Positions 1 to 64,000 of a stretch of DNA of 64,000 nucleotides are shown here, piece by piece. The stretch is from Brevundimonas guildfordensis (GTDB taxonomy: Bacteria > Pseudomonadota > Alphaproteobacteria > Caulobacterales > Caulobacteraceae). The notes below the pieces were generated by a model that was not told the DNA's origin, made no database searches, and was given only the letters and a program-made list of their open reading frames with translations. A program made the translations under genes and the position numbers. Within the stretch, counting starts at the first letter, position 1; each line of letters begins with the position of its first letter. Location of the stretch: positions 373,046-437,045 of the forward strand of contig NZ_JACSQU010000002.1 in the NCBI RefSeq assembly GCF_014836405.1, in the 5' to 3' direction.

Positions 1-15
1 CTGAGCTAAAGCCCC
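1..15 (-). tRNA. 5' end of a tRNA, probably tRNA-Ala (cut by window edge)
   Basis: Read on the minus strand, these 15 bases give GGGGCTTTAGCTCAG. This is the typical 5' acceptor strand, the U8-A9 region and the first D-stem bases of a bacterial tRNA, and GGGGC...TAGCTCAG is most usual for tRNA-Ala. The rest, including the anticodon, lies left of the window, so the identity is inferred. A tRNA-Ala next to the FYDLN gene and aroA-cmk-rpsA is, from memory, a common alphaproteobacterial arrangement. Confidence 0.6.
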
Positions 16-148
16 GAACCTTTCGGTCGGTCCCGCCGGGGAGTGACAATGTCGCCCCCCGGCGAGGCGCGGAAACTAGGTCAGGCCGTTTTGAAGATCA
101 AGCGGGTCTGACACATTTTTTTCCGCTTATTTTTCCGACCTTTGCTGC

Positions 149-610
149 TTAGTCGTCGTCGCGCGACGGCTTGGTCAGCTCTTCTTCGAGGTCGTCTTCG
201 TCTTCGTCTTCGATGAAGGGCACGGAATCGTCGTCGTCATCGTCGAGAACGTCGTCGTCGTCGTCGCCGTCGGCCGTGCCCATGCCGGCGTCGTCGGCGC
301 CGGGTTCACCGTCGTCGTCGTCCGGCGTCAGGATCGGCTCGTGGCCTTCCTGGTCGATCTCGGGCGTGGAGCCTTCGGCGTCCTCTTCATCCTCTTCGGC
401 GTCGGCGGACTTGTCGGCGACCTGATCTTCGGCCTCCTCGTCAGCGGCGAAGCCTGCGCCGCGACGCGCGCGGCGGCTGCGGACGGCTTCTTCCATCGGG
501 TCGAACTCGGTGTCGCACTTGGGGCAACGGGCCGGGCGACGGTTCAGATCGTAGAATTTGGCCTGGCAGTTCGGGCAGACCTGCTTTTGGCCCAGTTCGG
601 GATTGGCCAC
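149..610 (-). CDS. TIGR02300 / FYDLN acid domain protein
   Basis: A 153-residue protein of unknown function, conserved in alphaproteobacteria. The N-terminus holds a small zinc-ribbon-like part with two CPxC knuckles (CPNC at about residues 12-15 and CPKC at 29-32) around the family signature FYDLN at about 19-23. After a short basic stretch (SRRARRG), the rest, from about residue 55, is almost only Asp and Glu, ending near KPSRDDD. The start is GTG at 608-610, preceded on the minus strand by a GAAGG ribosome site. It is divergent from aroA and faces the partial tRNA. The acidic tail makes the opposite strand read as a false poly-Ser ORF. Family assignment is firm; its job is unknown. Confidence 0.9.
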   Translation of the reverse strand: MANPELGQKQVCPNCQAKFYDLNRRPARCPKCDTEFDPMEEAVRSRRARRGAGFAADEEAEDQVADKSADAEEDEEDAEGSTPEIDQEGHEPILTPDDDDGEPGADDAGMGTADGDDDDDVLDDDDDDSVPFIEDEDEDDLEEELTKPSRDDD

Positions 611-746
611 GTGATTAGACCTTCGGCGGGTTTAAGGGGAAAAATCGGAAATAGGGCGGCTCCCTTGCCACTGGCGGGGGCCGCTGTCAAAAGCCTTCTT
701 TTCCGCGCGTTTCGCGGCCCTCCTGACAACCGGAGCCTGCATCAGG

Positions 747-2087
747 GTGAGCACTCCCCAGACCTTCACCGCGTCCCCCGTTTCCGGCGTCAATTCAGGG
801 CTCAAGGGCGTGGTCCGCGCGCCCGGCGACAAGTCGATGTCGCACCGCGCCCTGATCTTCGGCGGCATGGCCGAGGGCGTGACCGAGATCGAGGGGCTTC
901 TGGAGGGCGACGACATTCTGGCCACCGGCCGCGCCATGCAGGCGTTGGGCGCCTCGGTCGAGCGCGTCGGCGAGGGGCGCTGGCGGGTCGAGGGGCGCGG
1001 GCCGCTGCGCTCGCCTGAAGCTGTCATCGACTGCGGCAACGCCGGGACGGGCGTGCGCCTGCTGATGGGGGCGGTCGCGGGCTATGAGCTGACGGCGACG
1101 TTCGACGGCGACTCTTCTTTGCGCAAACGACCGATGAAGCGGGTCACCGGGCCCCTGGCCGACATGGGCGCGCGCTTCGACTGGAACGCGGCCGAGGACC
1201 GGGTGCCGCTGACGCTGCACGGCGGCGGGCTCAAGGGCGTGACCTTCGTCCAGAGCGTCGCCTCGGCCCAGATCAAGTCGGCCATCCTGCTGGCCGGGCT
1301 GAACGCGGCGGGCGAGACCGTCGTGGTCGAGCCTGAGAAGAGCCGCGACCACACCGAGCGTATGCTGCGCGCCTTCGGCGCCGAGATCGAGGTGACCGAG
1401 GAGGGCGAGGGCTGGCGCATCCGCCTGCCGGGCGGCCAGAAACTTAAGGGAACGCACGTCGCCGTGCCGGGCGACCCATCCTCGGCGGCCTTCCCTTTGG
1501 CGGCGGCCCTGATCACGCCGGGCTCGCAGGTGACCGTCGAGGCGGTGATGCTGAACCCGCTGCGAACCGGCCTGTTCCAGACCTGGATCGACATGGGCGC
1601 TGACCTGACCATCGCCAACCGCCGCATGGCCGGAGGCGAAGAGGTCGGCGACGTCACCGCCCGTCATTCGGCGCTGAAGGGGATCGTGGTCCCCGAGGAC
1701 CGCGCCGCCTCCATGATCGACGAATATCCCATCCTGGCGGTGACCGCCGCCTTCGCTGAAGGCGCGACCGTCATGCGCGGCATCGGCGAGATGCGCGTCA
1801 AGGAAAGCGACCGCATCGCCCTCATGGCGGCGGGCCTGTCGGCCTGCGGGGTGCAGGTAGAAGAAGAGCCTGAGGGCTTCATCGTCACCGGAGGCCCCGT
1901 GAAGGGCGCCGCGACCGTCGACACCGCCCACGACCACCGCATCGCCATGAGCCACCTTGTGCTGGGGCTCGCGGCCGAACAGCCGGTCTCGGTCCGCGAC
2001 CCCGTGATGATCGCCACAAGCTTCCCCGGCTTCGTCGAGATGATGAACGGGCTGGGCGGTAATATTGTCCAAGGAGGCGCGGCATGA
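747..2087 (+). CDS. aroA: 3-phosphoshikimate 1-carboxyvinyltransferase (EPSP synthase)
   Basis: Catalyses step six of the shikimate pathway, joining shikimate-3-phosphate and PEP to EPSP, in the cytosol. It has 446 residues, normal for the family. Visible motifs are GDKS (27-30), GNAGTG (97-102), SAQIK (173-177), RDHTE (200-204) and PGDPSSAA (about 241-248). GDKS, SAQxK and RxHTE match the class II (CP4-like) motif set, but the fourth class II motif NxTR is NPLR here (270-273). The position equal to CP4 Ala100 is Gly100, so glyphosate sensitivity is expected. It starts at GTG 747 with a GGAG about 11 bases upstream. The stop overlaps the cmk start (ATGA). Confidence 0.96.
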
Positions 2088-2728
2088 ACCTCGTCATCGC
2101 CGTCGACGGCCCCGCCGCATCCGGCAAGGGCACCATCGCCGCGCGTCTGGCTGCGCATTACGGCCTGCCGTATCTGGACACCGGCCTGCTGTATCGCGCC
2201 GTCGGCCTGGCGGTGCTGGATGCGGGCGGGGATCTGGACGACGCCGAGACGGCGGCCAAGGCCGCGCGGGCGTTGGATCTGGCCAGCCTGAGCGATAATG
2301 CGCGCCTGACCGATCGCGGCGCGGGCGAGGCGGCCAGCCGCGTGGCCAGCCATCCGGGCGTGCGCGCGGCGCTGCTGAAGCTGCAGCAGGACTTCGCCGC
2401 GCAAGCAGGCGGGGCGGTGCTGGACGGGCGCGATATCGGCACGGTGATCGCGCCGGACGCCCCGGCCAAGCTTTATATCGCCGCCAGTCCCGAGGTGCGG
2501 GCCGAGCGCCGCTGGAAGCAGTTGACGGCGCGCGGCGAGGTCATCGCCTTCGCCGACATGCTGGAGGATATCCGCCGTCGCGACGCCCGCGACGCGGGCC
2601 GCGACGACGCCCCGATGGTCCAGGCTGACGACGCCGTCTTGCTGGACACGACCGATCTGGGTATAGAGGCCGCCTTCGATGCGGCCCGCCGTATCGTCGA
2701 GGCGGCGCGAGCCAGGGCCGGGATCTGA
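2084..2728 (+). CDS. cmk: (d)CMP kinase
   Basis: Phosphorylates CMP and dCMP to the diphosphates with ATP in the cytosol. It has 214 residues. The P-loop GPAASGKGT is at residues 9-17, followed by the nucleoside-binding DTGLLYRA segment at about 32-39 and the DGRDIGT motif near 118, all standard for bacterial cytidylate kinase. The ATG overlaps the aroA stop by four bases, so the two are translationally coupled, and rpsA follows 184 bases later. The aroA-cmk-rpsA order is common in proteobacteria and supports the call. Confidence 0.96.
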
Positions 2729-2912
2729 TCCCGCCGGGCAAATCCAACGCACCGATATCCTCGACGGCCGCGGGCGTTCTGGCTTTCATTTTCGCGCTTT
2801 TCAGGCGCGTGCGGCCTCGCCTCGTGACGACCTGACTTCCCCTTTTCAAACCCATTCGCGCATGTCCGCTCGGTCGTGCGCGTTTCGCCTTTCATCAACC
2901 TCAAGAGTTTCC

Positions 2913-4610
<1,698 letters not shown>

Positions 4611-4633
4611 GCTTCCTCGGCTCTCGGGAAATG

Positions 4634-4666
4634 GGGCGGCCGGAGCGATCCGGCCGCCCTTTTTCT
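4634..4666 (+). terminator. Rho-independent terminator of rpsA
   Basis: Perfect 10-bp stem GGGCGGCCGG / CCGGCCGCCC (4634-4643 with 4650-4659), loop AGCGAT, then TTTTTCTT. It lies 24 bases after the rpsA stop and is the clearest terminator in this part of the window. Confidence 0.9.
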
Positions 4667-4874
4667 TAGGAGCTATTCTGGTCGGAGAGGGAGGGACGAC
4701 TTGGCGGACGTCGCTTCCCGCCGCGTTTTTTCTTCCTTGGGCGGCCCTTCAGGGGCGAAACCTGCCACGCTGGAATGCAAGAAACCTTCGCGACGATGCG
4801 TTTTGCCCTTTCTTCCTGTGGCGACAGGCGGTTAGGGTGTCTTCCCGGACGGTGAAACCATGGCGGGGGCCTGA

Positions 4875-5165
4875 ATGATCAAGTCTGAACTGATCGAGAA
4901 GTTGTCGGCTGAGAACCTGCACCTCACCCATGCCGAGGTGGAGCGGGTCGTAAATGTGATCCTCGGCTGCATGACTGACACCCTGTCCGAAGGCGGACGG
5001 GTCGAGCTTCGCGGCTTCGGCGCCTTTTCGGTACGCAGCCGACCGGCGCGGACGGGGCGCAACCCCCGCACCGGCGAAACGGTCGAGGTCCCGGCCAAGG
5101 CCGTGCCTTTCTTCAAGAGCGGCAAGGAACTGCGAGAGCGGCTGAACGCCTCCGGCGACGCCTGA
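4875..5165 (+). CDS. ihfB: Integration host factor subunit beta
   Basis: DNA-bending nucleoid protein that pairs with IhfA. It has 96 residues, the usual length for IHF/HU. It carries the family signature RGFGAFSVR (about residues 46-54) and the arm segment GRNPRTGE (62-69) that inserts in the minor groove. It begins [10 protein letters not shown], as IhfB proteins do. Its place after rpsA is the classic ihfB location. The 208 bases between the rpsA terminator and this ATG hold no other gene and probably contain its promoter. mscL follows after 22 bases, so the two could be co-transcribed. Confidence 0.93.
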
Positions 5166-5187
5166 TATCATCTGAAAGACTGATGCA

Positions 5188-5601
5188 ATGAGCCTGCTGA
5201 CCGAATTTCGGGAATTCGCCGCCCGCGGCAACGTCGTCGACCTGGCGGTCGGGGTGATCATCGGGGCCTCGTTCGGCAAGATCGTCACCAGCCTGGTCGA
5301 TCAGGTGGTGATGCCGCCGATCGGGCTGCTGCTGGGCCGGGTGGACTTCTCCAAGCTGGAGTGGGTCCTGGTGCCCGAAGATCCGGCGACCGAAGCGATT
5401 GAGAAGGTGACCATTCAATACGGCGCCTTCATCAACACCCTGATCCAGTTCCTGATCGTGGCCTTCGTGGTCTTTCTTGTCGTCAAGGCGATCAACAAGA
5501 TGCGCCGCGAGCAGCCGGCCGAGCCGGAGGCGCCCGCTGCGCCGACGCCGACCGAGGCCCTGCTGGCCGAGATCCGCGACGAGCTGAAGGCGCGGTCCTA
5601 G
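5188..5601 (+). CDS. mscL: Large-conductance mechanosensitive channel
   Basis: Homopentameric inner-membrane tension valve that releases solutes on hypo-osmotic shock. It has 137 residues. The N-terminal amphipathic part MSLLTEFREFAARGN leads to pore helix TM1 (about residues 16-45, with DLAVGVIIGASFGKIV). A short periplasmic loop follows, then TM2 (about 75-100), and a C-terminal cytoplasmic helix rich in Glu and Ala (AEIRDELKARS). All parts are typical of MscL. A hairpin follows directly after the stop. Confidence 0.96.
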   Translation: MSLLTEFREFAARGNVVDLAVGVIIGASFGKIVTSLVDQVVMPPIGLLLGRVDFSKLEWVLVPEDPATEAIEKVTIQYGAFINTLIQFLIVAFVVFLVVKAINKMRREQPAEPEAPAAPTPTEALLAEIRDELKARS

Positions 5602-5611
5602 GAGCGCCGCG

Positions 5612-5636
5612 CGAGGGCCTTGCCAGGCCCTCGTTT
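5612..5636 (+). terminator. Putative terminator of ihfB-mscL
   Basis: Perfect 9-bp stem CGAGGGCCT / AGGCCCTCG with loop TGCC, followed by only three Ts. It lies between the mscL stop (5601) and the convergent GNAT gene. The short T-run makes it weaker than the rpsA terminator. Confidence 0.6.
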
Positions 5637-5640
5637 GACG

Positions 5641-6807
5641 CTATGCGCGTGCTTCCATTGCTTGAGTGCGCAGCGGCGCCGGCGCCAGCTGCAGGGCCGC
5701 GCTGGCGCGCGCCGGCAAGGGCCGCAGGCAGAAGGAATAGTCGCCGTCATAGGGCGTGGGCCGCCAGCCTGCGTCGGCCATCCCTTTGTCGAAGGCGATG
5801 TGGCAATGGCCCCAACCGCCCTCGCGCCAGGCCTTCTGGCCCAGAGGGCCGAGCGCGGCGAGCAGATCGGGCGACACGACCTGCAGCCGCAGTTTGGCGG
5901 CGGCGAGCGCGGGCGCCAGTCGGCGCAGGCCCTCGACAAGCGCCTGGATCGCCGGCGCGTCGTTCTCTAGCGCCACCAGATCGATGATTTCGAGGATCGG
6001 CGGCTCCAGCGGCGTCTGCTTGTTCAGCATGGCCACGGCGTAGCCCGTCAGCCGGCCGTCTTGGTGATACGCCAGGCTCAGCGGCGGCACGGTCAGGTCG
6101 GGATCCGACAAGCGCCATCGCAGCATGTCCGCGCTGCGGTCGGCGGTCAGCCGCCCCTCGGCGCGCAAGGCGAACCAGAACCCCGCATAGTCGGAGCGTT
6201 CCGGCAGGTCGGGGCTGAGGCTGACCCCGGCCGGCAGGCGGCTTTCGGCGCGGCGCACCCGGCCTTGCCCGACAAGGCCGGGCAGAGGCGACAGCTGCTC
6301 GCCCAGCAGGCGCGCCAGGGCCGGGGCGCGATCCACGATCTCGCGCAGGCCGCGCCCATATATGCAGGCGGCGCGGTTGATCAGCCATGACAGCTTCAAT
6401 CTGTGGGTTTCAGGCGGCCAGGGGACCATGCCATGCCGCTGGTACAGCGGGCTGGAGCGGGCGTTGGCGTTCAGCGTGTATCGGGCGAAACAGTTAGGCT
6501 GGTCGACGAAGGTGTTGATCAGGGCGCGACTGCGGCCGCGCTGCGCCGGAGGCACGACGATCGAATAGCCGGTCGCGGCGTGCAGACGCTGGTCGTTCCG
6601 CCAAAAGCGCTGAATGAAGTTGCCGACGAAGGCTTCCGGCCCCGCGCCATCGTCGATGACCCAGCCATGAGGGGCGCCGATCTCCGCCGACGCCGGGTTC
6701 GACATCAGCCAGCGCCACCCCGCCGCCGATCGCTCCGGCCACCACACGCTGCGGTGCAGTTGGTTTACGGCCTCGAAGTCGCTCTCGTTGAACGGGCGCA
6801 ACGACAT
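5641..6807 (-). CDS. GNAT-like acetyltransferase domain protein
   Basis: A 388-residue soluble protein with no named function. The N-terminal half looks like a GNAT fold: it opens MSLRPFNESDFEAVNQLH, has a strand-turn GWVIDDG...FVGNFIQRF, and the acetyl-CoA-loop-like stretch PPAQRGRSRALIN (about residues 85-97), close to the Q/RxxGxG/A type. The C-terminal half (about 220-370) repeats a fold-like pattern with GYAVAMLNKQ and IIDLVA, suggesting a second, degenerate GNAT unit. The ATG at 6805-6807 is chosen because the domain begins there; the frame stays open to 7104 but without domain-like sequence. It is convergent with mscL. Family certainty is moderate and the substrate is unknown. Confidence 0.6.
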   Translation of the reverse strand: MSLRPFNESDFEAVNQLHRSVWWPERSAAGWRWLMSNPASAEIGAPHGWVIDDGAGPEAFVGNFIQRFWRNDQRLHAATGYSIVVPPAQRGRSRALINTFVDQPNCFARYTLNANARSSPLYQRHGMVPWPPETHRLKLSWLINRAACIYGRGLREIVDRAPALARLLGEQLSPLPGLVGQGRVRRAESRLPAGVSLSPDLPERSDYAGFWFALRAEGRLTADRSADMLRWRLSDPDLTVPPLSLAYHQDGRLTGYAVAMLNKQTPLEPPILEIIDLVALENDAPAIQALVEGLRRLAPALAAAKLRLQVVSPDLLAALGPLGQKAWREGGWGHCHIAFDKGMADAGWRPTPYDGDYSFCLRPLPARASAALQLAPAPLRTQAMEARA

Positions 6808-7157
6808 GGTTTTGGGGTCTCCCAGGGCCGAGCGGCGGCTGGTCAGGAGCGTGCGCGAGATAGGTGTAGAATCATCTAATCGCGCCCAGAACGCGGAATT
6901 TGCGACAAGTTCGCGACCGGCAGGAGCCAAGATTTGGTCGTTAACGCTTGTTTGCAATCCGTGACCGTGCTGTTTCTGCACGCTTACACGCCCGTCGGGG
7001 GCGTCAAATGATGGAGCTTGCCGTTGAGCACGACGGACGGAGGGGGCGCGCGACTTACGCGCCGGCCCGGCACTCGGAGGGGCGACGCCCAGGCGATGGC
7101 CCACACGGTGACTTTGAATGAGACGAAGTCGGTCATGATCTGCGCGGGGGCCCAGGC
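6808..7157. other. 350-base intergenic region between GNAT gene and peptide transporter
   Basis: It separates two divergent genes and should hold both promoters. I see a small inverted repeat CGCCC/GGGCG (about 6988-7002). I found no convincing gene, RNA or canonical -35/-10 pair. Confidence 0.5.
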
Positions 7158-9008
7158 ATGAACATCGTCATCGCCATTGGTCTGATCATCACCCTGGTCA
7201 CGGGCGTGCCCGTGCTGATGCAGATCCTGAAAAATCACCCGCGCGGGCTGATCATCCTGTTCTTCGCAGAGATGTGGGAGCGCTTCTCCTACTACGGGAT
7301 GCGCGGCATCCTGATCTTCTTCCTGACCCAGCACTTCCTGTTCAACGACGCCCAGGCCGGGTCGGCCTACGGCTCGTACACCTCGCTGGTGTATCTGCTG
7401 CCGCTGCTGGGCGGCATGATGGCCGACCGCTTCATCGGCACGCGCAAGGCCGTGGCCTTCGGCGCCCTGCTGCTGGTCGCCGGTCACGGCATGATGGCCT
7501 TCGAGGGCCGTCCGGCCACCGAAACCCTGACCTATCAGGGCGCGACCTATGAAATCTCGGCCGAGGGCCGCGGCGCCGCGCGCGACGTGGGCCTGATGGT
7601 CAACGGCCAGAAGTACGCCTTCGCCCCTGTCGAGAACGGCCTGGCGATCCAGAACCTGCCGCAGGACGCGCCGATCCCGGCCGTGTTGCCGACCGGCGAC
7701 TACAAGATCGACGTGACCCGCGACATGGCGGGCATCAACGTCTTCTACCTGGCGATCGCCCTGATCATCATGGGCGTGGGCTATCTGAAGCCGAACATCT
7801 CCACCATCGTGGGGCAGCTGTATCCTGACGGCGATCCGCGCCGGGATTCGGGCTTCACCCTCTACTACTACGGCATCAACCTGGGGGCCTTCTGGGCCGC
7901 GGTGCTGTGCGGCTATCTGGGCCAGACGGTCGGCTGGTGGGCGGGCTTCGGCCTGGCCGGCGTCGGCATGGCGCTGGGCTGGGTCGTCTTCGTTGTCGGC
8001 AAGCCGCTGCTGCAGGGCAAGGGCGAGCCGCCCGCCGAGGGCAATCTCAAGAAGCCCTTCCTGGGCCCGTTGAACCGCGAGTGGTCGATCTATCTGCTCA
8101 GCATTCTGGGCGTGGGCGTGGTGTGGTTCATGGTTCAGCGCAACGCCCTGGTGGGCTGGGTGCTGGGCGCCGCCACCCTCGCCTCGCTGGCCTTCATCGC
8201 CTACATCATCGTCAAGGTCTGCGAGAACCGCATCCAGCGCGAGCGCATGATGCTGGCGGTGGTGCTGATCATCGGCTCGGTGGTCTTCTTCACCCTGTTC
8301 GAACAGGCCGGCACCTCGTTGAACCTGTTCGCCGACCGTAACGTCGACCTCAGCCTGACGCCGACGGCGGTGCAGTTCCTGGGCGTCACCATCGGCACCC
8401 CGGCTCAGCTGGCGGCGGCGGGCATCACCCCGTCGGGCTTCTGGATCGACGCCACGGTGACGGCGGCGCAGACCCAGTCGTTCAACGCCGGCTTCATCCT
8501 GATCTTTGCGCCGATCATGGCGGCCCTGTGGGCCTTCCTGGGCAAGCGCAACATGGATCCGAACCCGGTGCTGAAGTTCGGTCTGGGCCTGCTGCAGGTC
8601 GGCCTGGGCTTCATGATCGTGGTGTGGGGCGCTGGCATGGCCGACTCGGCCTTCCAGATGCCGATCCTGCTGCTGGGCCTGCTCTACATGTTCCACACCC
8701 TGGGCGAGCTGTTCCTGTCGCCGGTGGGCCTGTCGGAGATCACCAAGCTGTCGCTGGCCAAGGTCGTCAGCTTCATGATGGCCGTGTGGTTCCTGGCCTC
8801 GTCCATCGCCCAGTACGTCGGCGGCTGGATCGCCGGTCTGGCCGGGACCGAGACGGTCGGCGGCCAGGTACTGGACCCCGGCGCAGCGCTGCGCACCTCG
8901 CTGCAAGTGTTCGAGATGCTGGGCCTGTGGGGCATGGGCATCGGCGTCGGCTTCGTCGTCCTCAGCTTCTTCATCAAGGGCTGGTCGCACGAGAAGGCCG
9001 CGCACTAA
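7158..9008 (+). CDS. POT (PTR2) family proton-dependent peptide transporter
   Basis: Inner-membrane MFS symporter taking up di- or tripeptides with protons. It has 616 residues. The POT signature is seen as EMWERFSYYGMRG (about residues 39-51), with the conserved ExxERFxYY motif, and a second signature FTLYYYGINLGAF (about 233-245). It has two non-standard parts. One is an extra hydrophobic N-terminal helix before the first POT helix. The other is an insert of about 75 residues (about 120-192, around TYQGATYEISAEG) after TM3, which looks soluble and exported. The gene stands alone, ends at a bidirectional terminator, and is convergent with the TonB-dependent receptor. Confidence 0.88.
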   Translation: MNIVIAIGLIITLVTGVPVLMQILKNHPRGLIILFFAEMWERFSYYGMRGILIFFLTQHFLFNDAQAGSAYGSYTSLVYLLPLLGGMMADRFIGTRKAVAFGALLLVAGHGMMAFEGRPATETLTYQGATYEISAEGRGAARDVGLMVNGQKYAFAPVENGLAIQNLPQDAPIPAVLPTGDYKIDVTRDMAGINVFYLAIALIIMGVGYLKPNISTIVGQLYPDGDPRRDSGFTLYYYGINLGAFWAAVLCGYLGQTVGWWAGFGLAGVGMALGWVVFVVGKPLLQGKGEPPAEGNLKKPFLGPLNREWSIYLLSILGVGVVWFMVQRNALVGWVLGAATLASLAFIAYIIVKVCENRIQRERMMLAVVLIIGSVVFFTLFEQAGTSLNLFADRNVDLSLTPTAVQFLGVTIGTPAQLAAAGITPSGFWIDATVTAAQTQSFNAGFILIFAPIMAALWAFLGKRNMDPNPVLKFGLGLLQVGLGFMIVVWGAGMADSAFQMPILLLGLLYMFHTLGELFLSPVGLSEITKLSLAKVVSFMMAVWFLASSIAQYVGGWIAGLAGTETVGGQVLDPGAALRTSLQVFEMLGLWGMGIGVGFVVLSFFIKGWSHEKAAH

Positions 9009-9066
9009 GCGCACGCGGCTTCGCCGGCTCGGGATCTGATCCGGGGCCGGCGAACCATAAAAGGAA

Positions 9067-9105
9067 AGGGCGGCGTCTCGCAGGAGGCGCCGCCCTTCTC
9101 TTTTG
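9067..9105. terminator. Bidirectional terminator between peptide transporter and TonB receptor
   Basis: 10-bp perfect stem AAGGGCGGCG / CGCCGCCCTT (9067-9076 with 9089-9098), loop of 12, followed by CTCTTTT on the plus strand and by TCCTTTTAT on the minus strand. It can serve both convergent genes. Confidence 0.85.
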
Positions 9106-9123
9106 TCTTGTCCTAGGGGGCCG

Positions 9124-11172
9124 TCAGAACGTCTTGCGCAGGCGGATCTGGTAGAAGGTGCGCGGGTCGATGAAGCGGTTCTCGACGAAGGCGATCGGCC
9201 GGGTTTCGCGATCGGCGAAATCGATGCGTTCGACGTTGAAGTCATCCCAGATGTTGACCTGGGCCCGGATCGACAGGGTCGGCGTGGGCTTATACTCGCC
9301 CCACAGCTCATAGTAGTCGTGGCCGCGCCAGCCCGAGATCTGGTCCGGGCGATAGTTCTTCTGGCCCAGCAGCGGGATCCAGGCCCCGCCCCATTGCAGC
9401 TTCCAGCGCGTGATGTCCTGCTGGAAGGTGATGGTGGCCTGGGTGGGCCGGACGCCCGAGATGGGACGGATTTCGCCGGTGGTCGGATCGGTGACCTCGG
9501 TGTGGTTCCAGGTGTTCTTGAAGCCGAACTTGCCGCCCGAAACGCCCAGCTTGTCGGTCGGGATGGTGACGTTCAGCACCAGCTGATCCAGCGTGCCGTC
9601 GCCGATGTTGCCGACCGCGGCGTACCCGCCGTCCAGAGGGATGACGTCGATGGCGTCGGTGATCTCGTCGTGGCGCAGGCCGATGCTGACGACGCCTTCG
9701 CCCCAGAACCGCTTCTCATAGGTCAGCTCGGCGACCCAGCGCGATTCGGGGTGCAGGTTCACGTTGCCGCCGAAGACGTTCTCATCGGCGAACTCGGCCG
9801 AGGCGGCGAAGTCGCTGAAGTCCAACTGGCCGACCGTGCGCTCCAGCCGCAGGCGTAGCTGATTGTTCGCGGCCGGGGTCCAGGTGGCCAGCAGGCGCGG
9901 CTTGGCGAAGAAGAAGCTCTTCTCCTGCTCGGCGTCGCCGGATTGGCTGATGGTCGAGGATTCCAGCCGCAAGCCGCCCTCAAAGGTCCACTTCGGATTG
10001 AGGCGCCAGGTCGCCTTGCCGAACACCTCGCCGCGCGTCTCCTCGACCTTGACAGAGGCCGAGGGCAGGGGCACCGCGACGCCGCCCACCGAATAGGCCT
10101 GATCGACCTCCAGCATGTTGTAAGCGACTTCGGCGCCGCCTTCGAGATCGAGCGATGGCGAGCGCTCATAGCGAACCAGACCGCGCAGGATGGTCTCGGA
10201 TGCATTGCCGTCGGCATTGAACAGCTGCTCGGCCTCTTCGACCCCGTTCTGCCGGTTGCGCGACCTCGACAGCGAATCGAAGTCGCTGAACTCGTGGATG
10301 AAGCGCGTCTCCAGCTTCAGTTTTTCCGACAGCGGACGGGTGTATACCACGCCGAACTCGCCGCTGTGGCCGTCTTCGTCATACAGGCTCTCGCGCAGCA
10401 CGCCGGGCGCCGTTTGGCGGTTGATGTTGTGCCAGTCGTTGATGCCGTAACGCGCCGTCAGGTCGACCTTGCCGCCCATGAAGGGGCTGGAGAAGTTGCC
10501 CCGGATCGAGTTTCCGCCGCCGTAGCCGTCGTTGTAGAAGTCTTCTGAGCGCAGCAGTTCGCCATTCGGGCCGACGCGGCGCAGCGGGCCCGCGCCGTTG
10601 GAGTCGCTCATGGAGATGCCGTCGCTCAGGGTCACGCCCCAGGTCCGGTCGCCCTTGCGTTCCGTGAACTGATAGGAGCCGCCGAACAGGTCCTGGCCGC
10701 CCTCGAACAGATTGGCGTTGAAGGTGGCGATATGCTCGCGGCTGACCGTGTTTTTCAGGATGACGTTGGCGACGACGGCGTAGCCCTGCATCTCGATGCC
10801 CGGCGCCCCGCCGCGGATCAGTTCGATACGCTCGACCTGGCTGGCCACGGTGCGGCTCAGCACGTTGGAGCCGGTGTCGTTCTTGGAGGCCGGGCGCGAG
10901 CCGTTGATCAGGACGTTGCCGACCGCGCCTTCAAAGCCGCGCGCCCCGTCGCCGTCGTTGACCGAGAAACCGGGCACCCGGTTGACCATGTCCAGCGCCG
11001 TGTTGGGGCGGGCGTCGACGAAGAAGTCAGGGGTGAAGATCAGCACGGCCTGATCGCCGGCGACGGCCGTCTGGCGGGCGGGGGCGTCGGCCCGCTCGGC
11101 GGCCAGGGCGGCGGCAGGTGCGGCGGCCAGCAGCAGGGCGGTCGTCGCCAGCAGGGCGCTCTTGGTGTTCAT
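9124..11172 (-). CDS. TonB-dependent outer-membrane receptor
   Basis: A 682-residue outer-membrane importer driven by TonB-ExbBD. The signal peptide covers about residues 1-24 (MNTKSALLATTALLLAAAPA, cleaved near ALA-AE). The plug follows, with VNRVPGFSVNDGDGARGFEG and VLINGSRP (about 63-95), the RIELIRGGAPGIEMQG motif (about 115-130) and VVANVILKNT. The beta-barrel then ends in the canonical aromatic C-terminus IRLRKTF. The barrel is short compared with siderophore receptors of over 700 residues. There is no sensing domain and no FecI/FecR neighbour. The ligand is unknown; the only clue is the nearby peptide transporter and peptidase-like genes. The start has a clear Sec signal directly after ATG. 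Confidence 0.9.
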   Translation of the reverse strand: MNTKSALLATTALLLAAAPAAALAAERADAPARQTAVAGDQAVLIFTPDFFVDARPNTALDMVNRVPGFSVNDGDGARGFEGAVGNVLINGSRPASKNDTGSNVLSRTVASQVERIELIRGGAPGIEMQGYAVVANVILKNTVSREHIATFNANLFEGGQDLFGGSYQFTERKGDRTWGVTLSDGISMSDSNGAGPLRRVGPNGELLRSEDFYNDGYGGGNSIRGNFSSPFMGGKVDLTARYGINDWHNINRQTAPGVLRESLYDEDGHSGEFGVVYTRPLSEKLKLETRFIHEFSDFDSLSRSRNRQNGVEEAEQLFNADGNASETILRGLVRYERSPSLDLEGGAEVAYNMLEVDQAYSVGGVAVPLPSASVKVEETRGEVFGKATWRLNPKWTFEGGLRLESSTISQSGDAEQEKSFFFAKPRLLATWTPAANNQLRLRLERTVGQLDFSDFAASAEFADENVFGGNVNLHPESRWVAELTYEKRFWGEGVVSIGLRHDEITDAIDVIPLDGGYAAVGNIGDGTLDQLVLNVTIPTDKLGVSGGKFGFKNTWNHTEVTDPTTGEIRPISGVRPTQATITFQQDITRWKLQWGGAWIPLLGQKNYRPDQISGWRGHDYYELWGEYKPTPTLSIRAQVNIWDDFNVERIDFADRETRPIAFVENRFIDPRTFYQIRLRKTF

Positions 11173-11315
11173 CTGTCCTCTCCCTCGGTGTCGGCCGAGG
11201 TGTGGACGGGGCGTGTTACGATCTCCAGTTACAAGCGGGACAGGTGGATTAAATCGCGGACAGCATTACGGAATAGTCACGTGCGACGGCGTCGGCAGAC
11301 CTTAGGATGCCCGTC

Positions 11316-12317
11316 ATGAAAGCTCGCTTAGCGACCCTCGCCCTGTCCGCTTGTCTGGCCCTGTCCGCCGCCCCCGCCTCGGTTCTCGCCGCCCAGGAAC
11401 AGGCGGAGGCGCCGACCCGTCTGGAGGAGGTGGTGGTGAGCGCGCGGCGGGCGGGCGCGCCGATGTGGACGGTGCGGCGCGACGGCGAGGGCGTGATGAT
11501 CCTGGTCGGCGCCATCGAGGAGGCGCCGCGCGGGTTCGATTGGCGGCCACAGGCGCTGGAAGAGGCGGCGGGCCGCGCCGATCGCATCCTGTTTCCGCAG
11601 CGGGGGCGCGCCTCGCCCGCCGACGTGCTGCGGCTGATCTGGCGCATCCGGACCATCGGCTGGTTGCCGGAGGGGACGACGACGGCCGACTATCTTTCGT
11701 CCCAAGATGAGGCGCGGCTCGAAGCCCTGATGGCGGAGGCCAAGGACGATCAGTGGCGGCGCGAAAGCCTGTTGTTGCTCGCCATCGGTCTGATCAAGGA
11801 CAAGGCGGGCGAGAAGGACGCCCGGCCGGTCGGAGCCGACGAAGCCGTGCGCCGCGCCGCGCGCAAGGCGCGCGTGCCGATCCGCTCGATCGGCGTGGTG
11901 CGCGGCGCCGATCTGGTGGAGAGCCTGATTTCCGCCCCGCCCGAGACGCACCGCGAATGCCTGCGCGCCGCTTTGTCGGCGGCCGAGCTGGGGCCGGACG
12001 CCATGCGCCTGCGCGCCGAGGCCTGGCGCGATCTGCACGTGGCCGCGGTGCTGGCCTCGCCCATCGACCAGGCGGTCGATCGCTGCTGGCCGTGGGGCGA
12101 TCCGCAGATCGGGCCGCAGCTACGCGCCGAATGGACCGAGGCGGTCACCCAGGCGCTCGGCCAGCCAGGCCTGACGCTGGCGGTCGCGCCGCTGCGCCGC
12201 CTGGCCGAGCCGGGCGGGGTGCTGGACCTGCTGGAGGCGCAGGGCTTTGAGGTCGACGGCCCTGAATGGAAGCCCATCACGCCTGAAAGTGGGGCGCCTG
12301 AGACTGCGGCGCCCTAG
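11316..12317 (+). CDS. TraB/GumN-like exported protein
   Basis: About 333 residues; an upstream in-frame ATG at 11307 is possible, but 11316 has TAGGA eight bases before it. A signal peptide (ATLALSACLALSAAPASVLA) leads to a mature start near AQEQAEAP. Then come the phrase RLEEVVVSARRAG and the TraB/GumN opening PMWTVRRDGEGVMILVGAIEE. In typical family members this reads GTIH; here it is GAIE, so the conserved His of this putative metal site is missing. Cys residues at HRECLRA and DRCWPW may form a periplasmic disulfide. It is divergent from the TonB receptor, about 143 bases apart, and overlaps the tldD end by four bases. Function is unknown; a degenerate hydrolase-like protein is the best description. 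Confidence 0.65.
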   Translation: MKARLATLALSACLALSAAPASVLAAQEQAEAPTRLEEVVVSARRAGAPMWTVRRDGEGVMILVGAIEEAPRGFDWRPQALEEAAGRADRILFPQRGRASPADVLRLIWRIRTIGWLPEGTTTADYLSSQDEARLEALMAEAKDDQWRRESLLLLAIGLIKDKAGEKDARPVGADEAVRRAARKARVPIRSIGVVRGADLVESLISAPPETHRECLRAALSAAELGPDAMRLRAEAWRDLHVAAVLASPIDQAVDRCWPWGDPQIGPQLRAEWTEAVTQALGQPGLTLAVAPLRRLAEPGGVLDLLEAQGFEVDGPEWKPITPESGAPETAAP

Positions 12318-13744
12318 ACCGCCGTGCCGCCGACCGTCAGGCCGCCCATCTTGAGGCTGGGCTGGCCGATGCCGACGGGGACGCCCTGACCGGCCTTGCC
12401 GCAGGTGCCGACGCCGGGGTCGAAGGCGAAGTCGTCGCCGATCATCTGGATCTGGGTCAGGGCCGTGGCCCCGTCGCCGATCAGGGTGGCGCCGCGCACC
12501 GGGGCGGTGATCCTGCCGTCCTCGATCAGATAGGCCTCGGTGCACTGGAAGACGAACTTGCCGTTGGTGATGTCCACCTGGCCGCCGCCGAAGTTGGCGG
12601 CGTAGAGGCCGCGCTTGGTCGAGGCGATCATGTCGGCTTGGCTGTCCTTGCCGCCTTCCATGAAGGTGTTGGTCATGCGCGGCATGGGCGTGTGGGCGAA
12701 GGACTGGCGTCGTCCGTTGCCGGTGGCCTGCGCGCCCAGCTGACGCGCCGACAGCCGGTCGTGCATCAGCCCGACCATGATGCCGTCCTCGATCAGCACG
12801 GTGCGCGAGGTCGGGGTGCCCTCGTCGTCGAACGACAGGGAGCCGCGACGTCCGGCGATGGAGCCGTCGTCCACGACCGTCACGCCCGGCGCGGCGACCC
12901 GCTTGCCCATCATGCCGGTGAAGACCGACGAGCCCTTGCGGTGGAAGTCGCCCTCGAAGCCGTGCCCGACCGCTTCGTGCAGCAGGACGCCGGGCCAGCC
13001 GGCGCCGAGCACCACGTCCATCTCGCCCGCCGGGCAGTCGATGGCGTCCAGATTGACCAGGGCCTGACGCAGAGCCTCGTCGACCTGGGCCTGCCAGCGT
13101 TCGGGGGCGACCCATTCCTCGAAGCCAGCGCGGCCGCCCGCGCCGGAGGAGGCGCTTTCGCGGCGGCCGTCCTTTTCGACGGTGACGGAGACGTTCAGCC
13201 GGACCAGGGGGCGGATATCGGTCAGCAGCCGCCCGTCGCCGCGCAGGATGTCGATGGCGCGGCGCTCGCCGACCAGAGAGGCCGAGACCTGCACCACGCG
13301 CGGATCGCGGGCGCGGGCCCAGGCGTCGATCTCGGCCAGCAGGGCGATCTTGTCCGCGAAGGCCGGGGCCAGCAGCGGATCGACCGGCGCATAGAGGCGC
13401 TGGTTGGTGGCGCGCGGCGCCTCGGCGGCGGTTCCGTCGTAGCCGCGCTTGGCCAGGGCGGCGCTGTCGGCGGCGCGGCGGATGGCGGCGGCGGAGATTT
13501 CGTTGGCGTGGGCGTAGCCGGCGGTCTCGCCCGCCACCACGCGCAGGCCGAAGCCTTCGACCGCGTCGTAGGAGGCGCCCTTCAGCCGCCCGTCGTCGAA
13601 GACCAGGGATTCGCTCTCGGTCTTTTCCAGAAACAGCTCCCCGTCGTCGGCGCCCGCCAGGGCGGTCTGCAGGATCGACAGGGCCTCGTCCGGGGCTACG
13701 CCCGCGGCGTCGAGAATGGGGGAGGGGGAGGCGACGGTGCTCAT
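12314..13744 (-). CDS. tldD: Metalloprotease TldD
   Basis: Cytosolic subunit of the TldD/TldE (PmbA) zinc protease that degrades unfolded peptides and matures some modified peptides. It has 476 residues, the usual size. The active-site motif HEAVGHGFEGD is present with the HExxxH metal ligands (about residues 256-261), followed by the KGSSVFTGMMGKRVA region typical of TldD. The C-terminal GGGQVDITNGKFVFQ and TLIGDG segments also match. No tldE is in the window, which is normal because the two genes are often unlinked. The gene is convergent with the TraB/GumN gene, with a four-base overlap. Confidence 0.95.
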   Translation of the reverse strand: MSTVASPSPILDAAGVAPDEALSILQTALAGADDGELFLEKTESESLVFDDGRLKGASYDAVEGFGLRVVAGETAGYAHANEISAAAIRRAADSAALAKRGYDGTAAEAPRATNQRLYAPVDPLLAPAFADKIALLAEIDAWARARDPRVVQVSASLVGERRAIDILRGDGRLLTDIRPLVRLNVSVTVEKDGRRESASSGAGGRAGFEEWVAPERWQAQVDEALRQALVNLDAIDCPAGEMDVVLGAGWPGVLLHEAVGHGFEGDFHRKGSSVFTGMMGKRVAAPGVTVVDDGSIAGRRGSLSFDDEGTPTSRTVLIEDGIMVGLMHDRLSARQLGAQATGNGRRQSFAHTPMPRMTNTFMEGGKDSQADMIASTKRGLYAANFGGGQVDITNGKFVFQCTEAYLIEDGRITAPVRGATLIGDGATALTQIQMIGDDFAFDPGVGTCGKAGQGVPVGIGQPSLKMGGLTVGGTAV

Positions 13745-13786
13745 GGGCGCTAGATAGGGGCTGCGAGGCCCGGCGTCACGGCCCGC

Positions 13787-13826
13787 AAAAGCAATCGGCC
13801 CCTCTCGTCGTGCGAAAGGGGCCGAT
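13787..13826 (-). terminator. Terminator of the padR-DUF1700-DUF2807 operon
   Basis: 10-bp perfect stem ATCGGCCCCT / AGGGGCCGAT (13794-13803 with 13817-13826). On the minus strand it is followed by TGCTTTTG. It lies 25 bases after the DUF2807 stop and upstream of tldD, insulating the two. Confidence 0.8.
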
Positions 13827-13850
13827 CAGGCGGTCAGTCGGTCGGCGGGA

Positions 13851-14630
13851 TCAGTCCTGCGACACCTCGCCGGAGCCGCTGACCGACTGGCGCAGTTCGG
13901 CGGGGCGGCGGGTCAGGCGGACGTCGCCGCTGCCCGAGACGTCGACCTCGGCGTTGCCGTTGGGGCCGACGCGGACCTCGCCCGAACCGCTGACGCGGAC
14001 CTTGGCGTCGTCGACGATCAGCTCGTCCAGGCGAGCGTCGCCGGCGCCGGAGACGTCCACATTGACGGCGCCGGTCCGGCCCTGGACCCGCACGTCGGAC
14101 GAGCCGGTCAGGGTCAGGTCCAGCGTCGGCTGGTCATAGCCGCGGATCTTCAGCTCGGTCGGCCCCGACAGGTCGAAGGTCTTCACCGAGGGCGCCTTGA
14201 TGATGATCTTCAGGGCGTCGGTCTCGCTCCAGCCGTGAATGCCGGTGCGGGTCCAGCGGACATAGCTGCGGTCGCCGCGCGGCGCTTCGTCCAGAGTCAG
14301 GCGGCCGTTGGAGAGGCGCACCCGCTCGACCACGCTCTGGGCGCCCGAGATGGTGACGCCTGGCGCGTCGGCCTGCTGGTCGTAGACGACGTCGGCGGGC
14401 ACGTTGATGGCCAGGCGCTCGTCGCCCGTCCATTCGATGGTGCGGGTGATGGCGGGTGACACCTGGCCGCGCTCGACGGTGAAGCCGCTGTCGCCGGCCT
14501 CGTCGTCAGTGATGACCCAGGTCCAGTCGTGGCGGGCCAGGTCGCGGCCGCCCACGGCGAAGGCGCCGCCGAAGCCGACGATAGCCAGGATCAGGCCTGC
14601 GCCGGAGATGATGAGCAGATTGCGGATCAT
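13851..14630 (-). CDS. DUF2807 (GIN domain) exported or membrane-anchored protein
   Basis: 259 residues. An N-terminal hydrophobic helix (about residues 4-26, LLIISGAGLILAIVGFGGAF) can anchor it in the inner membrane or act as a signal peptide. The rest is rich in beta-type repeats such as SGSGEV, VSGAGDARL and VSGSGDVRL (about 165-255). Such repeating SGSG turns define the DUF2807 head/GIN domain, a right-handed beta-helix of unknown role. It is the last gene of the padR-DUF1700-DUF2807 operon; a strong AGAGGAGA ribosome site precedes the ATG. The link with PadR and DUF1700 suggests an envelope-stress role. This is inference. Confidence 0.8.
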   Translation of the reverse strand: MIRNLLIISGAGLILAIVGFGGAFAVGGRDLARHDWTWVITDDEAGDSGFTVERGQVSPAITRTIEWTGDERLAINVPADVVYDQQADAPGVTISGAQSVVERVRLSNGRLTLDEAPRGDRSYVRWTRTGIHGWSETDALKIIIKAPSVKTFDLSGPTELKIRGYDQPTLDLTLTGSSDVRVQGRTGAVNVDVSGAGDARLDELIVDDAKVRVSGSGEVRVGPNGNAEVDVSGSGDVRLTRRPAELRQSVSGSGEVSQD

Positions 14631-14652
14631 GACGTGTTCTCCTCTCTGTCGC

Positions 14653-15219
14653 TTAGGCCTGGGGTTCCAGGGCGGGTTTGATGACGCGGTAGTGCAGGCG
14701 GGCGTACCAGACGGTGGCGTCGATCAGCCACTTGGTCAGCAGGGCCATGGTTCCGATCATGAAGATGCCCATACCCATCAGGCCGACGCCCAGCAGCGCG
14801 GCGGCCAGCGCCCCGCCCGGCAACCCCACGAAGGCGCCCGCCACCATGACGAAGCCGCCGGCGATGAAGACTCCGACCCCGCCCAGCAGCAGGGACAGCA
14901 CCGTACCGAAGACGGGCAGGGCGATCGGCAGCAGGATCAGGATGTCGAGGGCGCCCAGACCGAGGATGCCGAACACGGCCCCGGCGGCGGACGAGGCCGA
15001 CGGCTCCTGACGCCAGCGCTGGGCGCCGGCTTCGGCCTTCAGCTCGCGCGACAGGCGGTCGGGGTCGCCCAGGGCTTCGGCCACCTCGGCCTCGCTGCGA
15101 CCGGCGGCGGCGCCGTCGGCGAAGTGGGCTTCATAGTCGGCCACGATCTCATTGGCGGTGGCGGCGGGCAGGCCCACCAGTCCGCGACGCAGGCGCGCCA
15201 GAAATTCCGCGCGGTTCAT
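14653..15219 (-). CDS. DUF1700 family membrane protein
   Basis: 188 residues. The N-terminal helical domain carries the DUF1700 pattern: MNRAEFLARLRRGLVGLP, then EIVADYEAHFADG and ALGDPDRLSREL (residues 1-60). Three hydrophobic segments follow (about 80-185), giving a multi-pass inner-membrane region. DUF1700 genes usually sit next to a PadR regulator, as here. The ATG overlaps the padR stop by four bases, which suggests translational coupling. Its biochemical role is unknown. Confidence 0.85.
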   Translation of the reverse strand: MNRAEFLARLRRGLVGLPAATANEIVADYEAHFADGAAAGRSEAEVAEALGDPDRLSRELKAEAGAQRWRQEPSASSAAGAVFGILGLGALDILILLPIALPVFGTVLSLLLGGVGVFIAGGFVMVAGAFVGLPGGALAAALLGVGLMGMGIFMIGTMALLTKWLIDATVWYARLHYRVIKPALEPQA

Positions 15220-15647
15220 TTGTCCTCTCCCCTGTCAGCTTGGGCGGTCGATTCGGGTTGGGCGCTCTGGTCGAGCAGGGCGGGCGTTTCCGCCGGAGCC
15301 TGGGCGACGATGACGGATTCGCCCTCATCGCCCGTGATCAGAGCCTCGACGGCGCGGGCGAAGGCTCTCCACTCGCCGGTCTGGCCGTCCAGGGCGCGGC
15401 GGCCCGCATCGGTCAGTCGATAATATTTCCGCGACGGGCCGCTGGATGATTCGACCAGATAGGTCTCGACCAGGCCGTCGGTCTGCATCCGCCGCATCAG
15501 CGGATAGATGGTGCCTTCGCCCATGCCGATGGCGTCGGACAGGCGGCTGGCGATCTCATAGGCGTAGCTGTCGCGTCGTGCGAGCAGGGCCAGGACGCAT
15601 AGGCCCAGCACGCCTTTCTTCAGTTGAATGTCGATGGTGTCGCGCAT
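15216..15647 (-). CDS. PadR family transcriptional regulator
   Basis: 143 residues. The winged-helix domain (about residues 5-90) has the family pattern KKGVLGLCVLALLARRDSYAYEI, then GMGEGTIYPLMRRM and RKYYRLTDAGRRAL. The C-terminal tail is acidic and Ala-rich, without the long dimerisation helix of classical PadR. ATG 15647 is chosen since it opens the domain and has GAGGTGG just upstream; an in-frame extension to 15725 looks non-coding. It heads the operon with DUF1700 and DUF2807 and likely represses it. Repeated AGGTATC boxes upstream could be its own operator. Confidence 0.88.
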   Translation of the reverse strand: MRDTIDIQLKKGVLGLCVLALLARRDSYAYEIASRLSDAIGMGEGTIYPLMRRMQTDGLVETYLVESSSGPSRKYYRLTDAGRRALDGQTGEWRAFARAVEALITGDEGESVIVAQAPAETPALLDQSAQPESTAQADRGEDK

Positions 15648-15697
15648 GGCCACCTCTGTAGGCCTCCCTCTTGGGCATCCCTGTCTGGATGACGAAG

Positions 15698-15731
15698 AGG
15701 TATCGCAAGGTATCTTGTCGTGCAAGGTAGC
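15698..15731 (-). promoter_or_regulatory. Candidate PadR autoregulatory site
   Basis: Three near-copies of AGGTATC (15698-15704, 15708-15714, and AGGTAGC at 15725-15731) lie 50-85 bases upstream of padR. The middle one sits in CAAGGTATCTTG, an imperfect palindrome. The position fits a repressor site over the padR promoter. The assignment rests only on position and repetition. Confidence 0.4.
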
Positions 15732-15923
15732 TGTCGAAACATGACAGCGAATTAATCGGCGGCATTCTGTCTACTTGGCGCCCAAGGTGCGCTTGATCGC
15801 TTGGCAAGCACGATCCGAGCCGATAAGGACCGGCCCATGACACGCCGAGGTCCTCTGGGCCCGGCGACGCTTGCGAATTGCTCGCAAACGTCTGCTGCTG
15901 AACGGTTTATGAGGACTTCTCTA

Positions 15924-16886
15924 ATGGGGATGGGCATGCGAGCCATGGCGCGGTTGGGAGGCGGTATCGCCGCGACCGCCCTTGCCGCCATTTTCGCCGC
16001 GCCGGCGATGGCGCAGGATGTGTTGGGTCAGCCGGTTCCGGCGGGCCTGGGCCTGCAGACGGCCGCCGCGCCGCTGGCGCATGAGGCTCACTTCTTCCAC
16101 AACGTCGTGCTGATGCCGGTGATCACCGCCATCTGCGTGCTGGTGCTGGTGCTGCTGGTGTGGATCGCGATCCGCTACAACAAGCGCTCGAACCCGAACC
16201 CGGCCAAGTGGAGCCACAACACCCTGATCGAAGTGATCTGGACCGTGGTGCCCGTGCTGATCCTGGTGGGCATCTCGCTGTTTTCGTTCCGCCTGCTGTT
16301 CGCCTACCACGACTATCCGGATGCGGACGTCACGGTGAAGATCACCGGCAACCAGTGGAACTGGGGCTATGAATATCCGGACCAGGGCGTGGCCGAGTAC
16401 ATCTCGAACATGCTGCCGGAAGATCAGGCGCCCAAGCATCTGTATCGCCTGGCCGCTGATGAGCCGATGGTGGTGCCGGTCGGCGAGAACGTCCGCCTGC
16501 TGATCACGGCTTCGGACGTGATCCACGCCGTCGCCGTCCCGGCCTTCGCCATCAAGGTCGACGCCGTTCCGGGTCGTATGAACGAGACCTGGTTCCGCGC
16601 CGAAAAGGAAGGCGACTACTACGGCCAGTGCTCCGAGCTGTGCGGCGTCGACCACGCCTTCATGCCGATCCACGTCAAGGTGGTCAGCAAGCAGGCCTTC
16701 GCCGAATGGGTCGCTTCCAAGGGCGGCTCGATGACCAAGGCGGCTGACGAAGCCGCCGCTGCGGCCGCGCCCGCCGCCGCCGAAGCGCCCGCCGCTCCGG
16801 CCGCTGACGCCGCCGCCGCCCCGACCGACGCCGCGCCTGCGGCCCCCGCAACCGCCGCCGCGCCCGCCGCGCCGGCTGCTCAGTAA
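15924..16886 (+). CDS. ctaC: Cytochrome c oxidase subunit II
   Basis: Binds the CuA centre that takes electrons from cytochrome c and passes them to subunit I. It has about 320 residues from ATG 15924, chosen because GAGGA lies eight bases upstream; earlier and slightly later ATGs are also in frame. A signal peptide ends near APAMAQ. Two transmembrane helices follow (around [22 protein letters not shown] and [17 protein letters not shown]), then the cupredoxin domain with [10 protein letters not shown] and the CuA motif [14 protein letters not shown]-terminal tail of about 55 residues is almost only Ala and Pro. It opens the terminal-oxidase locus with ctaD 24 bases after. Confidence 0.96.
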
Positions 16887-16909
16887 GAGAGACGCGAGAG
16901 CCCAGACCG

Positions 16910-18556
16910 ATGGCCACCGCAGCTATTCACGATCCGCACGACCACAAGCCGGGTTTCTTCACCCGCTGGTTCCTGTCGACCAACCATAAGGACATCGGGC
17001 TTCTGTACCTGATGTTCGCCATCTTCACCGGCCTCATCGGCGGCGCCCTGTCGGGCCTGATCCGTTGGGAGCTGGCGGAGCCGGGCATCCAGATCTTCAA
17101 GGAAGGCTCCTTCGTCCAGTATCTGGGCCTGGTTGAAGCCTCCAAGCACGGCTACAACGCCACCGTCACGGCGCACGCCCTGATCATGGTGTTCTTCGTC
17201 GTCATGCCGGCGACGATGGGCGGGTTCGGCAACTACTTCATCCCGATCATGATCGGGGCGCCGGACATGGCCTTCCCGCGCCTGAACAACATCTCGTTCT
17301 GGCTGATCTTCTTCGCCTTCGTGCTGCTGATCCTGTCGATGTTCGTCGACGGCGGTCCGGGGCGCGGCTTCGGCGGGGGCTGGACCTCTTATCCGCCGCT
17401 GTCGACCATGGGTCACGCAGGACCGTCGTTCGACCTGGCGATCTTCTCGCTGCACGTCGCCGGCGCCTCTTCGATCCTCGGCGCGATCAACTTCATCACC
17501 ACCATCTTCAACATGCGCGCGCCGGGCATGACCCTGCACCGCATGCCGCTGTTCGCCTGGGGCGTGCTGATCACCGCCTTCCTGCTGCTGATTTCGCTGC
17601 CGGTTCTGGCGGGCGCCATCACCATGCTGCTGTCGGACCGTAACTTCGGCACGTCGTTCTTCGACCCCGCCGGCGGCGGCGACCCGGTGATGTACCAGCA
17701 CCTGTTCTGGTTCTTCGGCCACCCCGAAGTGTACATCATGATCCTGCCGGGCTTCGGCATGATCTCGCACATCGTCTCGACCTTCTCGAAGAAGCCGATC
17801 TTCGGCTACCTCGCGATGGCCTACGCCATGGTCGCCATCGGCTTCATCGGCTTCATCGTGTGGGCGCACCACATGTACACGGTCGGCATGAGCGTGAACC
17901 TGCGCGCCTACTTCGTGGCCGCGACCATGATCATCGCCGTGCCTACGGGCGTGAAGATCTTCAGCTGGATCGCCACCATGTGGGGCGGCTCCATCAGCTT
18001 CAAGACGCCGATGCTGTGGGCGATGGGCTTCATCTTCCTGTTCACCGTCGGCGGCGTGACCGGCGTGGTCCTGTCGAACGCCGGCATCGACTACAGCCTG
18101 CACGACACCTACTACGTCGTGGCGCACTTCCACTACGTGCTGTCGCTAGGCGCCATCTTCTCGATCTTCGCGGCCTTCTACTACTGGTACGAGAAGATGT
18201 TCGGGGTGAAGTACAACGAGTTCCTGGGCCAAGCGCACTTCTGGATCATGTTCATCGGCGTGAACCTGATCTTCTTCCCGCAGCACTTCCTGGGCCTGCA
18301 GGGCATGCCGCGTCGCTACGTCGACTATCCGGAAGCCTACACCTACTGGAACTACGTCTCCTCGGTGGGCTACGTGATCACCATCGTCGGCGTCGGCGTC
18401 TTCCTGGTGATGCTGCTGGAGTCGGCCATCCGTCGCCGCAAGGCCGAGGCCAACCCGTGGGGCGAAGGCGCCACCACCCTGGAGTGGACCCTGTCCTCGC
18501 CGCCGCCGCACCACCAGTTCAACGAACTGCCGGTGGTCAAGGCGGACAACCACTGA
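16910..18556 (+). CDS. ctaD: Cytochrome c oxidase subunit I (aa3-type)
   Basis: Catalytic 12-helix membrane subunit holding haem a and the haem a3-CuB site, which reduces oxygen and pumps protons. It has 548 residues. Seen are the haem a ligand region [10 protein letters not shown], the CuB-Tyr motif [17 protein letters not shown], the HH pair in [10 protein letters not shown], the K-channel segment SFKTPM, and [15 protein letters not shown] near the haem ligands. Downstream is a strong terminator before ctaB, so ctaCD probably form the main transcript and assembly genes are expressed at a lower level. Confidence 0.98.
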
Positions 18557-18578
18557 TCCTTATCGGATAGACTCGGAG

Positions 18579-18618
18579 AGGCCGCCCTTCCGCAACCGGA
18601 AGGGCGGCCTTTGCTCTT
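18579..18618 (+). terminator. Terminator after ctaD, touching the ctaB start
   Basis: 14-bp perfect stem AGGCCGCCCTTCCG / CGGAAGGGCGGCCT (18579-18592 with 18597-18610), loop CAAC, then TTGCTCTTT. The T-rich tail ends at the ATG of ctaB (18620). The GGAAGG in the right arm is the only Shine-Dalgarno-like sequence for ctaB, so the stem would also hide it. Confidence 0.85.
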
Positions 18619-18619
18619 T

Positions 18620-19597
18620 ATGACCATGATCGATCATCCAGCCCGCGAGACCCCGCTCGTCACCACCGCCCAGCCGGAAGACTTCTTCCAGCTGCTGAAG
18701 CCGCGCGTCATGTCGTTGGTGGTGTTCACCGCGGTCACCGGACTGATCGTCGCGCCGGGTCGGCTGGACTGGATCAACGCCGTCGTCGCCATCCTGTGCA
18801 TCGCCATGGGGGCGGGGGCCGCCGGCGCGCTGAACATGGCGATCGAGGGCGAGACCGACGCCCTGATGCGCCGCACCCGGGGCCGACCCGTCGCCGCCGG
18901 CCGGGTGCGCAAGAACGACGCCATGGCCTTCGGAGCCGTGCTGTCGGTCTTCTCGGTCATGCTGCTGGGCATGACGACCAACTGGCTGGCCGGCGGCCTG
19001 CTGGCGATGACCATCGTCTACTACGCCTGGCTCTACACCCTCGTGCTGAAGCGCCGCACGCCCCAGAACATCGTCATCGGCGGGGCGGCGGGCGCCTTTC
19101 CGCCGGTGATCGGCTGGGCGGCCGTCACTGGCGATGCGCCGTGGCAGGCCTGGCTGCTGTTTCTGATCATCTTCATCTGGACCCCGCCGCACAGCTGGGC
19201 CCTGGCCCTTTATTCTGCAGGCGACTACGCCAAGGCGGGCATTCCCATGATGCCGGTGGCGCGCGGGGCCAAGTCCACCCGGCTGCAGATTCTGCTCTAC
19301 AGCCTTGTGTTCGTGCCCGTGGCCATCGCGCCGGCCCTGACGGGCCTGGGCGGCCCTATCTATCTGGTGGTTTCGATCGTTGGCGGCGTGGCCTTCCTGG
19401 CCCTGGCGCTGCGGCTCTACCGCTCGCGCGCCGGCGACCAGCCCGACAAGGCCGAGGCTGTGGGACGAGAGGCCGCATTGTACGACGTCCGGGTCGAGGC
19501 CAAACCCGCCCGGAACCTGTTCGCCTTTTCTATCCTGTATCTTATGGCGCTGTTCTCGGCCTTGCTGGTCGAGCACCTGCCTGGCGTCGGAGGCTAA
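18620..19597 (+). CDS. ctaB: Protohaem IX farnesyltransferase (haem O synthase)
   Basis: Inner-membrane prenyltransferase that attaches farnesyl to haem B, making haem O, the precursor of haem A for subunit I. About 325 residues from ATG 18620 (a second ATG at 18626 is possible). The UbiA-type Asp-rich motif NMAIEGETDALMRRTRGRP is at about residues 73-91, and a second region, WTPPHSWALALYSAGDYAKAGIPM, follows near 194-217. Hydrophobic helices fill the rest. It sits in the standard alphaproteobacterial place between ctaD and ctaG. A terminator stem ends directly before its start, so some read-through or a private promoter is needed. Confidence 0.96.
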   Translation: MTMIDHPARETPLVTTAQPEDFFQLLKPRVMSLVVFTAVTGLIVAPGRLDWINAVVAILCIAMGAGAAGALNMAIEGETDALMRRTRGRPVAAGRVRKNDAMAFGAVLSVFSVMLLGMTTNWLAGGLLAMTIVYYAWLYTLVLKRRTPQNIVIGGAAGAFPPVIGWAAVTGDAPWQAWLLFLIIFIWTPPHSWALALYSAGDYAKAGIPMMPVARGAKSTRLQILLYSLVFVPVAIAPALTGLGGPIYLVVSIVGGVAFLALALRLYRSRAGDQPDKAEAVGREAALYDVRVEAKPARNLFAFSILYLMALFSALLVEHLPGVGG

Positions 19598-19603
19598 ACC
19601 CCC

Positions 19604-19861
19604 ATGTCGCAACTCAAATACGTCAAGCTGACCGATGAGCAGGCCCGCGCGCGCAAGCGCCGCAACGTGGCGATCGCCCTGGGTCTGTTGGCCTTCATCG
19701 CCCTGGTCTACTTGGTCACCCTGTCGCGCATGAGCGCCAATAACGAGGCGCGCAAGGCGGCCGAGGCTGAGGCCCTGGCGACGCTGGAGCGCGCCGATCC
19801 GGCGCTGCCGCCCCCCGTGCAGCCTGACGCGCCCGCGGCTGCGGAGGTGACCCAGCCGTGA
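19604..19861 (+). CDS. CoxF-like small membrane protein
   Basis: 85 residues. The basic N-terminus (KYVKLTDEQARARKRRN) is followed by one transmembrane helix (about residues 23-42, VAIALGLLAFIALVYLVTL). A coiled, Ala/Glu-rich and Pro-rich C-terminus follows. Small proteins of this design sit between ctaB and ctaG in many alphaproteobacterial oxidase operons and are annotated CoxF or hypothetical; no reaction is known. It starts six bases after the ctaB stop and overlaps the ctaG start by four bases, so it is clearly part of the operon. Confidence 0.75.
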   Translation: MSQLKYVKLTDEQARARKRRNVAIALGLLAFIALVYLVTLSRMSANNEARKAAEAEALATLERADPALPPPVQPDAPAAAEVTQP

Positions 19862-20421
19862 CCAAGCAGAACAAGGTCGCGCTGATGTGCGCGGCTCTGG
19901 TGCTGGCGATGACCGGTGCGGCGTTCGCCGCGGTGCCGCTTTATCGCATCTTCTGTCAGGTGACGGGCTTCGACGGCACGGTGAAGCGGGCCGAAGCGGC
20001 CCCGACGCAGGTCCTGGATCAGGAAGTGCTGATTCGGTTCGACACGAACGTGCGCGACCTGCCGATGACCTTCCGCGCCGAGCAACTGAGCCAGAAGGTT
20101 CGGATCGGCGAGACCGGCATGGCCTATTTCGAGGTGACCAACACCACGAACCAGACGCTCCACGCGACCGCCGCCTATAATGTCGTGCCGGAACGGGCGG
20201 GGCCTTATTTCCAGAAACTGCAGTGTTTCTGCTTCGAAGGTCAGGAAATCGCGCCGGGCGCGACGGTTTCCTTCCCGATCCAGTACTTCGTGGCGCCCGA
20301 ACTGGCGACCGACCCCGAGGTGAAGGGCGTGCGCCAGATCACGCTGAGCTACACCTTCTTCCCGACCAAGGGCTTCCAGCAGGCGGCTGCGAACGACTCT
20401 GCTGTTGGCAAAGCCGGATAG
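19858..20421 (+). CDS. ctaG: Cytochrome c oxidase assembly protein CtaG/Cox11
   Basis: Copper chaperone that delivers Cu to the CuB site of subunit I. It has 187 residues with one N-terminal membrane anchor (about residues 8-28) and a periplasmic immunoglobulin-like domain. The anchor exit VPLYRIFCQVTGFDGT is typical, and the copper motif CFCFEGQ is present near residues 122-128. The ATG overlaps the preceding stop by four bases. ctaE follows after 54 bases. Confidence 0.96.
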   Translation: MTKQNKVALMCAALVLAMTGAAFAAVPLYRIFCQVTGFDGTVKRAEAAPTQVLDQEVLIRFDTNVRDLPMTFRAEQLSQKVRIGETGMAYFEVTNTTNQTLHATAAYNVVPERAGPYFQKLQCFCFEGQEIAPGATVSFPIQYFVAPELATDPEVKGVRQITLSYTFFPTKGFQQAAANDSAVGKAG

Positions 20422-20475
20422 CGAGGGCTATAGCCCTCTTCAAACATTCTCGCCTTGATTACAGAGACCCCAGGA

Positions 20476-21354
20476 ATGGCCGACGCGCACGCGAAACCGC
20501 AACACGACTACCACCTGGTCGACCCGAGCCCGTGGCCGCTGGTCGGCTCCTTCTCCGCCTGCGTCATGTTCGTCGGCGCGGTCGTGTGGATGAAGGGGCT
20601 GTTCGGCCTCGAAGCCGGCACCAAGTGGCTGTTCTTCGTCGGCCTGGCCGGCGTTCTGTTCACCATGTTCTCGTGGTGGTCGGACGTGGTGAAGGAAAGC
20701 CGCAAGGGCGATCACACCCCCGTCGTGGGCATCGGCCTGCGTTACGGCATGGTGCTGTTCATCGCCTCGGAAGTGATGTTCTTCGTGTCCTTCTTCTGGA
20801 TGTTCTTCGACATGGCGATCTTCAATGAATCGCGGGCGATCATCCCGGAGATCGGCAACTGGATGGACACCGCCGCCGCCTGGAAGACCTGGCCGCCCAC
20901 GGGCGTCGAGCTGCTTGATCCGTGGACCCTGCCGCTCATGAACACGGTCATCCTGCTGCTGTCGGGCACGACCCTGACGTGGGCGCACCACGCCATCGTG
21001 GCTGGCGACCGCAAGGGCGCCAAGCTGGGCCTGCTGATCACCGTCCTGCTGGGCGTGCTGTTCACCGCCGTCCAGGCTTATGAATATTACCACATCCTGC
21101 ACGCCCACCTGTTCTTCAGCGAAGAAGCGGCCCAGGCCAAGCTGTACGGCTCGATCTTCTTCATGACGACGGGCTTCCACGGCTTCCACGTCCTTATCGG
21201 AACCATCTTCCTGGCCGTCTGCCTGATGCGTATGTACGCCGGCCAGATGTCGCCGCAGAAGCACTTCGGGCTCGAAGCCGCCGCCTGGTACTGGCACTTC
21301 GTCGACGTGGTGTGGCTGTTCCTGTTCGTCTTCATGTACGTCGTCTTCGGTTGA
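20476..21354 (+). CDS. ctaE: Cytochrome c oxidase subunit III
   Basis: Seven-helix membrane subunit that stabilises oxidase and supports proton uptake. 292 residues from ATG 20476, which gives the usual start MADAHAKPQHDYHLVDPSPWPL; an in-frame TTG at 20455 is a less likely start. Conserved parts are the first helix after PSPWPLVGSF, the segment RYGMVLFIASEVMFFVSFFW, the Glu region YEYYHILHAHLFF, GFHGFHVLIGT, and the C-terminal HFVDVVWLFLF. The tail overlaps the proposed start of the DUF983 gene. Confidence 0.97.
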   Translation: MADAHAKPQHDYHLVDPSPWPLVGSFSACVMFVGAVVWMKGLFGLEAGTKWLFFVGLAGVLFTMFSWWSDVVKESRKGDHTPVVGIGLRYGMVLFIASEVMFFVSFFWMFFDMAIFNESRAIIPEIGNWMDTAAAWKTWPPTGVELLDPWTLPLMNTVILLLSGTTLTWAHHAIVAGDRKGAKLGLLITVLLGVLFTAVQAYEYYHILHAHLFFSEEAAQAKLYGSIFFMTTGFHGFHVLIGTIFLAVCLMRMYAGQMSPQKHFGLEAAAWYWHFVDVVWLFLFVFMYVVFG

Positions 21355-21779
21355 TCGAACACGACGGACAAGTCGAGCTTTCGTCGGCGCGGGGCCCCAG
21401 GTCCCGCGCCGATTTGCTTGTCTGGCCTGCCGTGTGGGCCGGCGTGATGGGGCGCTGTCCGGCCTGCGGTCGCGGGCCGCTGTTCGACGGCTTCCTGAAG
21501 CGCCGCACGTCTTGCGAGGCCTGCGGCTTTGACCTGGGCGGGGTCGAGACGGGCGACGGCGCCGCCACCTTCATCATGCAGATCGTCGGCTTTCTCGTCG
21601 GCTTCTCGGCGCTGGCCGTCGAGATCGCCTTCAGCCCGCCGATCTGGCTTCACCTGATCATCTGGCTGCCGCTGGTCGCCGGTCTGGCCCTGGCCTTGAT
21701 GCGGCCGGGAAAGGGGTTGATGACGGCGCTTCAGATGCTGCGCCAGCGCGGCGATGATTCACCCCGAGAGACCCGATGA
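21351..21779 (+). CDS. DUF983 family zinc-ribbon membrane protein
   Basis: 142 residues if started at TTG 21351, which overlaps the ctaE stop (TTGA); GTG or ATG codons further in (for example 21447) are alternatives. A CPACGRGPLFDGFL...CEACGFDLG double-knuckle zinc ribbon is at about residues 36-65. Two transmembrane helices follow (about 75-96 and 100-122). DUF983 genes lie between ctaE and surf1 in alphaproteobacteria and are thought to help oxidase assembly, but no mechanism is proven. The end overlaps the SURF1 start. Confidence 0.85.
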   Translation: MIEHDGQVELSSARGPRSRADLLVWPAVWAGVMGRCPACGRGPLFDGFLKRRTSCEACGFDLGGVETGDGAATFIMQIVGFLVGFSALAVEIAFSPPIWLHLIIWLPLVAGLALALMRPGKGLMTALQMLRQRGDDSPRETR

Positions 21780-22486
21780 CCGAAGCCGCCCGGCCTCGCT
21801 TCCCCTATGTCCTGACTGTCGTGGCGGTGCTGGTGCTGGCCCTGCTGCTGACGCTGGGCGTGTGGCAGGCGCAGCGGCTGCAGTGGAAGCTGGACCTGAT
21901 CGCCCGGTCCGAGGCGGCGGCCCGTCAGGCCCCGGCGCCTCTTGAAGACGTGCTGGCGCTGGAGGACCCCGAGTTCCTTCAGGCGATCGTGACCTGTCGC
22001 GGCCTGAACACGGCTCCCTTCGTCGAGTTGCAGAGCATCGAGGGCGGCGACGCCGGCGTGCGGCTGATCTCGGCGTGTCCGATCGAGGGGCAGGGGACCA
22101 TTCTGGTCGATCGCGGGTTCGTGCCCGCTGAAGTCGCCGACCGTCCCGACACGCGCGCCGAGACGGCCATGCCGGTCGTGATCGCGGGCGTGGTCCGCCG
22201 GGCGCCCGAGCCGAACGCCCTGACGCCGCCGCCGTCGGGCTCGCTCTTCTACGGCCGCGACCGGACAGCCATGGCGCAGGCCCTGGGCGTGACCGGGCCC
22301 GTGTCGCCCTACACCGTCTATGCGACCACCTCGGCCAATCCCGAGTTGGCCGCGCTGCGGCCCGTGGCGCCGCCCGCCGCCTTCAGCAACAACCACCTGG
22401 GCTACGCGCTGACCTGGTTCGGCCTGGCCGTCGTGCTGGTGGGCTTCTATGCGGCGGTGATGATCCGCCGTTACCGCTCTTCCTGA
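21776..22486 (+). CDS. SURF1 family oxidase assembly protein
   Basis: Helps insert haem A into subunit I. It has 236 residues, within the range for bacterial Surf1. One transmembrane helix is near the N-terminus (about residues 11-31, VLTVVAVLVLALLLTLGVWQ) and another at the C-terminus (about 208-228, HLGYALTWFGLAVVLVGFY), with a periplasmic domain between. The family landmarks GVWQAQRLQWK, VDRGFVP and the final NNHLGYALTWFGLA are all clear. ATGA overlap with DUF983 shows one operon. Confidence 0.93.
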   Translation: MTEAARPRFPYVLTVVAVLVLALLLTLGVWQAQRLQWKLDLIARSEAAARQAPAPLEDVLALEDPEFLQAIVTCRGLNTAPFVELQSIEGGDAGVRLISACPIEGQGTILVDRGFVPAEVADRPDTRAETAMPVVIAGVVRRAPEPNALTPPPSGSLFYGRDRTAMAQALGVTGPVSPYTVYATTSANPELAALRPVAPPAAFSNNHLGYALTWFGLAVVLVGFYAAVMIRRYRSS

Positions 22487-22496
22487 GGACTTCGAC

Positions 22497-23771
22497 CTGA
22501 CTGCTCGCCTTCACACCCTGTCCAATGGCGTTCGCGTCGTGTGCGACCCCATGCCCGGCCTGCGCACCATCGCCGTGACCGTGGCGGTCAACGGCGGGGC
22601 CCGCATGGAGGACGAGGCGCGGTCCGGCTGGTCGCACCTGCTGGAGCATCTGGTGTTCAAGGGCGCGGGCGAGATGGGCGCCCGCGAGATCGTCGAACGT
22701 GTGGAGGCCGAGGGCGGCTCGATCAACGCCGCGACCGGCTATGAGCGCACCAGTTTCGACATCCGCGCCTTGAAGGGCAGTCTGCCGCTGGCCATGCAGG
22801 TGCTGTCCGATCTGGTGTTCCGCCCGACCCTGGCGCCCGAAGAGATCGAGCGCGAGAAGGACGTGGTGGCCCAGGAAATCGCCGAGGCGTTCGACACTCC
22901 GGACGACCATGTGTTCGAAATGGCCCAGACCCGCGCGTTCGTGGGGCAGGCGCTTGGGCGGCCGATCCTGGGCTCAATCGCCAGCCTGGCGCCGGTCGAG
23001 CGCGAGATGATCGGCGATTGGCGCCGGCGCCTCTATTCGCCGGACCGCATGGTGGTGGCCGTCTCCGGCGGCGTGGACGAAGACGAGCTTCTGCCCCTGG
23101 CCGAGGCCTGGTTCGGCCACCAGACGGCGACGCCGACTGAGGCGCTGGCTCCGGCTGTCTTCGTCGGCGGCGAGGCGCGGCTGGCGCGCAAGATCGAACA
23201 GGCCAACCTGGTCTTTCAGCTGCCGACGATCGGCGCGCGCGACGAGCGCCTTCCGGCCCTTCGGTTGTTTACTGAAATCCTCGGCGGAGGCATGGCCTCG
23301 CGCCTGTTCCAGAGCGCGCGCGAGGATCGCGGCCTGGCCTACGCCGTCGACGCCTATCACGAAACCTATGACGATCTGGGTCTGCTGGGCGTCTACGCCG
23401 GGGCGGCGGCGGAGCGCTCGCTGGAGCTGGCCGAACTGTGCGCGGCCGAAATCCTGGACCTGGCCGAGCGGGGGCCGACGCCCCAGGAGCTGGCGCGCGC
23501 CAAGGCGGTGCTGAACGCCAGCCTGTGGATGGCCGACGAAAGCCCGGCCAGCCGTGCGGGCCGCAACGCAGGCCAGACCCTGGTGTTCGGAGCCCCGGTC
23601 TCGTCCGAGACGACGGCCGCCCGCATCGAGGCTCAAAGCGCCGACGACCTGCGCGCCGTGGGACGGGAGATGGCCGCGGCCGGCCGTTCGGCCAGCGCCG
23701 TGCTGGGGCCGCGCGCGGCGGGCGACGCGGGCGCCGCCTTCCGCGCCGCCATGTCTGCAGCCAGCGGCTGA
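22497..23771 (+). CDS. M16 family zinc peptidase, apparent CTG start
   Basis: 424 residues. The inverted zinc motif HLLEH is at residues 47-51 (His47, Glu50, His51), with distal ligand Glu127 in VAQEIAEAFD. This is the processing-peptidase type, like the mitochondrial beta subunit and PqqL/YmxG proteins. The conserved opening is TARLHTLSNGVRVVCDPMP. The only codon that can start it is CTG 22497-22499, seven bases after a GAGGA site. The first ATG, GTG or TTG after it is GTG 22539, inside the first beta strand. The gene follows SURF1 by 10 bases. In Caulobacter-type genomes this M16 gene also trails the oxidase cluster (from memory). The substrate is unknown. Confidence 0.85.
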   Translation: MTARLHTLSNGVRVVCDPMPGLRTIAVTVAVNGGARMEDEARSGWSHLLEHLVFKGAGEMGAREIVERVEAEGGSINAATGYERTSFDIRALKGSLPLAMQVLSDLVFRPTLAPEEIEREKDVVAQEIAEAFDTPDDHVFEMAQTRAFVGQALGRPILGSIASLAPVEREMIGDWRRRLYSPDRMVVAVSGGVDEDELLPLAEAWFGHQTATPTEALAPAVFVGGEARLARKIEQANLVFQLPTIGARDERLPALRLFTEILGGGMASRLFQSAREDRGLAYAVDAYHETYDDLGLLGVYAGAAAERSLELAELCAAEILDLAERGPTPQELARAKAVLNASLWMADESPASRAGRNAGQTLVFGAPVSSETTAARIEAQSADDLRAVGREMAAAGRSASAVLGPRAAGDAGAAFRAAMSAASG

Positions 23772-23827
23772 CGTCATCTTTGTTACCGGCGGCTGACGCC
23801 GGGGCTGCGACGGGTTATCCTGATCCC

Positions 23828-24430
23828 ATGGCCCTGTTCGATTGGATGGCCGAGGCGACCGGACCGGTCCTGAACGGGCAGGGGGTCGTGCTGCGTCCGC
23901 CCCGCCCTTCTGATTATATGGCGTGGGCCTCCCTGCGCGAGGACTCGCGCGCCTATCTGCAGCCTTGGGAGCCGGCCTGGCCCGAGGACGATCTGAGCCG
24001 CGCGGCCTTCCGCCGCCGGCTGGGCGTGTATGCGCGCGAGATGGAGCTGGGCACCGCCTGGCCCCTGTTCATTTTCGATGGCGAGGACGAGGCGCTGCTG
24101 GGCGCCGTCACCCTGTCCAACATCCGGCGCGGCGTCGCCGAGACCGGCACCTTGGGCTATTGGGTCGGCCAGCCGCACGCGGGGCGCGGGGTCGGCACCA
24201 CGGCGGTGCGCGCCATACTGGCTTACGCCTTTGGCCCGTTGAAGCTGCACCGGGTCGAGGCGGCGTGCCTTCCGACCAACTACGCCTCGCGCCGGGTGCT
24301 GGAAAAGGCGGGCTTCCGACATGAGGGACTGGCGCGGGCTTATTTGAAAATTAACGGCCGCTGGGCAGATCATCTGCTGTTCGGCGTCCTGAACACCGAG
24401 TTCGCGCCCACCCTTCCTCAGTCATGTTAG
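23828..24430 (+). CDS. RimJ/RimL-type GNAT N-acetyltransferase
   Basis: 200 residues. The GNAT fold shows LRPPRPSDYMAWASLRE (about residues 22-38), the middle strands LLGAVTLSNI and GTLGYWVGQPHAGRGVGTTAV. The acetyl-CoA loop is HAGRGVGT (about 115-122), and NYASRRVLEKAGFRHEG (about 156-172) is the classic RimJ/RimL end motif. Members acetylate protein N-termini (S5, L12) or other amines; the target cannot be read from sequence. ATG 23828 opens the domain. The gene lies between the M16 peptidase and pdeA on the same strand. Confidence 0.9.
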   Translation: MALFDWMAEATGPVLNGQGVVLRPPRPSDYMAWASLREDSRAYLQPWEPAWPEDDLSRAAFRRRLGVYAREMELGTAWPLFIFDGEDEALLGAVTLSNIRRGVAETGTLGYWVGQPHAGRGVGTTAVRAILAYAFGPLKLHRVEAACLPTNYASRRVLEKAGFRHEGLARAYLKINGRWADHLLFGVLNTEFAPTLPQSC

Positions 24431-24440
24431 CGGGTACGCT

Positions 24441-26108
24441 TTGAGTGCAAGATCCAGAGCGTTGACGTGGGACCCCACCACGGCCATCGAAGCCTTGGCT
24501 GCGGCGGACGCCGCGTTGTGGATCTGGACGCCCGCCGAGGATCAGATCCGTTTCACCGGGGCCACCCGTCCGCTGGGGCTGGGGCCGCTGGCGCCGCAGT
24601 GTTCGGGCGCGGCCTTCACCGCCCTGACCATGCCGCAGGACCGCACCCTGGCCGACCGTCTGTTGAAGCCGCAGGCCGAGGGGACCGAGATCGCCGTGCG
24701 CCTGAGGATGCGCGGGTGCGAGACCTGTCTGTGGCGCGGCGTCTGGCTGGAGGATGGCCTGCGCGCGGCGGGGATCGTCGCCCTGGAGACCAAATTCGCC
24801 GGGGCGGATCGGGATACGCTGACCGGGCTGCTGGACCGCCGGACTTTCCGGGTTCGCGTCGCCGAGGCCCTGGCGCAGCCCGGCGAGTATGAGCTGGTCG
24901 TCGGCGACCTGGACCGGCTGCGCCGTCTGAATGAGGCCCTGGGCCATGAACGGGCGGACCTGGTGCTGTCGGCCCTGGGATCGCGGCTGTCAGCGGCCTT
25001 TTCCGAAAGCTGCGCCCCGGCCCGGATCGGCGAGGATGAGTTCGCCATCCTGGTGAAGCGCGGAGGGACGGGCGGCGGCGCGCGGATGCGCGAGGCGCTG
25101 GAGCAGCCCTTGCGCATGGCGGGCTTCGACATCTATCCGACGGTCTCCATCGGGGCGGTGACGGCCGAAGGCGGTCCGGACGCCCCGGACCCGGCCGAAC
25201 TCCTGCGCCGTGCCGAACTGGCGGTGGAGCAGGCCAAGACCGCCGGGCGCGGCGGGGCCGCCGCCTATGGGCGGGCGCTGGAAAGCGACAGCTTGTCCCG
25301 CCTGGCGCTGGAGGCGGACCTACGCAACGCCTTCGTGCGCGGCGAGATCGAGCCTTTCTTCCAGCCGATCGTGAACCTGAAGACCGGCGCCGTCGCCGGG
25401 TTCGAGGCGCTGGCGCGCTGGCGCCATCCCCGACGCGGTCTGGTCCCGCCGGACGAGTTCCTGACCCTGGCCGATGAAATGGGCCTGATGAACGAACTGG
25501 GCCTGCTGATGATGACCCAGGCGGCGCGTCAGCTGGACGAGTGGCTGACCCGCCACCCAAGCGCGGGGCGGCTGTTCTGCAGCGTCAACCTGTCGGTGGG
25601 CGAGATCGAGCGGCCTCATCTGGTCGAGGACGTCGCCCGCATCATCAAGGAGACGGGCCTGCCGCGCGGCGCCCTGAAGCTGGAAGTCACCGAAGGCGAC
25701 ATCATGCGCGACACCGCGCGCGCCGCCGAGGTGCTGAAGGCTCTGCGCGAAGCCGGCGCCAGCCTGGCGCTCGACGACTTCGGCACGGGCTTTTCGTCGC
25801 TGTCCTATCTGGCCAAGCTGCCCTTCGACACCCTGAAGATCGACCGCTATTTCGTGCTGACGATGGACAAGGACGAAGGCTCGGCCAAGATCGTCAGATC
25901 GGTCGTCAACCTTGGCCGGGATCTGGCGCTGGAAGTCGTCGCCGAAGGGGTCGAGAATGCGGGCCTGGCCCATCTTCTTCTGGCCGACGGCTGCCACTAC
26001 GGCCAGGGTTTCGGCTATGCGCCCGCCCTGCCGGCGCAGGAGGCCGAGGTCTATCTGAACGAGTCCCTCGCCGACGGCGCCGCGCCGATCAAGGGGCGGT
26101 CGGCCTAG
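24441..26108 (+). CDS. pdeA: PdeA-like c-di-GMP phosphodiesterase (PAS-GGDEF-EAL)
   Basis: 555 residues. N-terminal PAS-like region (about 15-115), then a GGDEF domain with the altered site GEDEF (197-201), then a complete EAL domain: EAL at 322-324, LEVTE near 414-418, DDFGTG (445-450), LKIDR and VVAEGVE. Caulobacter PdeA (CC3396) has the same GEDEF motif, which binds GTP and stimulates the EAL phosphodiesterase, and has nearly this length and neighbourhood. I therefore expect cleavage of c-di-GMP to pGpG with GTP activation. There is no early ATG; TTG 24441, 11 bases after the GNAT stop, or TTG 24462 must serve. It is convergent with yqgE. Confidence 0.85.
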   Translation: MSARSRALTWDPTTAIEALAAADAALWIWTPAEDQIRFTGATRPLGLGPLAPQCSGAAFTALTMPQDRTLADRLLKPQAEGTEIAVRLRMRGCETCLWRGVWLEDGLRAAGIVALETKFAGADRDTLTGLLDRRTFRVRVAEALAQPGEYELVVGDLDRLRRLNEALGHERADLVLSALGSRLSAAFSESCAPARIGEDEFAILVKRGGTGGGARMREALEQPLRMAGFDIYPTVSIGAVTAEGGPDAPDPAELLRRAELAVEQAKTAGRGGAAAYGRALESDSLSRLALEADLRNAFVRGEIEPFFQPIVNLKTGAVAGFEALARWRHPRRGLVPPDEFLTLADEMGLMNELGLLMMTQAARQLDEWLTRHPSAGRLFCSVNLSVGEIERPHLVEDVARIIKETGLPRGALKLEVTEGDIMRDTARAAEVLKALREAGASLALDDFGTGFSSLSYLAKLPFDTLKIDRYFVLTMDKDEGSAKIVRSVVNLGRDLALEVVAEGVENAGLAHLLLADGCHYGQGFGYAPALPAQEAEVYLNESLADGAAPIKGRSA

Positions 26109-26140
26109 AAGCACCACCCTTCTCGGCGGAAGGCGGGGTC

Positions 26141-26722
26141 CTAGGCCCGGCCGCTCTGGCTGGACAGGCGGGCGGCGTCGACGCCGAGGCCCGCCAGGGC
26201 GCGGCTCCATTTGGTGTCGTAGTCGGTGTCGAAGATCAGGGCGTCGTCGGCTTCTGCGGTCAGCCAGACGTTTTCGTTCAGCTCTTCCTCCAACTGACCC
26301 TCGCCCCAGCCCGCATAGCCCAGCAGCAGGATCGACCGGCGCGGGCCTTCGGCGTCGGCCATGGCGGTGAGGGCGTCGCGGGTGCCGGTCAGGGCCAGCC
26401 CCTCGCCGAAGCTGAGGCTGGTCTCGTCGCTGATCCAGTCGTCGGTGTGCAGGACGAAGCCGCGCTCGCGCTCGACCGGGCCGCCGATCAGGACTTGCCG
26501 GTCGCGCAGGCGGTCATCGCTGGGCGTATCCAGCGTCTCCAGCACCTCGGCCAGGGAAACGCCGGGCGCGGGCTGGTCCAGGCGCACGCCCAGGGCGTGG
26601 TCATCGTCGTGGGCGCAGATCAGGATGACGGCGTGCCGGAAGCGGTCGTCGTCGATGCCGGGCATGGCGACCAGCAGACGTCCGGTCAGGGAGGAGGCCG
26701 CCGGGGAGGAGGAGGTCTTCAT
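26141..26722 (-). CDS. YqgE/AlgH family protein (UPF0301)
   Basis: 193 residues. The family opening LTGRLLVAMPGIDDDRFRHAVILICAHDD is at about residues 12-40, followed by ALGVRLDQPAPGVSL. The middle block VLIGGPVERERGFVLHT is at about 74-90. Near the C-terminus is SILLLGYAGWGEGQLEEEL, the second signature. No enzymatic activity is established for the family. ATG 26722 is chosen as the start of the conserved part. The gene is convergent with pdeA, and YqgE beside PdeA matches Caulobacter synteny as I remember it. Confidence 0.9.
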   Translation of the reverse strand: MKTSSSPAASSLTGRLLVAMPGIDDDRFRHAVILICAHDDDHALGVRLDQPAPGVSLAEVLETLDTPSDDRLRDRQVLIGGPVERERGFVLHTDDWISDETSLSFGEGLALTGTRDALTAMADAEGPRRSILLLGYAGWGEGQLEEELNENVWLTAEADDALIFDTDYDTKWSRALAGLGVDAARLSSQSGRA

Positions 26723-26855
26723 CCCCCTATCATCGGGGCGCGGGCCGTCGGGCGCAAGACGGCGGGCGCCGGGGCGCTTGGCGTTCGGGCCGGGGATCTC
26801 TATCTGAACCTCATCGCGCTCCGGATCGGCCGGGCCGACATCCGGAGATCCCGAC

Positions 26856-27344
26856 ATGACCCTTTCGATCGGCGACCGCATTCCCGAGGCGACCCTGACC
26901 ACCATGACCGCCGAGGGCCCCAAGCCGGTCACGACGGCCGAGCTGTTCGGCGGCAAGACCGTCGCCCTGTTCGCCGTGCCGGGCGCCTTCACCCCGACCT
27001 GCTCGGCGCGCCACCTGCCGGGCTATGTCGACCACCGCGCCGACCTGAAGGCCAAGGGCGTGGACACCGTGGCCTGCGTCTCGGTCAACGACGCCTTCGT
27101 CATGGGCGCCTGGGCTCAGGCCAACGACCTGAACGGGACCGACGACATCGTCATGCTGGCCGACGGCAACGGCGACTTCACCCGCGCCGTGGGCCTGGCG
27201 CTGGACGCCAAGGGCTTCGGCATGGGCGAGCGCTCGCAGCGCTACTCGATGCTGGTCAAGGACGGGGTGATCGACCAGCTGAACATCGAGCAGGGCGGCG
27301 AGTTCAAGGTGTCCTCGGCCGAGCACCTTCTGGCCCAGCTGTGA
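26856..27344 (+). CDS. Peroxiredoxin (Prx5/AhpE-like)
   Basis: Thiol peroxidase reducing hydrogen peroxide or alkyl peroxides in the cytosol. 162 residues, the usual size for the Prx5 group. The catalytic motif is PGAFTPTCSARHLPGY with peroxidatic Cys49. A second Cys at about residue 74 (TVACVS) could be resolving, but Prx5 members often use glutathione or glutaredoxin. RYSMLVKDGVIDQLNIE gives the conserved Arg and the late strands. It is single and not linked to a reductase. The 133 bases between yqgE and this gene should hold both promoters. Confidence 0.93.
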   Translation: MTLSIGDRIPEATLTTMTAEGPKPVTTAELFGGKTVALFAVPGAFTPTCSARHLPGYVDHRADLKAKGVDTVACVSVNDAFVMGAWAQANDLNGTDDIVMLADGNGDFTRAVGLALDAKGFGMGERSQRYSMLVKDGVIDQLNIEQGGEFKVSSAEHLLAQL

Positions 27345-27410
27345 TCCCCGGCGTCGCCCGCCCCCTCCGTCTCGGCAGCCGGCCAGCCCGCCACGCGCGA
27401 GGCTGAGGCT

Positions 27411-27830
27411 GTGGCGGGCGACGTCTTCACGCCTGAACAACGCAGCGCCGTGATGCGGCGCGTCAAGGCCCGCGACACAGGCCCCGAAATGAAGGTCCGG
27501 CGCGCCTTGCGGGCTGCGGGCGTCGGCTATCGTCTCGGCGGCTGCGGCCTTCCGGGGCGGCCGGACGTGGTGATGAAGGGGCGCAAGAGCGCCGTCTTCG
27601 TCCACGGCTGCTTCTGGCACGGCCACGACTGCCCGCGCGGCGCCCGCAAGCCCAAGGGCAACGCTGAGTACTGGACCTCCAAGATCGATCGCAACCGCGC
27701 CCGCGACGCCCGCGTGGCGGATGAACTGACAGCGGCGGGCTGGCGCGTCCTGACCCTGTGGGAATGCGATCTTAAACAGCCGGACTGGGAAGGGCGCTTG
27801 CTTACGGCGTTGCGATCGGAGCCGTCTTAG
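27411..27830 (+). CDS. vsr: Very short patch repair endonuclease
   Basis: Nicks 5' of the T in T:G mismatches that arise from 5-methylcytosine deamination. It has 139 residues, a normal size. By alignment from memory to E. coli Vsr (offset of one residue), the key residues are all present: Glu26, Asp52 (GRPDVV), His65, Cys67, His70, His72 and Cys74 (FVHGCFWHGHDC), and a later Cys in LWECDL for zinc. The start is GTG 27411. Vsr genes usually sit beside a cytosine-5 methyltransferase; none is within this window. The stop overlaps the convergent kinase end by four bases. Confidence 0.93.
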   Translation: MAGDVFTPEQRSAVMRRVKARDTGPEMKVRRALRAAGVGYRLGGCGLPGRPDVVMKGRKSAVFVHGCFWHGHDCPRGARKPKGNAEYWTSKIDRNRARDARVADELTAAGWRVLTLWECDLKQPDWEGRLLTALRSEPS

Positions 27831-29740
27831 GCGGCGGCCTCGGCGTCGGAGTTCGCCTCGCTTTGGGCGGCGGCGTCCAGGGTTTGGGTCAGGGCGTCCA
27901 GCAGGGCGGCGGGCGTCAGGGGCTTGGAGACGAAGGCGTTCATGCCCGAAGCGAGGCAGGCGCGCATGTCTTCCGGCTCGGTGTCGGCGGTCACGGCGAT
28001 GACCGGGACGCGGGCGTTCGGACCGCCGCCCTTGCGCAGCCGCCGCGTCGTCTCGCGACCGTCCAGTTCCGGCATCCGCACGTCCATGAAGATGACATCG
28101 AAGGCCTGGCCCTCACAGGCCTCAAGCGCGGCCAGACCATTCTCGGCCATGACGATCTCACAGTCGAAGGCCTGCAGGATCAGCTGGATGGCGCGCCGAT
28201 TGATGGCGTGGTCATCGACGACCAGGACGCGCAGGGGCCGGCTATCCGCCGCCTCATCCTCATCTTCCGCCGTGACGCCCTCGGGTGCAGGCGCGGGCTG
28301 ATGCGGGTAAGCGGCGGCCGCTGGAAGGTCGTCCGGGAGAGGGGCCAGCGGGTCCAGGCGTCCGGGAACGGCCAGCGGCGTGATCAGCTCTTCAGGGATG
28401 TCGGCGCCCGCCTCGGGCTGGCCCTGGCTCAGGCTGAGAGCGACGGTGAACTGCGAGCCGCCGCCGGGCTCGCTGCGCACTGTCAGCCGCCCGCCCATCA
28501 AGATGATCAGATCGCGGCTGATGGCCAGCCCCAGCCCCGAACCGCCAAAGCGGGCGGCGACGCCGTCCTGGGTCTGATCGAAGGGGGTGAACAAACGCTC
28601 CAACTGCTCGGCGCTCATGCCGCGCCCCGTATCAGCGACCTCGATCAGCAGGGCGTAGGAGCCTTCGTCGTTGAGCCAACTGCGGACCCTCAGCGTCACC
28701 GTCCCGGCGTTGGTGAATTTCATGGCGTTGGAGATCAGATTGTTCAGCACCTGGCGCAGGCGCATGGCGTCGCCGTGCACCCAGCGCGGGGTCTCGCGCG
28801 CGCCCTCCAGACGCAGTTGCAACCCCTGGGCGCGGGCGTGTCCCTGCCACAGCCGAGCGGTCTGGGCCAACATCAGCCGCAGGTCGAAGTCGTGGCTCTC
28901 CACGTGCATCCGGCCGGCGTTCAAGCGCGAGTGGTCCAGCAGATCGTCGAGCAGAGCCTTCATCATCAGGCCCGCATCCTCGATCAGGGCGACCTGTTGA
29001 CGGCCGGCGCTGTTCGGCACGGTGGAACGCAGATAATCGGCGCCGGTCAGGATCGCGCTGATGGGAGTGCGCAGGTCGTGACCGATAGCGGCCATGAAGG
29101 CGCTGCGTTCGACCATGGCGGTCTCAACCTGTCGGCGTTCTCTTTCGGCTTCGGCCAAGGCGTGGCGCTCGGCCACCATGGCCTTGCGCAAGCGCGACCG
29201 GGTATTGAAGCAGAACAGGGCGTAGAAAATGACTCCGATGGAGACCGCCGTGATCAGGGACTTCTCTGCTCCCCAACGCGCCATGAACATCGGGGTCAAC
29301 GCCAGATAGCCCAGCTGGGGCAGGACGGTGAAACCAAACACCCGGAGATTGCCGGCCGACATGATCACCGAGTTGACCGTGCCCGCCGACAGCAGCACCG
29401 CGGCCGCGAAACCGCCCATAGGGCCGCCGACAAGCCAGAGGGGCACCGAGAGCAGGCCGAAAAAGCTCGCGTTGAGCGCGATCACCGCGTCCAGAGCCGG
29501 TCCGCGCCAGCCGCGCGGGGTCTCCAGAAGCCCGCGCATCACGGGTTCGGCCAGCCAGGCTTCGAGAGCTTGGATCACGAAGTAGACGGCGAGCCAGCCC
29601 AGACAGGCGGGCAGGCCCAACAGCGGGCTGAAGACAAGCGCGGTCGTTCCGCCCATGACAAGGCGCTGCATCGTCGCCTTGCGACGCTGGCGAATGGCGG
29701 GCGCCCAACCCAGGTGGGCGTCGGCGATAGGCTCGGACAT
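27827..29740 (-). CDS. Membrane-bound hybrid histidine kinase
   Basis: 637 residues. The N-terminal part (about 25-180) has five or six hydrophobic helices with no large periplasmic loop, so the sensor is the membrane region itself. A coiled linker (about 185-212) leads to the HisKA domain with phospho-acceptor His221 (IGHDLRTP). The HATPase domain follows (NLISNAMKFTNAG, then GLGLAISRDL). The C-terminal receiver has its phospho-Asp at 553 (FMDVRMPELDG). The gene ends a minus-strand run, 64 bases after pyrD's stop. No partner regulator or Hpt protein is adjacent. The signal is unknown. Confidence 0.9.
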   Translation of the reverse strand: MSEPIADAHLGWAPAIRQRRKATMQRLVMGGTTALVFSPLLGLPACLGWLAVYFVIQALEAWLAEPVMRGLLETPRGWRGPALDAVIALNASFFGLLSVPLWLVGGPMGGFAAAVLLSAGTVNSVIMSAGNLRVFGFTVLPQLGYLALTPMFMARWGAEKSLITAVSIGVIFYALFCFNTRSRLRKAMVAERHALAEAERERRQVETAMVERSAFMAAIGHDLRTPISAILTGADYLRSTVPNSAGRQQVALIEDAGLMMKALLDDLLDHSRLNAGRMHVESHDFDLRLMLAQTARLWQGHARAQGLQLRLEGARETPRWVHGDAMRLRQVLNNLISNAMKFTNAGTVTLRVRSWLNDEGSYALLIEVADTGRGMSAEQLERLFTPFDQTQDGVAARFGGSGLGLAISRDLIILMGGRLTVRSEPGGGSQFTVALSLSQGQPEAGADIPEELITPLAVPGRLDPLAPLPDDLPAAAAYPHQPAPAPEGVTAEDEDEAADSRPLRVLVVDDHAINRRAIQLILQAFDCEIVMAENGLAALEACEGQAFDVIFMDVRMPELDGRETTRRLRKGGGPNARVPVIAVTADTEPEDMRACLASGMNAFVSKPLTPAALLDALTQTLDAAAQSEANSDAEAAA

Positions 29741-29804
29741 ACGACGTTCCAAACGGGCGCTCAGCCCATTGGTTCATCATCGACCGAGGGTTGCTAATGC
29801 TCCG

Positions 29805-30848
29805 TCAACGCCGCGCAGCGGTCGCCTCGGCCATGCTGGCGAAGCCTTCGGCGCGCAGGCGGGCGGCCAGGTCGCGCTTGATGCGTCCGATCAGGCCCGG
29901 ACCTTCATAGATCAGAGCCGAATAGACCTGGACCGCCGAGGCGCCGGCGCGGATGCGGGCGAAGGCGTCCTCGCCGCTGGAGATGCCGCCGACCGCGATC
30001 AGGGGCAGGCGTCCGTCCGCGGCTTCGGCCGCCGCCTCCAGGGCCTTCAGCGCGAAGGGCTTCAGCGGGGCGCCGGACAGGCCGCCGCTCTCGCCTGCGA
30101 AGTTCGAGCGCAGGGAGGCGGGCCGCTCCAACGTGGTGTTGGACACGATCAGGGCGTCGATGCGGTGGGCGATGGAGGCCTCGACGATCATGCCGATCTC
30201 TTCGCCGATCAGGTCGGGCGCGATCTTCAGGTAGACCGGGGCGCCGTCGCCGGGGCGGGCCTCGTTGATGCGGCCCAGCAGGTCGTCCAGCGCCTCGCGC
30301 CGCTGCAGCGCCCGCAGGCCCGGCGTGTTGGGCGAGGAGATGTTGACGGTGAAATAGTCGGCTAGGCCCGCCAGCCGCTTCAGCCCCGCGACATAGTCGG
30401 CGGCCTTGTCCTCGGTGTCCTTGTTGGCGCCCAGGTTGGCGCCGATGGCGGTGCGGGTCGGACGCCGGGCCAGGCGGGCGGCGAACGGCTCCAGCCCGTC
30501 GTTATTGAAGCCCATGCGGTTGATGATCGCCCGGTCTTCCGACAGGCGGAACAGGCGCGGCTTGGGGTTGCCGGCTTGCGCGCGCGGGGTGACCGAGCCG
30601 CACTCAACCGCGCCGAAGCCTAGACGCGACAGGCCTTCCAGCGCCTCGCCGTTCTTGTCGAGCCCAGCGGCCAAACCGACGGGGTTGGACATCTCCAGAC
30701 CGGCGATCGTGGTCTTCAGGATCGGATCGTCGGCGCCGGGCGCGGGCAGGGGCGTCAGTTGCAGGGCGCGGATGGCCAGGCGGTGGGCCGTTTCGGGCTC
30801 CATCTGGCGCAGCAGGACGGCGCCCAGATCGGTCAGGCTCATGCTCAT
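29805..30848 (-). CDS. pyrD: Dihydroorotate dehydrogenase (quinone), class 2
   Basis: FMN enzyme that oxidises dihydroorotate to orotate in pyrimidine synthesis, passing electrons to quinone at the membrane. It has 347 residues. The N-terminal amphipathic extension (LLRQMEPETAHRLAIRALQ) marks class 2. Then come NPVGLAAGLDKNGE, GSVTPRAQAGNPKPRLFRL, NRMGFNNDG and the catalytic Ser loop VNISSPNTPGL, plus the FMN-phosphate loop GGISSGEDA near the C-terminus. It lies at the end of a tight minus-strand operon after DUF952 (8-base gap). Confidence 0.97.
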   Translation of the reverse strand: MSMSLTDLGAVLLRQMEPETAHRLAIRALQLTPLPAPGADDPILKTTIAGLEMSNPVGLAAGLDKNGEALEGLSRLGFGAVECGSVTPRAQAGNPKPRLFRLSEDRAIINRMGFNNDGLEPFAARLARRPTRTAIGANLGANKDTEDKAADYVAGLKRLAGLADYFTVNISSPNTPGLRALQRREALDDLLGRINEARPGDGAPVYLKIAPDLIGEEIGMIVEASIAHRIDALIVSNTTLERPASLRSNFAGESGGLSGAPLKPFALKALEAAAEAADGRLPLIAVGGISSGEDAFARIRAGASAVQVYSALIYEGPGLIGRIKRDLAARLRAEGFASMAEATAARR

Positions 30849-30856
30849 GTTCTGGC

Positions 30857-31210
30857 TCAGGCGGTCTCTTCGATGATCATGCGGCCGTCGGCGCTGACCG
30901 CCAGGGCGCGCGCGCCGCGCGTCGCCGCGACGGGCAGGGGGCCGTAGATGTGGGGGAACAGGGCGCCGCCGCGCGACGGCTCCCAGATCAGGGCGTCGCC
31001 CAAGGCCGTCAGGTCGACTTCGACCAGCATCAGCTCGCTCTGCCCGGCGTAATGCTTGGCTGCGGTGACCTCCAGCTGATCGGCGGCCGACAGGTGGATG
31101 TAGCCGTCGGCCCGGTCCACGGCCGAACCGTCATAGCGGCCCTCGGCCAGGGTCGCCCGCCAGTCAGCGCGGCTCAGGATCTTGAAGGCGACGTCAGGAC
31201 GATCCGTCAT
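30857..31210 (-). CDS. DUF952 family protein
   Basis: 117 residues. It has the family pattern AFKILSRADWRATLAEGRYDGSAVDRADGYIHLSAADQ, with the conserved DGYIHLS (about residues 33-39) that makes DUF952 resemble ADP-ribosyl-binding or transferase-like folds. It continues with LMLVEVDLTALG and ALFPHIYGPLP (about 84-94). The molecular function is not known. It starts three bases after the sixA stop and is followed by pyrD after eight bases, so it is in the operon. Confidence 0.88.
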   Translation of the reverse strand: MTDRPDVAFKILSRADWRATLAEGRYDGSAVDRADGYIHLSAADQLEVTAAKHYAGQSELMLVEVDLTALGDALIWEPSRGGALFPHIYGPLPVAATRGARALAVSADGRMIIEETA

Positions 31211-31213
31211 GGC

Positions 31214-31705
31214 CTAGAACGCCTCCGGGGTCAGCCAGCCCTCATAGGAGGGGCGCCCGGCGACATTGACGGTGAAGACAGCCGCCGCCCCGGTGGGAAA
31301 GCCGCCGCTCATCTTGTCGAGCACCGACGGGGAGGCGGCGCTCTCGATCAGATATTCGACGGCCAGTTGATGCACGCCGGGGTTATGAGCGATCAGCAGC
31401 AGGCAGCCCGCCTCTTCCTCGGACGCCTCGACGGCGCGGCGCAGCACGTCGGCCGAGGCGTTGTAGAGGTTGTCGGACACGCGCACCTCGACGTCGCCGA
31501 AATGGTCGCTGGCCTGATCCCAGGTCTGACGGGTGCGCCGGGCGCCCGACACCAGCGCCATGTCCGGCTTCAGTCCGCGCGCCGCCAGGGCGCGGCCCAT
31601 GGCGGCGGCGTCGCGCAGACCCCGTTCGCTCAGGGCGCGGTCCACGTCGCCGCCGGGCGCCGAGGCTTCGGCCTTGGCGTGCCGCATCAGGATCAGTCTT
31701 TGCAT
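31214..31705 (-). CDS. sixA: SixA-type histidine phosphatase
   Basis: 163 residues. The phosphoglycerate-mutase-like motif RHAKAE is at about residues 8-13, with the catalytic His in RHA. GARRTRQTW gives the second Arg, and LLIAHNPGVHQL (about 103-114) carries the second catalytic His. The short size and RHAxAE motif point to SixA, which removes phosphate from phosphohistidine of Hpt proteins in phosphorelays. ATG 31705 is the natural start; the longer frame to 31768 adds basic low-complexity sequence. It lies 10 bases after the methyltransferase gene. A hybrid kinase lies in the same direction downstream, a possible functional link by inference only. Confidence 0.85.
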   Translation of the reverse strand: MQRLILMRHAKAEASAPGGDVDRALSERGLRDAAAMGRALAARGLKPDMALVSGARRTRQTWDQASDHFGDVEVRVSDNLYNASADVLRRAVEASEEEAGCLLLIAHNPGVHQLAVEYLIESAASPSVLDKMSGGFPTGAAAVFTVNVAGRPSYEGWLTPEAF

Positions 31706-31715
31706 GAGGCTGGCT

Positions 31716-32486
31716 TTAAGGCTGTTTGCGCGCGGCGCCCATAGGGTGCGACGCGGGCGCGTGATCACGGGCGGCGGGCGAGGGGGTCAGGGCGGGCCGT
31801 CCGGCCAACACGGTCTGGGCCAGGCCGCTGGGGCGGACGCGGGCGTAGGCCTGGCGCGTGGCCTCCAGCATGATCAGGCCCGCCGCGCCGGGAAACAGTT
31901 TCGGCCCGACCTGCTCCAGCCCGTCGGCCAGGCCCAGCAGCGGCCGCCACGGCGGGACGTACAGGGCCTGGGACCAGGCGACGGGCTCCAGACCCACCTC
32001 ACGCACCAGCCGCTCCAACTGACTGCGGGTGAAGGGGCGGCCGTGGCCGAAGGGAGTGGCCTCGGCGCGGGCCCACAGGCCGCCGCGCGCCGCCGCCGCC
32101 AGGATGACGCGGCCCGACGGCGCCAGGGCGCGCACCGCCTCGGTCAGCAGGGCCTTGGGATCATCGGCTTCTTCCAGGGCATGCACCAGCAGGATCCGGT
32201 CGAAGGTCCCGGCGGCGAAAGGCAGGCGGCGGTCGTCGATCAGGACGGTGCGGTTGCGCCCGCCCGCCGTCCACTGTTCCGCGCCCTGTCCGCCCGGCAT
32301 GGCGGCGATGACGCGGCGCGCGCCGATGAAGGCGTCCAGCCAGGGGGTGGCGTAGCCCAGCCCGAGTACGTCGCAGCCGTTCGCCTCGCCCCAGGCGTCG
32401 TCCAGACGCCGCGCCAGCATGCGCCGCGCCAGCGCCCCGGTCGGTTCGCCGTAGAAGGTGCGGAGCTCGTCGATGCTGCGGCGCAT
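31716..32486 (-). CDS. Class I SAM-dependent methyltransferase
   Basis: 256 residues. It opens MRRSIDELRTFYGEPTGALARRML. The SAM-binding region is divergent: DVLGLGYATPWLDAF (about 39-53) in place of a GxGxG loop, then DDRRLPFAAGTFDRILLVHALEEADD (about 84-109), the usual DxxxLPF...FDxIxxxHxLE motif for UbiE-type methyltransferases, and LAPSGRVILAA. The C-terminus is Pro/Ala-rich. It is the first gene of the minus-strand operon with sixA, DUF952 and pyrD and is divergent from gloB. In alphaproteobacteria a methyltransferase beside gloB is common. The substrate is unknown. Confidence 0.85.
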   Translation of the reverse strand: MRRSIDELRTFYGEPTGALARRMLARRLDDAWGEANGCDVLGLGYATPWLDAFIGARRVIAAMPGGQGAEQWTAGGRNRTVLIDDRRLPFAAGTFDRILLVHALEEADDPKALLTEAVRALAPSGRVILAAAARGGLWARAEATPFGHGRPFTRSQLERLVREVGLEPVAWSQALYVPPWRPLLGLADGLEQVGPKLFPGAAGLIMLEATRQAYARVRPSGLAQTVLAGRPALTPSPAARDHAPASHPMGAARKQP

Positions 32487-32561
32487 GGGAGCAGTATGGC
32501 GGATTTCGCGCAGTTTGTCGGGCCATTCTGCTAGGCTGGGGTTTCGATCGGAGACCTCCCC

Positions 32562-33293
32562 ATGACCCTGACCGTCCGCCAGTTCCCCTGCCTGTCCGAC
32601 AACTACGGCTTCCTGATCCGCGATGAGGCGACGGGGCTGGTAGCGGCCATCGACACGCCGGACGCCGAGGCGATCCTGGATGATCTGGAAGCGTCAGGCT
32701 GGGGGCGGCTGGACCTGATCCTGAACACCCACTGGCACCCCGACCACACCGGCGGCAACGAACGGCTGCAGGCCGAGACCGGCTGCGAGATCGCCGGGCC
32801 GGAGGAGGTGCGCCGCGCGGCGCCGCTGGACCATGTGCTGGTCGATGGCGAGGCGGTGCGGTTGGGCGAGACGGCCTTCGACGTGGTGCTGTCGCGCGGT
32901 CATACGCTGGGCCATGTGGTCTATCACGCGGCGGACGACGGCCTGGCCTTCGTCGGGGACGTCATCTTCGCCCTGGGCTGCGGGCGGTTGTTCGAGGGGA
33001 CGCCTGAGCAGATGTGGGAGAGCCTGAACCGCATCGGGGCCTGGCCCGAGACGACGACGCTGTACTGCGCCCATGAATATACGGCGTCCAACGCCCGCTT
33101 CGCCCTGTCGTTGCCGGACGCCGAGGCGGACATGCAGGCGCACGCCGAGGCCATCTTCGCCGCGCGTGAGCGGGGCGAGGCGACCGTGCCGACCACGGTC
33201 GGGGTCGAGCGCCGCTTCAACCCCTTCCTGCGCGCCCGCGACGCCGAAGACTTCGCCCAGCGCCGTGCGGCCAAGGACGCGTTCAAGGGGTAG
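32562..33293 (+). CDS. gloB: Hydroxyacylglutathione hydrolase (glyoxalase II)
   Basis: Hydrolyses S-lactoylglutathione to lactate and glutathione, the last step of methylglyoxal detoxification. 243 residues. The metallo-beta-lactamase motif THWHPDHTGGN has metal ligands His57, His59, Asp61 and His62. The later metal ligands are in RGHTLGHV and FVGDVIF, and the glyoxalase-II end CAHEYTASNARFAL is clear. A GGAG lies just upstream of the ATG. It is divergent from the methyltransferase operon; the 75-base gap must hold both promoters. Confidence 0.96.
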   Translation: MTLTVRQFPCLSDNYGFLIRDEATGLVAAIDTPDAEAILDDLEASGWGRLDLILNTHWHPDHTGGNERLQAETGCEIAGPEEVRRAAPLDHVLVDGEAVRLGETAFDVVLSRGHTLGHVVYHAADDGLAFVGDVIFALGCGRLFEGTPEQMWESLNRIGAWPETTTLYCAHEYTASNARFALSLPDAEADMQAHAEAIFAARERGEATVPTTVGVERRFNPFLRARDAEDFAQRRAAKDAFKG

Positions 33294-33299
33294 TCAGTC

Positions 33300-34742
33300 T
33301 CAAGAGGCCGAGTAGCTGGTCTTGATCTGGGTGTAGAAGTCGGCGGCGGCGAAGCCCTGTTCGCGGGGGCCGTAGCTGGACTTCTTCGTGCCGCCGAAGG
33401 GGACGTGATAGTCGACCCCGGCGGTGGCCAGGTTGACCATGGTCATGCCCGCCCGCGCCCGACGCTGGAACTCGCGCGCGTGTTTCAGCGACTGGGTGAC
33501 GATGCCCGCCGACAGGCCGAACTCGACGCCGTTGGCGACGGCCAGGGCTTCCTCGAAATCGGCCACGCGGATGGTCGAGGCGACGGGGCCGAACACTTCC
33601 TCGTTGTTGATGCGGGCGTCGGCAAGGGTGTCGACGATCAGGGTCGGCTGGACGTACCAGCCCGGCTTGTCGAGGCTGAGGCGCTGGCCGCCCGCCACGA
33701 CGCGGCCGCCGCCGGACGCGGCGATGTCGATGTAGTCGTAGGAGACGTCGCGCTGGGCCTCGGTCACGGCCGGGCCCATCTGGGTGGACGGGTCCAGGGC
33801 GTCGCCGACCCGCAGGGCCTTCACCTTCTCGGCCAGGGCGGCGACGAAGTGATCGTGGATGCCGTCCTGAACGATCAGGCGGCTGGAGGCGGTGCAGCGC
33901 TGGCCGGTGGCGAAGAAGCTGCCGTCCAGGGCGATGTTCACGGCGCGCTCCAGATCGGCGTCGTCCATCACGATCAGCGGGTTCTTGCCGCCCATTTCCA
34001 GCTGGACGCGGGCCTGGCGCTTCATCGCCCCTTCGGCCACCCCGGCGCCGACCTTCTGCGAGCCGGTGAAGCTGATGCCGTCCACGTCCGGGTGGGCGAC
34101 GATGGCGCGGCCGACGTCGCCGTCGCCGATGACCATGTTGACCACGCCCTTGGGCAGGCCCGCCTCATGCAGGATGGCGATCAGGGCCTCGGCCGTGGCC
34201 GGGGTCGGGCCGGCGGGCTTGATGACGACCGTATTGCCGAAGGCGATGGCGGGCGCGATCTTCCAGGCCGGGATGGCGATGGGGAAGTTCCACGGGGTGA
34301 TCAGGCCGAACACGCCGACCGGCTGACGATAGGTCTGGATTTCGACGCCGGGCCGGGTCGAGGCCAGGTTCTGGCCGTGCAGGCGCAGGGCCTCGCCCGC
34401 GAAGAATTTCAGGATGCGGGCGGCGCGGGCCGTCTCACCGATGCCTTCGGCCAGGGTCTTGCCCTCTTCGCGCGACAGCAGGCGGCCGATGACTTCGCGC
34501 CGCTCCATCAGCAGGGTCCCGGCGCGGTCCAGCACATCCGAACGGACCTCGGGCGAGGCATCGGCCCAGGGGCCGAAGGCGGCGCGGGCGGCCTGGACCG
34601 CCTGATCGACCTCGGCGGCCCCGCCCTTGGGGGTACGGGCCACGACGTCGCGCGTGTCGGACGGGTTCAGGCTCTCGCCTGTCCGCGTTCCGGCGACCTT
34701 CTCGCCGCCGATCCAGTGCGAAAGCTCAAGCGTGTCGGTCAT
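33300..34742 (-). CDS. Aldehyde dehydrogenase (alpha-ketoglutarate semialdehyde dehydrogenase-like)
   Basis: 480 residues, NAD(P)-dependent. Catalytic Cys283 lies in GQRCTASS and general base Glu249 in EMGGKNP. The cofactor loop shows FTGSQKVG and the substrate end PFGGTKKSSYGPREQG. The closest feel is the KGSADH/succinate-semialdehyde group used in pentose or hydroxyproline breakdown, but no pathway genes are beside it, so the substrate is uncertain. ATG 34742 opens the domain (MTDTLELSHWIGGEKV). It is convergent with gloB and divergent from the CsgG-like operon. Confidence 0.88.
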   Translation of the reverse strand: MTDTLELSHWIGGEKVAGTRTGESLNPSDTRDVVARTPKGGAAEVDQAVQAARAAFGPWADASPEVRSDVLDRAGTLLMERREVIGRLLSREEGKTLAEGIGETARAARILKFFAGEALRLHGQNLASTRPGVEIQTYRQPVGVFGLITPWNFPIAIPAWKIAPAIAFGNTVVIKPAGPTPATAEALIAILHEAGLPKGVVNMVIGDGDVGRAIVAHPDVDGISFTGSQKVGAGVAEGAMKRQARVQLEMGGKNPLIVMDDADLERAVNIALDGSFFATGQRCTASSRLIVQDGIHDHFVAALAEKVKALRVGDALDPSTQMGPAVTEAQRDVSYDYIDIAASGGGRVVAGGQRLSLDKPGWYVQPTLIVDTLADARINNEEVFGPVASTIRVADFEEALAVANGVEFGLSAGIVTQSLKHAREFQRRARAGMTMVNLATAGVDYHVPFGGTKKSSYGPREQGFAAADFYTQIKTSYSAS

Positions 34743-34907
34743 GCGGATCAGTCCCTTGTTTTCAGTACTGGCTTGCCCGAGGCGGCGACCGCCGACAAGG
34801 CGTCGGCGCCGGATCTTCGTTCGGAAATCGCCGCGTTTGGCGAAGGTATTGCGCTGGAAGCCCAGGTCGTGCCATGAGTAGCGCCGATAGTCCGGGGGCG
34901 GTTTCAT

Positions 34908-35840
34908 ATGGTTTTCCAACGCGTTTGCGTCGCTTTGGCGGCGTTGGCCGTCTGCGGGACGGGCTTGCCGGCGACCGCGTTCGCCGCGTCCGGCGCTGTG
35001 CAGGCTGAAGCTGCGGCGCGCGCAGGGCTGAAGCGGCGGATCGCCGTCGGCCGCTTCACCAACAGCACGCCCTACGGTCGCCTGCTGCTGTCGCCGGGAC
35101 AGGCCGATCCTGTGGCGACCCAGGCGGGCGACATGCTGGTCAACGCCCTGGTGGCGTCCGACCACTTCTTCGTCTTCGAGCGGTCGGACCTTACGGCGCT
35201 GAACGCCGAGCGGGTGCTGTCCGAGGCGGACGGCCAGGCGCTGAGCGGGGTCGACGCCCTGCTGTTGGGCTCGATCACCCAGTTGGGTCGCCGCAACGAG
35301 GGCAAGCAGGGCTTCCTCAACTCCCAGCGGCGCCACGCGGTCAACGCCACGGTTGAGATCCGCCTGGTCGACGTGCGCACGGGCCGCGTGTTCTTCACCG
35401 CCTCGGGCGCCGGCGAGGCGACGACCGAGACCGGCGAGGTGGCGGGTTTCGGCAGTCGCGCGGGCTATGACTCGACCCTGAACGATCGGGCCATTTCGGC
35501 GGCCATCGCGGACGCCATGACCAATATCGTCAACCAGTTGCAGCAGCGGGCCTGGTTCACCGACATCCTGCGGGTGTCCGGCCCGACCGTCTATGTCAGC
35601 GGCGGTCCCAGCCAGGGTCTGCGCGCCGGCGACCGCTTCCACGTGGAGACGCCGGGCGAGACGGTGATCAGCGGCCAGTCGGGCCTGCCGATCACCCTGC
35701 CGGGCAGCCGGGTGGCGCAGATCGAGATCACCGGCTTCTTCGGCGACAGCCCCGAAACCGAGGGCGCGACCGCCCGTGTCATCGCGGGCGAGCTGCCCGC
35801 AGAGATAGCCGGCCTGCGGGTCACGGAGATCAGAGAATGA
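34908..35840 (+). CDS. CsgG-family exported protein
   Basis: 310 residues. A signal peptide (about residues 1-27, with TAFA-AS as the likely cleavage site) is followed by the CsgG/TolB-N like fold: KRRIAVGRFTNST, then ALVASDHFFVFERSDLTALNAE, then ADALLLGSITQLG-like sequence and AIADAMTNIVNQL (about 42-220). A C-terminal extension includes a VYVSGGPSQGLRAGDRF segment. There is a Cys in LAVCGTG, but Val at -1 is a poor lipobox, so lipid anchoring is doubtful. It is the first of four overlapping genes for exported proteins; the next ATG overlaps its stop. It is probably an outer-membrane-associated assembly, with function inferred only from the family. Confidence 0.8.
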   Translation: MVFQRVCVALAALAVCGTGLPATAFAASGAVQAEAAARAGLKRRIAVGRFTNSTPYGRLLLSPGQADPVATQAGDMLVNALVASDHFFVFERSDLTALNAERVLSEADGQALSGVDALLLGSITQLGRRNEGKQGFLNSQRRHAVNATVEIRLVDVRTGRVFFTASGAGEATTETGEVAGFGSRAGYDSTLNDRAISAAIADAMTNIVNQLQQRAWFTDILRVSGPTVYVSGGPSQGLRAGDRFHVETPGETVISGQSGLPITLPGSRVAQIEITGFFGDSPETEGATARVIAGELPAEIAGLRVTEIRE

Positions 35841-36145
35841 AGACGAAAGCGGTCGTGCTGACCGCCCTGTGCGCCGCGCTGGCGGCCGGGGGGTGCGTCC
35901 AAAACTATCCCACGCGCGAGGCGGTGCAGGGCGCGCCCGCCGGGGTCCTGAAGCTCAGCAACGCCCCGGCCGACGCCCGCCTGATCGTGGACGGACGGGA
36001 TATGGGGCCGGTCAGCGCCCTGGCCAGGGGGGCGGCCCTGACGCCGGGCCGTCATGAGATCGCCGTCACCCAGGGCGGCCGGGTTCTTCATGCCCAGACG
36101 GTGATGGTCGCCGCCGGGGCCCAGGCTGTGGTGGTGCTGCCTTGA
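35837..36145 (+). CDS. PEGA-like lipoprotein
   Basis: 102 residues. A lipoprotein signal (LTALCAALAAGGC, lipid Cys at about residue 20) leads to a small beta domain: VLKLSNAPADARLIVDGRDMGPVS and LTPGRHEIAVTQGGRVL. The xxAxVxVDGxxxG...LxPGxHxVxV plan is that of PEGA domains, which occur on surface or periplasmic proteins. It overlaps the CsgG-like gene (ATGA) and the next lipoprotein gene (TTGA). It may be a structural or regulatory partner of the CsgG-like protein, by inference. Confidence 0.75.
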   Translation: MKTKAVVLTALCAALAAGGCVQNYPTREAVQGAPAGVLKLSNAPADARLIVDGRDMGPVSALARGAALTPGRHEIAVTQGGRVLHAQTVMVAAGAQAVVVLP

Positions 36146-36513
36146 AACGTCTGATGATGCTCGCCGCGCTCGCGGCCCTGGCCGGCGTCGCCGCCTGCGC
36201 CCCCGCCACGCGGTTCGAGTGGGGTGCCTATGAGCCGGCGCTTTACGCCTATGCCCAGAACCCCGAGAACCGCGAGGCCTATCGCACCGCGCTGGAGCGG
36301 GCCATCGAGGCGGGGCGCAAGCGCGACGCCGTGGCGCCGGGCCTGCTGGCCGAGCTGGGCTACCTGCATCTGCAGGCGGGCGAAACGGCGCAGGCCCTGA
36401 CCCTGTTTCAGGAAGAGCGCGCGCGCTTCCCGGAATCGGCCGTGTTCATGGATCGGGTGATCGTCGGCATCGGCGGTCAGACGGCGGTCGCCGCCGCAGG
36501 AGAGGCGCAATGA
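36142..36513 (+). CDS. DUF4810 lipoprotein
   Basis: 123 residues, started at TTG 36142 overlapping the previous stop. The lipobox is GVAACAP with lipid Cys at about residue 19. The mature part opens TRFEWGAYEPALYAYAQNPENREAYRTALERAI, the family hallmark (WGxYExxLYxY), and continues with a TPR-like helix pair GLLAELGYLHLQAGETAQALTLFQEE. DUF4810 proteins nearly always travel with CsgG-like and DUF799 lipoproteins, as here. No activity is known. Confidence 0.82.
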   Translation: MKRLMMLAALAALAGVAACAPATRFEWGAYEPALYAYAQNPENREAYRTALERAIEAGRKRDAVAPGLLAELGYLHLQAGETAQALTLFQEERARFPESAVFMDRVIVGIGGQTAVAAAGEAQ

Positions 36514-37190
36514 TCGTCCGTAAATTGCTCGCCGTCGCCGCCCTGGCGGGCGCCGCCCTGCTGGCCGCCTGCGCCACGGGACCGACGCCCAAGAGCTATG
36601 CCGCCCTGCGCGCCGAGAATCCGCGCAGCGTCATGGTGGTTCCGGCGCTCAACTCGACGGTCAATGTGGATGCGGCGGACTATTTCGTCTCGACCATTTC
36701 CCGGCCCGTGGCCGAGCGCGGCTACTATGTATTTCCCGCTCATATGGTGAAGGGCGTGCTGGAGGACGAAGGCCTGTCGGACGCCGGGCTGGTGCATCAG
36801 GCCGACGCCTCGCGGTTCGGTACCCTGTTCGGCTGCGACACGGTGCTGTTCGTCGAGATCCAGAAGTGGGAGTCGCAATACGTCGTCATCTCCACCTCGA
36901 CCAATGTGGCGTTTGAATACACGCTGAAAAGCTGCCGGACCGGACAGGTGCTGTGGTCGGACCATCAGGAGATGACCTACAGCCCGCAGGCGTCGAGCTC
37001 GGGCAATCTGCTGGCCGACCTGCTGGTTCAGGCCGTCGTCTCGGCGCTGGAGAAGGCCAAGCCGAACTATATGCCGTTGACGCAGCAGGCCAATCTGATC
37101 GCGACCCACGCGCTGGGCCAGGGCCTGCCGGCCGGTCCCTATCTGCCGGCTCAGCATCAGCAGGACCGCAAGAGCTTTCCGGACGAATAA
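36510..37190 (+). CDS. DUF799 (GNA1162-like) lipoprotein
   Basis: 226 residues. The lipobox LLAACATG gives lipid Cys at about residue 21. The body begins PTPKSYAALRAENPRSVMVVPALNSTVNVDAADYFVSTISRPVAERGYYVFP, the GNA1162/DUF799 pattern, with VLFVEIQKWESQYVVISTSTNVAFEY in the middle. Meningococcal GNA1162 is an outer-membrane lipoprotein with a TolB-like fold. This is the last gene of the overlapping four-gene operon. 128 bases without a terminator-like hairpin separate it from cysK. Confidence 0.85.
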   Translation: MIVRKLLAVAALAGAALLAACATGPTPKSYAALRAENPRSVMVVPALNSTVNVDAADYFVSTISRPVAERGYYVFPAHMVKGVLEDEGLSDAGLVHQADASRFGTLFGCDTVLFVEIQKWESQYVVISTSTNVAFEYTLKSCRTGQVLWSDHQEMTYSPQASSSGNLLADLLVQAVVSALEKAKPNYMPLTQQANLIATHALGQGLPAGPYLPAQHQQDRKSFPDE

Positions 37191-37318
37191 GGCCCCGTGC
37201 GAGGGGGCGGCGAACGCGGCTAAACACCGAGGCAGAAATGCTGGGGAGCGAGGGGCTTGCCTCGCGCGTATAAGCCTTATCTGTTACGCCGCCCCCCGAA
37301 CGCACGGAGACCTTCGCC

Positions 37319-38311
<993 letters not shown>

Positions 38312-38345
38312 CGGCCGGTTAACGCGTCGGCGCTAGTCTGCGCTC

Positions 38346-39560
38346 ATGAGCGAACCCGGGGTCAGGGCGGAAGAGGGCGAGGCGCGGCCGTTGCGGGCGC
38401 GTCGCGCCCTGCTGCGTCGCCTGGCCGACGTGGTCAGCCTGCCCGCCAGCCGCATCAATGTCTTCGAGCGTTCGGTGGTCGGCGATCTGCTGGTCGTTGT
38501 GCTGCGCACGGCCTCGGTGGAGGAGCGTCGGCGGGTGGCCCAGCGGCTGGCGCCCCTCGGCGAACTGCCCGATGCATTGAAGCGCCTGCTGCTGCGGGAT
38601 GACCCGGGGGTGGCGCGGCCTTTGCTGGAGGACTGCGCCGCCCTGTCGGATGCGGACCTGATCGGCTGCGCGCGGGACGCCGGGCCGGAGCACCGCTTGA
38701 TGATGGCGGCGCGGCGCGGCCTGACCGAGGCCGTAACCGAAACCCTGCTCAGTTGGGGCGAGGAGGCGGTCATCGCCGCTGTCCTGCGCAACGATTCGGC
38801 GCGCATGCCGCAATCGGCAATCGAAGGCGTGATCGCCTTGAGCCGGGGCGCGCCGGGCCTGAGCGCCCTGTTGCTGCGCCGGCTGGAGCTGCGGCCGGCG
38901 GGCGCCTACGTCATGTTCTGGTGGTGCGCGGCCGAGGAGCGGCGCACCATCCTGCAACGCTTCGCCGTGTCGCGCGAAGTGATGCAGAGCAGCGTCGAGG
39001 ACGTCTTCGCCCTGGCGGCGGAGGAGGGGTGGAGCGACCCCGTCGCGCGCAAGGCGCTACAGTTCATCGAGCGGCGCCAGCGCAATCGTGCAGCCGTGGC
39101 CAAGAGCCCTTACGCCGATCTGGAGGCCGCCGTGGCGGCGGCGGGCGCTGCGGGGCTGACGCGCGACCTGGTCGCCGAGATTGGCTATCTGTCGGGGATC
39201 AAGCCTTTGACTTCGGCCAAGATATTGGCCGACGCAGGGGGCGAGCCGCTGGCTATACTGTGCAAGGCGACGGGGCTGACGCGGCGCGACCTGACCGTAT
39301 TGTGGCGGGCTATGCGGCGGCCCGAGACCGCCGAGGACGGCGCGGAGCATCCGGACTGGCGCCGGGTGCAGATCATCTATGAAATGCTGGCGGTAGACCG
39401 GGCCCAGACTGTGCTGCGTTACTGGAACTGGACTCTGTCTTCGGCGCTGACGCCGACGCTTCTGCGCGCGATCCGCGAAGGGGAAGAGGCGCTGATCGAC
39501 GAATACTCGGCGCCCGAGAGGGCCGCCCTGTTGGCGCTTGCAGAGAACTTTGGTCGCTAA
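38346..39560 (+). CDS. DUF2336 family protein (first paralogue)
   Basis: 404 residues, soluble and almost wholly helical. HEAT-like repeating helices are visible, for example LGELPDALKRLLLRDDPGVARPLLEDC and LSDADLIGCARDAGPEHRLMMAARRGL (about 75-130). The C-terminal half has LAILCKATGLTRRDLTVLWRAM (about 300-321) and RYWNWTLSSA (about 358-367). The LSDxDLIxxxRxxGxxHxxxxARR pattern is the DUF2336 signature. The function is unknown, though members are common in Caulobacterales. It directly precedes mucR on the same strand, with a 165-base gap. A second DUF2336 gene lies on the other side of mucR. Confidence 0.85.
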   Translation: MSEPGVRAEEGEARPLRARRALLRRLADVVSLPASRINVFERSVVGDLLVVVLRTASVEERRRVAQRLAPLGELPDALKRLLLRDDPGVARPLLEDCAALSDADLIGCARDAGPEHRLMMAARRGLTEAVTETLLSWGEEAVIAAVLRNDSARMPQSAIEGVIALSRGAPGLSALLLRRLELRPAGAYVMFWWCAAEERRTILQRFAVSREVMQSSVEDVFALAAEEGWSDPVARKALQFIERRQRNRAAVAKSPYADLEAAVAAAGAAGLTRDLVAEIGYLSGIKPLTSAKILADAGGEPLAILCKATGLTRRDLTVLWRAMRRPETAEDGAEHPDWRRVQIIYEMLAVDRAQTVLRYWNWTLSSALTPTLLRAIREGEEALIDEYSAPERAALLALAENFGR

Positions 39561-39725
39561 AAAGTCGGCGCCGTCGTAATTACTGATCAGGGCAGTTGAA
39601 CTCGCTTATCAGGCGATAAAGCGCCCCTGCATTGCTTTCGACTTCGAACATCCGTATGAAACCAATAGACGGCGGGTCTTCTCAGATCAGTCGATTGGAA
39701 TTGGGGCGTCAGAAGGCTGGTCCAA

Positions 39726-40148
39726 ATGGAAGAAAAACCCGAACTGCTTGAGATGACGGCGGACATCGTTTCGGCCTACGTCAGCAACAACACCGTATCG
39801 GCCGACACTGTGCCGACCCTGATCGCGCAGATCCACGCCGCCCTGTCGGGCGTTTCGGAAGCGCCGGTCGAGGCCGAGCCCGAGCCGCAAGAACCGGCCG
39901 TGCCGGTGCGCAAGTCGATCACCCCCGACTTCCTGATCTGTCTGGAAGACGGTCGCAAGTTCAAGTCGCTGAAGCGTCACCTGCGCACCAAATACAATCT
40001 GAGCCCGGAAGAGTACCGCGCAAAATGGGGTCTGCCGAAAGACTACCCCATGGTCGCCCCGAACTACGCCAAGGCGCGTTCGGAACTGGCCAAGCAGATG
40101 GGCCTGGGCCAGGGCGGCCGTAAGCCGGCCCGCGCGACCCGCAAGTAA
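39726..40148 (+). CDS. mucR: MucR/Ros family transcriptional regulator
   Basis: 140 residues. The N-terminal dimer/oligomer region (residues 1-45) is followed by an acidic Pro linker, then the DNA-binding domain [28 protein letters not shown]. The second zinc Cys of Ros (CxxC) is Asp here (CLED), as in the zinc-free or atypical MucR homologues. The rest, [32 protein letters not shown], is the highly conserved family tail. In Caulobacter, MucR proteins act with SciP and GcrA-linked circuits on cell-cycle genes. The long AT-richer leader (39561-39725) suits MucR autoregulation, which favours AT-rich sites. A terminator follows. Confidence 0.94.
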
Positions 40149-40171
40149 TAGCGGCGCCGCTCTAAAGACAG

Positions 40172-40204
40172 ACGCCCGCCTTTCCAGCGAAAGGCGGGCG
40201 TTTT
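40172..40204. terminator. Terminator between mucR and DUF2336
   Basis: Perfect 12-bp stem ACGCCCGCCTTT / AAAGGCGGGCGT (40172-40183 with 40190-40201), loop CCAGCG, followed by TTTGCT. It ends mucR and could also serve the convergent DUF2336 gene. Confidence 0.88.
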
Positions 40205-40226
40205 GCTGTCCGGGACAGGGAGGCGG

Positions 40227-41345
40227 TCAGGCCGCCTGCATCGCCTTGCGCGCGCGCCAGAAGCGGATCGTCCGCAGGGCCGCTTCGCGGGTCAGCTCCT
40301 GATACATCCCCGCATAGGCGCGGGCCTTGCCCATGGCGTTGTCGTCGGTGTTCAGAAGGACGACCGCGTAGGTCAGGAACAAGGCGCGGTCCAGGTCGGC
40401 CGCCTTGCAGATCACCGCCAGGGCGTCCAGCTCCCGTCGCTCGATGATCTGGCGGGCGGTGTGGAAGTCGACGTCGGCCAGTTGCGACAGGGCGATCAGG
40501 AAGGCGGTCTGGCCGCCTGACCGCAGGAAGCGCGCCAGCACCTGGGGCGTCAGCTGGTTGGCGGCGCGCAGTTCTTCGACATAGGCCAGGCTCTCGGCGT
40601 AGTCGGGGGGCAGGGCGCCGTCTTCGGCGGCGACGCGCGTGCGGCCGGCGGCCAGGGCGCTTTCCAGCAAGACCGGATCCATCCGCGCGTTCTGTTCCAG
40701 AATGCGCTGGCGCAGCCGGGCCTCGACCTCGAAATACAGGTCGTTCAACAGGTCGGGCGGCAGGCTGGAGCGTTCGACCGTCACCGCGTGCAGGGCCGGA
40801 TTGGCCCGGGCGCGCTCGACCGCGGCCTCGGAAGCGGCGCGCGACAGGCTGGCCCCTTCGTTACCCAGCAGCACGCCCAGGGTCTCGTCGTCGCCGCGCT
40901 CGACAATGGCGTCGGACAGGGCCTCTGACACGGCGGCGCGGCGGCTGACGGCGCGCATATGGCCCTGACCGCAGGAGCGGACCACGCCGATCAGGTCCGC
41001 CTCGGTGAGAACGGGCGAGGCGCTGAGGACGGGGGCGGCCACGGTCTCGGCTTCATCATTGGCCAGGCGGCGGATCAACTGGTGCGGAGCGTCCGGCGCG
41101 TCGGCGAACCGCTCGGCCAGTTCGGCGCGCACGGCCGTCTCCATGGCGTCGGTTAGGTCAGAAAGGACCGCGCCGTAGAGGGCGGTCTCGGACTCGGTGC
41201 GCTGGGCCGCGCCGAAGAAGCAGTCGGTCAGCTCGCGCAGCAGGGCGCGTCGTTTGAGGCTGGAGTCCTCCTGCGCCAGGGCGATCAGCTCAGGCAGGCG
41301 CGAGCCGGTCTCGGCGGCGGGGGGCAGGTCGGCGCTGTCGCTCAT
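40227..41345 (-). CDS. DUF2336 family protein (second paralogue)
   Basis: 372 residues, helical. The shared signature reads LTEADLIGVVRSCGQGHMRAVSRRAAVSEALSDAIVERGD (about 111-150), and the C-terminal part has LDALAVICKAADLDRALFLTYAVVLL, then RTIRFWRARKAMQ, parallel to the paralogue at 38346-39560. It faces mucR across a terminator. Its ATG overlaps the stop of the proline-rich gene (ATGA), so those two are one transcript. The function is unknown. Confidence 0.85.
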   Translation of the reverse strand: MSDSADLPPAAETGSRLPELIALAQEDSSLKRRALLRELTDCFFGAAQRTESETALYGAVLSDLTDAMETAVRAELAERFADAPDAPHQLIRRLANDEAETVAAPVLSASPVLTEADLIGVVRSCGQGHMRAVSRRAAVSEALSDAIVERGDDETLGVLLGNEGASLSRAASEAAVERARANPALHAVTVERSSLPPDLLNDLYFEVEARLRQRILEQNARMDPVLLESALAAGRTRVAAEDGALPPDYAESLAYVEELRAANQLTPQVLARFLRSGGQTAFLIALSQLADVDFHTARQIIERRELDALAVICKAADLDRALFLTYAVVLLNTDDNAMGKARAYAGMYQELTREAALRTIRFWRARKAMQAA

Positions 41346-42478
41346 GGCAGGTCGGGGCCGTCAGTCAGGGGGGCGGCGCGCAGGCGGCCCTGGGCGTCGC
41401 GCATGACGGCGGGGGCCTCGGGCGGCTGGGCCAGGTCGTCCGAGGCGATGGGCTGATCCAGTTCGACCGGCAGGGCGTCGAGATAGTTGGGCGCGGGCAG
41501 GGGCGTGGCGTCTGGCTGGCGGCCGGCCTGGCGGTGGACGGAATAGTAGCGGGCGCCGCTCTGAGTCGGGGCGTCGCCGCGCGCAGGCTGGGGCGCAGCC
41601 TGCGGCGGCTGTTGCGGCGTCGGGGTCTCGGGCGCGGCAGGCGCCGAGGCGGCGGGCGGCTGGGGCGTGTTGCGCTGCAGCTGGAAGATCAGCGCGTCGC
41701 GACGCGGGGCCAGCGGGTCCACGGCCGGCTCGGTCGGTGTGGTGGCGGGCTCAGGCTGGGGGGGCGGCGGAGGCGGCGCAGGCTGCGGCTCGGCGATCGC
41801 GGCCGGCTGCGCCTGTCGAACCGGCTCAGGCATCGGCTCATGCATTGGCTCAGGCATCGGCGCAGATGGAGGGGGAGGCGAGGGCATGTGCTGGACGACA
41901 GGCGCGGGTTGCGGCTGAGCCGCCGGCTGGCTGGGCTCGGGCGCGCGCTCAAACGGCGCAGGAGACGCCTGGGGCGCGGCTTGCGGCGCGTAGGGCTGAG
42001 GCTGGCTCTGCGTCGGCTGGCGCGTCCACGGCGGCGGTTGATAGGCCGCCTGATAGGGCACCGGCGGCGTGAAGTCGGGCGCAGGCGTTTCGGCCGGAGC
42101 GCTCACATAGGGGCGCCAGACGGCGTCCGGGTGGCTGGTCACCGGGCGGAGTTCGGGCGCGGGCGCCGGCTGGGGCTCGCCGTGGGCTGGCGCGGAACGC
42201 CAGGGATAGCCGCCGTGCGGGATGATCGGCGGCCGGGCGGCGTAGGTCGGGCTTTGCGCCATGACCGGCTGCGGCGGGGCGAAGCTGTCCGTCGGGGCGC
42301 TGGGCCAGGCGGGCTGGCTGGCCGTAGGGGTGGCGGCGCGGCCGGGCCAGGACAACTGGCGCGCCTGGGGCGCGGGCGCATCGCCGGAGCTTGTCGGAGG
42401 CGGGCCGTGCTGCGCCCAGGCGGCCGTGGCCGCGCCGAGCGCGGGCAGAAGGGCGGCGATGGTCAGGGTGCGCGGCAA
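41342..42478 (-). CDS. Proline-, alanine- and glutamine-rich exported protein
   Basis: 378 residues. The signal peptide is MPRTLTIAALLPALGAATAAWA (cleaved before QHGPPP). The mature protein is low-complexity: many Pro, Gln, Ala with short motifs such as PPPPPPQPEP and PMPEPMHEPMPEPV (about 170-240). Near the C-terminus is a short structured part, GARYYSVHRQAGRQPDATPLP and YLDALPVELDQPIASDDLAQPP. No catalytic domain is visible, and it probably spans the periplasm or binds the wall. It is coupled to the DUF2336 gene by a 4-base overlap. A CtrA-like box lies about 55 bases upstream. Confidence 0.7.
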   Translation of the reverse strand: MPRTLTIAALLPALGAATAAWAQHGPPPTSSGDAPAPQARQLSWPGRAATPTASQPAWPSAPTDSFAPPQPVMAQSPTYAARPPIIPHGGYPWRSAPAHGEPQPAPAPELRPVTSHPDAVWRPYVSAPAETPAPDFTPPVPYQAAYQPPPWTRQPTQSQPQPYAPQAAPQASPAPFERAPEPSQPAAQPQPAPVVQHMPSPPPPSAPMPEPMHEPMPEPVRQAQPAAIAEPQPAPPPPPPQPEPATTPTEPAVDPLAPRRDALIFQLQRNTPQPPAASAPAAPETPTPQQPPQAAPQPARGDAPTQSGARYYSVHRQAGRQPDATPLPAPNYLDALPVELDQPIASDDLAQPPEAPAVMRDAQGRLRAAPLTDGPDLP

Positions 42479-42530
42479 CGGCGCCTCGTGAAAACTGCAG
42501 AGGTTCGCAGGACATCCTAGGCGGCGCGGC

Positions 42531-42546
42531 TTAATCCTCGCCTAAC
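42531..42546 (-). promoter_or_regulatory. CtrA-box-like sequence
   Basis: TTAA-N7-CTAAC on the plus strand (42531-42546); on the minus strand it reads TTAG-N7-TTAA. The CtrA consensus is TTAA-N7-TTAA(C), so there is one mismatch. It lies upstream of the proline-rich gene and its DUF2336 partner. The match is short and could be chance. Confidence 0.35.
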
Positions 42547-42556
42547 GCCGGGCGCT

Positions 42557-43585
42557 TTAACCGCGGGTGGGCAGATATTGGCCGGTGAAGGCGTCGCGCC
42601 ATTCGGGCGCAGTCGGATAGGCGCCCTGCGTCTGATCGGCGAAGGCCTGCCAACGCTCGGGCGTCATGGCGCCAAGGCCGTAAAGGGCTGCGTCGCCGCC
42701 GTCGACCATGGCCCGGGCGCGCAAGGCGGCGCGGGCGGCGTCCAGTGCGCGCTGGGGCAGGTCGGGGTTGGCGCGCCGGATCAGGGCGTCGCCCTTGGCC
42801 CCCTCGCCGTGGACATAGTCGCGCCAGCCCTCGACCGAGGCGGCGATGAAGTTGCGCAGGGCCTGGGCGTTGTCGCGGGCGAAGGCGTTGGGCGCCAGCA
42901 CCAGGCCGGAATAGGAGGGGTAGCCGTCCTCGGCGGGGAACAGCACCAGCGGTTCGAAGCCGACCGCACGCGCGACAGCCTCGGGACCGCCGTCGGTCAG
43001 GCGGGCGATGAGCACGCTGTCGGGGTCTTCGCGGAAGGCCTTCAGATTGTCCTCGGCCGCGCCGGGGCGGGCCTGATCCGGCGTCAGGTCAAAGCGGGCG
43101 CGCAGCCAGGCCCAGAAGGCGTCCTGATCCTTCGGCTCCATCAGGATGCTGCGGCCGCGCAGGACGGTCAGGTCCTCCAGCTGCTGGCCGGGGTGGGCCA
43201 GCAGCACGACCGGGTCCTTCTGCAGGAAGGCGGCCACCGCCTTGACCGGCGCGCGCTCGGCGATCAGCCGCAGCGGCAGGAAGCTGTCGCGGCCGATGGC
43301 CAGTTCGACCGCGCTGGCGGCCAGAAGGGCGGGAATGTCGGCGCCCGAAGGACCGGCCAGAATCTCGACGTTGAGGCCGCGCCGCTCGTAGGCCCCGGCG
43401 GCCAGCGCCTGATAGAAACCGCCGTGCAGGGCGTCGGGCGGCCCCCCGGCGGCGACGCGCAAACGCACGCGCCCGGACTCGTCCGTCTGCGCGGGCGTGC
43501 GGCCGCACGCCGACAGCACGCCCAACGCCGTCAGGCCGAGCGCGCTGGCCATCAGGCCGCGTCGATGCAGGAGGGGGCGAGTCAT
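42557..43585 (-). CDS. NMT1/SsuA-type ABC transporter substrate-binding lipoprotein
   Basis: 342 residues from ATG 43585. The basic N-region (MTRPLLHRRG) and hydrophobic core end in lipobox LSACG. The domain is an NMT1/THI5-like periplasmic binding fold: VRLRVAAGGPPDALHGGFYQALAAGAYERRGLNVEIL, then GADIPALLAASAVELAIG and DPVVLLAHPGQQLEDLTVLRGRSI. Homologues bind sulfonates, nitrate or pyrimidine precursors of thiamine. No permease or ATPase gene is adjacent, so the transporter is incomplete here. The longer frame to 43753 has no signal logic. Confidence 0.85.
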   Translation of the reverse strand: MTRPLLHRRGLMASALGLTALGVLSACGRTPAQTDESGRVRLRVAAGGPPDALHGGFYQALAAGAYERRGLNVEILAGPSGADIPALLAASAVELAIGRDSFLPLRLIAERAPVKAVAAFLQKDPVVLLAHPGQQLEDLTVLRGRSILMEPKDQDAFWAWLRARFDLTPDQARPGAAEDNLKAFREDPDSVLIARLTDGGPEAVARAVGFEPLVLFPAEDGYPSYSGLVLAPNAFARDNAQALRNFIAASVEGWRDYVHGEGAKGDALIRRANPDLPQRALDAARAALRARAMVDGGDAALYGLGAMTPERWQAFADQTQGAYPTAPEWRDAFTGQYLPTRG

Positions 43586-44286
43586 CACGCCTAGGGTGTA
43601 GGGGGGCGGGCCGCGCTTGGAAAGGCGGCGGGGCGCCGGCGGGCCGATTTCCAACCGGAAACCCGGCGATTCAGCGCCGGAATTGAGCGAGGGGACGTAA
43701 CCCTTTGAGCCAGACCGTCGCCGGTCGGATCGCGGATCGCGTCCCCTCGCCAAGTCCGGGTTGGACTTGGCCGTTATCGGGTCGAAACTTCGTTTCTGCG
43801 TCGGCGGGCGAACCCGTCGTCGTTCGACAACCGTTTCGTCGGCTCCTGGTCTTCGGCGTTCCGCAAGGCGAACCTCGCGCCGTCCGTCGATCCCGGCCCG
43901 GTTCTCCGTGATCCCTGCGCCGAAGCGCTAAAGGATCGGGAGCCTTGGCCCTGCGTCGGTGTTTCCGCGTCCTCCGAAGAGGCTAGGAACCCTGGGTCAG
44001 AGAGCCGGACCGGTTCGCTTGATCTCAAGGTCGCCCTCGATTTCCGCGCCTCCGTGTCCCTTCGGCCTGTTGACGTTCCCGCGAAATCCGCTATTGGGCA
44101 AGCGCCCAAACCGGCGCGTCTGTGTGGAATCGTCCCGGACCCGGTGGGCAACTCTGTGGATATCTGTGGACGGACGAAATTCGCCGAGGCGGATCAGCGC
44201 GTTGTGCTGTCCACAGGAAAAGGGGGCAGGGCGCGGCTCCGCCTCATCGGCGCGCGCCCTCCCTGCCTTGGCGGAATGGCAGGCGG
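43586..44286. other. 700-base gene-free region with many small hairpins
   Basis: No believable CDS lies here. Several short perfect hairpins occur: CCAAGTCC/GGACTTGG (43750-43770), GAAAC/GTTTC with loop TTC (43784-43796), CCTC-CGAA-GAGG (about 43975-43986), and TTGGGC-AAGC-GCCCAA (44094-44109). Toward the right, three TGTGGA-type boxes occur (CTGTGGATAT and CTGTGGACGG at about 44155-44173, and CTGTCCACAG at about 44207-44216). It could hold a structured RNA, a decayed gene or a regulatory region. I recognise no tmRNA, RNase P, 6S or SRP RNA signature. Confidence 0.5.
44218..44267 (-). terminator. Putative terminator of the ABC-F gene
   Basis: On the minus strand GGCAGGG pairs with CCCTGCC (44261-44267 with 44225-44231), with extra imperfect GC pairs inside, followed by CCCTTTTCC. 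It is 20 bases after the stop. The stem is imperfect. Confidence 0.5.
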
Positions 44287-46104
<1,818 letters not shown>

Positions 46105-46199
46105 GGGGGCGCATATAGCGACTGACCGGCGCTTCGGCCATCGGCGTTGACGCTTCCCCGGCGGCGGGCTGTAGTCGGGCCATGACGACGGAGGGTGGA

Positions 46200-46793
46200 A
46201 TGACTCTGAACCGTGCAGCCGGAGACGATGGCGGCAGAAGGAAGGGGCCGGGGCAGGTCTGGTACGCGGTGGCGGCGCTGCCCTTGCTCTGCGGTTTTGC
46301 AGCCATGGGCATGGTGGTGCTCACGCAAGTGTCGAAGCTGGACGACGGGCTGGAGCAGATCGTCGTGCCGGGCGCGCGCGAGTTGAGTCTGGAGCCCGGC
46401 CAGCACACGGTCTTTCTGGAATATCGCAGCGTCGTCGATGGCCGGGTCTATGCGGTCGATCAGGTGCCGGGCCTGGCCGTCCATGTCGAAGCGGCGGACG
46501 GCGCGCCGGTGGCGGTGAGCGCGCCCAGGGCAAGCACCACCTATACGCTGGGCGGGCGTCAGGGAGCGGCGATCAATGTGTTCCGCATCGAGCAGGCCGG
46601 CGCCTACAGGATCTCGGCCGACTATGACGGTCAGGAGGGGCCGCAGACGGTGATCGCCGTGGGCCAGGGGTTCATGGGGCAGTTGTTCGCCACCGTCTTA
46701 CTGGCGCTGGGCGCGGCCTTCTCGGGCATGATCCTGACTGCGGCGGCGGTGATCGGAATCTATCTGGCGCGGCGGCGGGCGCGCCGGGCGTGA
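46200..46793 (+). CDS. Membrane protein of unknown function with periplasmic beta domain
   Basis: 197 residues from ATG 46200, which has GGAGGG five bases upstream; ATG 46182 is an alternative. One transmembrane helix lies near the N-terminus (WYAVAALPLLCGFAAMGMVVL). A likely periplasmic domain follows with strand-rich sequence (ELSLEPGQHTVFLEYRSVVDG, then YRISADYDGQEGP). A C-terminal helix (LFATVLLALGAAFSGMILTAAAVIGIYLA) ends in RRRARRA. The TM-beta-TM plan is seen in small envelope proteins without known function. It is divergent from uup and upstream of the TetR operon. Confidence 0.65.
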   Translation: MTLNRAAGDDGGRRKGPGQVWYAVAALPLLCGFAAMGMVVLTQVSKLDDGLEQIVVPGARELSLEPGQHTVFLEYRSVVDGRVYAVDQVPGLAVHVEAADGAPVAVSAPRASTTYTLGGRQGAAINVFRIEQAGAYRISADYDGQEGPQTVIAVGQGFMGQLFATVLLALGAAFSGMILTAAAVIGIYLARRRARRA

Positions 46794-46805
46794 GAGAGTC
46801 TTGAC

Positions 46806-46833
46806 TTGACGCATACCGTCCGGTTGGTATGTA
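46806..46833 (+). promoter_or_regulatory. TetR-SMR promoter with palindromic operator
   Basis: TTGACG (46806-46811) and TATGTA (46828-46833) are 16 bases apart and fit -35 and -10 boxes. The spacer is filled by CATACC-GTCCGGTT-GGTATG (46812-46831), a near palindrome with the ACC..CCGG..GGT core common for TetR operators. A TetR dimer bound here would block the promoter of its own gene and of the efflux gene. Transcription would start almost at the ATG (46841). Confidence 0.7.
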
Positions 46834-46840
46834 AAGCGTC

Positions 46841-47431
46841 ATGGACACGCAGACGCTCCGCCGCACGCCCGAAGACACCCGGCGCCAGATCATCGACATG
46901 GCGATCGAGGTGGCCGCCGACCAGGGGGCCACGGCCGTCACGCTGGATGCGGTGGTGGCGCGCCTGCCGTTCAGCAAAGGCGCCCTGCTGCATCACTTTC
47001 CGAGCAAGCTGGCTCTGCTGGAAGGCGTGATCGACCATCTGGCGCTGGAGATGACGACGGCGGTGCTGGCCGAGGCGGCGCGCGACCCGAACCCTTATGG
47101 GCGCAATGCGCGGGCCTATCTGAGGACGGTGGTCAATGAGCCGGCGACCGAGCGGGACGTGAGCATCGGGCGGGCCGTCCTGGCCGCCTGCGCAATCGAG
47201 GCCAGCCTCATCCCGCGTTGGCGTGAGGCGATCCGCAGCCTGACGGTCGGAGACCCGGAGGATCCGATGGGCCGGGACGACTCCCTGATGCTGCGGCTGA
47301 TCGCCGACGGCCTGTGGATGAGCGACCTGTTCGGCACCCATGAGGTGTCGTTGGAGCAACGCAAGGCCCTGCTGTCGCTGCTGACGCCGGGCGGCATGCT
47401 GACGGACGGCCAGGCCGAGGTCGGCGCATGA
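46841..47431 (+). CDS. TetR family transcriptional regulator
   Basis: 196 residues. The N-terminal helix-turn-helix is clear: IIDMAIEVAADQGATAVTLDAVVARLPFSKGALLHHFPSKLALLEGVIDHL (about 14-65). The C-terminal ligand domain is helical, with TERDVSIGRAVLAACAIEASLI. It probably senses a cationic drug and controls itself and the SMR gene, whose start overlaps its stop (ATGA). A palindromic operator lies directly upstream. Confidence 0.93.
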   Translation: MDTQTLRRTPEDTRRQIIDMAIEVAADQGATAVTLDAVVARLPFSKGALLHHFPSKLALLEGVIDHLALEMTTAVLAEAARDPNPYGRNARAYLRTVVNEPATERDVSIGRAVLAACAIEASLIPRWREAIRSLTVGDPEDPMGRDDSLMLRLIADGLWMSDLFGTHEVSLEQRKALLSLLTPGGMLTDGQAEVGA

Positions 47432-47766
47432 CTCTGACGACCTGGTTGGCCCTGCTGGGCGCGATCGGCTTCGAGGTCATGGGGACCACCCTGCTGCAGC
47501 AGTCGCAGCAGTTCACCCGGCCCTGGCCGACGGCGGGGCTGGCGGTCTGTTACGGCATCGCCTTCTATCTGCTGACCCTGGCTCTCAAGCAGATGCCGGT
47601 GGGGCTGGCCTATGCGATCTGGAGCGGGTTGGGGGTGGTGCTGATCTCGGTGATCGGCGTCTTTCTGTTCAAGCAGAAGCTGGACGCTCCGGCGGTTCTC
47701 GGCCTGGCCATGATCATCGGCGGCGTGGTGGTGATCAACTTGTTCTCCCGCAGCGTGACGCACTGA
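47428..47766 (+). CDS. SMR family small multidrug efflux protein
   Basis: 112 residues with four transmembrane helices, the usual EmrE size. The essential membrane Glu is at residue 16 (GAIGFEVMG). Family landmarks are LALKQMPVGLAYAIWSGLGVVLISVIGVFLFKQKL and a C-terminal helix GLAMIIGGVVVINL. Such proteins form antiparallel dimers that exchange protons for quaternary cations or guanidinium. Co-transcription with TetR is certain from the 4-base overlap. It acts in the inner membrane. Confidence 0.94.
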   Translation: MTLTTWLALLGAIGFEVMGTTLLQQSQQFTRPWPTAGLAVCYGIAFYLLTLALKQMPVGLAYAIWSGLGVVLISVIGVFLFKQKLDAPAVLGLAMIIGGVVVINLFSRSVTH

Positions 47767-47827
47767 AGCCGGACGCGAGCGCAGGCGGAAGGCGACATAG
47801 AGGCTTTTGAGGCGTATAGGCGCGCCC

Positions 47828-48313
47828 ATGAGTTCCGCGTCCGCCAAGCCCTTCTGGGAAACCAAGACGCTCGCCGAGATGTCGCCGAGCGAGTGGGAAA
47901 GCCTGTGCGACGGCTGCGGCCTGTGCTGCGTCATCCGGTTCGAGGACGAGGACACGGGCCGGATCATTCCGACGCGGGTGCACTGCAAGCTGTTCGACAC
48001 GGACGCCTGTACCTGCACCGACTACGCTGATCGTCAGGCCGAGGTGCCGGACTGCGTGCAATTGACGCCCGGCAACATCCAGCAACTGAAGTGGATGCCG
48101 CTGTCGTGCGCCTATCGGCGTCTGCATGAGGGGCGACCGCTGGCCTGGTGGCACCCGCTGGTCTCGGGTGACCGGGAGACGGTGCATACGGCCGGGGTGT
48201 CGGTGCGGCGTCAGACCGTGTGCGAGACGGCGCTGAAGGAACCCGAGGACGCCCTGGAATTCGAGGCGCCGGAGTGGATGGCGGAGCGGGGGACCCAAGA
48301 TCGGTCCAGCTAA
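47828..48313 (+). CDS. YcgN/UPF0260 cysteine-cluster protein
   Basis: 161 residues from ATG 47828. The family pattern [36 protein letters not shown] is at about 8-45. Eight or more Cys are present: CDGCGLCC, then [15 protein letters not shown] and DCVQL, then SCAYRRL, a YkgJ-like iron/zinc cluster site. The end [23 protein letters not shown] is diagnostic for UPF0260. The function is unknown. It is followed by the large hybrid kinase after 67 bases. Confidence 0.9.
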
Positions 48314-48380
48314 CCCAGTTTTGCTAACGAAAAATTTTGGGGTTAGGCGCGATAACGATCAGCCGATCGGGGAGCGCAGC

Positions 48381-50798
48381 GTGTCATTCACCAAGAGTAT
48401 CGAGGCCTTGGAAGGTCCCGGAGGACCGTTTCAGCGCCTGGTGGATTTCGCCGCGACCCTGTTCAACTGCCGGGCGGCGGTGGTCACTCTGCTGACCGAG
48501 CGGGACGCGGCCATCCGTTCCAGCACGGGGCTGTGCGTGCAGCGTATCCCGCTGGAAGACAGCCTGGCGCCCATCCTGACCGCCATGGGGCCGGGCGCCG
48601 TCCTGGTGGCCACAGATCCCAAGGCCGACGGGCGCCTGAAGGATCACCCCCTCGTTCGAAAGACGCCGCACCTGAAGTTCGTGGTCGGGATGACGCTGTG
48701 CCATCCCGCGGGGAGGCCGGTCGGCGCCTTCACTATCCTGGACGACCGGGAGCGGCCGGAACCGGACGCGGAGCAGATGGAGCAGCTCGCCAGCCTGGTG
48801 GGCATGGCCGAGGATATTATCGCCGGACTGGACGCCGCGCGCATTCGCGACGAGCGGCTGGAGACGCTGCGGCTGGTTGAGCAGATGTCCGGCGTCGGCC
48901 ACTGGCGTCTGGACCGAGCGACCAGCGTGGTCGAATGGTCGGACGAGGTCTATCGCATTCACGGGGTCACGCGCGAGACTTTCGACCCGAACCTGAACGA
49001 CGCCCTGGCTTTCTATGTCGACGGCGAGCGCGAACGCCTGAGAGCCATGATCGCGGAGGGGCTGGAGGCGGGCGAGCCGTATATGGCCAAGTTGGCCATC
49101 ATCCGGGCCGACGGCGAGGAGCGGCGGGTGCTGACCCATGCCGAGACGGAACGCGACGAGAACGGGCGCGTCACGGCCATGTTCGGCGTGTTTCAGGACG
49201 TGACCGAACAGGACCGGATGCTGGAGCGCGCGCGCCGCGACGAGAGCCGCTATCGCTTGCTGGCCGAGAACGTGGGCGACGTCATCACCCGCGTGAAGAT
49301 GGACGGGTCCAGCAAGTACATCTCGCCGGCCATCCAGCAACTGCTGGGGTGGACCTATGAGGAGATGAGCGGCCAGTCCACCGACTACGTCCACCCCGAG
49401 GACCGCCGCCTGGTCCTGCAGGCGATCGGCGAGGCGGTGAAGACCGGAACGCCGACACGCCTGGAGCACCGTGCGGTGCACCGCGCTGGCCATACGGTCT
49501 GGGTGGAATGCACCTTCAAGGCGCTGAAGGACGAACACGGCCAGGTCGACGACGTGGTGGTGGTGATCCGCGACATGACCAAGCGCAAGCTGCTGGAGCA
49601 CGAGGTCATCGAAGCCAAGGAGCGCGCCGAGGAGGCGACCCAGGCCAAGAGCGAGTTTCTGGCCAATATGAGCCACGAACTGCGCACCCCCCTGACCAGC
49701 GTGATCGGCTTTTCGGGCCTGCTGCAGTCGTCCGAGCATTTGCCGGCGGAAGAGCGCGTTTATGTCGAGCGCATCGCCACGGCTTCGGAGGCCCTGCTGG
49801 GCGTCATCAACGACATTCTCGACTACTCCAAGCTGGAGGCCGACGCGATCGAGATGGACCCCGAGCCGTTCGACACGCGCGCCCTGGTGGAAGGTGCGGC
49901 GGCGATCATTGAAAGCCAGTGCTCGGCCAAGGGGCTGACGCTCAATGTGGTGGTGGCGGCGGAAACGCCCGACCGCCTGACCGGCGACAAGGGACGGTTG
50001 CGGCAGGTGATGCTCAACTTCCTGTCCAATGCGGCCAAGTTCACCGCCAAGGGGACGGTGACCCTGAAGGTCGGCGGTCGGCCCGAGGGAGATGGCGGGT
50101 GGCGCATGCGGGTGGAGGTGAGCGACACCGGCATCGGCATTCCGCCCGAGAAGATGAACGAACTGTTCCGACGCTTCACCCAGGCCGACGCCTCGACGAC
50201 GCGGGTCTATGGCGGGACGGGGCTGGGACTGGCGATCTCGCGGCGGCTGATCGAGCTGATGGGCGGCGAGGTTGGGGTGGACAGCACGCCGGGCGTCGGC
50301 TCGACCTTCTGGTTCGAGGCGCCGCTGACGGCGGCGGCGGCGGCGGGCCCGGCCGCCAGAGCCGATGATCGCGCCGAGCAGGCGGGGCTGCGCGGGCGGG
50401 TGCTGATGGCCGACGACGCCGCGGCCAACCGCGAGCTGGTCAGCGCCATCCTGAGGAATCTCGGGCTCGAGATCGACACGGTCGCCGACGGCGCCGAGGC
50501 GGTGCATGCGGCCCATTCCGGCGGCTATGACCTGGTGCTGATGGACGTGCACATGCCGGTCATGGACGGGCTGACGGCGACGCGGGAAATCCGCCGGATG
50601 CAGGCCCACAGCGAGCGCCGCATCCCGATCCTGGCGCTGACCGCCAACGTGCAGGCTGACCAGGTGAAGCGCTGTCTGGACGCCGGCATGGACGGGCATC
50701 TGGCCAAGCCGATCCAGATTCCGGAGCTGGCGGCGGCCCTGGCCTGGTGGCTGGGCGAGGGCCAAACGCCCAGCGAAGCGACGCGGTCGGGCGCCTGA
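48381..50798 (+). CDS. Soluble hybrid histidine kinase (GAF-PAS-PAS-HisKA-HATPase-REC)
   Basis: 805 residues from GTG 48381, which has GGAG about eight bases upstream; an in-frame TTG at 48321 would add 20 residues. No transmembrane helix is visible. Order: GAF (about 10-155), PAS-PAC (about 170-285, VGHWRLDRATSVVEWS...), second PAS-PAC (about 295-415), HisKA with His432 (ANMSHELRTP), HATPase (NFLSNAAKFTAKG, GTGLGLAISRRL), then a receiver with Asp722 (LMDVHMPVMDG). The signal is cytosolic and unknown. There is no Hpt or output regulator beside it. It lies 109 bases before the GTA cluster; whether it controls the GTA is open. Confidence 0.92.
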   Translation: MSFTKSIEALEGPGGPFQRLVDFAATLFNCRAAVVTLLTERDAAIRSSTGLCVQRIPLEDSLAPILTAMGPGAVLVATDPKADGRLKDHPLVRKTPHLKFVVGMTLCHPAGRPVGAFTILDDRERPEPDAEQMEQLASLVGMAEDIIAGLDAARIRDERLETLRLVEQMSGVGHWRLDRATSVVEWSDEVYRIHGVTRETFDPNLNDALAFYVDGERERLRAMIAEGLEAGEPYMAKLAIIRADGEERRVLTHAETERDENGRVTAMFGVFQDVTEQDRMLERARRDESRYRLLAENVGDVITRVKMDGSSKYISPAIQQLLGWTYEEMSGQSTDYVHPEDRRLVLQAIGEAVKTGTPTRLEHRAVHRAGHTVWVECTFKALKDEHGQVDDVVVVIRDMTKRKLLEHEVIEAKERAEEATQAKSEFLANMSHELRTPLTSVIGFSGLLQSSEHLPAEERVYVERIATASEALLGVINDILDYSKLEADAIEMDPEPFDTRALVEGAAAIIESQCSAKGLTLNVVVAAETPDRLTGDKGRLRQVMLNFLSNAAKFTAKGTVTLKVGGRPEGDGGWRMRVEVSDTGIGIPPEKMNELFRRFTQADASTTRVYGGTGLGLAISRRLIELMGGEVGVDSTPGVGSTFWFEAPLTAAAAAGPAARADDRAEQAGLRGRVLMADDAAANRELVSAILRNLGLEIDTVADGAEAVHAAHSGGYDLVLMDVHMPVMDGLTATREIRRMQAHSERRIPILALTANVQADQVKRCLDAGMDGHLAKPIQIPELAAALAWWLGEGQTPSEATRSGA

Positions 50799-50907
50799 GC
50801 CCGGCGGGCTTTGCGATAGCGCCCGCCAAGGCCGGGAAATTCCTGCGTTTGATGCAAGCTCGGCGCCCTTTGCACGCCTGAGGACGCTGCTCGGCTATGG
50901 TTCAGTC

Positions 50908-51372
50908 ATGGCGGGAAAAGCGGATCAGGGCGGGGCGGCGGGGACGACCGCGGCGTGGCTGGGCGAGGTCTTCGCCAGTCTGAGGACTGCGACAGACCAG
51001 GCGATCGCCGTGGTGACGGCGGCCGAGCCGCCCGCCGATGTGGCCGAGGCCGAGAAGCGGGCGCGCGCCATCGGCGTTCTGGCCCGCACGGCCAAGGCGG
51101 TGGCGGCGCTGGAAGCCGACCTGATCCGCAAGAGCCGCAGCCCTGAAGAGGATGGAATGAGCGACGACGACCGTGACCTCAGCGACGCCGAACTGGCCGG
51201 GCTTCAGGCCGAATTCTTCGCCCGTGTCGATCATCTCGTCGCAGCCATCGAGCGCAAGTCGCTGGCTGCGGGACTGGATCGAGAGCCTGCCGCACGAACA
51301 GCGGGGGGCGGCGCTGAGGGCGGCGGTCAAGGCGACGCCGAGGCTGAACGACGACCAGATCGCGCCGCGTGA
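50908..51372 (+). CDS. GTA g1: small terminase-like protein
   Basis: 154 residues. The N-terminal half is helical: WLGEVFASLRTATDQAIAVVTA and EAEKRARAIGVLARTAKAVAALEADLI (about 17-75). Then an acidic part MSDDDRDLSDAELAGLQAEFFARVDHLVAAIERK (about 83-117), and a disordered Gly/Ala end. In RcGTA the g1 product is the small terminase that starts DNA packaging together with TerL. Its last 200 bases also lie inside the open TerL frame. ATG 50908 begins at a clear gap after the kinase, so the GTA promoter should be in 50799-50907. Confidence 0.7.
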   Translation: MAGKADQGGAAGTTAAWLGEVFASLRTATDQAIAVVTAAEPPADVAEAEKRARAIGVLARTAKAVAALEADLIRKSRSPEEDGMSDDDRDLSDAELAGLQAEFFARVDHLVAAIERKSLAAGLDREPAARTAGGGAEGGGQGDAEAERRPDRAA

Positions 51373-52513
51373 GGACTGGCGCACCTGGGTGCTGCTGGGC
51401 GGGCGCGGGTCGGGCAAGACCTTCGCCGGCGGCTTCTGGATGAACGAACTGGCGCGGGGCGCCGACCGGACCTTCGCCCTGGTCGGAACGGCGCTGCACG
51501 ACGTGCGCGAGGTGATGGTCGAGGGACCGTCGGGGCTGAAGGCTCAGGCGACGGCGGACAACCGGCCGCGCTGGGAGGCGGGGCGGCGCAGGCTGATCTG
51601 GCCCTCGGGCGCGGCGGCCTATGCGTTTTCGGCCGAAGACCCGGACAGCTTGCGGGGACCGCAGTTTCACGCGGCCTGGGCGGATGAGTTCTGCGCCTGG
51701 AGGAACATCGAGGCCACGCTGTCGAACCTGAGGTTCGGGCTGCGTCTGGGGGCGGACCCGAAGCTGGCGATCACGACGACGCCCCGGCCGATCCCGGCGC
51801 TGAGGCGCCTGTTGGCCGAGCCGGGGGTGGTGAAGGCGCGGCTGGCGACCAAGGACAACGCCGGCAATCTGGCGCCGGGGTTCCTGGGCCATCTGCAGAG
51901 CCTCTACGCCGGGACGCGGCTGGAGGCGCAGGAGATGGAAGGGCTGGTGGTCGAGGCCGACGGCGCCCTGTTCCGGGCCGAGGATCTGGCGCGGGCGCGG
52001 GGCAGCCGACCGGCGAAGTTTGAGCGGGTGGTGGTGGCGGTCGATCCGCCCGCCAGCGCCCACGGCGACGCCTGCGGGATCGTGGTCGCGGGGCGCAAGG
52101 ACAAGACGGGCTATGTGCTGGCCGACCGGTCGGCGCGCGGCCTGTCGCCCGCCGGATGGGCGCGGCGCGTGGCTGAGACGGCGCGCGAATTCGACGCCGA
52201 CCTGGTGCTGGCCGAGGCCAATCAGGGCGGGGAGATGGTGCGGACCCTGCTGGGGCAGGCGGATTGCCCGGCGCAGGTGAAGCTGGTGCACGCCAGCCGG
52301 TCGAAGAAGGCGCGGGCCGAGCCGGTGGCGGCGCTCTACGAGCAGGGGCGGGTGGTTCACTGCGGGGCGTTTCCGGCGCTGGAAGAGGAGATGATGGCGC
52401 TGGGGAGCGAGACGCCGGGGGGCAAGAGCCCAGACCGGGCGGACGCCCTGGTGTGGGGGCTGACGCACCTGCTGCTGGCCGGGAAGACGCAGCCGAGGTT
52501 GCGGGCGCTGTGA
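51173..52513 (+). CDS. GTA g2: large terminase
   Basis: ATPase-nuclease motor that cuts and packs host DNA into the head. 446 residues as given from ATG 51173; GTG 51224 is a possible start. Walker A GGRGSGKT is at 76-83 and Walker B-like AWADE at 168-172, with GPQFH just before. The RNase-H-like nuclease domain begins near VVVAVDPPAS, with later Asp/Glu residues in DLVLAEANQGGEMV and SPDRADALVWG. No start exists beyond 51224 before the ATPase fold, so overlap with g1 is at least 149 bases. The stop is 50 bases before portal, with a small repeat in the gap. Confidence 0.93.
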   Translation: MTSATPNWPGFRPNSSPVSIISSQPSSASRWLRDWIESLPHEQRGAALRAAVKATPRLNDDQIAPREDWRTWVLLGGRGSGKTFAGGFWMNELARGADRTFALVGTALHDVREVMVEGPSGLKAQATADNRPRWEAGRRRLIWPSGAAAYAFSAEDPDSLRGPQFHAAWADEFCAWRNIEATLSNLRFGLRLGADPKLAITTTPRPIPALRRLLAEPGVVKARLATKDNAGNLAPGFLGHLQSLYAGTRLEAQEMEGLVVEADGALFRAEDLARARGSRPAKFERVVVAVDPPASAHGDACGIVVAGRKDKTGYVLADRSARGLSPAGWARRVAETAREFDADLVLAEANQGGEMVRTLLGQADCPAQVKLVHASRSKKARAEPVAALYEQGRVVHCGAFPALEEEMMALGSETPGGKSPDRADALVWGLTHLLLAGKTQPRLRAL

Positions 52514-52519
52514 TCTGAT

Positions 52520-52542
52520 CCTTCTCCCGCAAGAGGCGAAGG
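52520..52542. repeat. Degenerate half-copy of a palindromic repeat
   Basis: 23 bases between TerL and portal differ at three positions from the right arm of the larger repeat at 56825-56955. It forms a CCTTC/GAAGG hairpin. The GAAGGG at its end may act as, or hide, a ribosome site for portal. Confidence 0.6.
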
Positions 52543-52563
52543 GAAAATGACATGGAGATTTCA

Positions 52564-53730
52564 ATGGATTGGCGACGACCGTTCGGTCGGCGGCGCGTTG
52601 CTGCGCCCGAAATCAAGGACAGCCGCACCGGGCCGCTGATCGCCCTGACGGGGGCGGGCCGCGCGCGATGGACGCCGCGCGATTACGCGCATCTGGCGGA
52701 CGAGGGGTTCGGCAAGAACGCCGTGGCCTATCGCTGTGTGCGGATGATCGCGGAGGCGGCCGCCTCGACGCCGCTGATAGTGATGGTCGGGGGCGTGCGC
52801 AGCGCGGATCACCCGCTGGCGCGGCTGATCGACAAGCCCAACCCGGAGCAGTCGGGCGGTGAGCTGATGGAGGCGCTCTATGGGGCGCTGCAGACGGCGG
52901 GCAACGCCTATGTCGAGGCGACCGGCGACGCCGACGGGGACGGCTCGCCCGATGAACTGTGGGCGTTGAGGCCGGATCGGGTGAAGGTGGTCCCCGGAAG
53001 GGCGGGCTGGCCGGAAGCCTATGAGTATGCGGTCGGCGGGCGCGCGGTGCGGATCGGGCGGCATGGCGACGGATGGTCGCCGGTCATGCATCTGAAGCTG
53101 TTTCATCCGACGGACGATCACTACGGGTTCTCGCCCCTGGAGGCGGCGGCCTTCGCCATCGACGTGCACAATGCGTCGGGGGCCTGGAACAAGGCGCTGC
53201 TGGACAATGCGGCGCGGCCCTCAGGGGCGCTGGTCTATGGGGCCAAGGACGGAGAGCGGCTGACGGCGGACCAGTTCGAGGCGCTGAAGGCGGAGCTGGG
53301 CGAGGCCCATGCCGGGGCGCGGAACGCCGGGCGGCCGCTGCTGCTGGAAGGCGGGCTGGACTGGAAGCCGATGAGCCTGACGCCGCACGACATGGACTTC
53401 ATCGCCGGGAAACACGCGGCGGCGCGAGAGATCGCCCTGGCCTTTGGGGTGCCGCCGCAACTGCTGGGGATACCCGGCGATGCGACCTACGCCAACTATC
53501 GCGAGGCGAACGCGGCCTTCTGGCGCGGGACGGTGATCCCGCTGGTGAGGAAGGCGGCGGGGGCGATGACGGGCTGGCTGGGGAGCCGCTTCGTCGACTG
53601 CCGGATCGAGCCGGATCTGGATGCAGTTCCGGCCCTTCAGGTCGAGCGGGATGCGCTGTGGGCGCGGCTGAACGCAGCGAGCTTCCTGACGCAGGACGAG
53701 CGGCGCCGGATGGTGGGGGTGGGCGAGTGA
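52564..53730 (+). CDS. GTA g3: HK97-type portal protein
   Basis: Dodecameric ring at the head vertex through which DNA enters. 388 residues from ATG 52564, which has GGAG six bases before it; ATG 52552 is also in frame. Visible family parts: NAVAYRCVRMIAEAAASTPLIVM, NPEQSGGELMEALYGALQTAGNAYVE, the wing WALRPDRVKVVPG, GFSPLEAAAFAIDVHNASGAWNKALLDN, and the stem/tunnel region DFIAGKHAAAREIALAFGVPPQLLGIPGDATYANYREANAAFWR. All are standard for HK97 portals. The stop overlaps the next ATG. Confidence 0.95.
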   Translation: MDWRRPFGRRRVAAPEIKDSRTGPLIALTGAGRARWTPRDYAHLADEGFGKNAVAYRCVRMIAEAAASTPLIVMVGGVRSADHPLARLIDKPNPEQSGGELMEALYGALQTAGNAYVEATGDADGDGSPDELWALRPDRVKVVPGRAGWPEAYEYAVGGRAVRIGRHGDGWSPVMHLKLFHPTDDHYGFSPLEAAAFAIDVHNASGAWNKALLDNAARPSGALVYGAKDGERLTADQFEALKAELGEAHAGARNAGRPLLLEGGLDWKPMSLTPHDMDFIAGKHAAAREIALAFGVPPQLLGIPGDATYANYREANAAFWRGTVIPLVRKAAGAMTGWLGSRFVDCRIEPDLDAVPALQVERDALWARLNAASFLTQDERRRMVGVGE

Positions 53731-53954
53731 TGGAAGCGATGAAGAAGATGCCCGTGGCCCTGATCGCGGCGCTGCTGGTGCAGACCATCGGCGGTCTGGT
53801 GTGGGCCGGAGGGGCGGCGGCGCGGATCGCCACCCTGGAGCAGCGCGTGGATGAACAAAGGCTGGTCGCCGAGCGCCTGGCGCGGCTGGAGGCGCAGGGC
53901 GAGGCGACGCGCGCGGCGGTAGAGCGGATCGAGCGGCGGCTGGAGGAGACATGA
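53730..53954 (+). CDS. GTA g3.5-like small membrane/coiled-coil protein
   Basis: 74 residues. A short basic N-terminus (MEAMKKM) and one transmembrane helix (about 8-30, PVALIAALLVQTIGGLVWAGGAA) are followed by a coiled coil with heptad Leu/Val (ATLEQRVDEQRLVAERLARLEAQGE...AAVERIERRL). RcGTA has a similar small gene (g3.5) between portal and protease. The role is unknown. The start overlaps the portal stop (TGATG) and the end overlaps the protease start, so it is translated in the operon. Confidence 0.8.
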   Translation: MEAMKKMPVALIAALLVQTIGGLVWAGGAAARIATLEQRVDEQRLVAERLARLEAQGEATRAAVERIERRLEET

Positions 53955-54409
53955 TGGCGGCGATAAGCCGAACAAGGGCGGGGCTGGCCATCGCCGGCTA
54001 CGCCTCCCTGTGGGGCGTGGCGGACCTGAACGGGGACGTGACGGCGCGCGGCGTTTTCGCCGAGAGCCTGGCGAAGACCGGCGCGGGCGGAGTGCGGATG
54101 CTGCATCAGCATGAAAGCCGCGCCGTGGTCGGCGTCTGGGAGCGGATGGTCGAGGACGAACGCGGCCTGTGGGTCGAGGGGCGGATCGAGGACTGGTCCG
54201 CTGAGGCCCGCTATGCCGCCGCCCTGACGCGCGCCGGGGCGCTGGACGGGCTGTCGATCGGCTTTCGGGCGACGAAGGCGCGACGCGACGGGCGGCTCAG
54301 GGTGTTGAGCGCGGTCGAGCTGTGGGAGGTGTCGCTGGTGACGTTTCCGATGCTGCCGGGCGCGCGGTTCAGGCGCGCAAGGCCGGAAAAGGACGACGGC
54401 CGGCATTGA
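53951..54409 (+). CDS. GTA g4: HK97-family prohead protease
   Basis: Serine protease that matures the capsid. 152 residues. It opens IAGYASLWGVADLNGDVTARGVF, has the catalytic His in MLHQHES (residues 50-56), Ser102 in DGLSIGF, and ELWEVSLVTFP (123-133) for the third part of the site. Size and motifs are normal for the family. Its 3' end overlaps a convergent minus-strand gene by 41 bases. In other GTA clusters the capsid gene follows at once; here about 1.2 kb of antisense genes lie between. Confidence 0.93.
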   Translation: MMAAISRTRAGLAIAGYASLWGVADLNGDVTARGVFAESLAKTGAGGVRMLHQHESRAVVGVWERMVEDERGLWVEGRIEDWSAEARYAAALTRAGALDGLSIGFRATKARRDGRLRVLSAVELWEVSLVTFPMLPGARFRRARPEKDDGRH

Positions 54410-55019
54410 GGCCCTCGGCAACATAATGGTCGTGCATGGCGCGCAGCCAATGCCAGGTCACGAGGAGGAAGCCGATCGCAGTGAAGATGGCGTAGGTGCT
54501 CCAGTAGCTGAGAGGCCAGGGTCGACCCAGTCCACGCGTCAGTAGAGCGACAGGATCGTCCAGCAGGGCCAGGGCGGCTAGGGCGACGCTGAACACCAGG
54601 CAAAACGGAATAACGAATGGCGCCAGCCAGATCGGAGGTTTGGCGCCGAGGCGGGCGACGGCTGCCTGAAGCAGCGGGGGCAGGGTCGCCAGAGGAGGAT
54701 GGGAGCCGATGGCCAGAACCTCGTGAAGCGGCTCGTATTCCGGCTCGTCGGAAACCTGGGTCCGCTGGAGGGGTGTCAGGCGGCGATGGCGTTTTCTCTG
54801 CGCTTGGCTCTGCAGCCGGCCGATCAGGAATGAGGCGGCGGGCGGGACGAGCATGAGCAGAGGCGCAAACCAGATGAACCCGAGTTGACCATCGCCATGC
54901 TTGGCTACGGCGCAGAGGGACAGCGGCAACAGAGGCAGCCAGGCCCAGACAAGTTTCAGAATCCAGGACTGCCGGACGGCGTCAAGAACCTGCGAGGTTG
55001 GGCTTGAGACGATGGGCAT
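54369..55019 (-). CDS. Unknown four-helix membrane protein inserted in the GTA cluster
   Basis: 216 residues, no family recognised. Hydrophobic segments lie at about residues 20-38, 46-66, 130-152 and 172-192. A soluble loop (about 70-125) between the second and third is basic then acidic (QAQRKRHRRLTPLQRTQVSDEPEYEP). It ends in the 3' end of the protease gene, with 41 bases antisense. Its ATG overlaps the stop of the lipoprotein gene, so the two form a small operon running against the GTA. The base composition is slightly less GC-extreme than the flanking GTA genes, suggesting separate origin; this is an impression, not a measurement. Confidence 0.7.
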   Translation of the reverse strand: MPIVSSPTSQVLDAVRQSWILKLVWAWLPLLPLSLCAVAKHGDGQLGFIWFAPLLMLVPPAASFLIGRLQSQAQRKRHRRLTPLQRTQVSDEPEYEPLHEVLAIGSHPPLATLPPLLQAAVARLGAKPPIWLAPFVIPFCLVFSVALAALALLDDPVALLTRGLGRPWPLSYWSTYAIFTAIGFLLVTWHWLRAMHDHYVAEGLNAGRRPFPALRA

Positions 55020-55447
55020 CAGTCGGTCGTCTTCAATCGCGAACGGTTGGCGGCCGGGCCGTGCAGGCCGGGTTCCTGCTGGCGGTAGCCGCGTAGCAGG
55101 CGAGCGCAGGATTCGGGCGTCTGTCGGGCGGCGATATCGCGGCCGCGGGCATGGGCTTGGCGCAGGGCCTCCTGTCGGTCCGGGGCGGCGTAGGGGGCGT
55201 GGCGCCGCAGATGGGCCTCGAAGGTCTGGTCGCCATCCGGATCAAGGGCTTCGCAGGCGCCGAGGATCTCGAACAGGCGGGCGTCGAGGGAGACGTCGGT
55301 GGATAGGCGGGGCGGAGCGGCAGGCGCTGTCTGGGGCGAACCTTGGGACGAATTCTGGGACATGGTCGGACGCTCAGGGGTTGAGCAGGCCATGAGGGCG
55401 ATGGCCGACAGCGGAGCCGAGAGGGCGACGCCTACGAGTTTCAACAT
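55019..55447 (-). CDS. Small lipoprotein inserted in the GTA cluster
   Basis: 142 residues from ATG 55447, with GGAGG five bases before it on the minus strand. The lipoprotein signal is MLKLVGVALSAPLSAIALMAC, with lipid Cys at about residue 21. The mature part has a Ser/Gln/Pro linker, then a helical domain with two Cys (EILGACEALDPDGDQTFEAHL and QTPESCARLLRGYRQQEPG). No family was recognised. It is divergent from the capsid gene, so a promoter pair is expected in 55448-55582, where a CCGGGC/GCCCGG hairpin is seen. Confidence 0.75.
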   Translation of the reverse strand: MLKLVGVALSAPLSAIALMACSTPERPTMSQNSSQGSPQTAPAAPPRLSTDVSLDARLFEILGACEALDPDGDQTFEAHLRRHAPYAAPDRQEALRQAHARGRDIAARQTPESCARLLRGYRQQEPGLHGPAANRSRLKTTD

Positions 55448-55582
55448 CCATCCTCCATGTCCTCCGGTTCGATAACGGGAGGGTCGCACGCTTTTGAAGC
55501 GCGGCAAAGGATGGGACGGTTCCGGGCCTGGCCCGGTTTGACGGCGCGCCGCAGGACGGTCGCGCATTTTTCTGGAGACATC

Positions 55583-56809
55583 ATGAAAGAGACCAAGACC
55601 GTCTCGGGCACGCCCGAGGCGCGCGCCGCCATGCATGAGATGATGGCCGCGTTCGAGGCGTTCAAAGGGGCGAACGACGCCCGTCTGGACGAGATCGAGA
55701 AGAAGGCTTCGGCCGATGCGCTGCTGGAGGAGAAGGTGGCGCGCATCGATCAGGCCGTGGCGCAGGCCCAGGCGCGCATGGACCGCGCGCTGAGCGAGAG
55801 CCGCAGGCCGATGTTGGGCGCCGAGCTGCCCGCGGTAGTCGCGGCGCCGGAGGCCAAGGCGGCGTGGGATGGCTATATGAAGTCGGGCCAAGCGCATGGT
55901 CTGGAACTGAAGGCGGGGCTGTCGTCGGCGTCGAACTCGGCCGGCTATGTCGTGCCGCCGGAGACGGAGCGGGCCATCGAGCGGCGCCTGATGGCGGGGT
56001 CGCCGATGCGCGAAATCGCCACGGTGCGCACGGTGGGCTCGGGCGTGTTCAGGAAGCCCGTGTCCACGGCAGGGGTGACGGCGGGCTGGGTGGCCGAGAC
56101 GGCGGCGCGCCCTGAGACGGATCCGGCGACGCTGGCGCTGCTGGAGTTCTCCTCGGCCGATCTCTACGCCTGTCCGGCGGCGACGCAGAGCCTGCTGGAC
56201 GACGCCCTGATCGACCTGGACGAGTGGCTGGCGGCCGAGGTCGAGGACGCCTTCGCCGCCCAGGAGACAGCGGCCTTCGTCAGCGGCGACGGGGTCAACA
56301 AGCCCAAGGGCTTTCTGGCCTACGCCAACGCGGCCGAGGGGACGCAGACCTGGGGCCAGATCGGCACCGTGGCGTCGGGGGCGGCGGGCGGTTTCGCCAC
56401 CACGAACCCGGCGGACAAGCTGATCGACCTGATCTATGCGCCCAAGGCCCAGTATCGGCCGAACGGGCGTTTCGTGATGAACCGACGCACGGTCTCGACG
56501 GTGCGCAAGTTCAAGGATGCGGACGGCAACTACATCTGGTCGCCGGCGACGCGCCCGGGCGAGACGGCCAGCCTGCTGGGCTATCCGGTCACCGAGATCG
56601 AGACCATGCCGGATATCGGCGCCAACAGTCTGTCGATCGCGTTCGGGGACTTTGCGCGCGGCTATCTGATCGTGGATCGGGCGGGGGTGCGGGTGCTGCG
56701 CGATCCCTATTCGGCCAAGCCCTATGTGCTGTTCTACACGACCAAGCGCGTGGGCGGCGGAGTGCAGAACTTCGACGCGATCAAGCTGATGAAGTTCGCG
56801 GCCTCGTAG
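55583..56809 (+). CDS. GTA g5: HK97-type major capsid protein
   Basis: 408 residues from ATG 55583, six bases after CTGGAG; the open frame upstream is not coding-like. The N-terminal part (about 1-80) is a coiled-coil scaffold of the delta-domain type (ALLEEKVARIDQAVAQAQARM), expected to be cut by the protease. The fold follows: SNSAGYVVPPETERAIERRLMAGSPMREIATV, SADLYACPAATQSLLDDALIDLDEWLAAEVEDAFA, VSGDGVNKPKGFL, FVMNRRTVSTVRKFKDADGNYIW, and IAFGDFARGYLIVDRAG. All are clear landmarks. It now has its own upstream region because of the inserted genes. Confidence 0.95.
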   Translation: MKETKTVSGTPEARAAMHEMMAAFEAFKGANDARLDEIEKKASADALLEEKVARIDQAVAQAQARMDRALSESRRPMLGAELPAVVAAPEAKAAWDGYMKSGQAHGLELKAGLSSASNSAGYVVPPETERAIERRLMAGSPMREIATVRTVGSGVFRKPVSTAGVTAGWVAETAARPETDPATLALLEFSSADLYACPAATQSLLDDALIDLDEWLAAEVEDAFAAQETAAFVSGDGVNKPKGFLAYANAAEGTQTWGQIGTVASGAAGGFATTNPADKLIDLIYAPKAQYRPNGRFVMNRRTVSTVRKFKDADGNYIWSPATRPGETASLLGYPVTEIETMPDIGANSLSIAFGDFARGYLIVDRAGVRVLRDPYSAKPYVLFYTTKRVGGGVQNFDAIKLMKFAAS

Positions 56810-56824
56810 GACAGCGCACGAGAG

Positions 56825-56955
56825 CCCTCTCCCCTTGTGGGAGAGGGAGGGGCCCGCCGCGTGAGCGGTGGGAGGGTGAGGGGTTTCGCGGGCGCAAGAC
56901 CCCTCATCCGTCCGCCTTCGACGGCCACCTTCTCCCACAAGGGGAGAAGGAAAAG
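56825..56955. repeat. Palindromic intergenic repeat between capsid and g6
   Basis: About 130 bases. The left part has CTCCCCTTGTGGGAGA and GTGAGGGGTTT. The right part has ACCCCTCAT and TCTCCCACAAGGGGAGA. The arms are near-perfect reverse complements and frame an inner GTCCGCCTTCGACGG stem. Such elements are, from memory, dispersed in many Caulobacteraceae and other alphaproteobacterial genomes. In the transcript it would fold into a very long GC hairpin directly after the capsid gene. Confidence 0.85.
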
Positions 56956-56972
56956 GGACATAGGAGATTTGA

Positions 56973-57239
56973 ATGACGGCACCCGTGAGCCTCGCGGAGG
57001 CGAAGCTGTTCCTGCGCGTGGAGCATGAGGCGGAGGACGGGCTGATCCAGACGCTGATCGACGCGGCCAGGGCGCGGGTGGAGGGGGAGGTGGGCCTGAG
57101 CCTGACCTCGACCTCGCCGGCGCCGCTGCGGCTGGCGGTGATGATGCTGGTGATGCGCGCCTATGAGCGCGGCGATAGCGAGATGTCGGCGGCGCCGGTC
57201 GAGGGGTGGATCGCGCCCTATCGCGTGGTGCGGCTGTGA
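56973..57239 (+). CDS. GTA g6: head-tail connector (gp6-like)
   Basis: 88 residues. The gp6-like pattern VSLAEAKLFLRVEHEAEDGLIQTLIDAARARVEGEVG is at residues 5-41, followed by a helix LRLAVMMLVMRAYERG. It forms the adaptor ring under the portal. An AGGAG stands eight bases before the ATG, just after the palindromic repeat. The stop overlaps the GTG start of g7. Confidence 0.9.
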   Translation: MTAPVSLAEAKLFLRVEHEAEDGLIQTLIDAARARVEGEVGLSLTSTSPAPLRLAVMMLVMRAYERGDSEMSAAPVEGWIAPYRVVRL

Positions 57240-57550
57240 GCGGCGCGATGAAGGTGGTGGCGTCGCTGGTGCGGCCGGTGGCGGCGCAGACGCCCTATGG
57301 CGGTCGGGTCGTCAGCTATGAGCCGGTCGGGTCGCTGTGGCTGGCCTTGGGCGCGCGCAGGCGGCGCGAGCGGACAGAGGCGGGCGTGACGCGCGGCGTG
57401 GAGACGCTGAGCGCCACGGTGCGGGCCGATCCGCGGCTGGAGGAGGGGCTGGTGGTGCGCTTCGGCGGCGCGGACTGGGCCGTGGTCGCGATCGAGACTG
57501 ATCCGAAGGCGGCGGGACGGGTGCGGCTGAATCTGGAGCGGGCGCGATGA
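57236..57550 (+). CDS. GTA g7: head closure/stopper protein
   Basis: About 104 residues from GTG 57236 (overlapping the g6 stop as GTGA) or 100 from ATG 57248. The pattern VASLVRPVAAQTPYGGRVVSYEPVGSLWLALGARRRRERTEAGVTR is that of phage head-tail joining (SPP1 gp16-like) proteins. It ends with DWAVVAIETDPKAAGRVRLNLERA. It seals the head after DNA filling. It is translationally coupled on both sides. Confidence 0.88.
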   Translation: MSGAMKVVASLVRPVAAQTPYGGRVVSYEPVGSLWLALGARRRRERTEAGVTRGVETLSATVRADPRLEEGLVVRFGGADWAVVAIETDPKAAGRVRLNLERAR

Positions 57551-57954
57551 AGGATCATGAAGGGGCGCTGGTGAAGGCGCTGATCGCGCATCTGGGCGGC
57601 GACGGGGCGCTGAAGGCGCTGCTGGGCGATCCCGTGCGGGTGTGGGATGAGGCGCCGCAGGGAGCGGGGTTTCCGCACCTGTTGATCGGGCGGTGTGAGA
57701 GTAGGCCGCTGAACGCCGACGGCGGCGGGGTGGAGCAGCGGCTGACGTTGACCTGCGCCAGTCGGTTCAGGGGGCTGGAAGAGGCGCGGGCGGTGGCGGC
57801 GGCGGTGCGGGCGCGGGTCGCCGATGCGCCGCTGGAGGCGGACGGGGTGAAGGCGGTCAACGTGGCGGTGACGTTCACGGACCTGTTCCGCAGTCCGGAT
57901 CTGAAGCGGGCCTGGGCGGTGATGCGGCTGAGAGCCGTGACGGAGGAAATCTGA
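57547..57954 (+). CDS. GTA g8: DUF3168 tail terminator protein
   Basis: 135 residues. The DUF3168 pattern is GALVKALIAHLGGDGALKALLGDPVRVWDEAPQGAGFPHLLIGRCESRPLN, with a late strand VNVAVTFTDLFRSPD and RAWAVMRLRAVTEE. In GTAs and lambda-like phages this protein caps the tail tube and joins it to the head. The start overlaps the g7 stop (ATGA). Confidence 0.9.
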   Translation: MKDHEGALVKALIAHLGGDGALKALLGDPVRVWDEAPQGAGFPHLLIGRCESRPLNADGGGVEQRLTLTCASRFRGLEEARAVAAAVRARVADAPLEADGVKAVNVAVTFTDLFRSPDLKRAWAVMRLRAVTEEI

Positions 57955-57955
57955 G

Positions 57956-58378
57956 ATGAGCGCACAACGCGGCAAGGACATCCTGCTGAAGATCGAGGGC
58001 GCGCCCGGTTCAGGGGCGGGCGCCTTCACGACGGTGGCGGGGCTGAGGGCGAGGACGATCTCGCTGAACGCCAGGACGGTGGACGCGACCGACAGCGACA
58101 GCGCCGGACGGTGGCGCGAACTGCTGGCGGGGGCGGGCGTGAAGTCGGCGGCGGTGTCGGGGCAGGGGATATTCCGCGATGCGGCGTCGGACGCCCTGAT
58201 CCGCGAGGCCTTCTTTGAGCAGGCGGCGAAGACGTGGCGGCTGATCGTGCCGGATTTCGGCGTGCTGGAAGGGCCGTTCCTGGTCGCGGCGCTGGAATAT
58301 GCGGGCGAGCATGAGGGCGAGGCCAGTTTTGCTCTGAGCCTGGCCAGTGCGGGCGAGATCAGCTTCGAGGTGCTGTGA
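57956..58378 (+). CDS. GTA g9: major tail tube protein (TP901-1 family)
   Basis: 140 residues. It begins SAQRGKDILLKIE and has LRARTISLNARTVDATDSDSAGRWRELLAGAGVKSAAVSGQGIF, the TP901-1/GTA major tail pattern with the WxE/LLxGxG core. It ends with an IVPDFGVLEGPFLVAALEYAGEHEGEASFALSLASAGEISF beta region. It builds the tail tube hexamers. A GGAGG stands upstream of the ATG. Its stop overlaps the g10 start. Confidence 0.92.
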   Translation: MSAQRGKDILLKIEGAPGSGAGAFTTVAGLRARTISLNARTVDATDSDSAGRWRELLAGAGVKSAAVSGQGIFRDAASDALIREAFFEQAAKTWRLIVPDFGVLEGPFLVAALEYAGEHEGEASFALSLASAGEISFEVL

Positions 58379-58668
58379 TGGCGAACGGCGTGCGGGGCGA
58401 GGTGGTCGCGAGGCTGGCGGGGGCGGAGCGGACGCTGTGCCTGACGCTGGGCGCCTTGGCCGAGATCGAGACGGGGCTGGGCGTGGCCGGGATGGCGGCG
58501 CTGGCCGAGCGGATGCGCTCGCTGTCGGCGCGGGACCTGCTGGTGGTGCTGGCGGCCCTTTTGCGCGGCGGGGGCGAGGGTTCGCTGGCGGACGGGCTGG
58601 CGAACGCGCCGGTCGATCCGCGCGAGGCGGCGGAGGCGGTGGCGAAGGCCTTTGCGGCGGCGGCGTGA
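58378..58668 (+). CDS. GTA g10: tail assembly chaperone (GTA TAC family)
   Basis: 96 residues from ATG 58378; GTG 58375 just before is in frame. The pattern NGVRGEVVARLAGAERTLCLTLGALAEIETGLGVAGMAALAERM is that of GTA-family TAC proteins (residues 2-45), followed by a helical, Ala-rich end. It works with g10.1 to hold the tape measure in tail assembly. The start overlaps g9 and the end overlaps the GTG of g10.1. Confidence 0.88.
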   Translation: MANGVRGEVVARLAGAERTLCLTLGALAEIETGLGVAGMAALAERMRSLSARDLLVVLAALLRGGGEGSLADGLANAPVDPREAAEAVAKAFAAAA

Positions 58669-58844
58669 GCACGCCGTGGGGAGAGATGATGCAGGCGGCG
58701 GCGCGGATGGGCGTGGCGCCGGAAGGCTTCTGGCGGCTGTCGCTCAAGGAGTGGCGGATGCTGACGGCGGGGCCGGCGCAGGCGGCGCCCTTGGGGCGCG
58801 GCGAACTGGAGCGGATGCAGGAGAGGTGGCCGGATGAGCGATAG
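58665..58844 (+). CDS. GTA g10.1: short phage tail assembly chaperone
   Basis: 59 residues from GTG 58665, which overlaps the g10 stop (GTGA); the frame is not given its own start by an ATG near there. The family pattern is complete: PWGEMMQAAARMGVAPEGFWRLSLKEWRML (residues 4-33) and ELERMQERWPDE at the end. It is the second part of the TAC pair and overlaps the tape-measure start by 11 bases. Confidence 0.88.
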   Translation: MSTPWGEMMQAAARMGVAPEGFWRLSLKEWRMLTAGPAQAAPLGRGELERMQERWPDER

Positions 58845-59367
58845 TTTCAGGCCGGATGGCATCGACGCCGTGCCGGTCAAGGCGGCCGAGGCGGCGGCGG
58901 CGCTGGAGGCGCTGCGCGAGCCGGCGGAGCGGGCGGCGGCCTCGATCGAGGATGCGTTCGGGCGGGCGGGGGCCAGTCTGACCCGATCGCTGGCGCGGGC
59001 GGCGGCGGACGGGCAGGTGACGCTGGCCGAGCTGGCGCGGGCGGTGCTGAACGCGGTCAATGCGGCGGCGGGCGTGCGCGGCGGGGGCCTGTCGGGCGCC
59101 ATAGCGGCGGCGATGGGCGGCTTCGGCGGCGCGCGGGCGGATGGCGGGCCCGTGCTGGGCGGGGGCGCCTATCTGGTCGGCGAACGCGGGCCGGAGGTGT
59201 TTCGTCCGGCGGGCGCAGGGACGGTCGAGCCGATGGGCGGTCATTTTGGTTCGGGGCCGGGGGTGACGGTGAACGTCATGGTGGACGGCGGCGCCGAGGG
59301 CCTGTTGCGCTCAGAGACGCAGATTGCGCGAATGCTGGCGCGGGCCACGGCCCTGGGCGTGCGCTGA
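58834..59367 (+). CDS. GTA g11: short tail tape measure protein
   Basis: 177 residues. The N-terminal half is helical and Ala-rich (AAEAAAALEALREPAERAAASIEDAFGRAGASLTRSLARAA). The C-terminal part has the tape-measure signature GGARADGGPVLGGGAYLVGERGPEVFRPAGAGTVEP (about 98-132) and VTVNVMVDGGAEGLLRSETQIARMLARA. It sets tail length. It is short even for a GTA, predicting a short tail. It is the last gene before the second antisense insertion, where the plus-strand run breaks. Confidence 0.88.
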   Translation: MSDSFRPDGIDAVPVKAAEAAAALEALREPAERAAASIEDAFGRAGASLTRSLARAAADGQVTLAELARAVLNAVNAAAGVRGGGLSGAIAAAMGGFGGARADGGPVLGGGAYLVGERGPEVFRPAGAGTVEPMGGHFGSGPGVTVNVMVDGGAEGLLRSETQIARMLARATALGVR

Positions 59368-59401
59368 ATGTACCGCGCGCCGAGCGGTAGAGACTAACAA
59401 G

Positions 59402-59427
59402 AAAGGGCGCTCCGAAGAGCGCCCCTT
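59402..59427. terminator. Terminator between tape measure and DUF805 gene
   Basis: Perfect 8-bp stem GGGCGCTC / GAGCGCCC with loop CGAA (59405-59424). On the minus strand it is followed by CTTTCTTGTT, so it mainly ends the DUF805 gene. It can also stop plus-strand GTA transcription before g12. Confidence 0.75.
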
Positions 59428-59431
59428 GGAC

Positions 59432-60130
59432 TTACTCGCCCTTGGGATTCGGGCCGTATTTGTTGTCGCCGCGCTGGCTGTCGGCGATGCCGATCCAGAG
59501 CCAGAAGCCGATAGCGACCAGCCATGTCAGGCTAAGGATGCCCAGCGCCGGGCCGAAGGTGCTGAGGATGACGGCGGGATCTTCGTTCTCGATGGCTTGA
59601 GCGTTCATGAAGACCGACACTCCGATCGACATGAAGGCGAAGACCCAGCCGGCGATCATGACGACATAGGGAATGGCGATGAGCCAGCCAGTCTTGCCCA
59701 TGTCGTGCAGGCGCTTCACGCCGATGGCGAGGTGCGGCCACAGCAGGACGATGCCTAACATGTTCAGGAACGGGATGAAGTTCAAGACAAGGCCGACGCC
59801 GAACAAGATCAGCCAGCTGATCCAGAAGTGCTGGCGACGCAGGCGGCCGTCGAAGGAGAACAAGGCGGTGGCGAAGTCATAGGCTCCGGCCGGCGCAGCG
59901 CTGGTGGGTGAGCCGGCGGCCTGGCCGAAGGCGGCGGCGGGCGCGGTGGAGGCGAGGATCATGATCTGGGTCGCCTCCATGCCTTCCGGCACGAAGTCGA
60001 CGCGGCCGCCGACGGCGATGACGCCGCCCGCCTGGATCGCCGACTGGGCGAAGCCATAGCGGATGCTGTCGTCGCCGCTGATCAGGCCCGTGCCCGAACC
60101 TTCGTCGTAGCTGAGAATTTCGCCGCGCAC
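59432..60130 (-). CDS. Cold-shock-like domain plus DUF805 membrane protein inserted in the GTA cluster
   Basis: 232 residues from GTG 60130, five bases after AGGAGA. The first 55 residues (VRGEILSYDEGSGTGLISGDD...GRVDFVPEG) resemble a cold-shock/OB fold, with GxGLI in the RNP-like place. An Ala/Pro linker follows. The DUF805 domain (about 90-225) has FSFDGRLRRQHFWISWLILFG, then LWPHLAIGVKRLHDMGKTGW, the family signature, with four transmembrane helices and a C-terminal ADSQRGDNKYGPNPKG. The linked CSD-DUF805 plan is known in single proteins of proteobacteria. It has no tail-assembly role that I can see and breaks g11 from g12. Confidence 0.85.
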   Translation of the reverse strand: MRGEILSYDEGSGTGLISGDDSIRYGFAQSAIQAGGVIAVGGRVDFVPEGMEATQIMILASTAPAAAFGQAAGSPTSAAPAGAYDFATALFSFDGRLRRQHFWISWLILFGVGLVLNFIPFLNMLGIVLLWPHLAIGVKRLHDMGKTGWLIAIPYVVMIAGWVFAFMSIGVSVFMNAQAIENEDPAVILSTFGPALGILSLTWLVAIGFWLWIGIADSQRGDNKYGPNPKGE

Positions 60131-60228
60131 GCGGGTCTCCTGTCGTTGAACGGCTTTGCCGTGGTGTGGCGAAAGCATGGCCGACGCTGGCGGCGCGGAC
60201 AACCCGCAGCGTGACGCTACGCGCGGAT

Positions 60229-60238
60229 TTTCGCGAAA
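60229..60238. promoter_or_regulatory. Palindrome in the DUF805 - g12 divergent region
   Basis: TTTCGCGAAA is a perfect 10-base palindrome in the 160-base gap between two divergent genes. The place fits an operator acting on g12-g15, on the DUF805 gene or on both. No regulator is identified. Confidence 0.3.
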
Positions 60239-60290
60239 CATTCGCAACCGGTCCCGCGAGGGGACCCCATCATGCAATCGGCGAGGACAC

Positions 60291-60902
60291 ATGGCCTTTC
60301 ATGAGGTGCGCCTGCCGGCGCGGCTGGCGTTCGGCTCGACCGGAGGCGTCGAGCGCAGGACGGAGATCACGACGCTGGCGTCGGGGTTCGAACGGCGCTC
60401 GACGCCGTGGGCCGAGGGGCGCAGGCGCTACCTGATCGGGGCGGGCTTGCGGTCGCTGGACGACATGGCGGCGCTGACGAGCTTCTTCGAGGCGCGTCGG
60501 GGACGGCTGTATGGGTTCCGGTTTCGCGACTTCGCGGACTTCAGGAGCGGGGCGCCGGGGGCGGCCGTGACGCCGCTGGACCAGGCGATCGGGACGGGCG
60601 ACGGCGAAACGCGCACGTTCCAGCTGTGCAAGGCCTATGGCGATCATCGGCGGCTCATCGCCAAGCCGGTCGAGGGATCGGTGCGGGTGGCTGTGGCGGG
60701 CGTGGAGACGGCGGCCTTCAATCTGGAGGCGACGACGGGGCGGGTGACGCTGGCGACGGCGCCGGCGCAGGGCGCGGTCGTGAGCGCGGGCTTCGCCTTC
60801 GACGTGCCGGTGCGCTTCGACGCGGACCGCATGGAGGTGACGCTGGAGAGCTTCGGCGCCGGGCGGATGGTCGCCATGCCGCTGATCGAGGTGCGGGTCT
60901 GA
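60291..60902 (+). CDS. GTA g12: DUF2460 distal tail protein
   Basis: 203 residues from ATG 60291, with GAGG just upstream. The pattern FHEVRLPARLAFGSTGGVERRTEITTLASGFERRSTPWAEGRRRYLIGAGLRSLDDMAALTSFFEARRG is the TIGR02217/DUF2460 hallmark. It continues GFRFRDFADFRS and ends with VPVRFDADRMEVTLESFGAGRM. In RcGTA this forms the distal tail ring. After the insertion it needs its own promoter in 60131-60290. Confidence 0.93.
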   Translation: MAFHEVRLPARLAFGSTGGVERRTEITTLASGFERRSTPWAEGRRRYLIGAGLRSLDDMAALTSFFEARRGRLYGFRFRDFADFRSGAPGAAVTPLDQAIGTGDGETRTFQLCKAYGDHRRLIAKPVEGSVRVAVAGVETAAFNLEATTGRVTLATAPAQGAVVSAGFAFDVPVRFDADRMEVTLESFGAGRMVAMPLIEVRV

Positions 60903-60905
60903 GCC

Positions 60906-61559
60906 ATGCGCAATGTTCCCGATGAACTGGCCGCCCGCATCGAGAGGGGGGCGGCGACGCTGTGTCATGTCTGGCTGCTGAGGCGGGCGGACGGGCGGGC
61001 GATGGGCTTCACCGACCATGACCGCGATCTGGAGGTCGAAGGCGTGACGTGCCGAGCAGCCAGCGGCTGGACCGGCGGGGCGGGCGAGGGCGAGGTCGGG
61101 CTGGCGACGGGGTCGCTGTTGGCCTCGGGCGGGCTGGATGACGCGGCGATCACTGAAGAGGACATAGCGGCGGGGCGGTATGACGCGGCAGCGGTGGAGC
61201 TGTGGCGCGTGGACTGGATGCGGCCGGACCTGAAGGTGCGGCTGTGGAGGGGGAGGCTGGCGCGGATACGGCGCGAGGACGGACGGTTCATCGCCGACCT
61301 GGACGGGCCGATGGCGGCGCTGGAACGGGTGGTGGGGCGGACCTACGGCCGGGGCTGCGACGCGGTGCTGGGCGATGGGCGCTGCGGGCTGGAGGCGGCG
61401 GTGATCGCGGGGCGCAGTTGCGACAAGCGGTGGGCGACCTGTGTGGGCGTCTTCGGCAATGGGGTGAACTTTCAGGGGTTTCCCGATGTGCCGGGCGAGG
61501 ACTTCCTGACCGCGCGGCCGGTAAGCGGGCGCAATGACGGCGGGAGCCGCAGGCGATGA
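60906..61559 (+). CDS. GTA g13: DUF2163 tail hub protein
   Basis: 217 residues. It opens VPDELAARIERGAATLCHVWLLRRADG and contains MGFTDHDRDLEVEGVTC, GLDDAAITEEDIAAGRYDAAAVELWRVDW, then four Cys in GRGCDAVLGDGRCGL and SCDKRWATCVGVFGN (about 160-188). These fit the metal or Fe-S site known for GTA hub and lambda gpL-like proteins. It starts three bases after g12 and overlaps g14 by four bases. Confidence 0.93.
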   Translation: MRNVPDELAARIERGAATLCHVWLLRRADGRAMGFTDHDRDLEVEGVTCRAASGWTGGAGEGEVGLATGSLLASGGLDDAAITEEDIAAGRYDAAAVELWRVDWMRPDLKVRLWRGRLARIRREDGRFIADLDGPMAALERVVGRTYGRGCDAVLGDGRCGLEAAVIAGRSCDKRWATCVGVFGNGVNFQGFPDVPGEDFLTARPVSGRNDGGSRRR

Positions 61560-62005
61560 GGGGCGCGCAGATCGTGGCCGCTGCGCGCGGTTGGCTGGGC
61601 ACGCCGTATCGGCATCAGTGCAGCTTGAAGGGCGAGGGGGCGGACTGCCTGGGCCTGGTGCGCGGGGTCTGGCGGGAGGTGATGGGCGTGGAGCCGGAGG
61701 CGCCGCCGCCCTATCGCCCTGACTGGGCCGAGGTCGGGGGAGAGGAGGCGCTGTGGGCGGCGGCGCGGCGCTGGCTGGTGGAGATACCGCCCGGGCGGGC
61801 GGGGCTGGGCGACGTGCTGCTGTTCCGCATGGCGGCGGGGGCGCAGGCCAAACACTGCGCCGTGTTAAGCGCGGTGGAGGGGCCCGAGCGGGGGATGATC
61901 CACGCCTATTGGGGCCGCTCGGTTGTCGAAAGCTGGATGGGGCCGTGGTGGCGACGGCGGCTGGTCGCGGTGTTTCGCTGGCCTGAACCCTTGGCGGGAA
62001 TTTGA
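61556..62005 (+). CDS. GTA g14: NlpC/P60 tail peptidase
   Basis: 149 residues. Catalytic Cys31 is in GADCLGLVRG and His100 in AKHCAVL; His116 (MIHAYW) may be the third residue. It opens IVAAARGWLGTPYRHQCSLKGEG as in TIGR02219 phage peptidases. It is thought to cut peptidoglycan so that DNA can enter the recipient. It overlaps g13 (ATGA); g15 begins 11 bases after its stop. Confidence 0.94.
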   Translation: MRGAQIVAAARGWLGTPYRHQCSLKGEGADCLGLVRGVWREVMGVEPEAPPPYRPDWAEVGGEEALWAAARRWLVEIPPGRAGLGDVLLFRMAAGAQAKHCAVLSAVEGPERGMIHAYWGRSVVESWMGPWWRRRLVAVFRWPEPLAGI

Positions 62006-62016
62006 AGGAGTAGACG

Positions 62017-64000
62017 ATGGCGCAGGTGCTGCTGGGCGGGCTTGGCGGGATGGCGGGCGTCAGCAGCCTGGGCCTGTTGGCCGGGGGCCTGCTGGGGCGG
62101 GCGCTGGACGACCGGCTGGTGGCGGGCCTGTCGCCGGCGCGGCAGGTCGGGCCGAGGCTGGAGGGGCTGAAGCTGCAATCCTCCGCCGAGGGGGCGCCGA
62201 TGGCCTGCGTTCTCGGGCGGGCGCGGGTGACGGGGCAGGTGATCTGGGCCGCGCGGTTTCTGGAGCGCAAGGAGAAGCGCTCGGCCGGCAAGGCGGGAAA
62301 GACGGTCGACTACGCCTATTCGCTGAGTTTCGCCGTAGCCCTGTGCGAGGGGCCGATCGACGGGGTGGGGCGCATCTGGGCCGACGGCCAGCCGATGGAC
62401 ATGGCGGGCGTGGCCATGCGCCTGCATCGCGGGACCGAGGGCCAACTGCCCGACCCGCTGATCGAGGCGGTGGAGGGGCGGGCGCCCGCCTATCGCGGGA
62501 CGGCCTATGTGGTGTTCGAGGACCTGCCGCTGGACGCCTATGGCGACCGGGCGCCGCAGCTGTCGTTTGAGGTGTTCCGCCGACCGCAGGGCGCCGAAGC
62601 GCAGATGGAGGACCGGTTGGAGGGCGTCTGCCTGATCCCCGGCGCGGGCGAGTTCTGCCTGGCGACCGAACCGGTGATGCGGCGCGAGGGGCTGACGAAA
62701 TCGACGCCCGAGAATGTGCATCTGACGGCGGGGCAGACGGATCTGGAGGCGTCGCTGGATCAGTTGACGGCCCAGGCGCCGAGGCTGAAACGGGTCAGCC
62801 TGGTGGTCGGCTGGTTCGGCGATGACATCCGCATGAGCCATTGCCGCATCCGGCCGGGGGTGGAGCGGCGTCAGAAGCCGACCGAGCCTATGGTCTGGCG
62901 CGTGGCCGGGGTCGAGCGGGCGGACGCGCATCTGATCTCTCAGGTCGAGGAGGGGCCGGCCTATGGCGGCACGCCCTCGGACGACAGCGTGAGGCAGGCG
63001 ATCCGGACGCTGAAGGCGCGCGGGCTTGAGGTGACGCTGTATCCCTTCGTCTTCATGGACTGCCCCGGCTATCCGTGGCGGGGGCGGATTACGGCGACGG
63101 ATGGAGCGGGGGCGACGGCCGAGGTCGCGGCCCTGTTCGGGGCGGCGGACGGCTGGGGCCTTCGTCGGCTGGCGCTGCACTATGCGAAGATCGCGGCCGA
63201 GGAGGGGGCGGACGACCTGCTGATCGGGTCGGAGATGCGCGGGCTGACCTGGACGCGCGATGCGGGCGGCGGCTTTCCGGCGGTGGCGCAGTTCCGGACG
63301 CTGGCGGCTGAGTGCCGGGCTGTGGTCGGGACGCGGGTGAAGCTGAGCTACGCCGCCGACTGGTCCGAATATTTCGGCTGGCAGAGGGAGGGAGAGGTAA
63401 GGTTTCACCTCGATCCGCTGTGGGCTGATCCGAACATCGATTACGTCGCCATCGACTGGTACCCGCCGATGGGCGACTGGCGCGGCGGCGCGGGCGGGGT
63501 GGATGCGGCGGACTTCACGGGGCCGTCGGACCCGGCTTACCTGGCGGCGCAGGTCGCGGGGCGCGAGGGGTATGACTGGTTCTACGTCTCCGACGCGGAC
63601 CGGGCGGCGCAGCGGCGCACGGCGATCGAGGACGGCGCCCACGGCGAGCACTGGATCTGGCGCAACAAGGACCTGAAGGGCTGGTGGTCGAACGCGCACC
63701 ATGAGCGCGTCGGGGGCGCAAGGCAGGCGGCGCCGACGGCCTGGGTTCCGCAGATGAAGCCGATCCGGCTGACCGAGTTCGGCTGTGCGGCGGTGGATCG
63801 CGGGGGCAATGCGCCGAACCTGTTCCAGGATCCGAAGAGCAGCGAGAACGCCCTGCCGCCGCACTCGAGCGGAGCGCGCGACGACCGGATGCAGCGGCGG
63901 CTGATCGAGGCGGTGCTGACGCACTATGCGCAGCCGGTGAACAACCCGATTTCGGGCGTCTATGGCGGGCCGATGCTGTTGGGGGCGGACGTCTGGTGCT
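62017..64000 (+). CDS. GTA g15: tail tip/host-specificity protein, 3' end beyond window
   Basis: The open frame runs 661 codons to the window end without a stop; full-length homologues are about 1,300 residues. AAGGAG stands six bases before ATG 62017. The N-terminal part has a hydrophobic Gly-rich stretch (VLLGGLGGMAGVSSLGLLAGGLLG), then VDYAYSLSFAVALCEGPIDGVGRIWADG, the phage tail-tip pattern. The GTA TIM-barrel domain follows from about residue 260, with MSHCRIRPG, LYPFVFMDCPGYPWRGRIT, LLIGSEMRGLTWTRD and YVAIDWYPPMGDW. In RcGTA this is the large megatron protein that contacts the host. The receptor-binding end is not in the window. Confidence 0.95.
   Translation, partial: MAQVLLGGLGGMAGVSSLGLLAGGLLGRALDDRLVAGLSPARQVGPRLEGLKLQSSAEGAPMACVLGRARVTGQVIWAARFLERKEKRSAGKAGKTVDYAYSLSFAVALCEGPIDGVGRIWADGQPMDMAGVAMRLHRGTEGQLPDPLIEAVEGRAPAYRGTAYVVFEDLPLDAYGDRAPQLSFEVFRRPQGAEAQMEDRLEGVCLIPGAGEFCLATEPVMRREGLTKSTPENVHLTAGQTDLEASLDQLTAQAPRLKRVSLVVGWFGDDIRMSHCRIRPGVERRQKPTEPMVWRVAGVERADAHLISQVEEGPAYGGTPSDDSVRQAIRTLKARGLEVTLYPFVFMDCPGYPWRGRITATDGAGATAEVAALFGAADGWGLRRLALHYAKIAAEEGADDLLIGSEMRGLTWTRDAGGGFPAVAQFRTLAAECRAVVGTRVKLSYAADWSEYFGWQREGEVRFHLDPLWADPNIDYVAIDWYPPMGDWRGGAGGVDAADFTGPSDPAYLAAQVAGREGYDWFYVSDADRAAQRRTAIEDGAHGEHWIWRNKDLKGWWSNAHHERVGGARQAAPTAWVPQMKPIRLTEFGCAAVDRGGNAPNLFQDPKSSENALPPHSSGARDDRMQRRLIEAVLTHYAQPVNNPISGVYGGPMLLGADVWC

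Follow-up and report, generated by a model that had tools for sequence, protein, structure and literature searches.

A variable gene slot between the protease and capsid genes of the Brevundimonas GTA cluster, with mostly antisense occupants

In the gene transfer agent (GTA) cluster of Brevundimonas, the interval between the genes of the prohead protease (g4) and the major capsid protein (g5) is a hypervariable site. Its recurring content is overwhelmingly antisense, and the inserts lie between the 3' end of the protease gene and a short leader next to the capsid gene. The usual picture of a GTA operon is that of a streamlined set of conserved particle genes, and no description of such a slot was found in the literature searched, which covers few subscription journals. 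The window, that is, the whole stretch of 64,000 nucleotides from Brevundimonas guildfordensis analyzed here, holds one filling of this slot, a pair of minus-strand genes reported by a sequence-only reading. That observation was partly confirmed, with two corrections, and its interpretation was partly supported; the interest resides in the slot more than in the pair.

The g4–g5 slot in the window and across the genus

Upstream of the slot, the GTA backbone (51173–53954, plus strand) comprises g2, which from its position we take to be the terminase gene, the portal gene g3 (52552–53730; PF04860, E = 1.5e-88), and the small g3.5 (53730–53954). On the same strand follow g4 (53951–54409), encoding an HK97-family prohead protease (PF04586, E = 5.7e-25; TIGR01543, E = 8.2e-29), and, after the slot, g5 (55583–56809, ATG at 55583), encoding the major capsid protein (PF05065, E = 1.6e-91; TIGR01554, E = 2.5e-117). 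The downstream backbone (56973–64000, plus strand), delimited by gene calls and a junction map, presumably corresponds to g6–g15, numbers that we assigned by gene order; g15 extends beyond the end of the window, to 65694, as read from locus L211.

Between g4 and g5 lie, both on the minus strand, a 216-aa membrane protein ORF, hereafter MEM (54369–55019), and a 142-aa signal-peptide/lipoprotein ORF with an ATG start, hereafter LIP (55019–55447). Their coordinates and the PF04586/PF05065 flanks agree with the earlier description of the pair, and the 3' end of MEM indeed overlaps g4 by 41 bp. The two genes had been read as coupled by ATGA; the junction is actually TGATG, in which the stop of LIP shares one base with the start of MEM. 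Hydropathy bore out the four-helix membrane protein, with four hydrophobic regions in MEM (residues 20–38, 48–66, 135–153, and about 170–195). The evidence for a lipoprotein is mixed: a lipobox, L-M-A-C, can be read by eye in the ORF of the window, but its cysteine is missing in five of the 13 aligned family members. A spacer of 135 bp (55448–55582) separates the divergent starts of LIP and of the capsid gene. The divergent capsid promoter that had been proposed was not recovered in a scan of positions 54300–55700, which found no promoter of the sigma-70 consensus, a consensus that alphaproteobacterial promoters may not fit. One terminator-like site (minus strand, 55607–55593) was near the mean of shuffled sequences and lies upstream of the pair, and an Rfam search of positions 53500–56000 returned nothing but a sub-threshold miRNA match.

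The composition of the pair is unlike that of the surrounding genes, with GC3 values of 0.74 and 0.79 versus 0.88 and 0.90 for the protease and capsid genes in this one genome. When the protease tails were compared at 13 loci, a conserved end, LPGARF, was followed in the window by a tail of 12 residues, and at three near-empty sites the protease ended in RVP, RLA, and SLA. Because the stretch encoding these 12 residues in the window also codes for the C terminus of MEM, the insert starts directly at the 3' end of the protease gene.

The slot was mapped at 114 loci, consisting of the window and 115 stretches around the capsid gene from 114 other genomes, minus L167 and L168, whose capsids are 43–47% identical and belong to other elements. 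Genome G001, capsid-positive with a 30-codon remnant, was left out of the gap map; seven of the 114 loci had no measurable gap, and 17 had no called gap gene with a score of at least 10. It had been assumed that g4 and g5 are normally adjacent, which is untrue in Brevundimonas: among the 107 measured loci, the gap had a median of 1292 bp (range −1 to 4020 bp) and contained many different sets of genes, and it was at least 500 bp long in 96 loci and at least 1000 bp in 66, whereas one locus fell between 200 and 500 bp and 10 were below 200 bp. Because the protease frame runs on without a stop in several loci, some of these gaps are underestimated, not overestimated.

Gap genes were called with a home-made codon-usage caller trained on the window, which enters every count and which starts the MEM gene of the window too late (161 aa instead of 216). 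The 215 called proteins fell into 62 clusters, of which 20 recur in at least two loci (16 all on the minus strand, three all on the plus strand, and one mixed). Members of these recurring families, present at 92 of the 114 loci, number 160 on the minus strand versus 13 on the plus strand, and the called gene adjoining the capsid gene is on the minus strand in 94 of 97 cases and on the plus strand in three. Singleton gap ORFs had no strand bias (18 minus, 24 plus), and since these 42 ORFs may be partly spurious, the claim on strand rests on the recurring families and on the capsid-adjacent gene. A minus-strand gap gene nearest to the protease gene overlaps the 3' end of the latter in 43 of 75 loci.

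The commonest occupant is a family of about 270 aa with hydrophobic C-terminal segments and no Pfam match (C0, 52 loci), followed by C1 (23 loci), C2 (17 loci), the LIP family (14 loci), and the MEM family (12 loci). Occupants combine freely (LIP with MEM, C0 with MEM, C0 with LIP, C0 with C1, and others), and those matched by Pfam include a thioesterase, an M20 peptidase, a FecR protein (on the plus strand), a DUF4440 protein, and a protoglobin chemotaxis receptor. An enrichment in envelope proteins was not shown by a crude hydropathy count, which misses some evident signal peptides: nine of the 17 antisense recurring families are of membrane or signal type, versus 21 of 50 other genes of the window. 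Turnover was estimated as the least number of changes on a FastTree tree of capsid DNA (98 of the 114 loci) and compared with the mean of 40 label shuffles. The values, which the noise of a single-gene tree inflates, were 19 versus 32.1 for C0, 13 versus 18.4 for C1, 7 versus 12.4 for C2, 7 versus 13.4 for LIP, 8 versus 10.6 for MEM, and 8 versus 9.6 for near-empty sites. The slot content is partly inherited yet often changed, with the MEM family and empty sites near random. One option offered by the sequence-only reading, that of cargo, is supported in kind, as the g4–g5 junction takes up inserts throughout the genus and most of what it contains is antisense.

Coding, conservation and distribution of the MEM and LIP families

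MEM and LIP both have protein relatives in other genomes, at 21–97% identity, and dS exceeded dN in every pair compared (simple NG86 estimates, of which the large dS values are unreliable). Between the genome of the window (G000) and G076, dN/dS was about 0.63 for MEM and 0.19 for LIP; between G000 and G028, it was 0.16 for LIP. Diverged pairs gave dN values of 0.50–0.65 and dS values of 1.03–2.88 for MEM (the short G028 piece excepted), and of 0.34–0.39 and 0.73–1.08, respectively, for LIP. Third-position changes dominate in the diverged pairs and in the close LIP pairs, but not in the close MEM pair (13, 4, and 12 changes by codon position). In G028, MEM is a remnant that has lost about 361 bp, with LIP present, and in G016 it is split into two pieces; because of these breaks and of the dN/dS of about 0.63, MEM may be dispensable. 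In the alignment of ten MEM proteins (A1), 12 columns are invariant and a motif near the C terminus, around HDHYVAEA..GRRPFPAL, is conserved; the 13 aligned LIP proteins (A2) keep two cysteines, C65 and C114.

A GTA capsid match was found in 116 of 131 genus genomes, whereas the MEM and LIP profiles matched in only 15 and 18, respectively, and neither family is thus conserved with the cluster as a GTA structural gene would be. All 16 MEM matches are antisense to the GTA capsid gene and no more than about 2.2 kb upstream from it; of the genomes with LIP, 14 have it at the slot and four have a weak match (E = 2e-9 to 2e-11) elsewhere. Conservation of the pair in related Brevundimonas had been put forward as a check, and both genes proved to be whole only in the genome of the window and in G076 among the 131, relatives having one gene of the pair, other genes, or nothing at the slot. 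A neutral insertion, the proposed refutation, received mixed evidence: the pair is absent from many close relatives, but the two ORFs are conserved as coding sequences and their site is non-random. Nowhere else in the genus do the MEM and C0 families occur at comparable score, since all 15 genomes with MEM and all 59 with C0 (E ≤ 1e-10) have the gene at the GTA slot, which in three of the C0 genomes belongs to a decayed locus, with positions compared by eye. Outside the genus, no MEM was found in an order-level draw of 299 genomes, the three matches all being in Brevundimonas. When IMG/VR and GTDB contigs were searched with three families, matches came from 84 loci on 76 distinct contigs. A GTA capsid (>60% identity) with the matched gene antisense to it was present at 81 of them; the other three, on two contigs, end before the capsid gene and carry g3/g4. 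One metagenome assembly labelled Bordetella sp. (L277, JAFKFS010000121.1) has the pair in a GTA cluster of the Brevundimonas type and falls within Brevundimonas when grouped, and its label is probably wrong.

The profile searches that had been suggested identified no family for either protein in Pfam, PHROGs, or NCBIfam: Pfam and PHROGs gave nothing at E ≤ 1, and a match to TIGR04286 of NCBIfam was discarded as chance (11.5 bits versus a cut-off of 150). Among PDB sequence profiles, there was no match for MEM, and five for LIP (E = 0.048–0.88) and one for C0 (E = 0.27) were all taken as chance. AlphaFold models (pLDDT 74.2 for MEM and 67.1 for LIP) had no Foldseek match in the PDB at E ≤ 0.001. 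None of 10 proteins matched PADLOC-DB at E ≤ 0.1, which leaves room for new defence systems; MEM, LIP, and one C0 protein had no match in 50,697 phage records, and the cassette DNA had none among plasmids. The roles as a regulator or in particle release or uptake, suggested earlier for the pair, are thus ones to which no family, defence, or structure match points. A recent exchange of the cassette between G000 and G076, considered from a dS lower in the cassette than in its flanks, was dropped, as windowed identity had no clear boundary.

Other insertion sites, other genera and decayed loci

In 40 whole clusters, gaps above 300 bp were found at g4–g5 (32 of 38), at g11–g12 (34 of 37), and at g2–g3 (7 of 22), and the remaining GTA junctions exceeded this length in 0 to 4 of about 37 cases. 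The Brevundimonas cluster is like the RcGTA type in the order of its genes from g2 to g15, which include those for portal, protease, and capsid, but differs from it by two antisense insertion sites (g4–g5 and g11–g12) and a sense site (g2–g3). The insert at g11–g12 is a single DUF805 family, with 41 called genes in 34 of the 40 clusters, all on the minus strand. Its member in the window (59432–60130, minus strand) is the second antisense gene there; when read from an alternative ATG at 60292 (59432–60292), it has an extra N-terminal part and matches PF05656 (E = 1.2e-13). The genes of the g2–g3 gap are 12 on the plus strand and one on the minus strand, and several of ten proteins from this gap or from just before g3 match tail fibre, tail protein, GDSL esterase, and O-acetyltransferase families. 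Judged from these matches, the sense inserts resemble components of the particle or of adsorption. The antisense inserts do not, a statement drawn from absent matches. Sense inserts at L239:2228-3703, L239:1819-2100, L250:15870-17039, L236:944-1969, and L221:17943-19013 are perhaps a swappable GTA adsorption module. A transposase-like gene, recognized by eye at L244:16527-17486, is the sole large insert seen between g3.5 and g4.

In other genera of the family, 40 loci were analyzed, out of 66 genomes with a match. The g4–g5 gap was 16–288 bp in 25 of them, 446–2212 bp in 13, and negative, that is, not properly measurable, in two. At five loci of one genus (g22 in our sample), which we infer to be Caulobacter, a single antisense family of 116–118 aa lies exactly between g4 and g5, and the one of the five proteins that was scanned matched PF00903 (glyoxalase/bleomycin resistance, E = 1.5e-5). 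According to Gozzi et al. (2022; PMC9632790), the antisense gene CCNA_02873 of Caulobacter crescentus provides zeocin tolerance, also, by comparison, where the GTA locus is deleted, and CCNA_02872, adjacent to it by number, is the major capsid gene of the C. crescentus GTA. Judged by gene numbers, the site of CCNA_02873 would be the same slot. This is the only antisense GTA gene met in the literature searched. Like the occupants of the slot, it is an antisense gene within a GTA cluster, numbered beside the capsid gene, and in that study it serves the cell; it differs in being one glyoxalase-type gene, whereas the Brevundimonas pair is unrelated to it and most Brevundimonas genomes have a filled slot, with a wide variety of genes. 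As the zeocin phenotype described in that study illustrates, functions of the cell that have nothing to do with the GTA can be lost when the entire locus is deleted.

GTA remnants and antisense genes were also searched for in 16 genomes without a good capsid match. These decayed loci are mixed, some keeping antisense genes and others having lost or broken them. In G127 (L254/L263), the capsid gene is cut to 22 codons and g5–g11 are gone, and C0 (271 aa) and DUF805 are whole. This is the only one of the 16 genomes in which C0 is whole, and because it is 99.6% identical to the C0 of a GTA-positive relative, the GTA loss was probably recent and the survival of the gene is weak evidence. A whole DUF805 gene lies among fragments of g3, g11, g12, and g15 in G066 (L265), and DUF805 is kept beside g11/g12-type genes in G026, G039, and G088, although the last two are on short contigs, where the missing capsid may be an assembly gap. 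G103 (L256) has kept g3–g4 with only a remnant of C0 and no DUF805, C0 is broken in G001 (L255), and the DUF805 gene of G123 (L266) is without about 75 N-terminal residues. DUF805 relatives (about 40%) were present in G100 and G071, where the flanking sequence retrieved showed no GTA gene. One or more long antisense ORFs remain in the gap at each of the broken-capsid loci L161–L165.

Possible roles of the slot, and the capsid leader

We consider it fairly probable that the pair is one occupant of an antisense g4–g5 slot whose occupants are moron-like passengers, serving the cell and not being particle parts. Phage morons are extra genes inserted between conserved structural genes, patchy in distribution, different in base composition, and with no known role in the particle. 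The pair is like them in lying at a junction of conserved genes, in being absent or different in relatives, and in its unlike GC3. It differs in that its site is in a domesticated chromosomal GTA and not in a phage, its direction is almost fixed, no phage record carries MEM, LIP, or the tested C0 protein, and the scans, made with a sigma-70 consensus for promoters, gave no clear promoter or terminator of its own. We counted in favour of passengers the hypervariable gap, the strand bias, the concentration of long gaps at three junctions, the particle-like or adsorption-like look of the sense inserts at or before g3, the locking of MEM and C0 to the GTA site, the 81 of 84 contig loci with the gene antisense to a GTA capsid, the low GC3, the absence of a phage match, the retention of slot genes in G127 and G066, and CCNA_02873. 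Against them were counted the loss or breakage of C0 with the GTA in G103 and G001, the shortened DUF805 of G123, C0 being whole in G127 alone, the broken MEM of G028 and G016, and the singleton gap ORFs without strand bias.

Families locked to one GTA site could alternatively have a GTA-linked role. Slot genes might act in the envelope of recipients or producers, in particle uptake, release, or lysis protection, as the confinement of MEM and C0 to GTA loci and the membrane-bound or exported appearance of MEM, LIP, C0, C1, and others would suggest. We find this quite improbable, as close relatives differ in content while their particle genes stay conserved, the hydropathy count is without enrichment (9/17 versus 21/50), none of the 10 proteins has a PADLOC match, and C0 and DUF805 are whole in G127 without a capsid. 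That the inserts are random debris, decaying without function, is very improbable: MEM is broken in two genomes, its dN/dS is about 0.63 between G000 and G076, and slot content has a high turnover, but LIP has a dN/dS of 0.16–0.19 in close pairs, diverged MEM and LIP pairs have NG86 dS values of 0.73–2.88 versus dN values of 0.34–0.65, and recurring families are present at 92 of 114 loci.

An excludon is an overlapping antisense operon. Likewise, an antisense transcript of the pair would overlap g4 and mutually exclude expression, here over a 3' gene overlap of only 41 bp; unlike in an excludon, the slot content is exchangeable. In a regulation of this kind, slot transcription would oppose GTA transcription, so that in most cells g3/g4 would be held at a low level or the operon silenced; any antisense gene would suffice, and the pair would be carried by a regulatory antisense promoter. 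The direction kept while content changes, the overlap with the protease 3' end in 43 of the 75 loci with a minus-strand protease-nearest gene, and the antisense insert at g11–g12 all fit such regulation. We nevertheless hold it to be rather unlikely: 10 of 107 loci have a gap below 200 bp and no called gene, so that the device is not needed, 25 of the 40 gaps in other genera are 16–288 bp long, and the sigma-70 consensus scan found no promoter between 54300 and 55700. Also unlikely is a built-in switch, in which the occupant would be transcribed only in non-producers, its antisense transcription helping to silence the capsid half, and the anti-terminated GTA transcript would shut the slot in producers. 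If this were true, bacteria would use a captive virus operon to house "non-producer only" genes, and strains would exchange alleles via the conserved flanks.

Moron-like passengers, the reading that we favour, would enter where insertion is tolerated, after the protease stop and ahead of the capsid leader. Their antisense direction may persist because the terminator of a sense insert would cut the GTA transcript short, or its promoter would switch on the capsid genes out of turn, whereas an antisense insert would do neither; we infer that such a direction filter lies behind the orientation. Slot contents would be swapped by homologous recombination in the conserved flanks. The pair would be expressed from the spacer in non-producers and would be read only as antisense RNA in GTA producers, and MEM and LIP probably have a joint role in the envelope. 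RNA polymerase would be helped across the insert by anti-termination of the GafZ type, which is known in Caulobacter: Tran et al. (2024) describe GafZ-dependent read-through of terminators in the Caulobacter GTA cluster, and with read-through of this type such an operon could bear inserts. A slot with changing contents and a fixed direction gives a handle on an anti-terminated operon that tolerates foreign genes, and it bears on producer/non-producer gene silencing and on genes hitch-hiking at the GTA locus.

In the 40 whole clusters, the 60 nt before the capsid gene were the most structured of 14 GTA gene leaders (mean z −1.90); the mean z was −2.04 at 113 genus loci (52 below −2) and −1.90 at 40 loci of other genera (20 below −2). 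The leader of the window, with a z of −0.78, is not more stable than shuffles, and the spacer there contains a 15-nt inverted repeat (55522–55536), with another stem predicted ahead of the ribosome-binding site of the capsid gene. A palindrome of the TAACCGC-N5-GCGGTT type lies 35–38 nt before the capsid gene in 47 of 114 loci, and other inverted repeats occur there in many more. A regulon role of this palindrome was rejected: the exact form was found in 22 of 61 genomes, once in each, and in 21 of the 22 just upstream of the capsid gene; the reversed control pattern occurred seven times in six genomes. The capsid-leader hairpin may end transcription, stabilize the mRNA, or serve as an operator. 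Capsid-proximal hairpins of differing sequences were observed about 35–55 nt upstream of the capsid start, for example at L103, L071, and L126.
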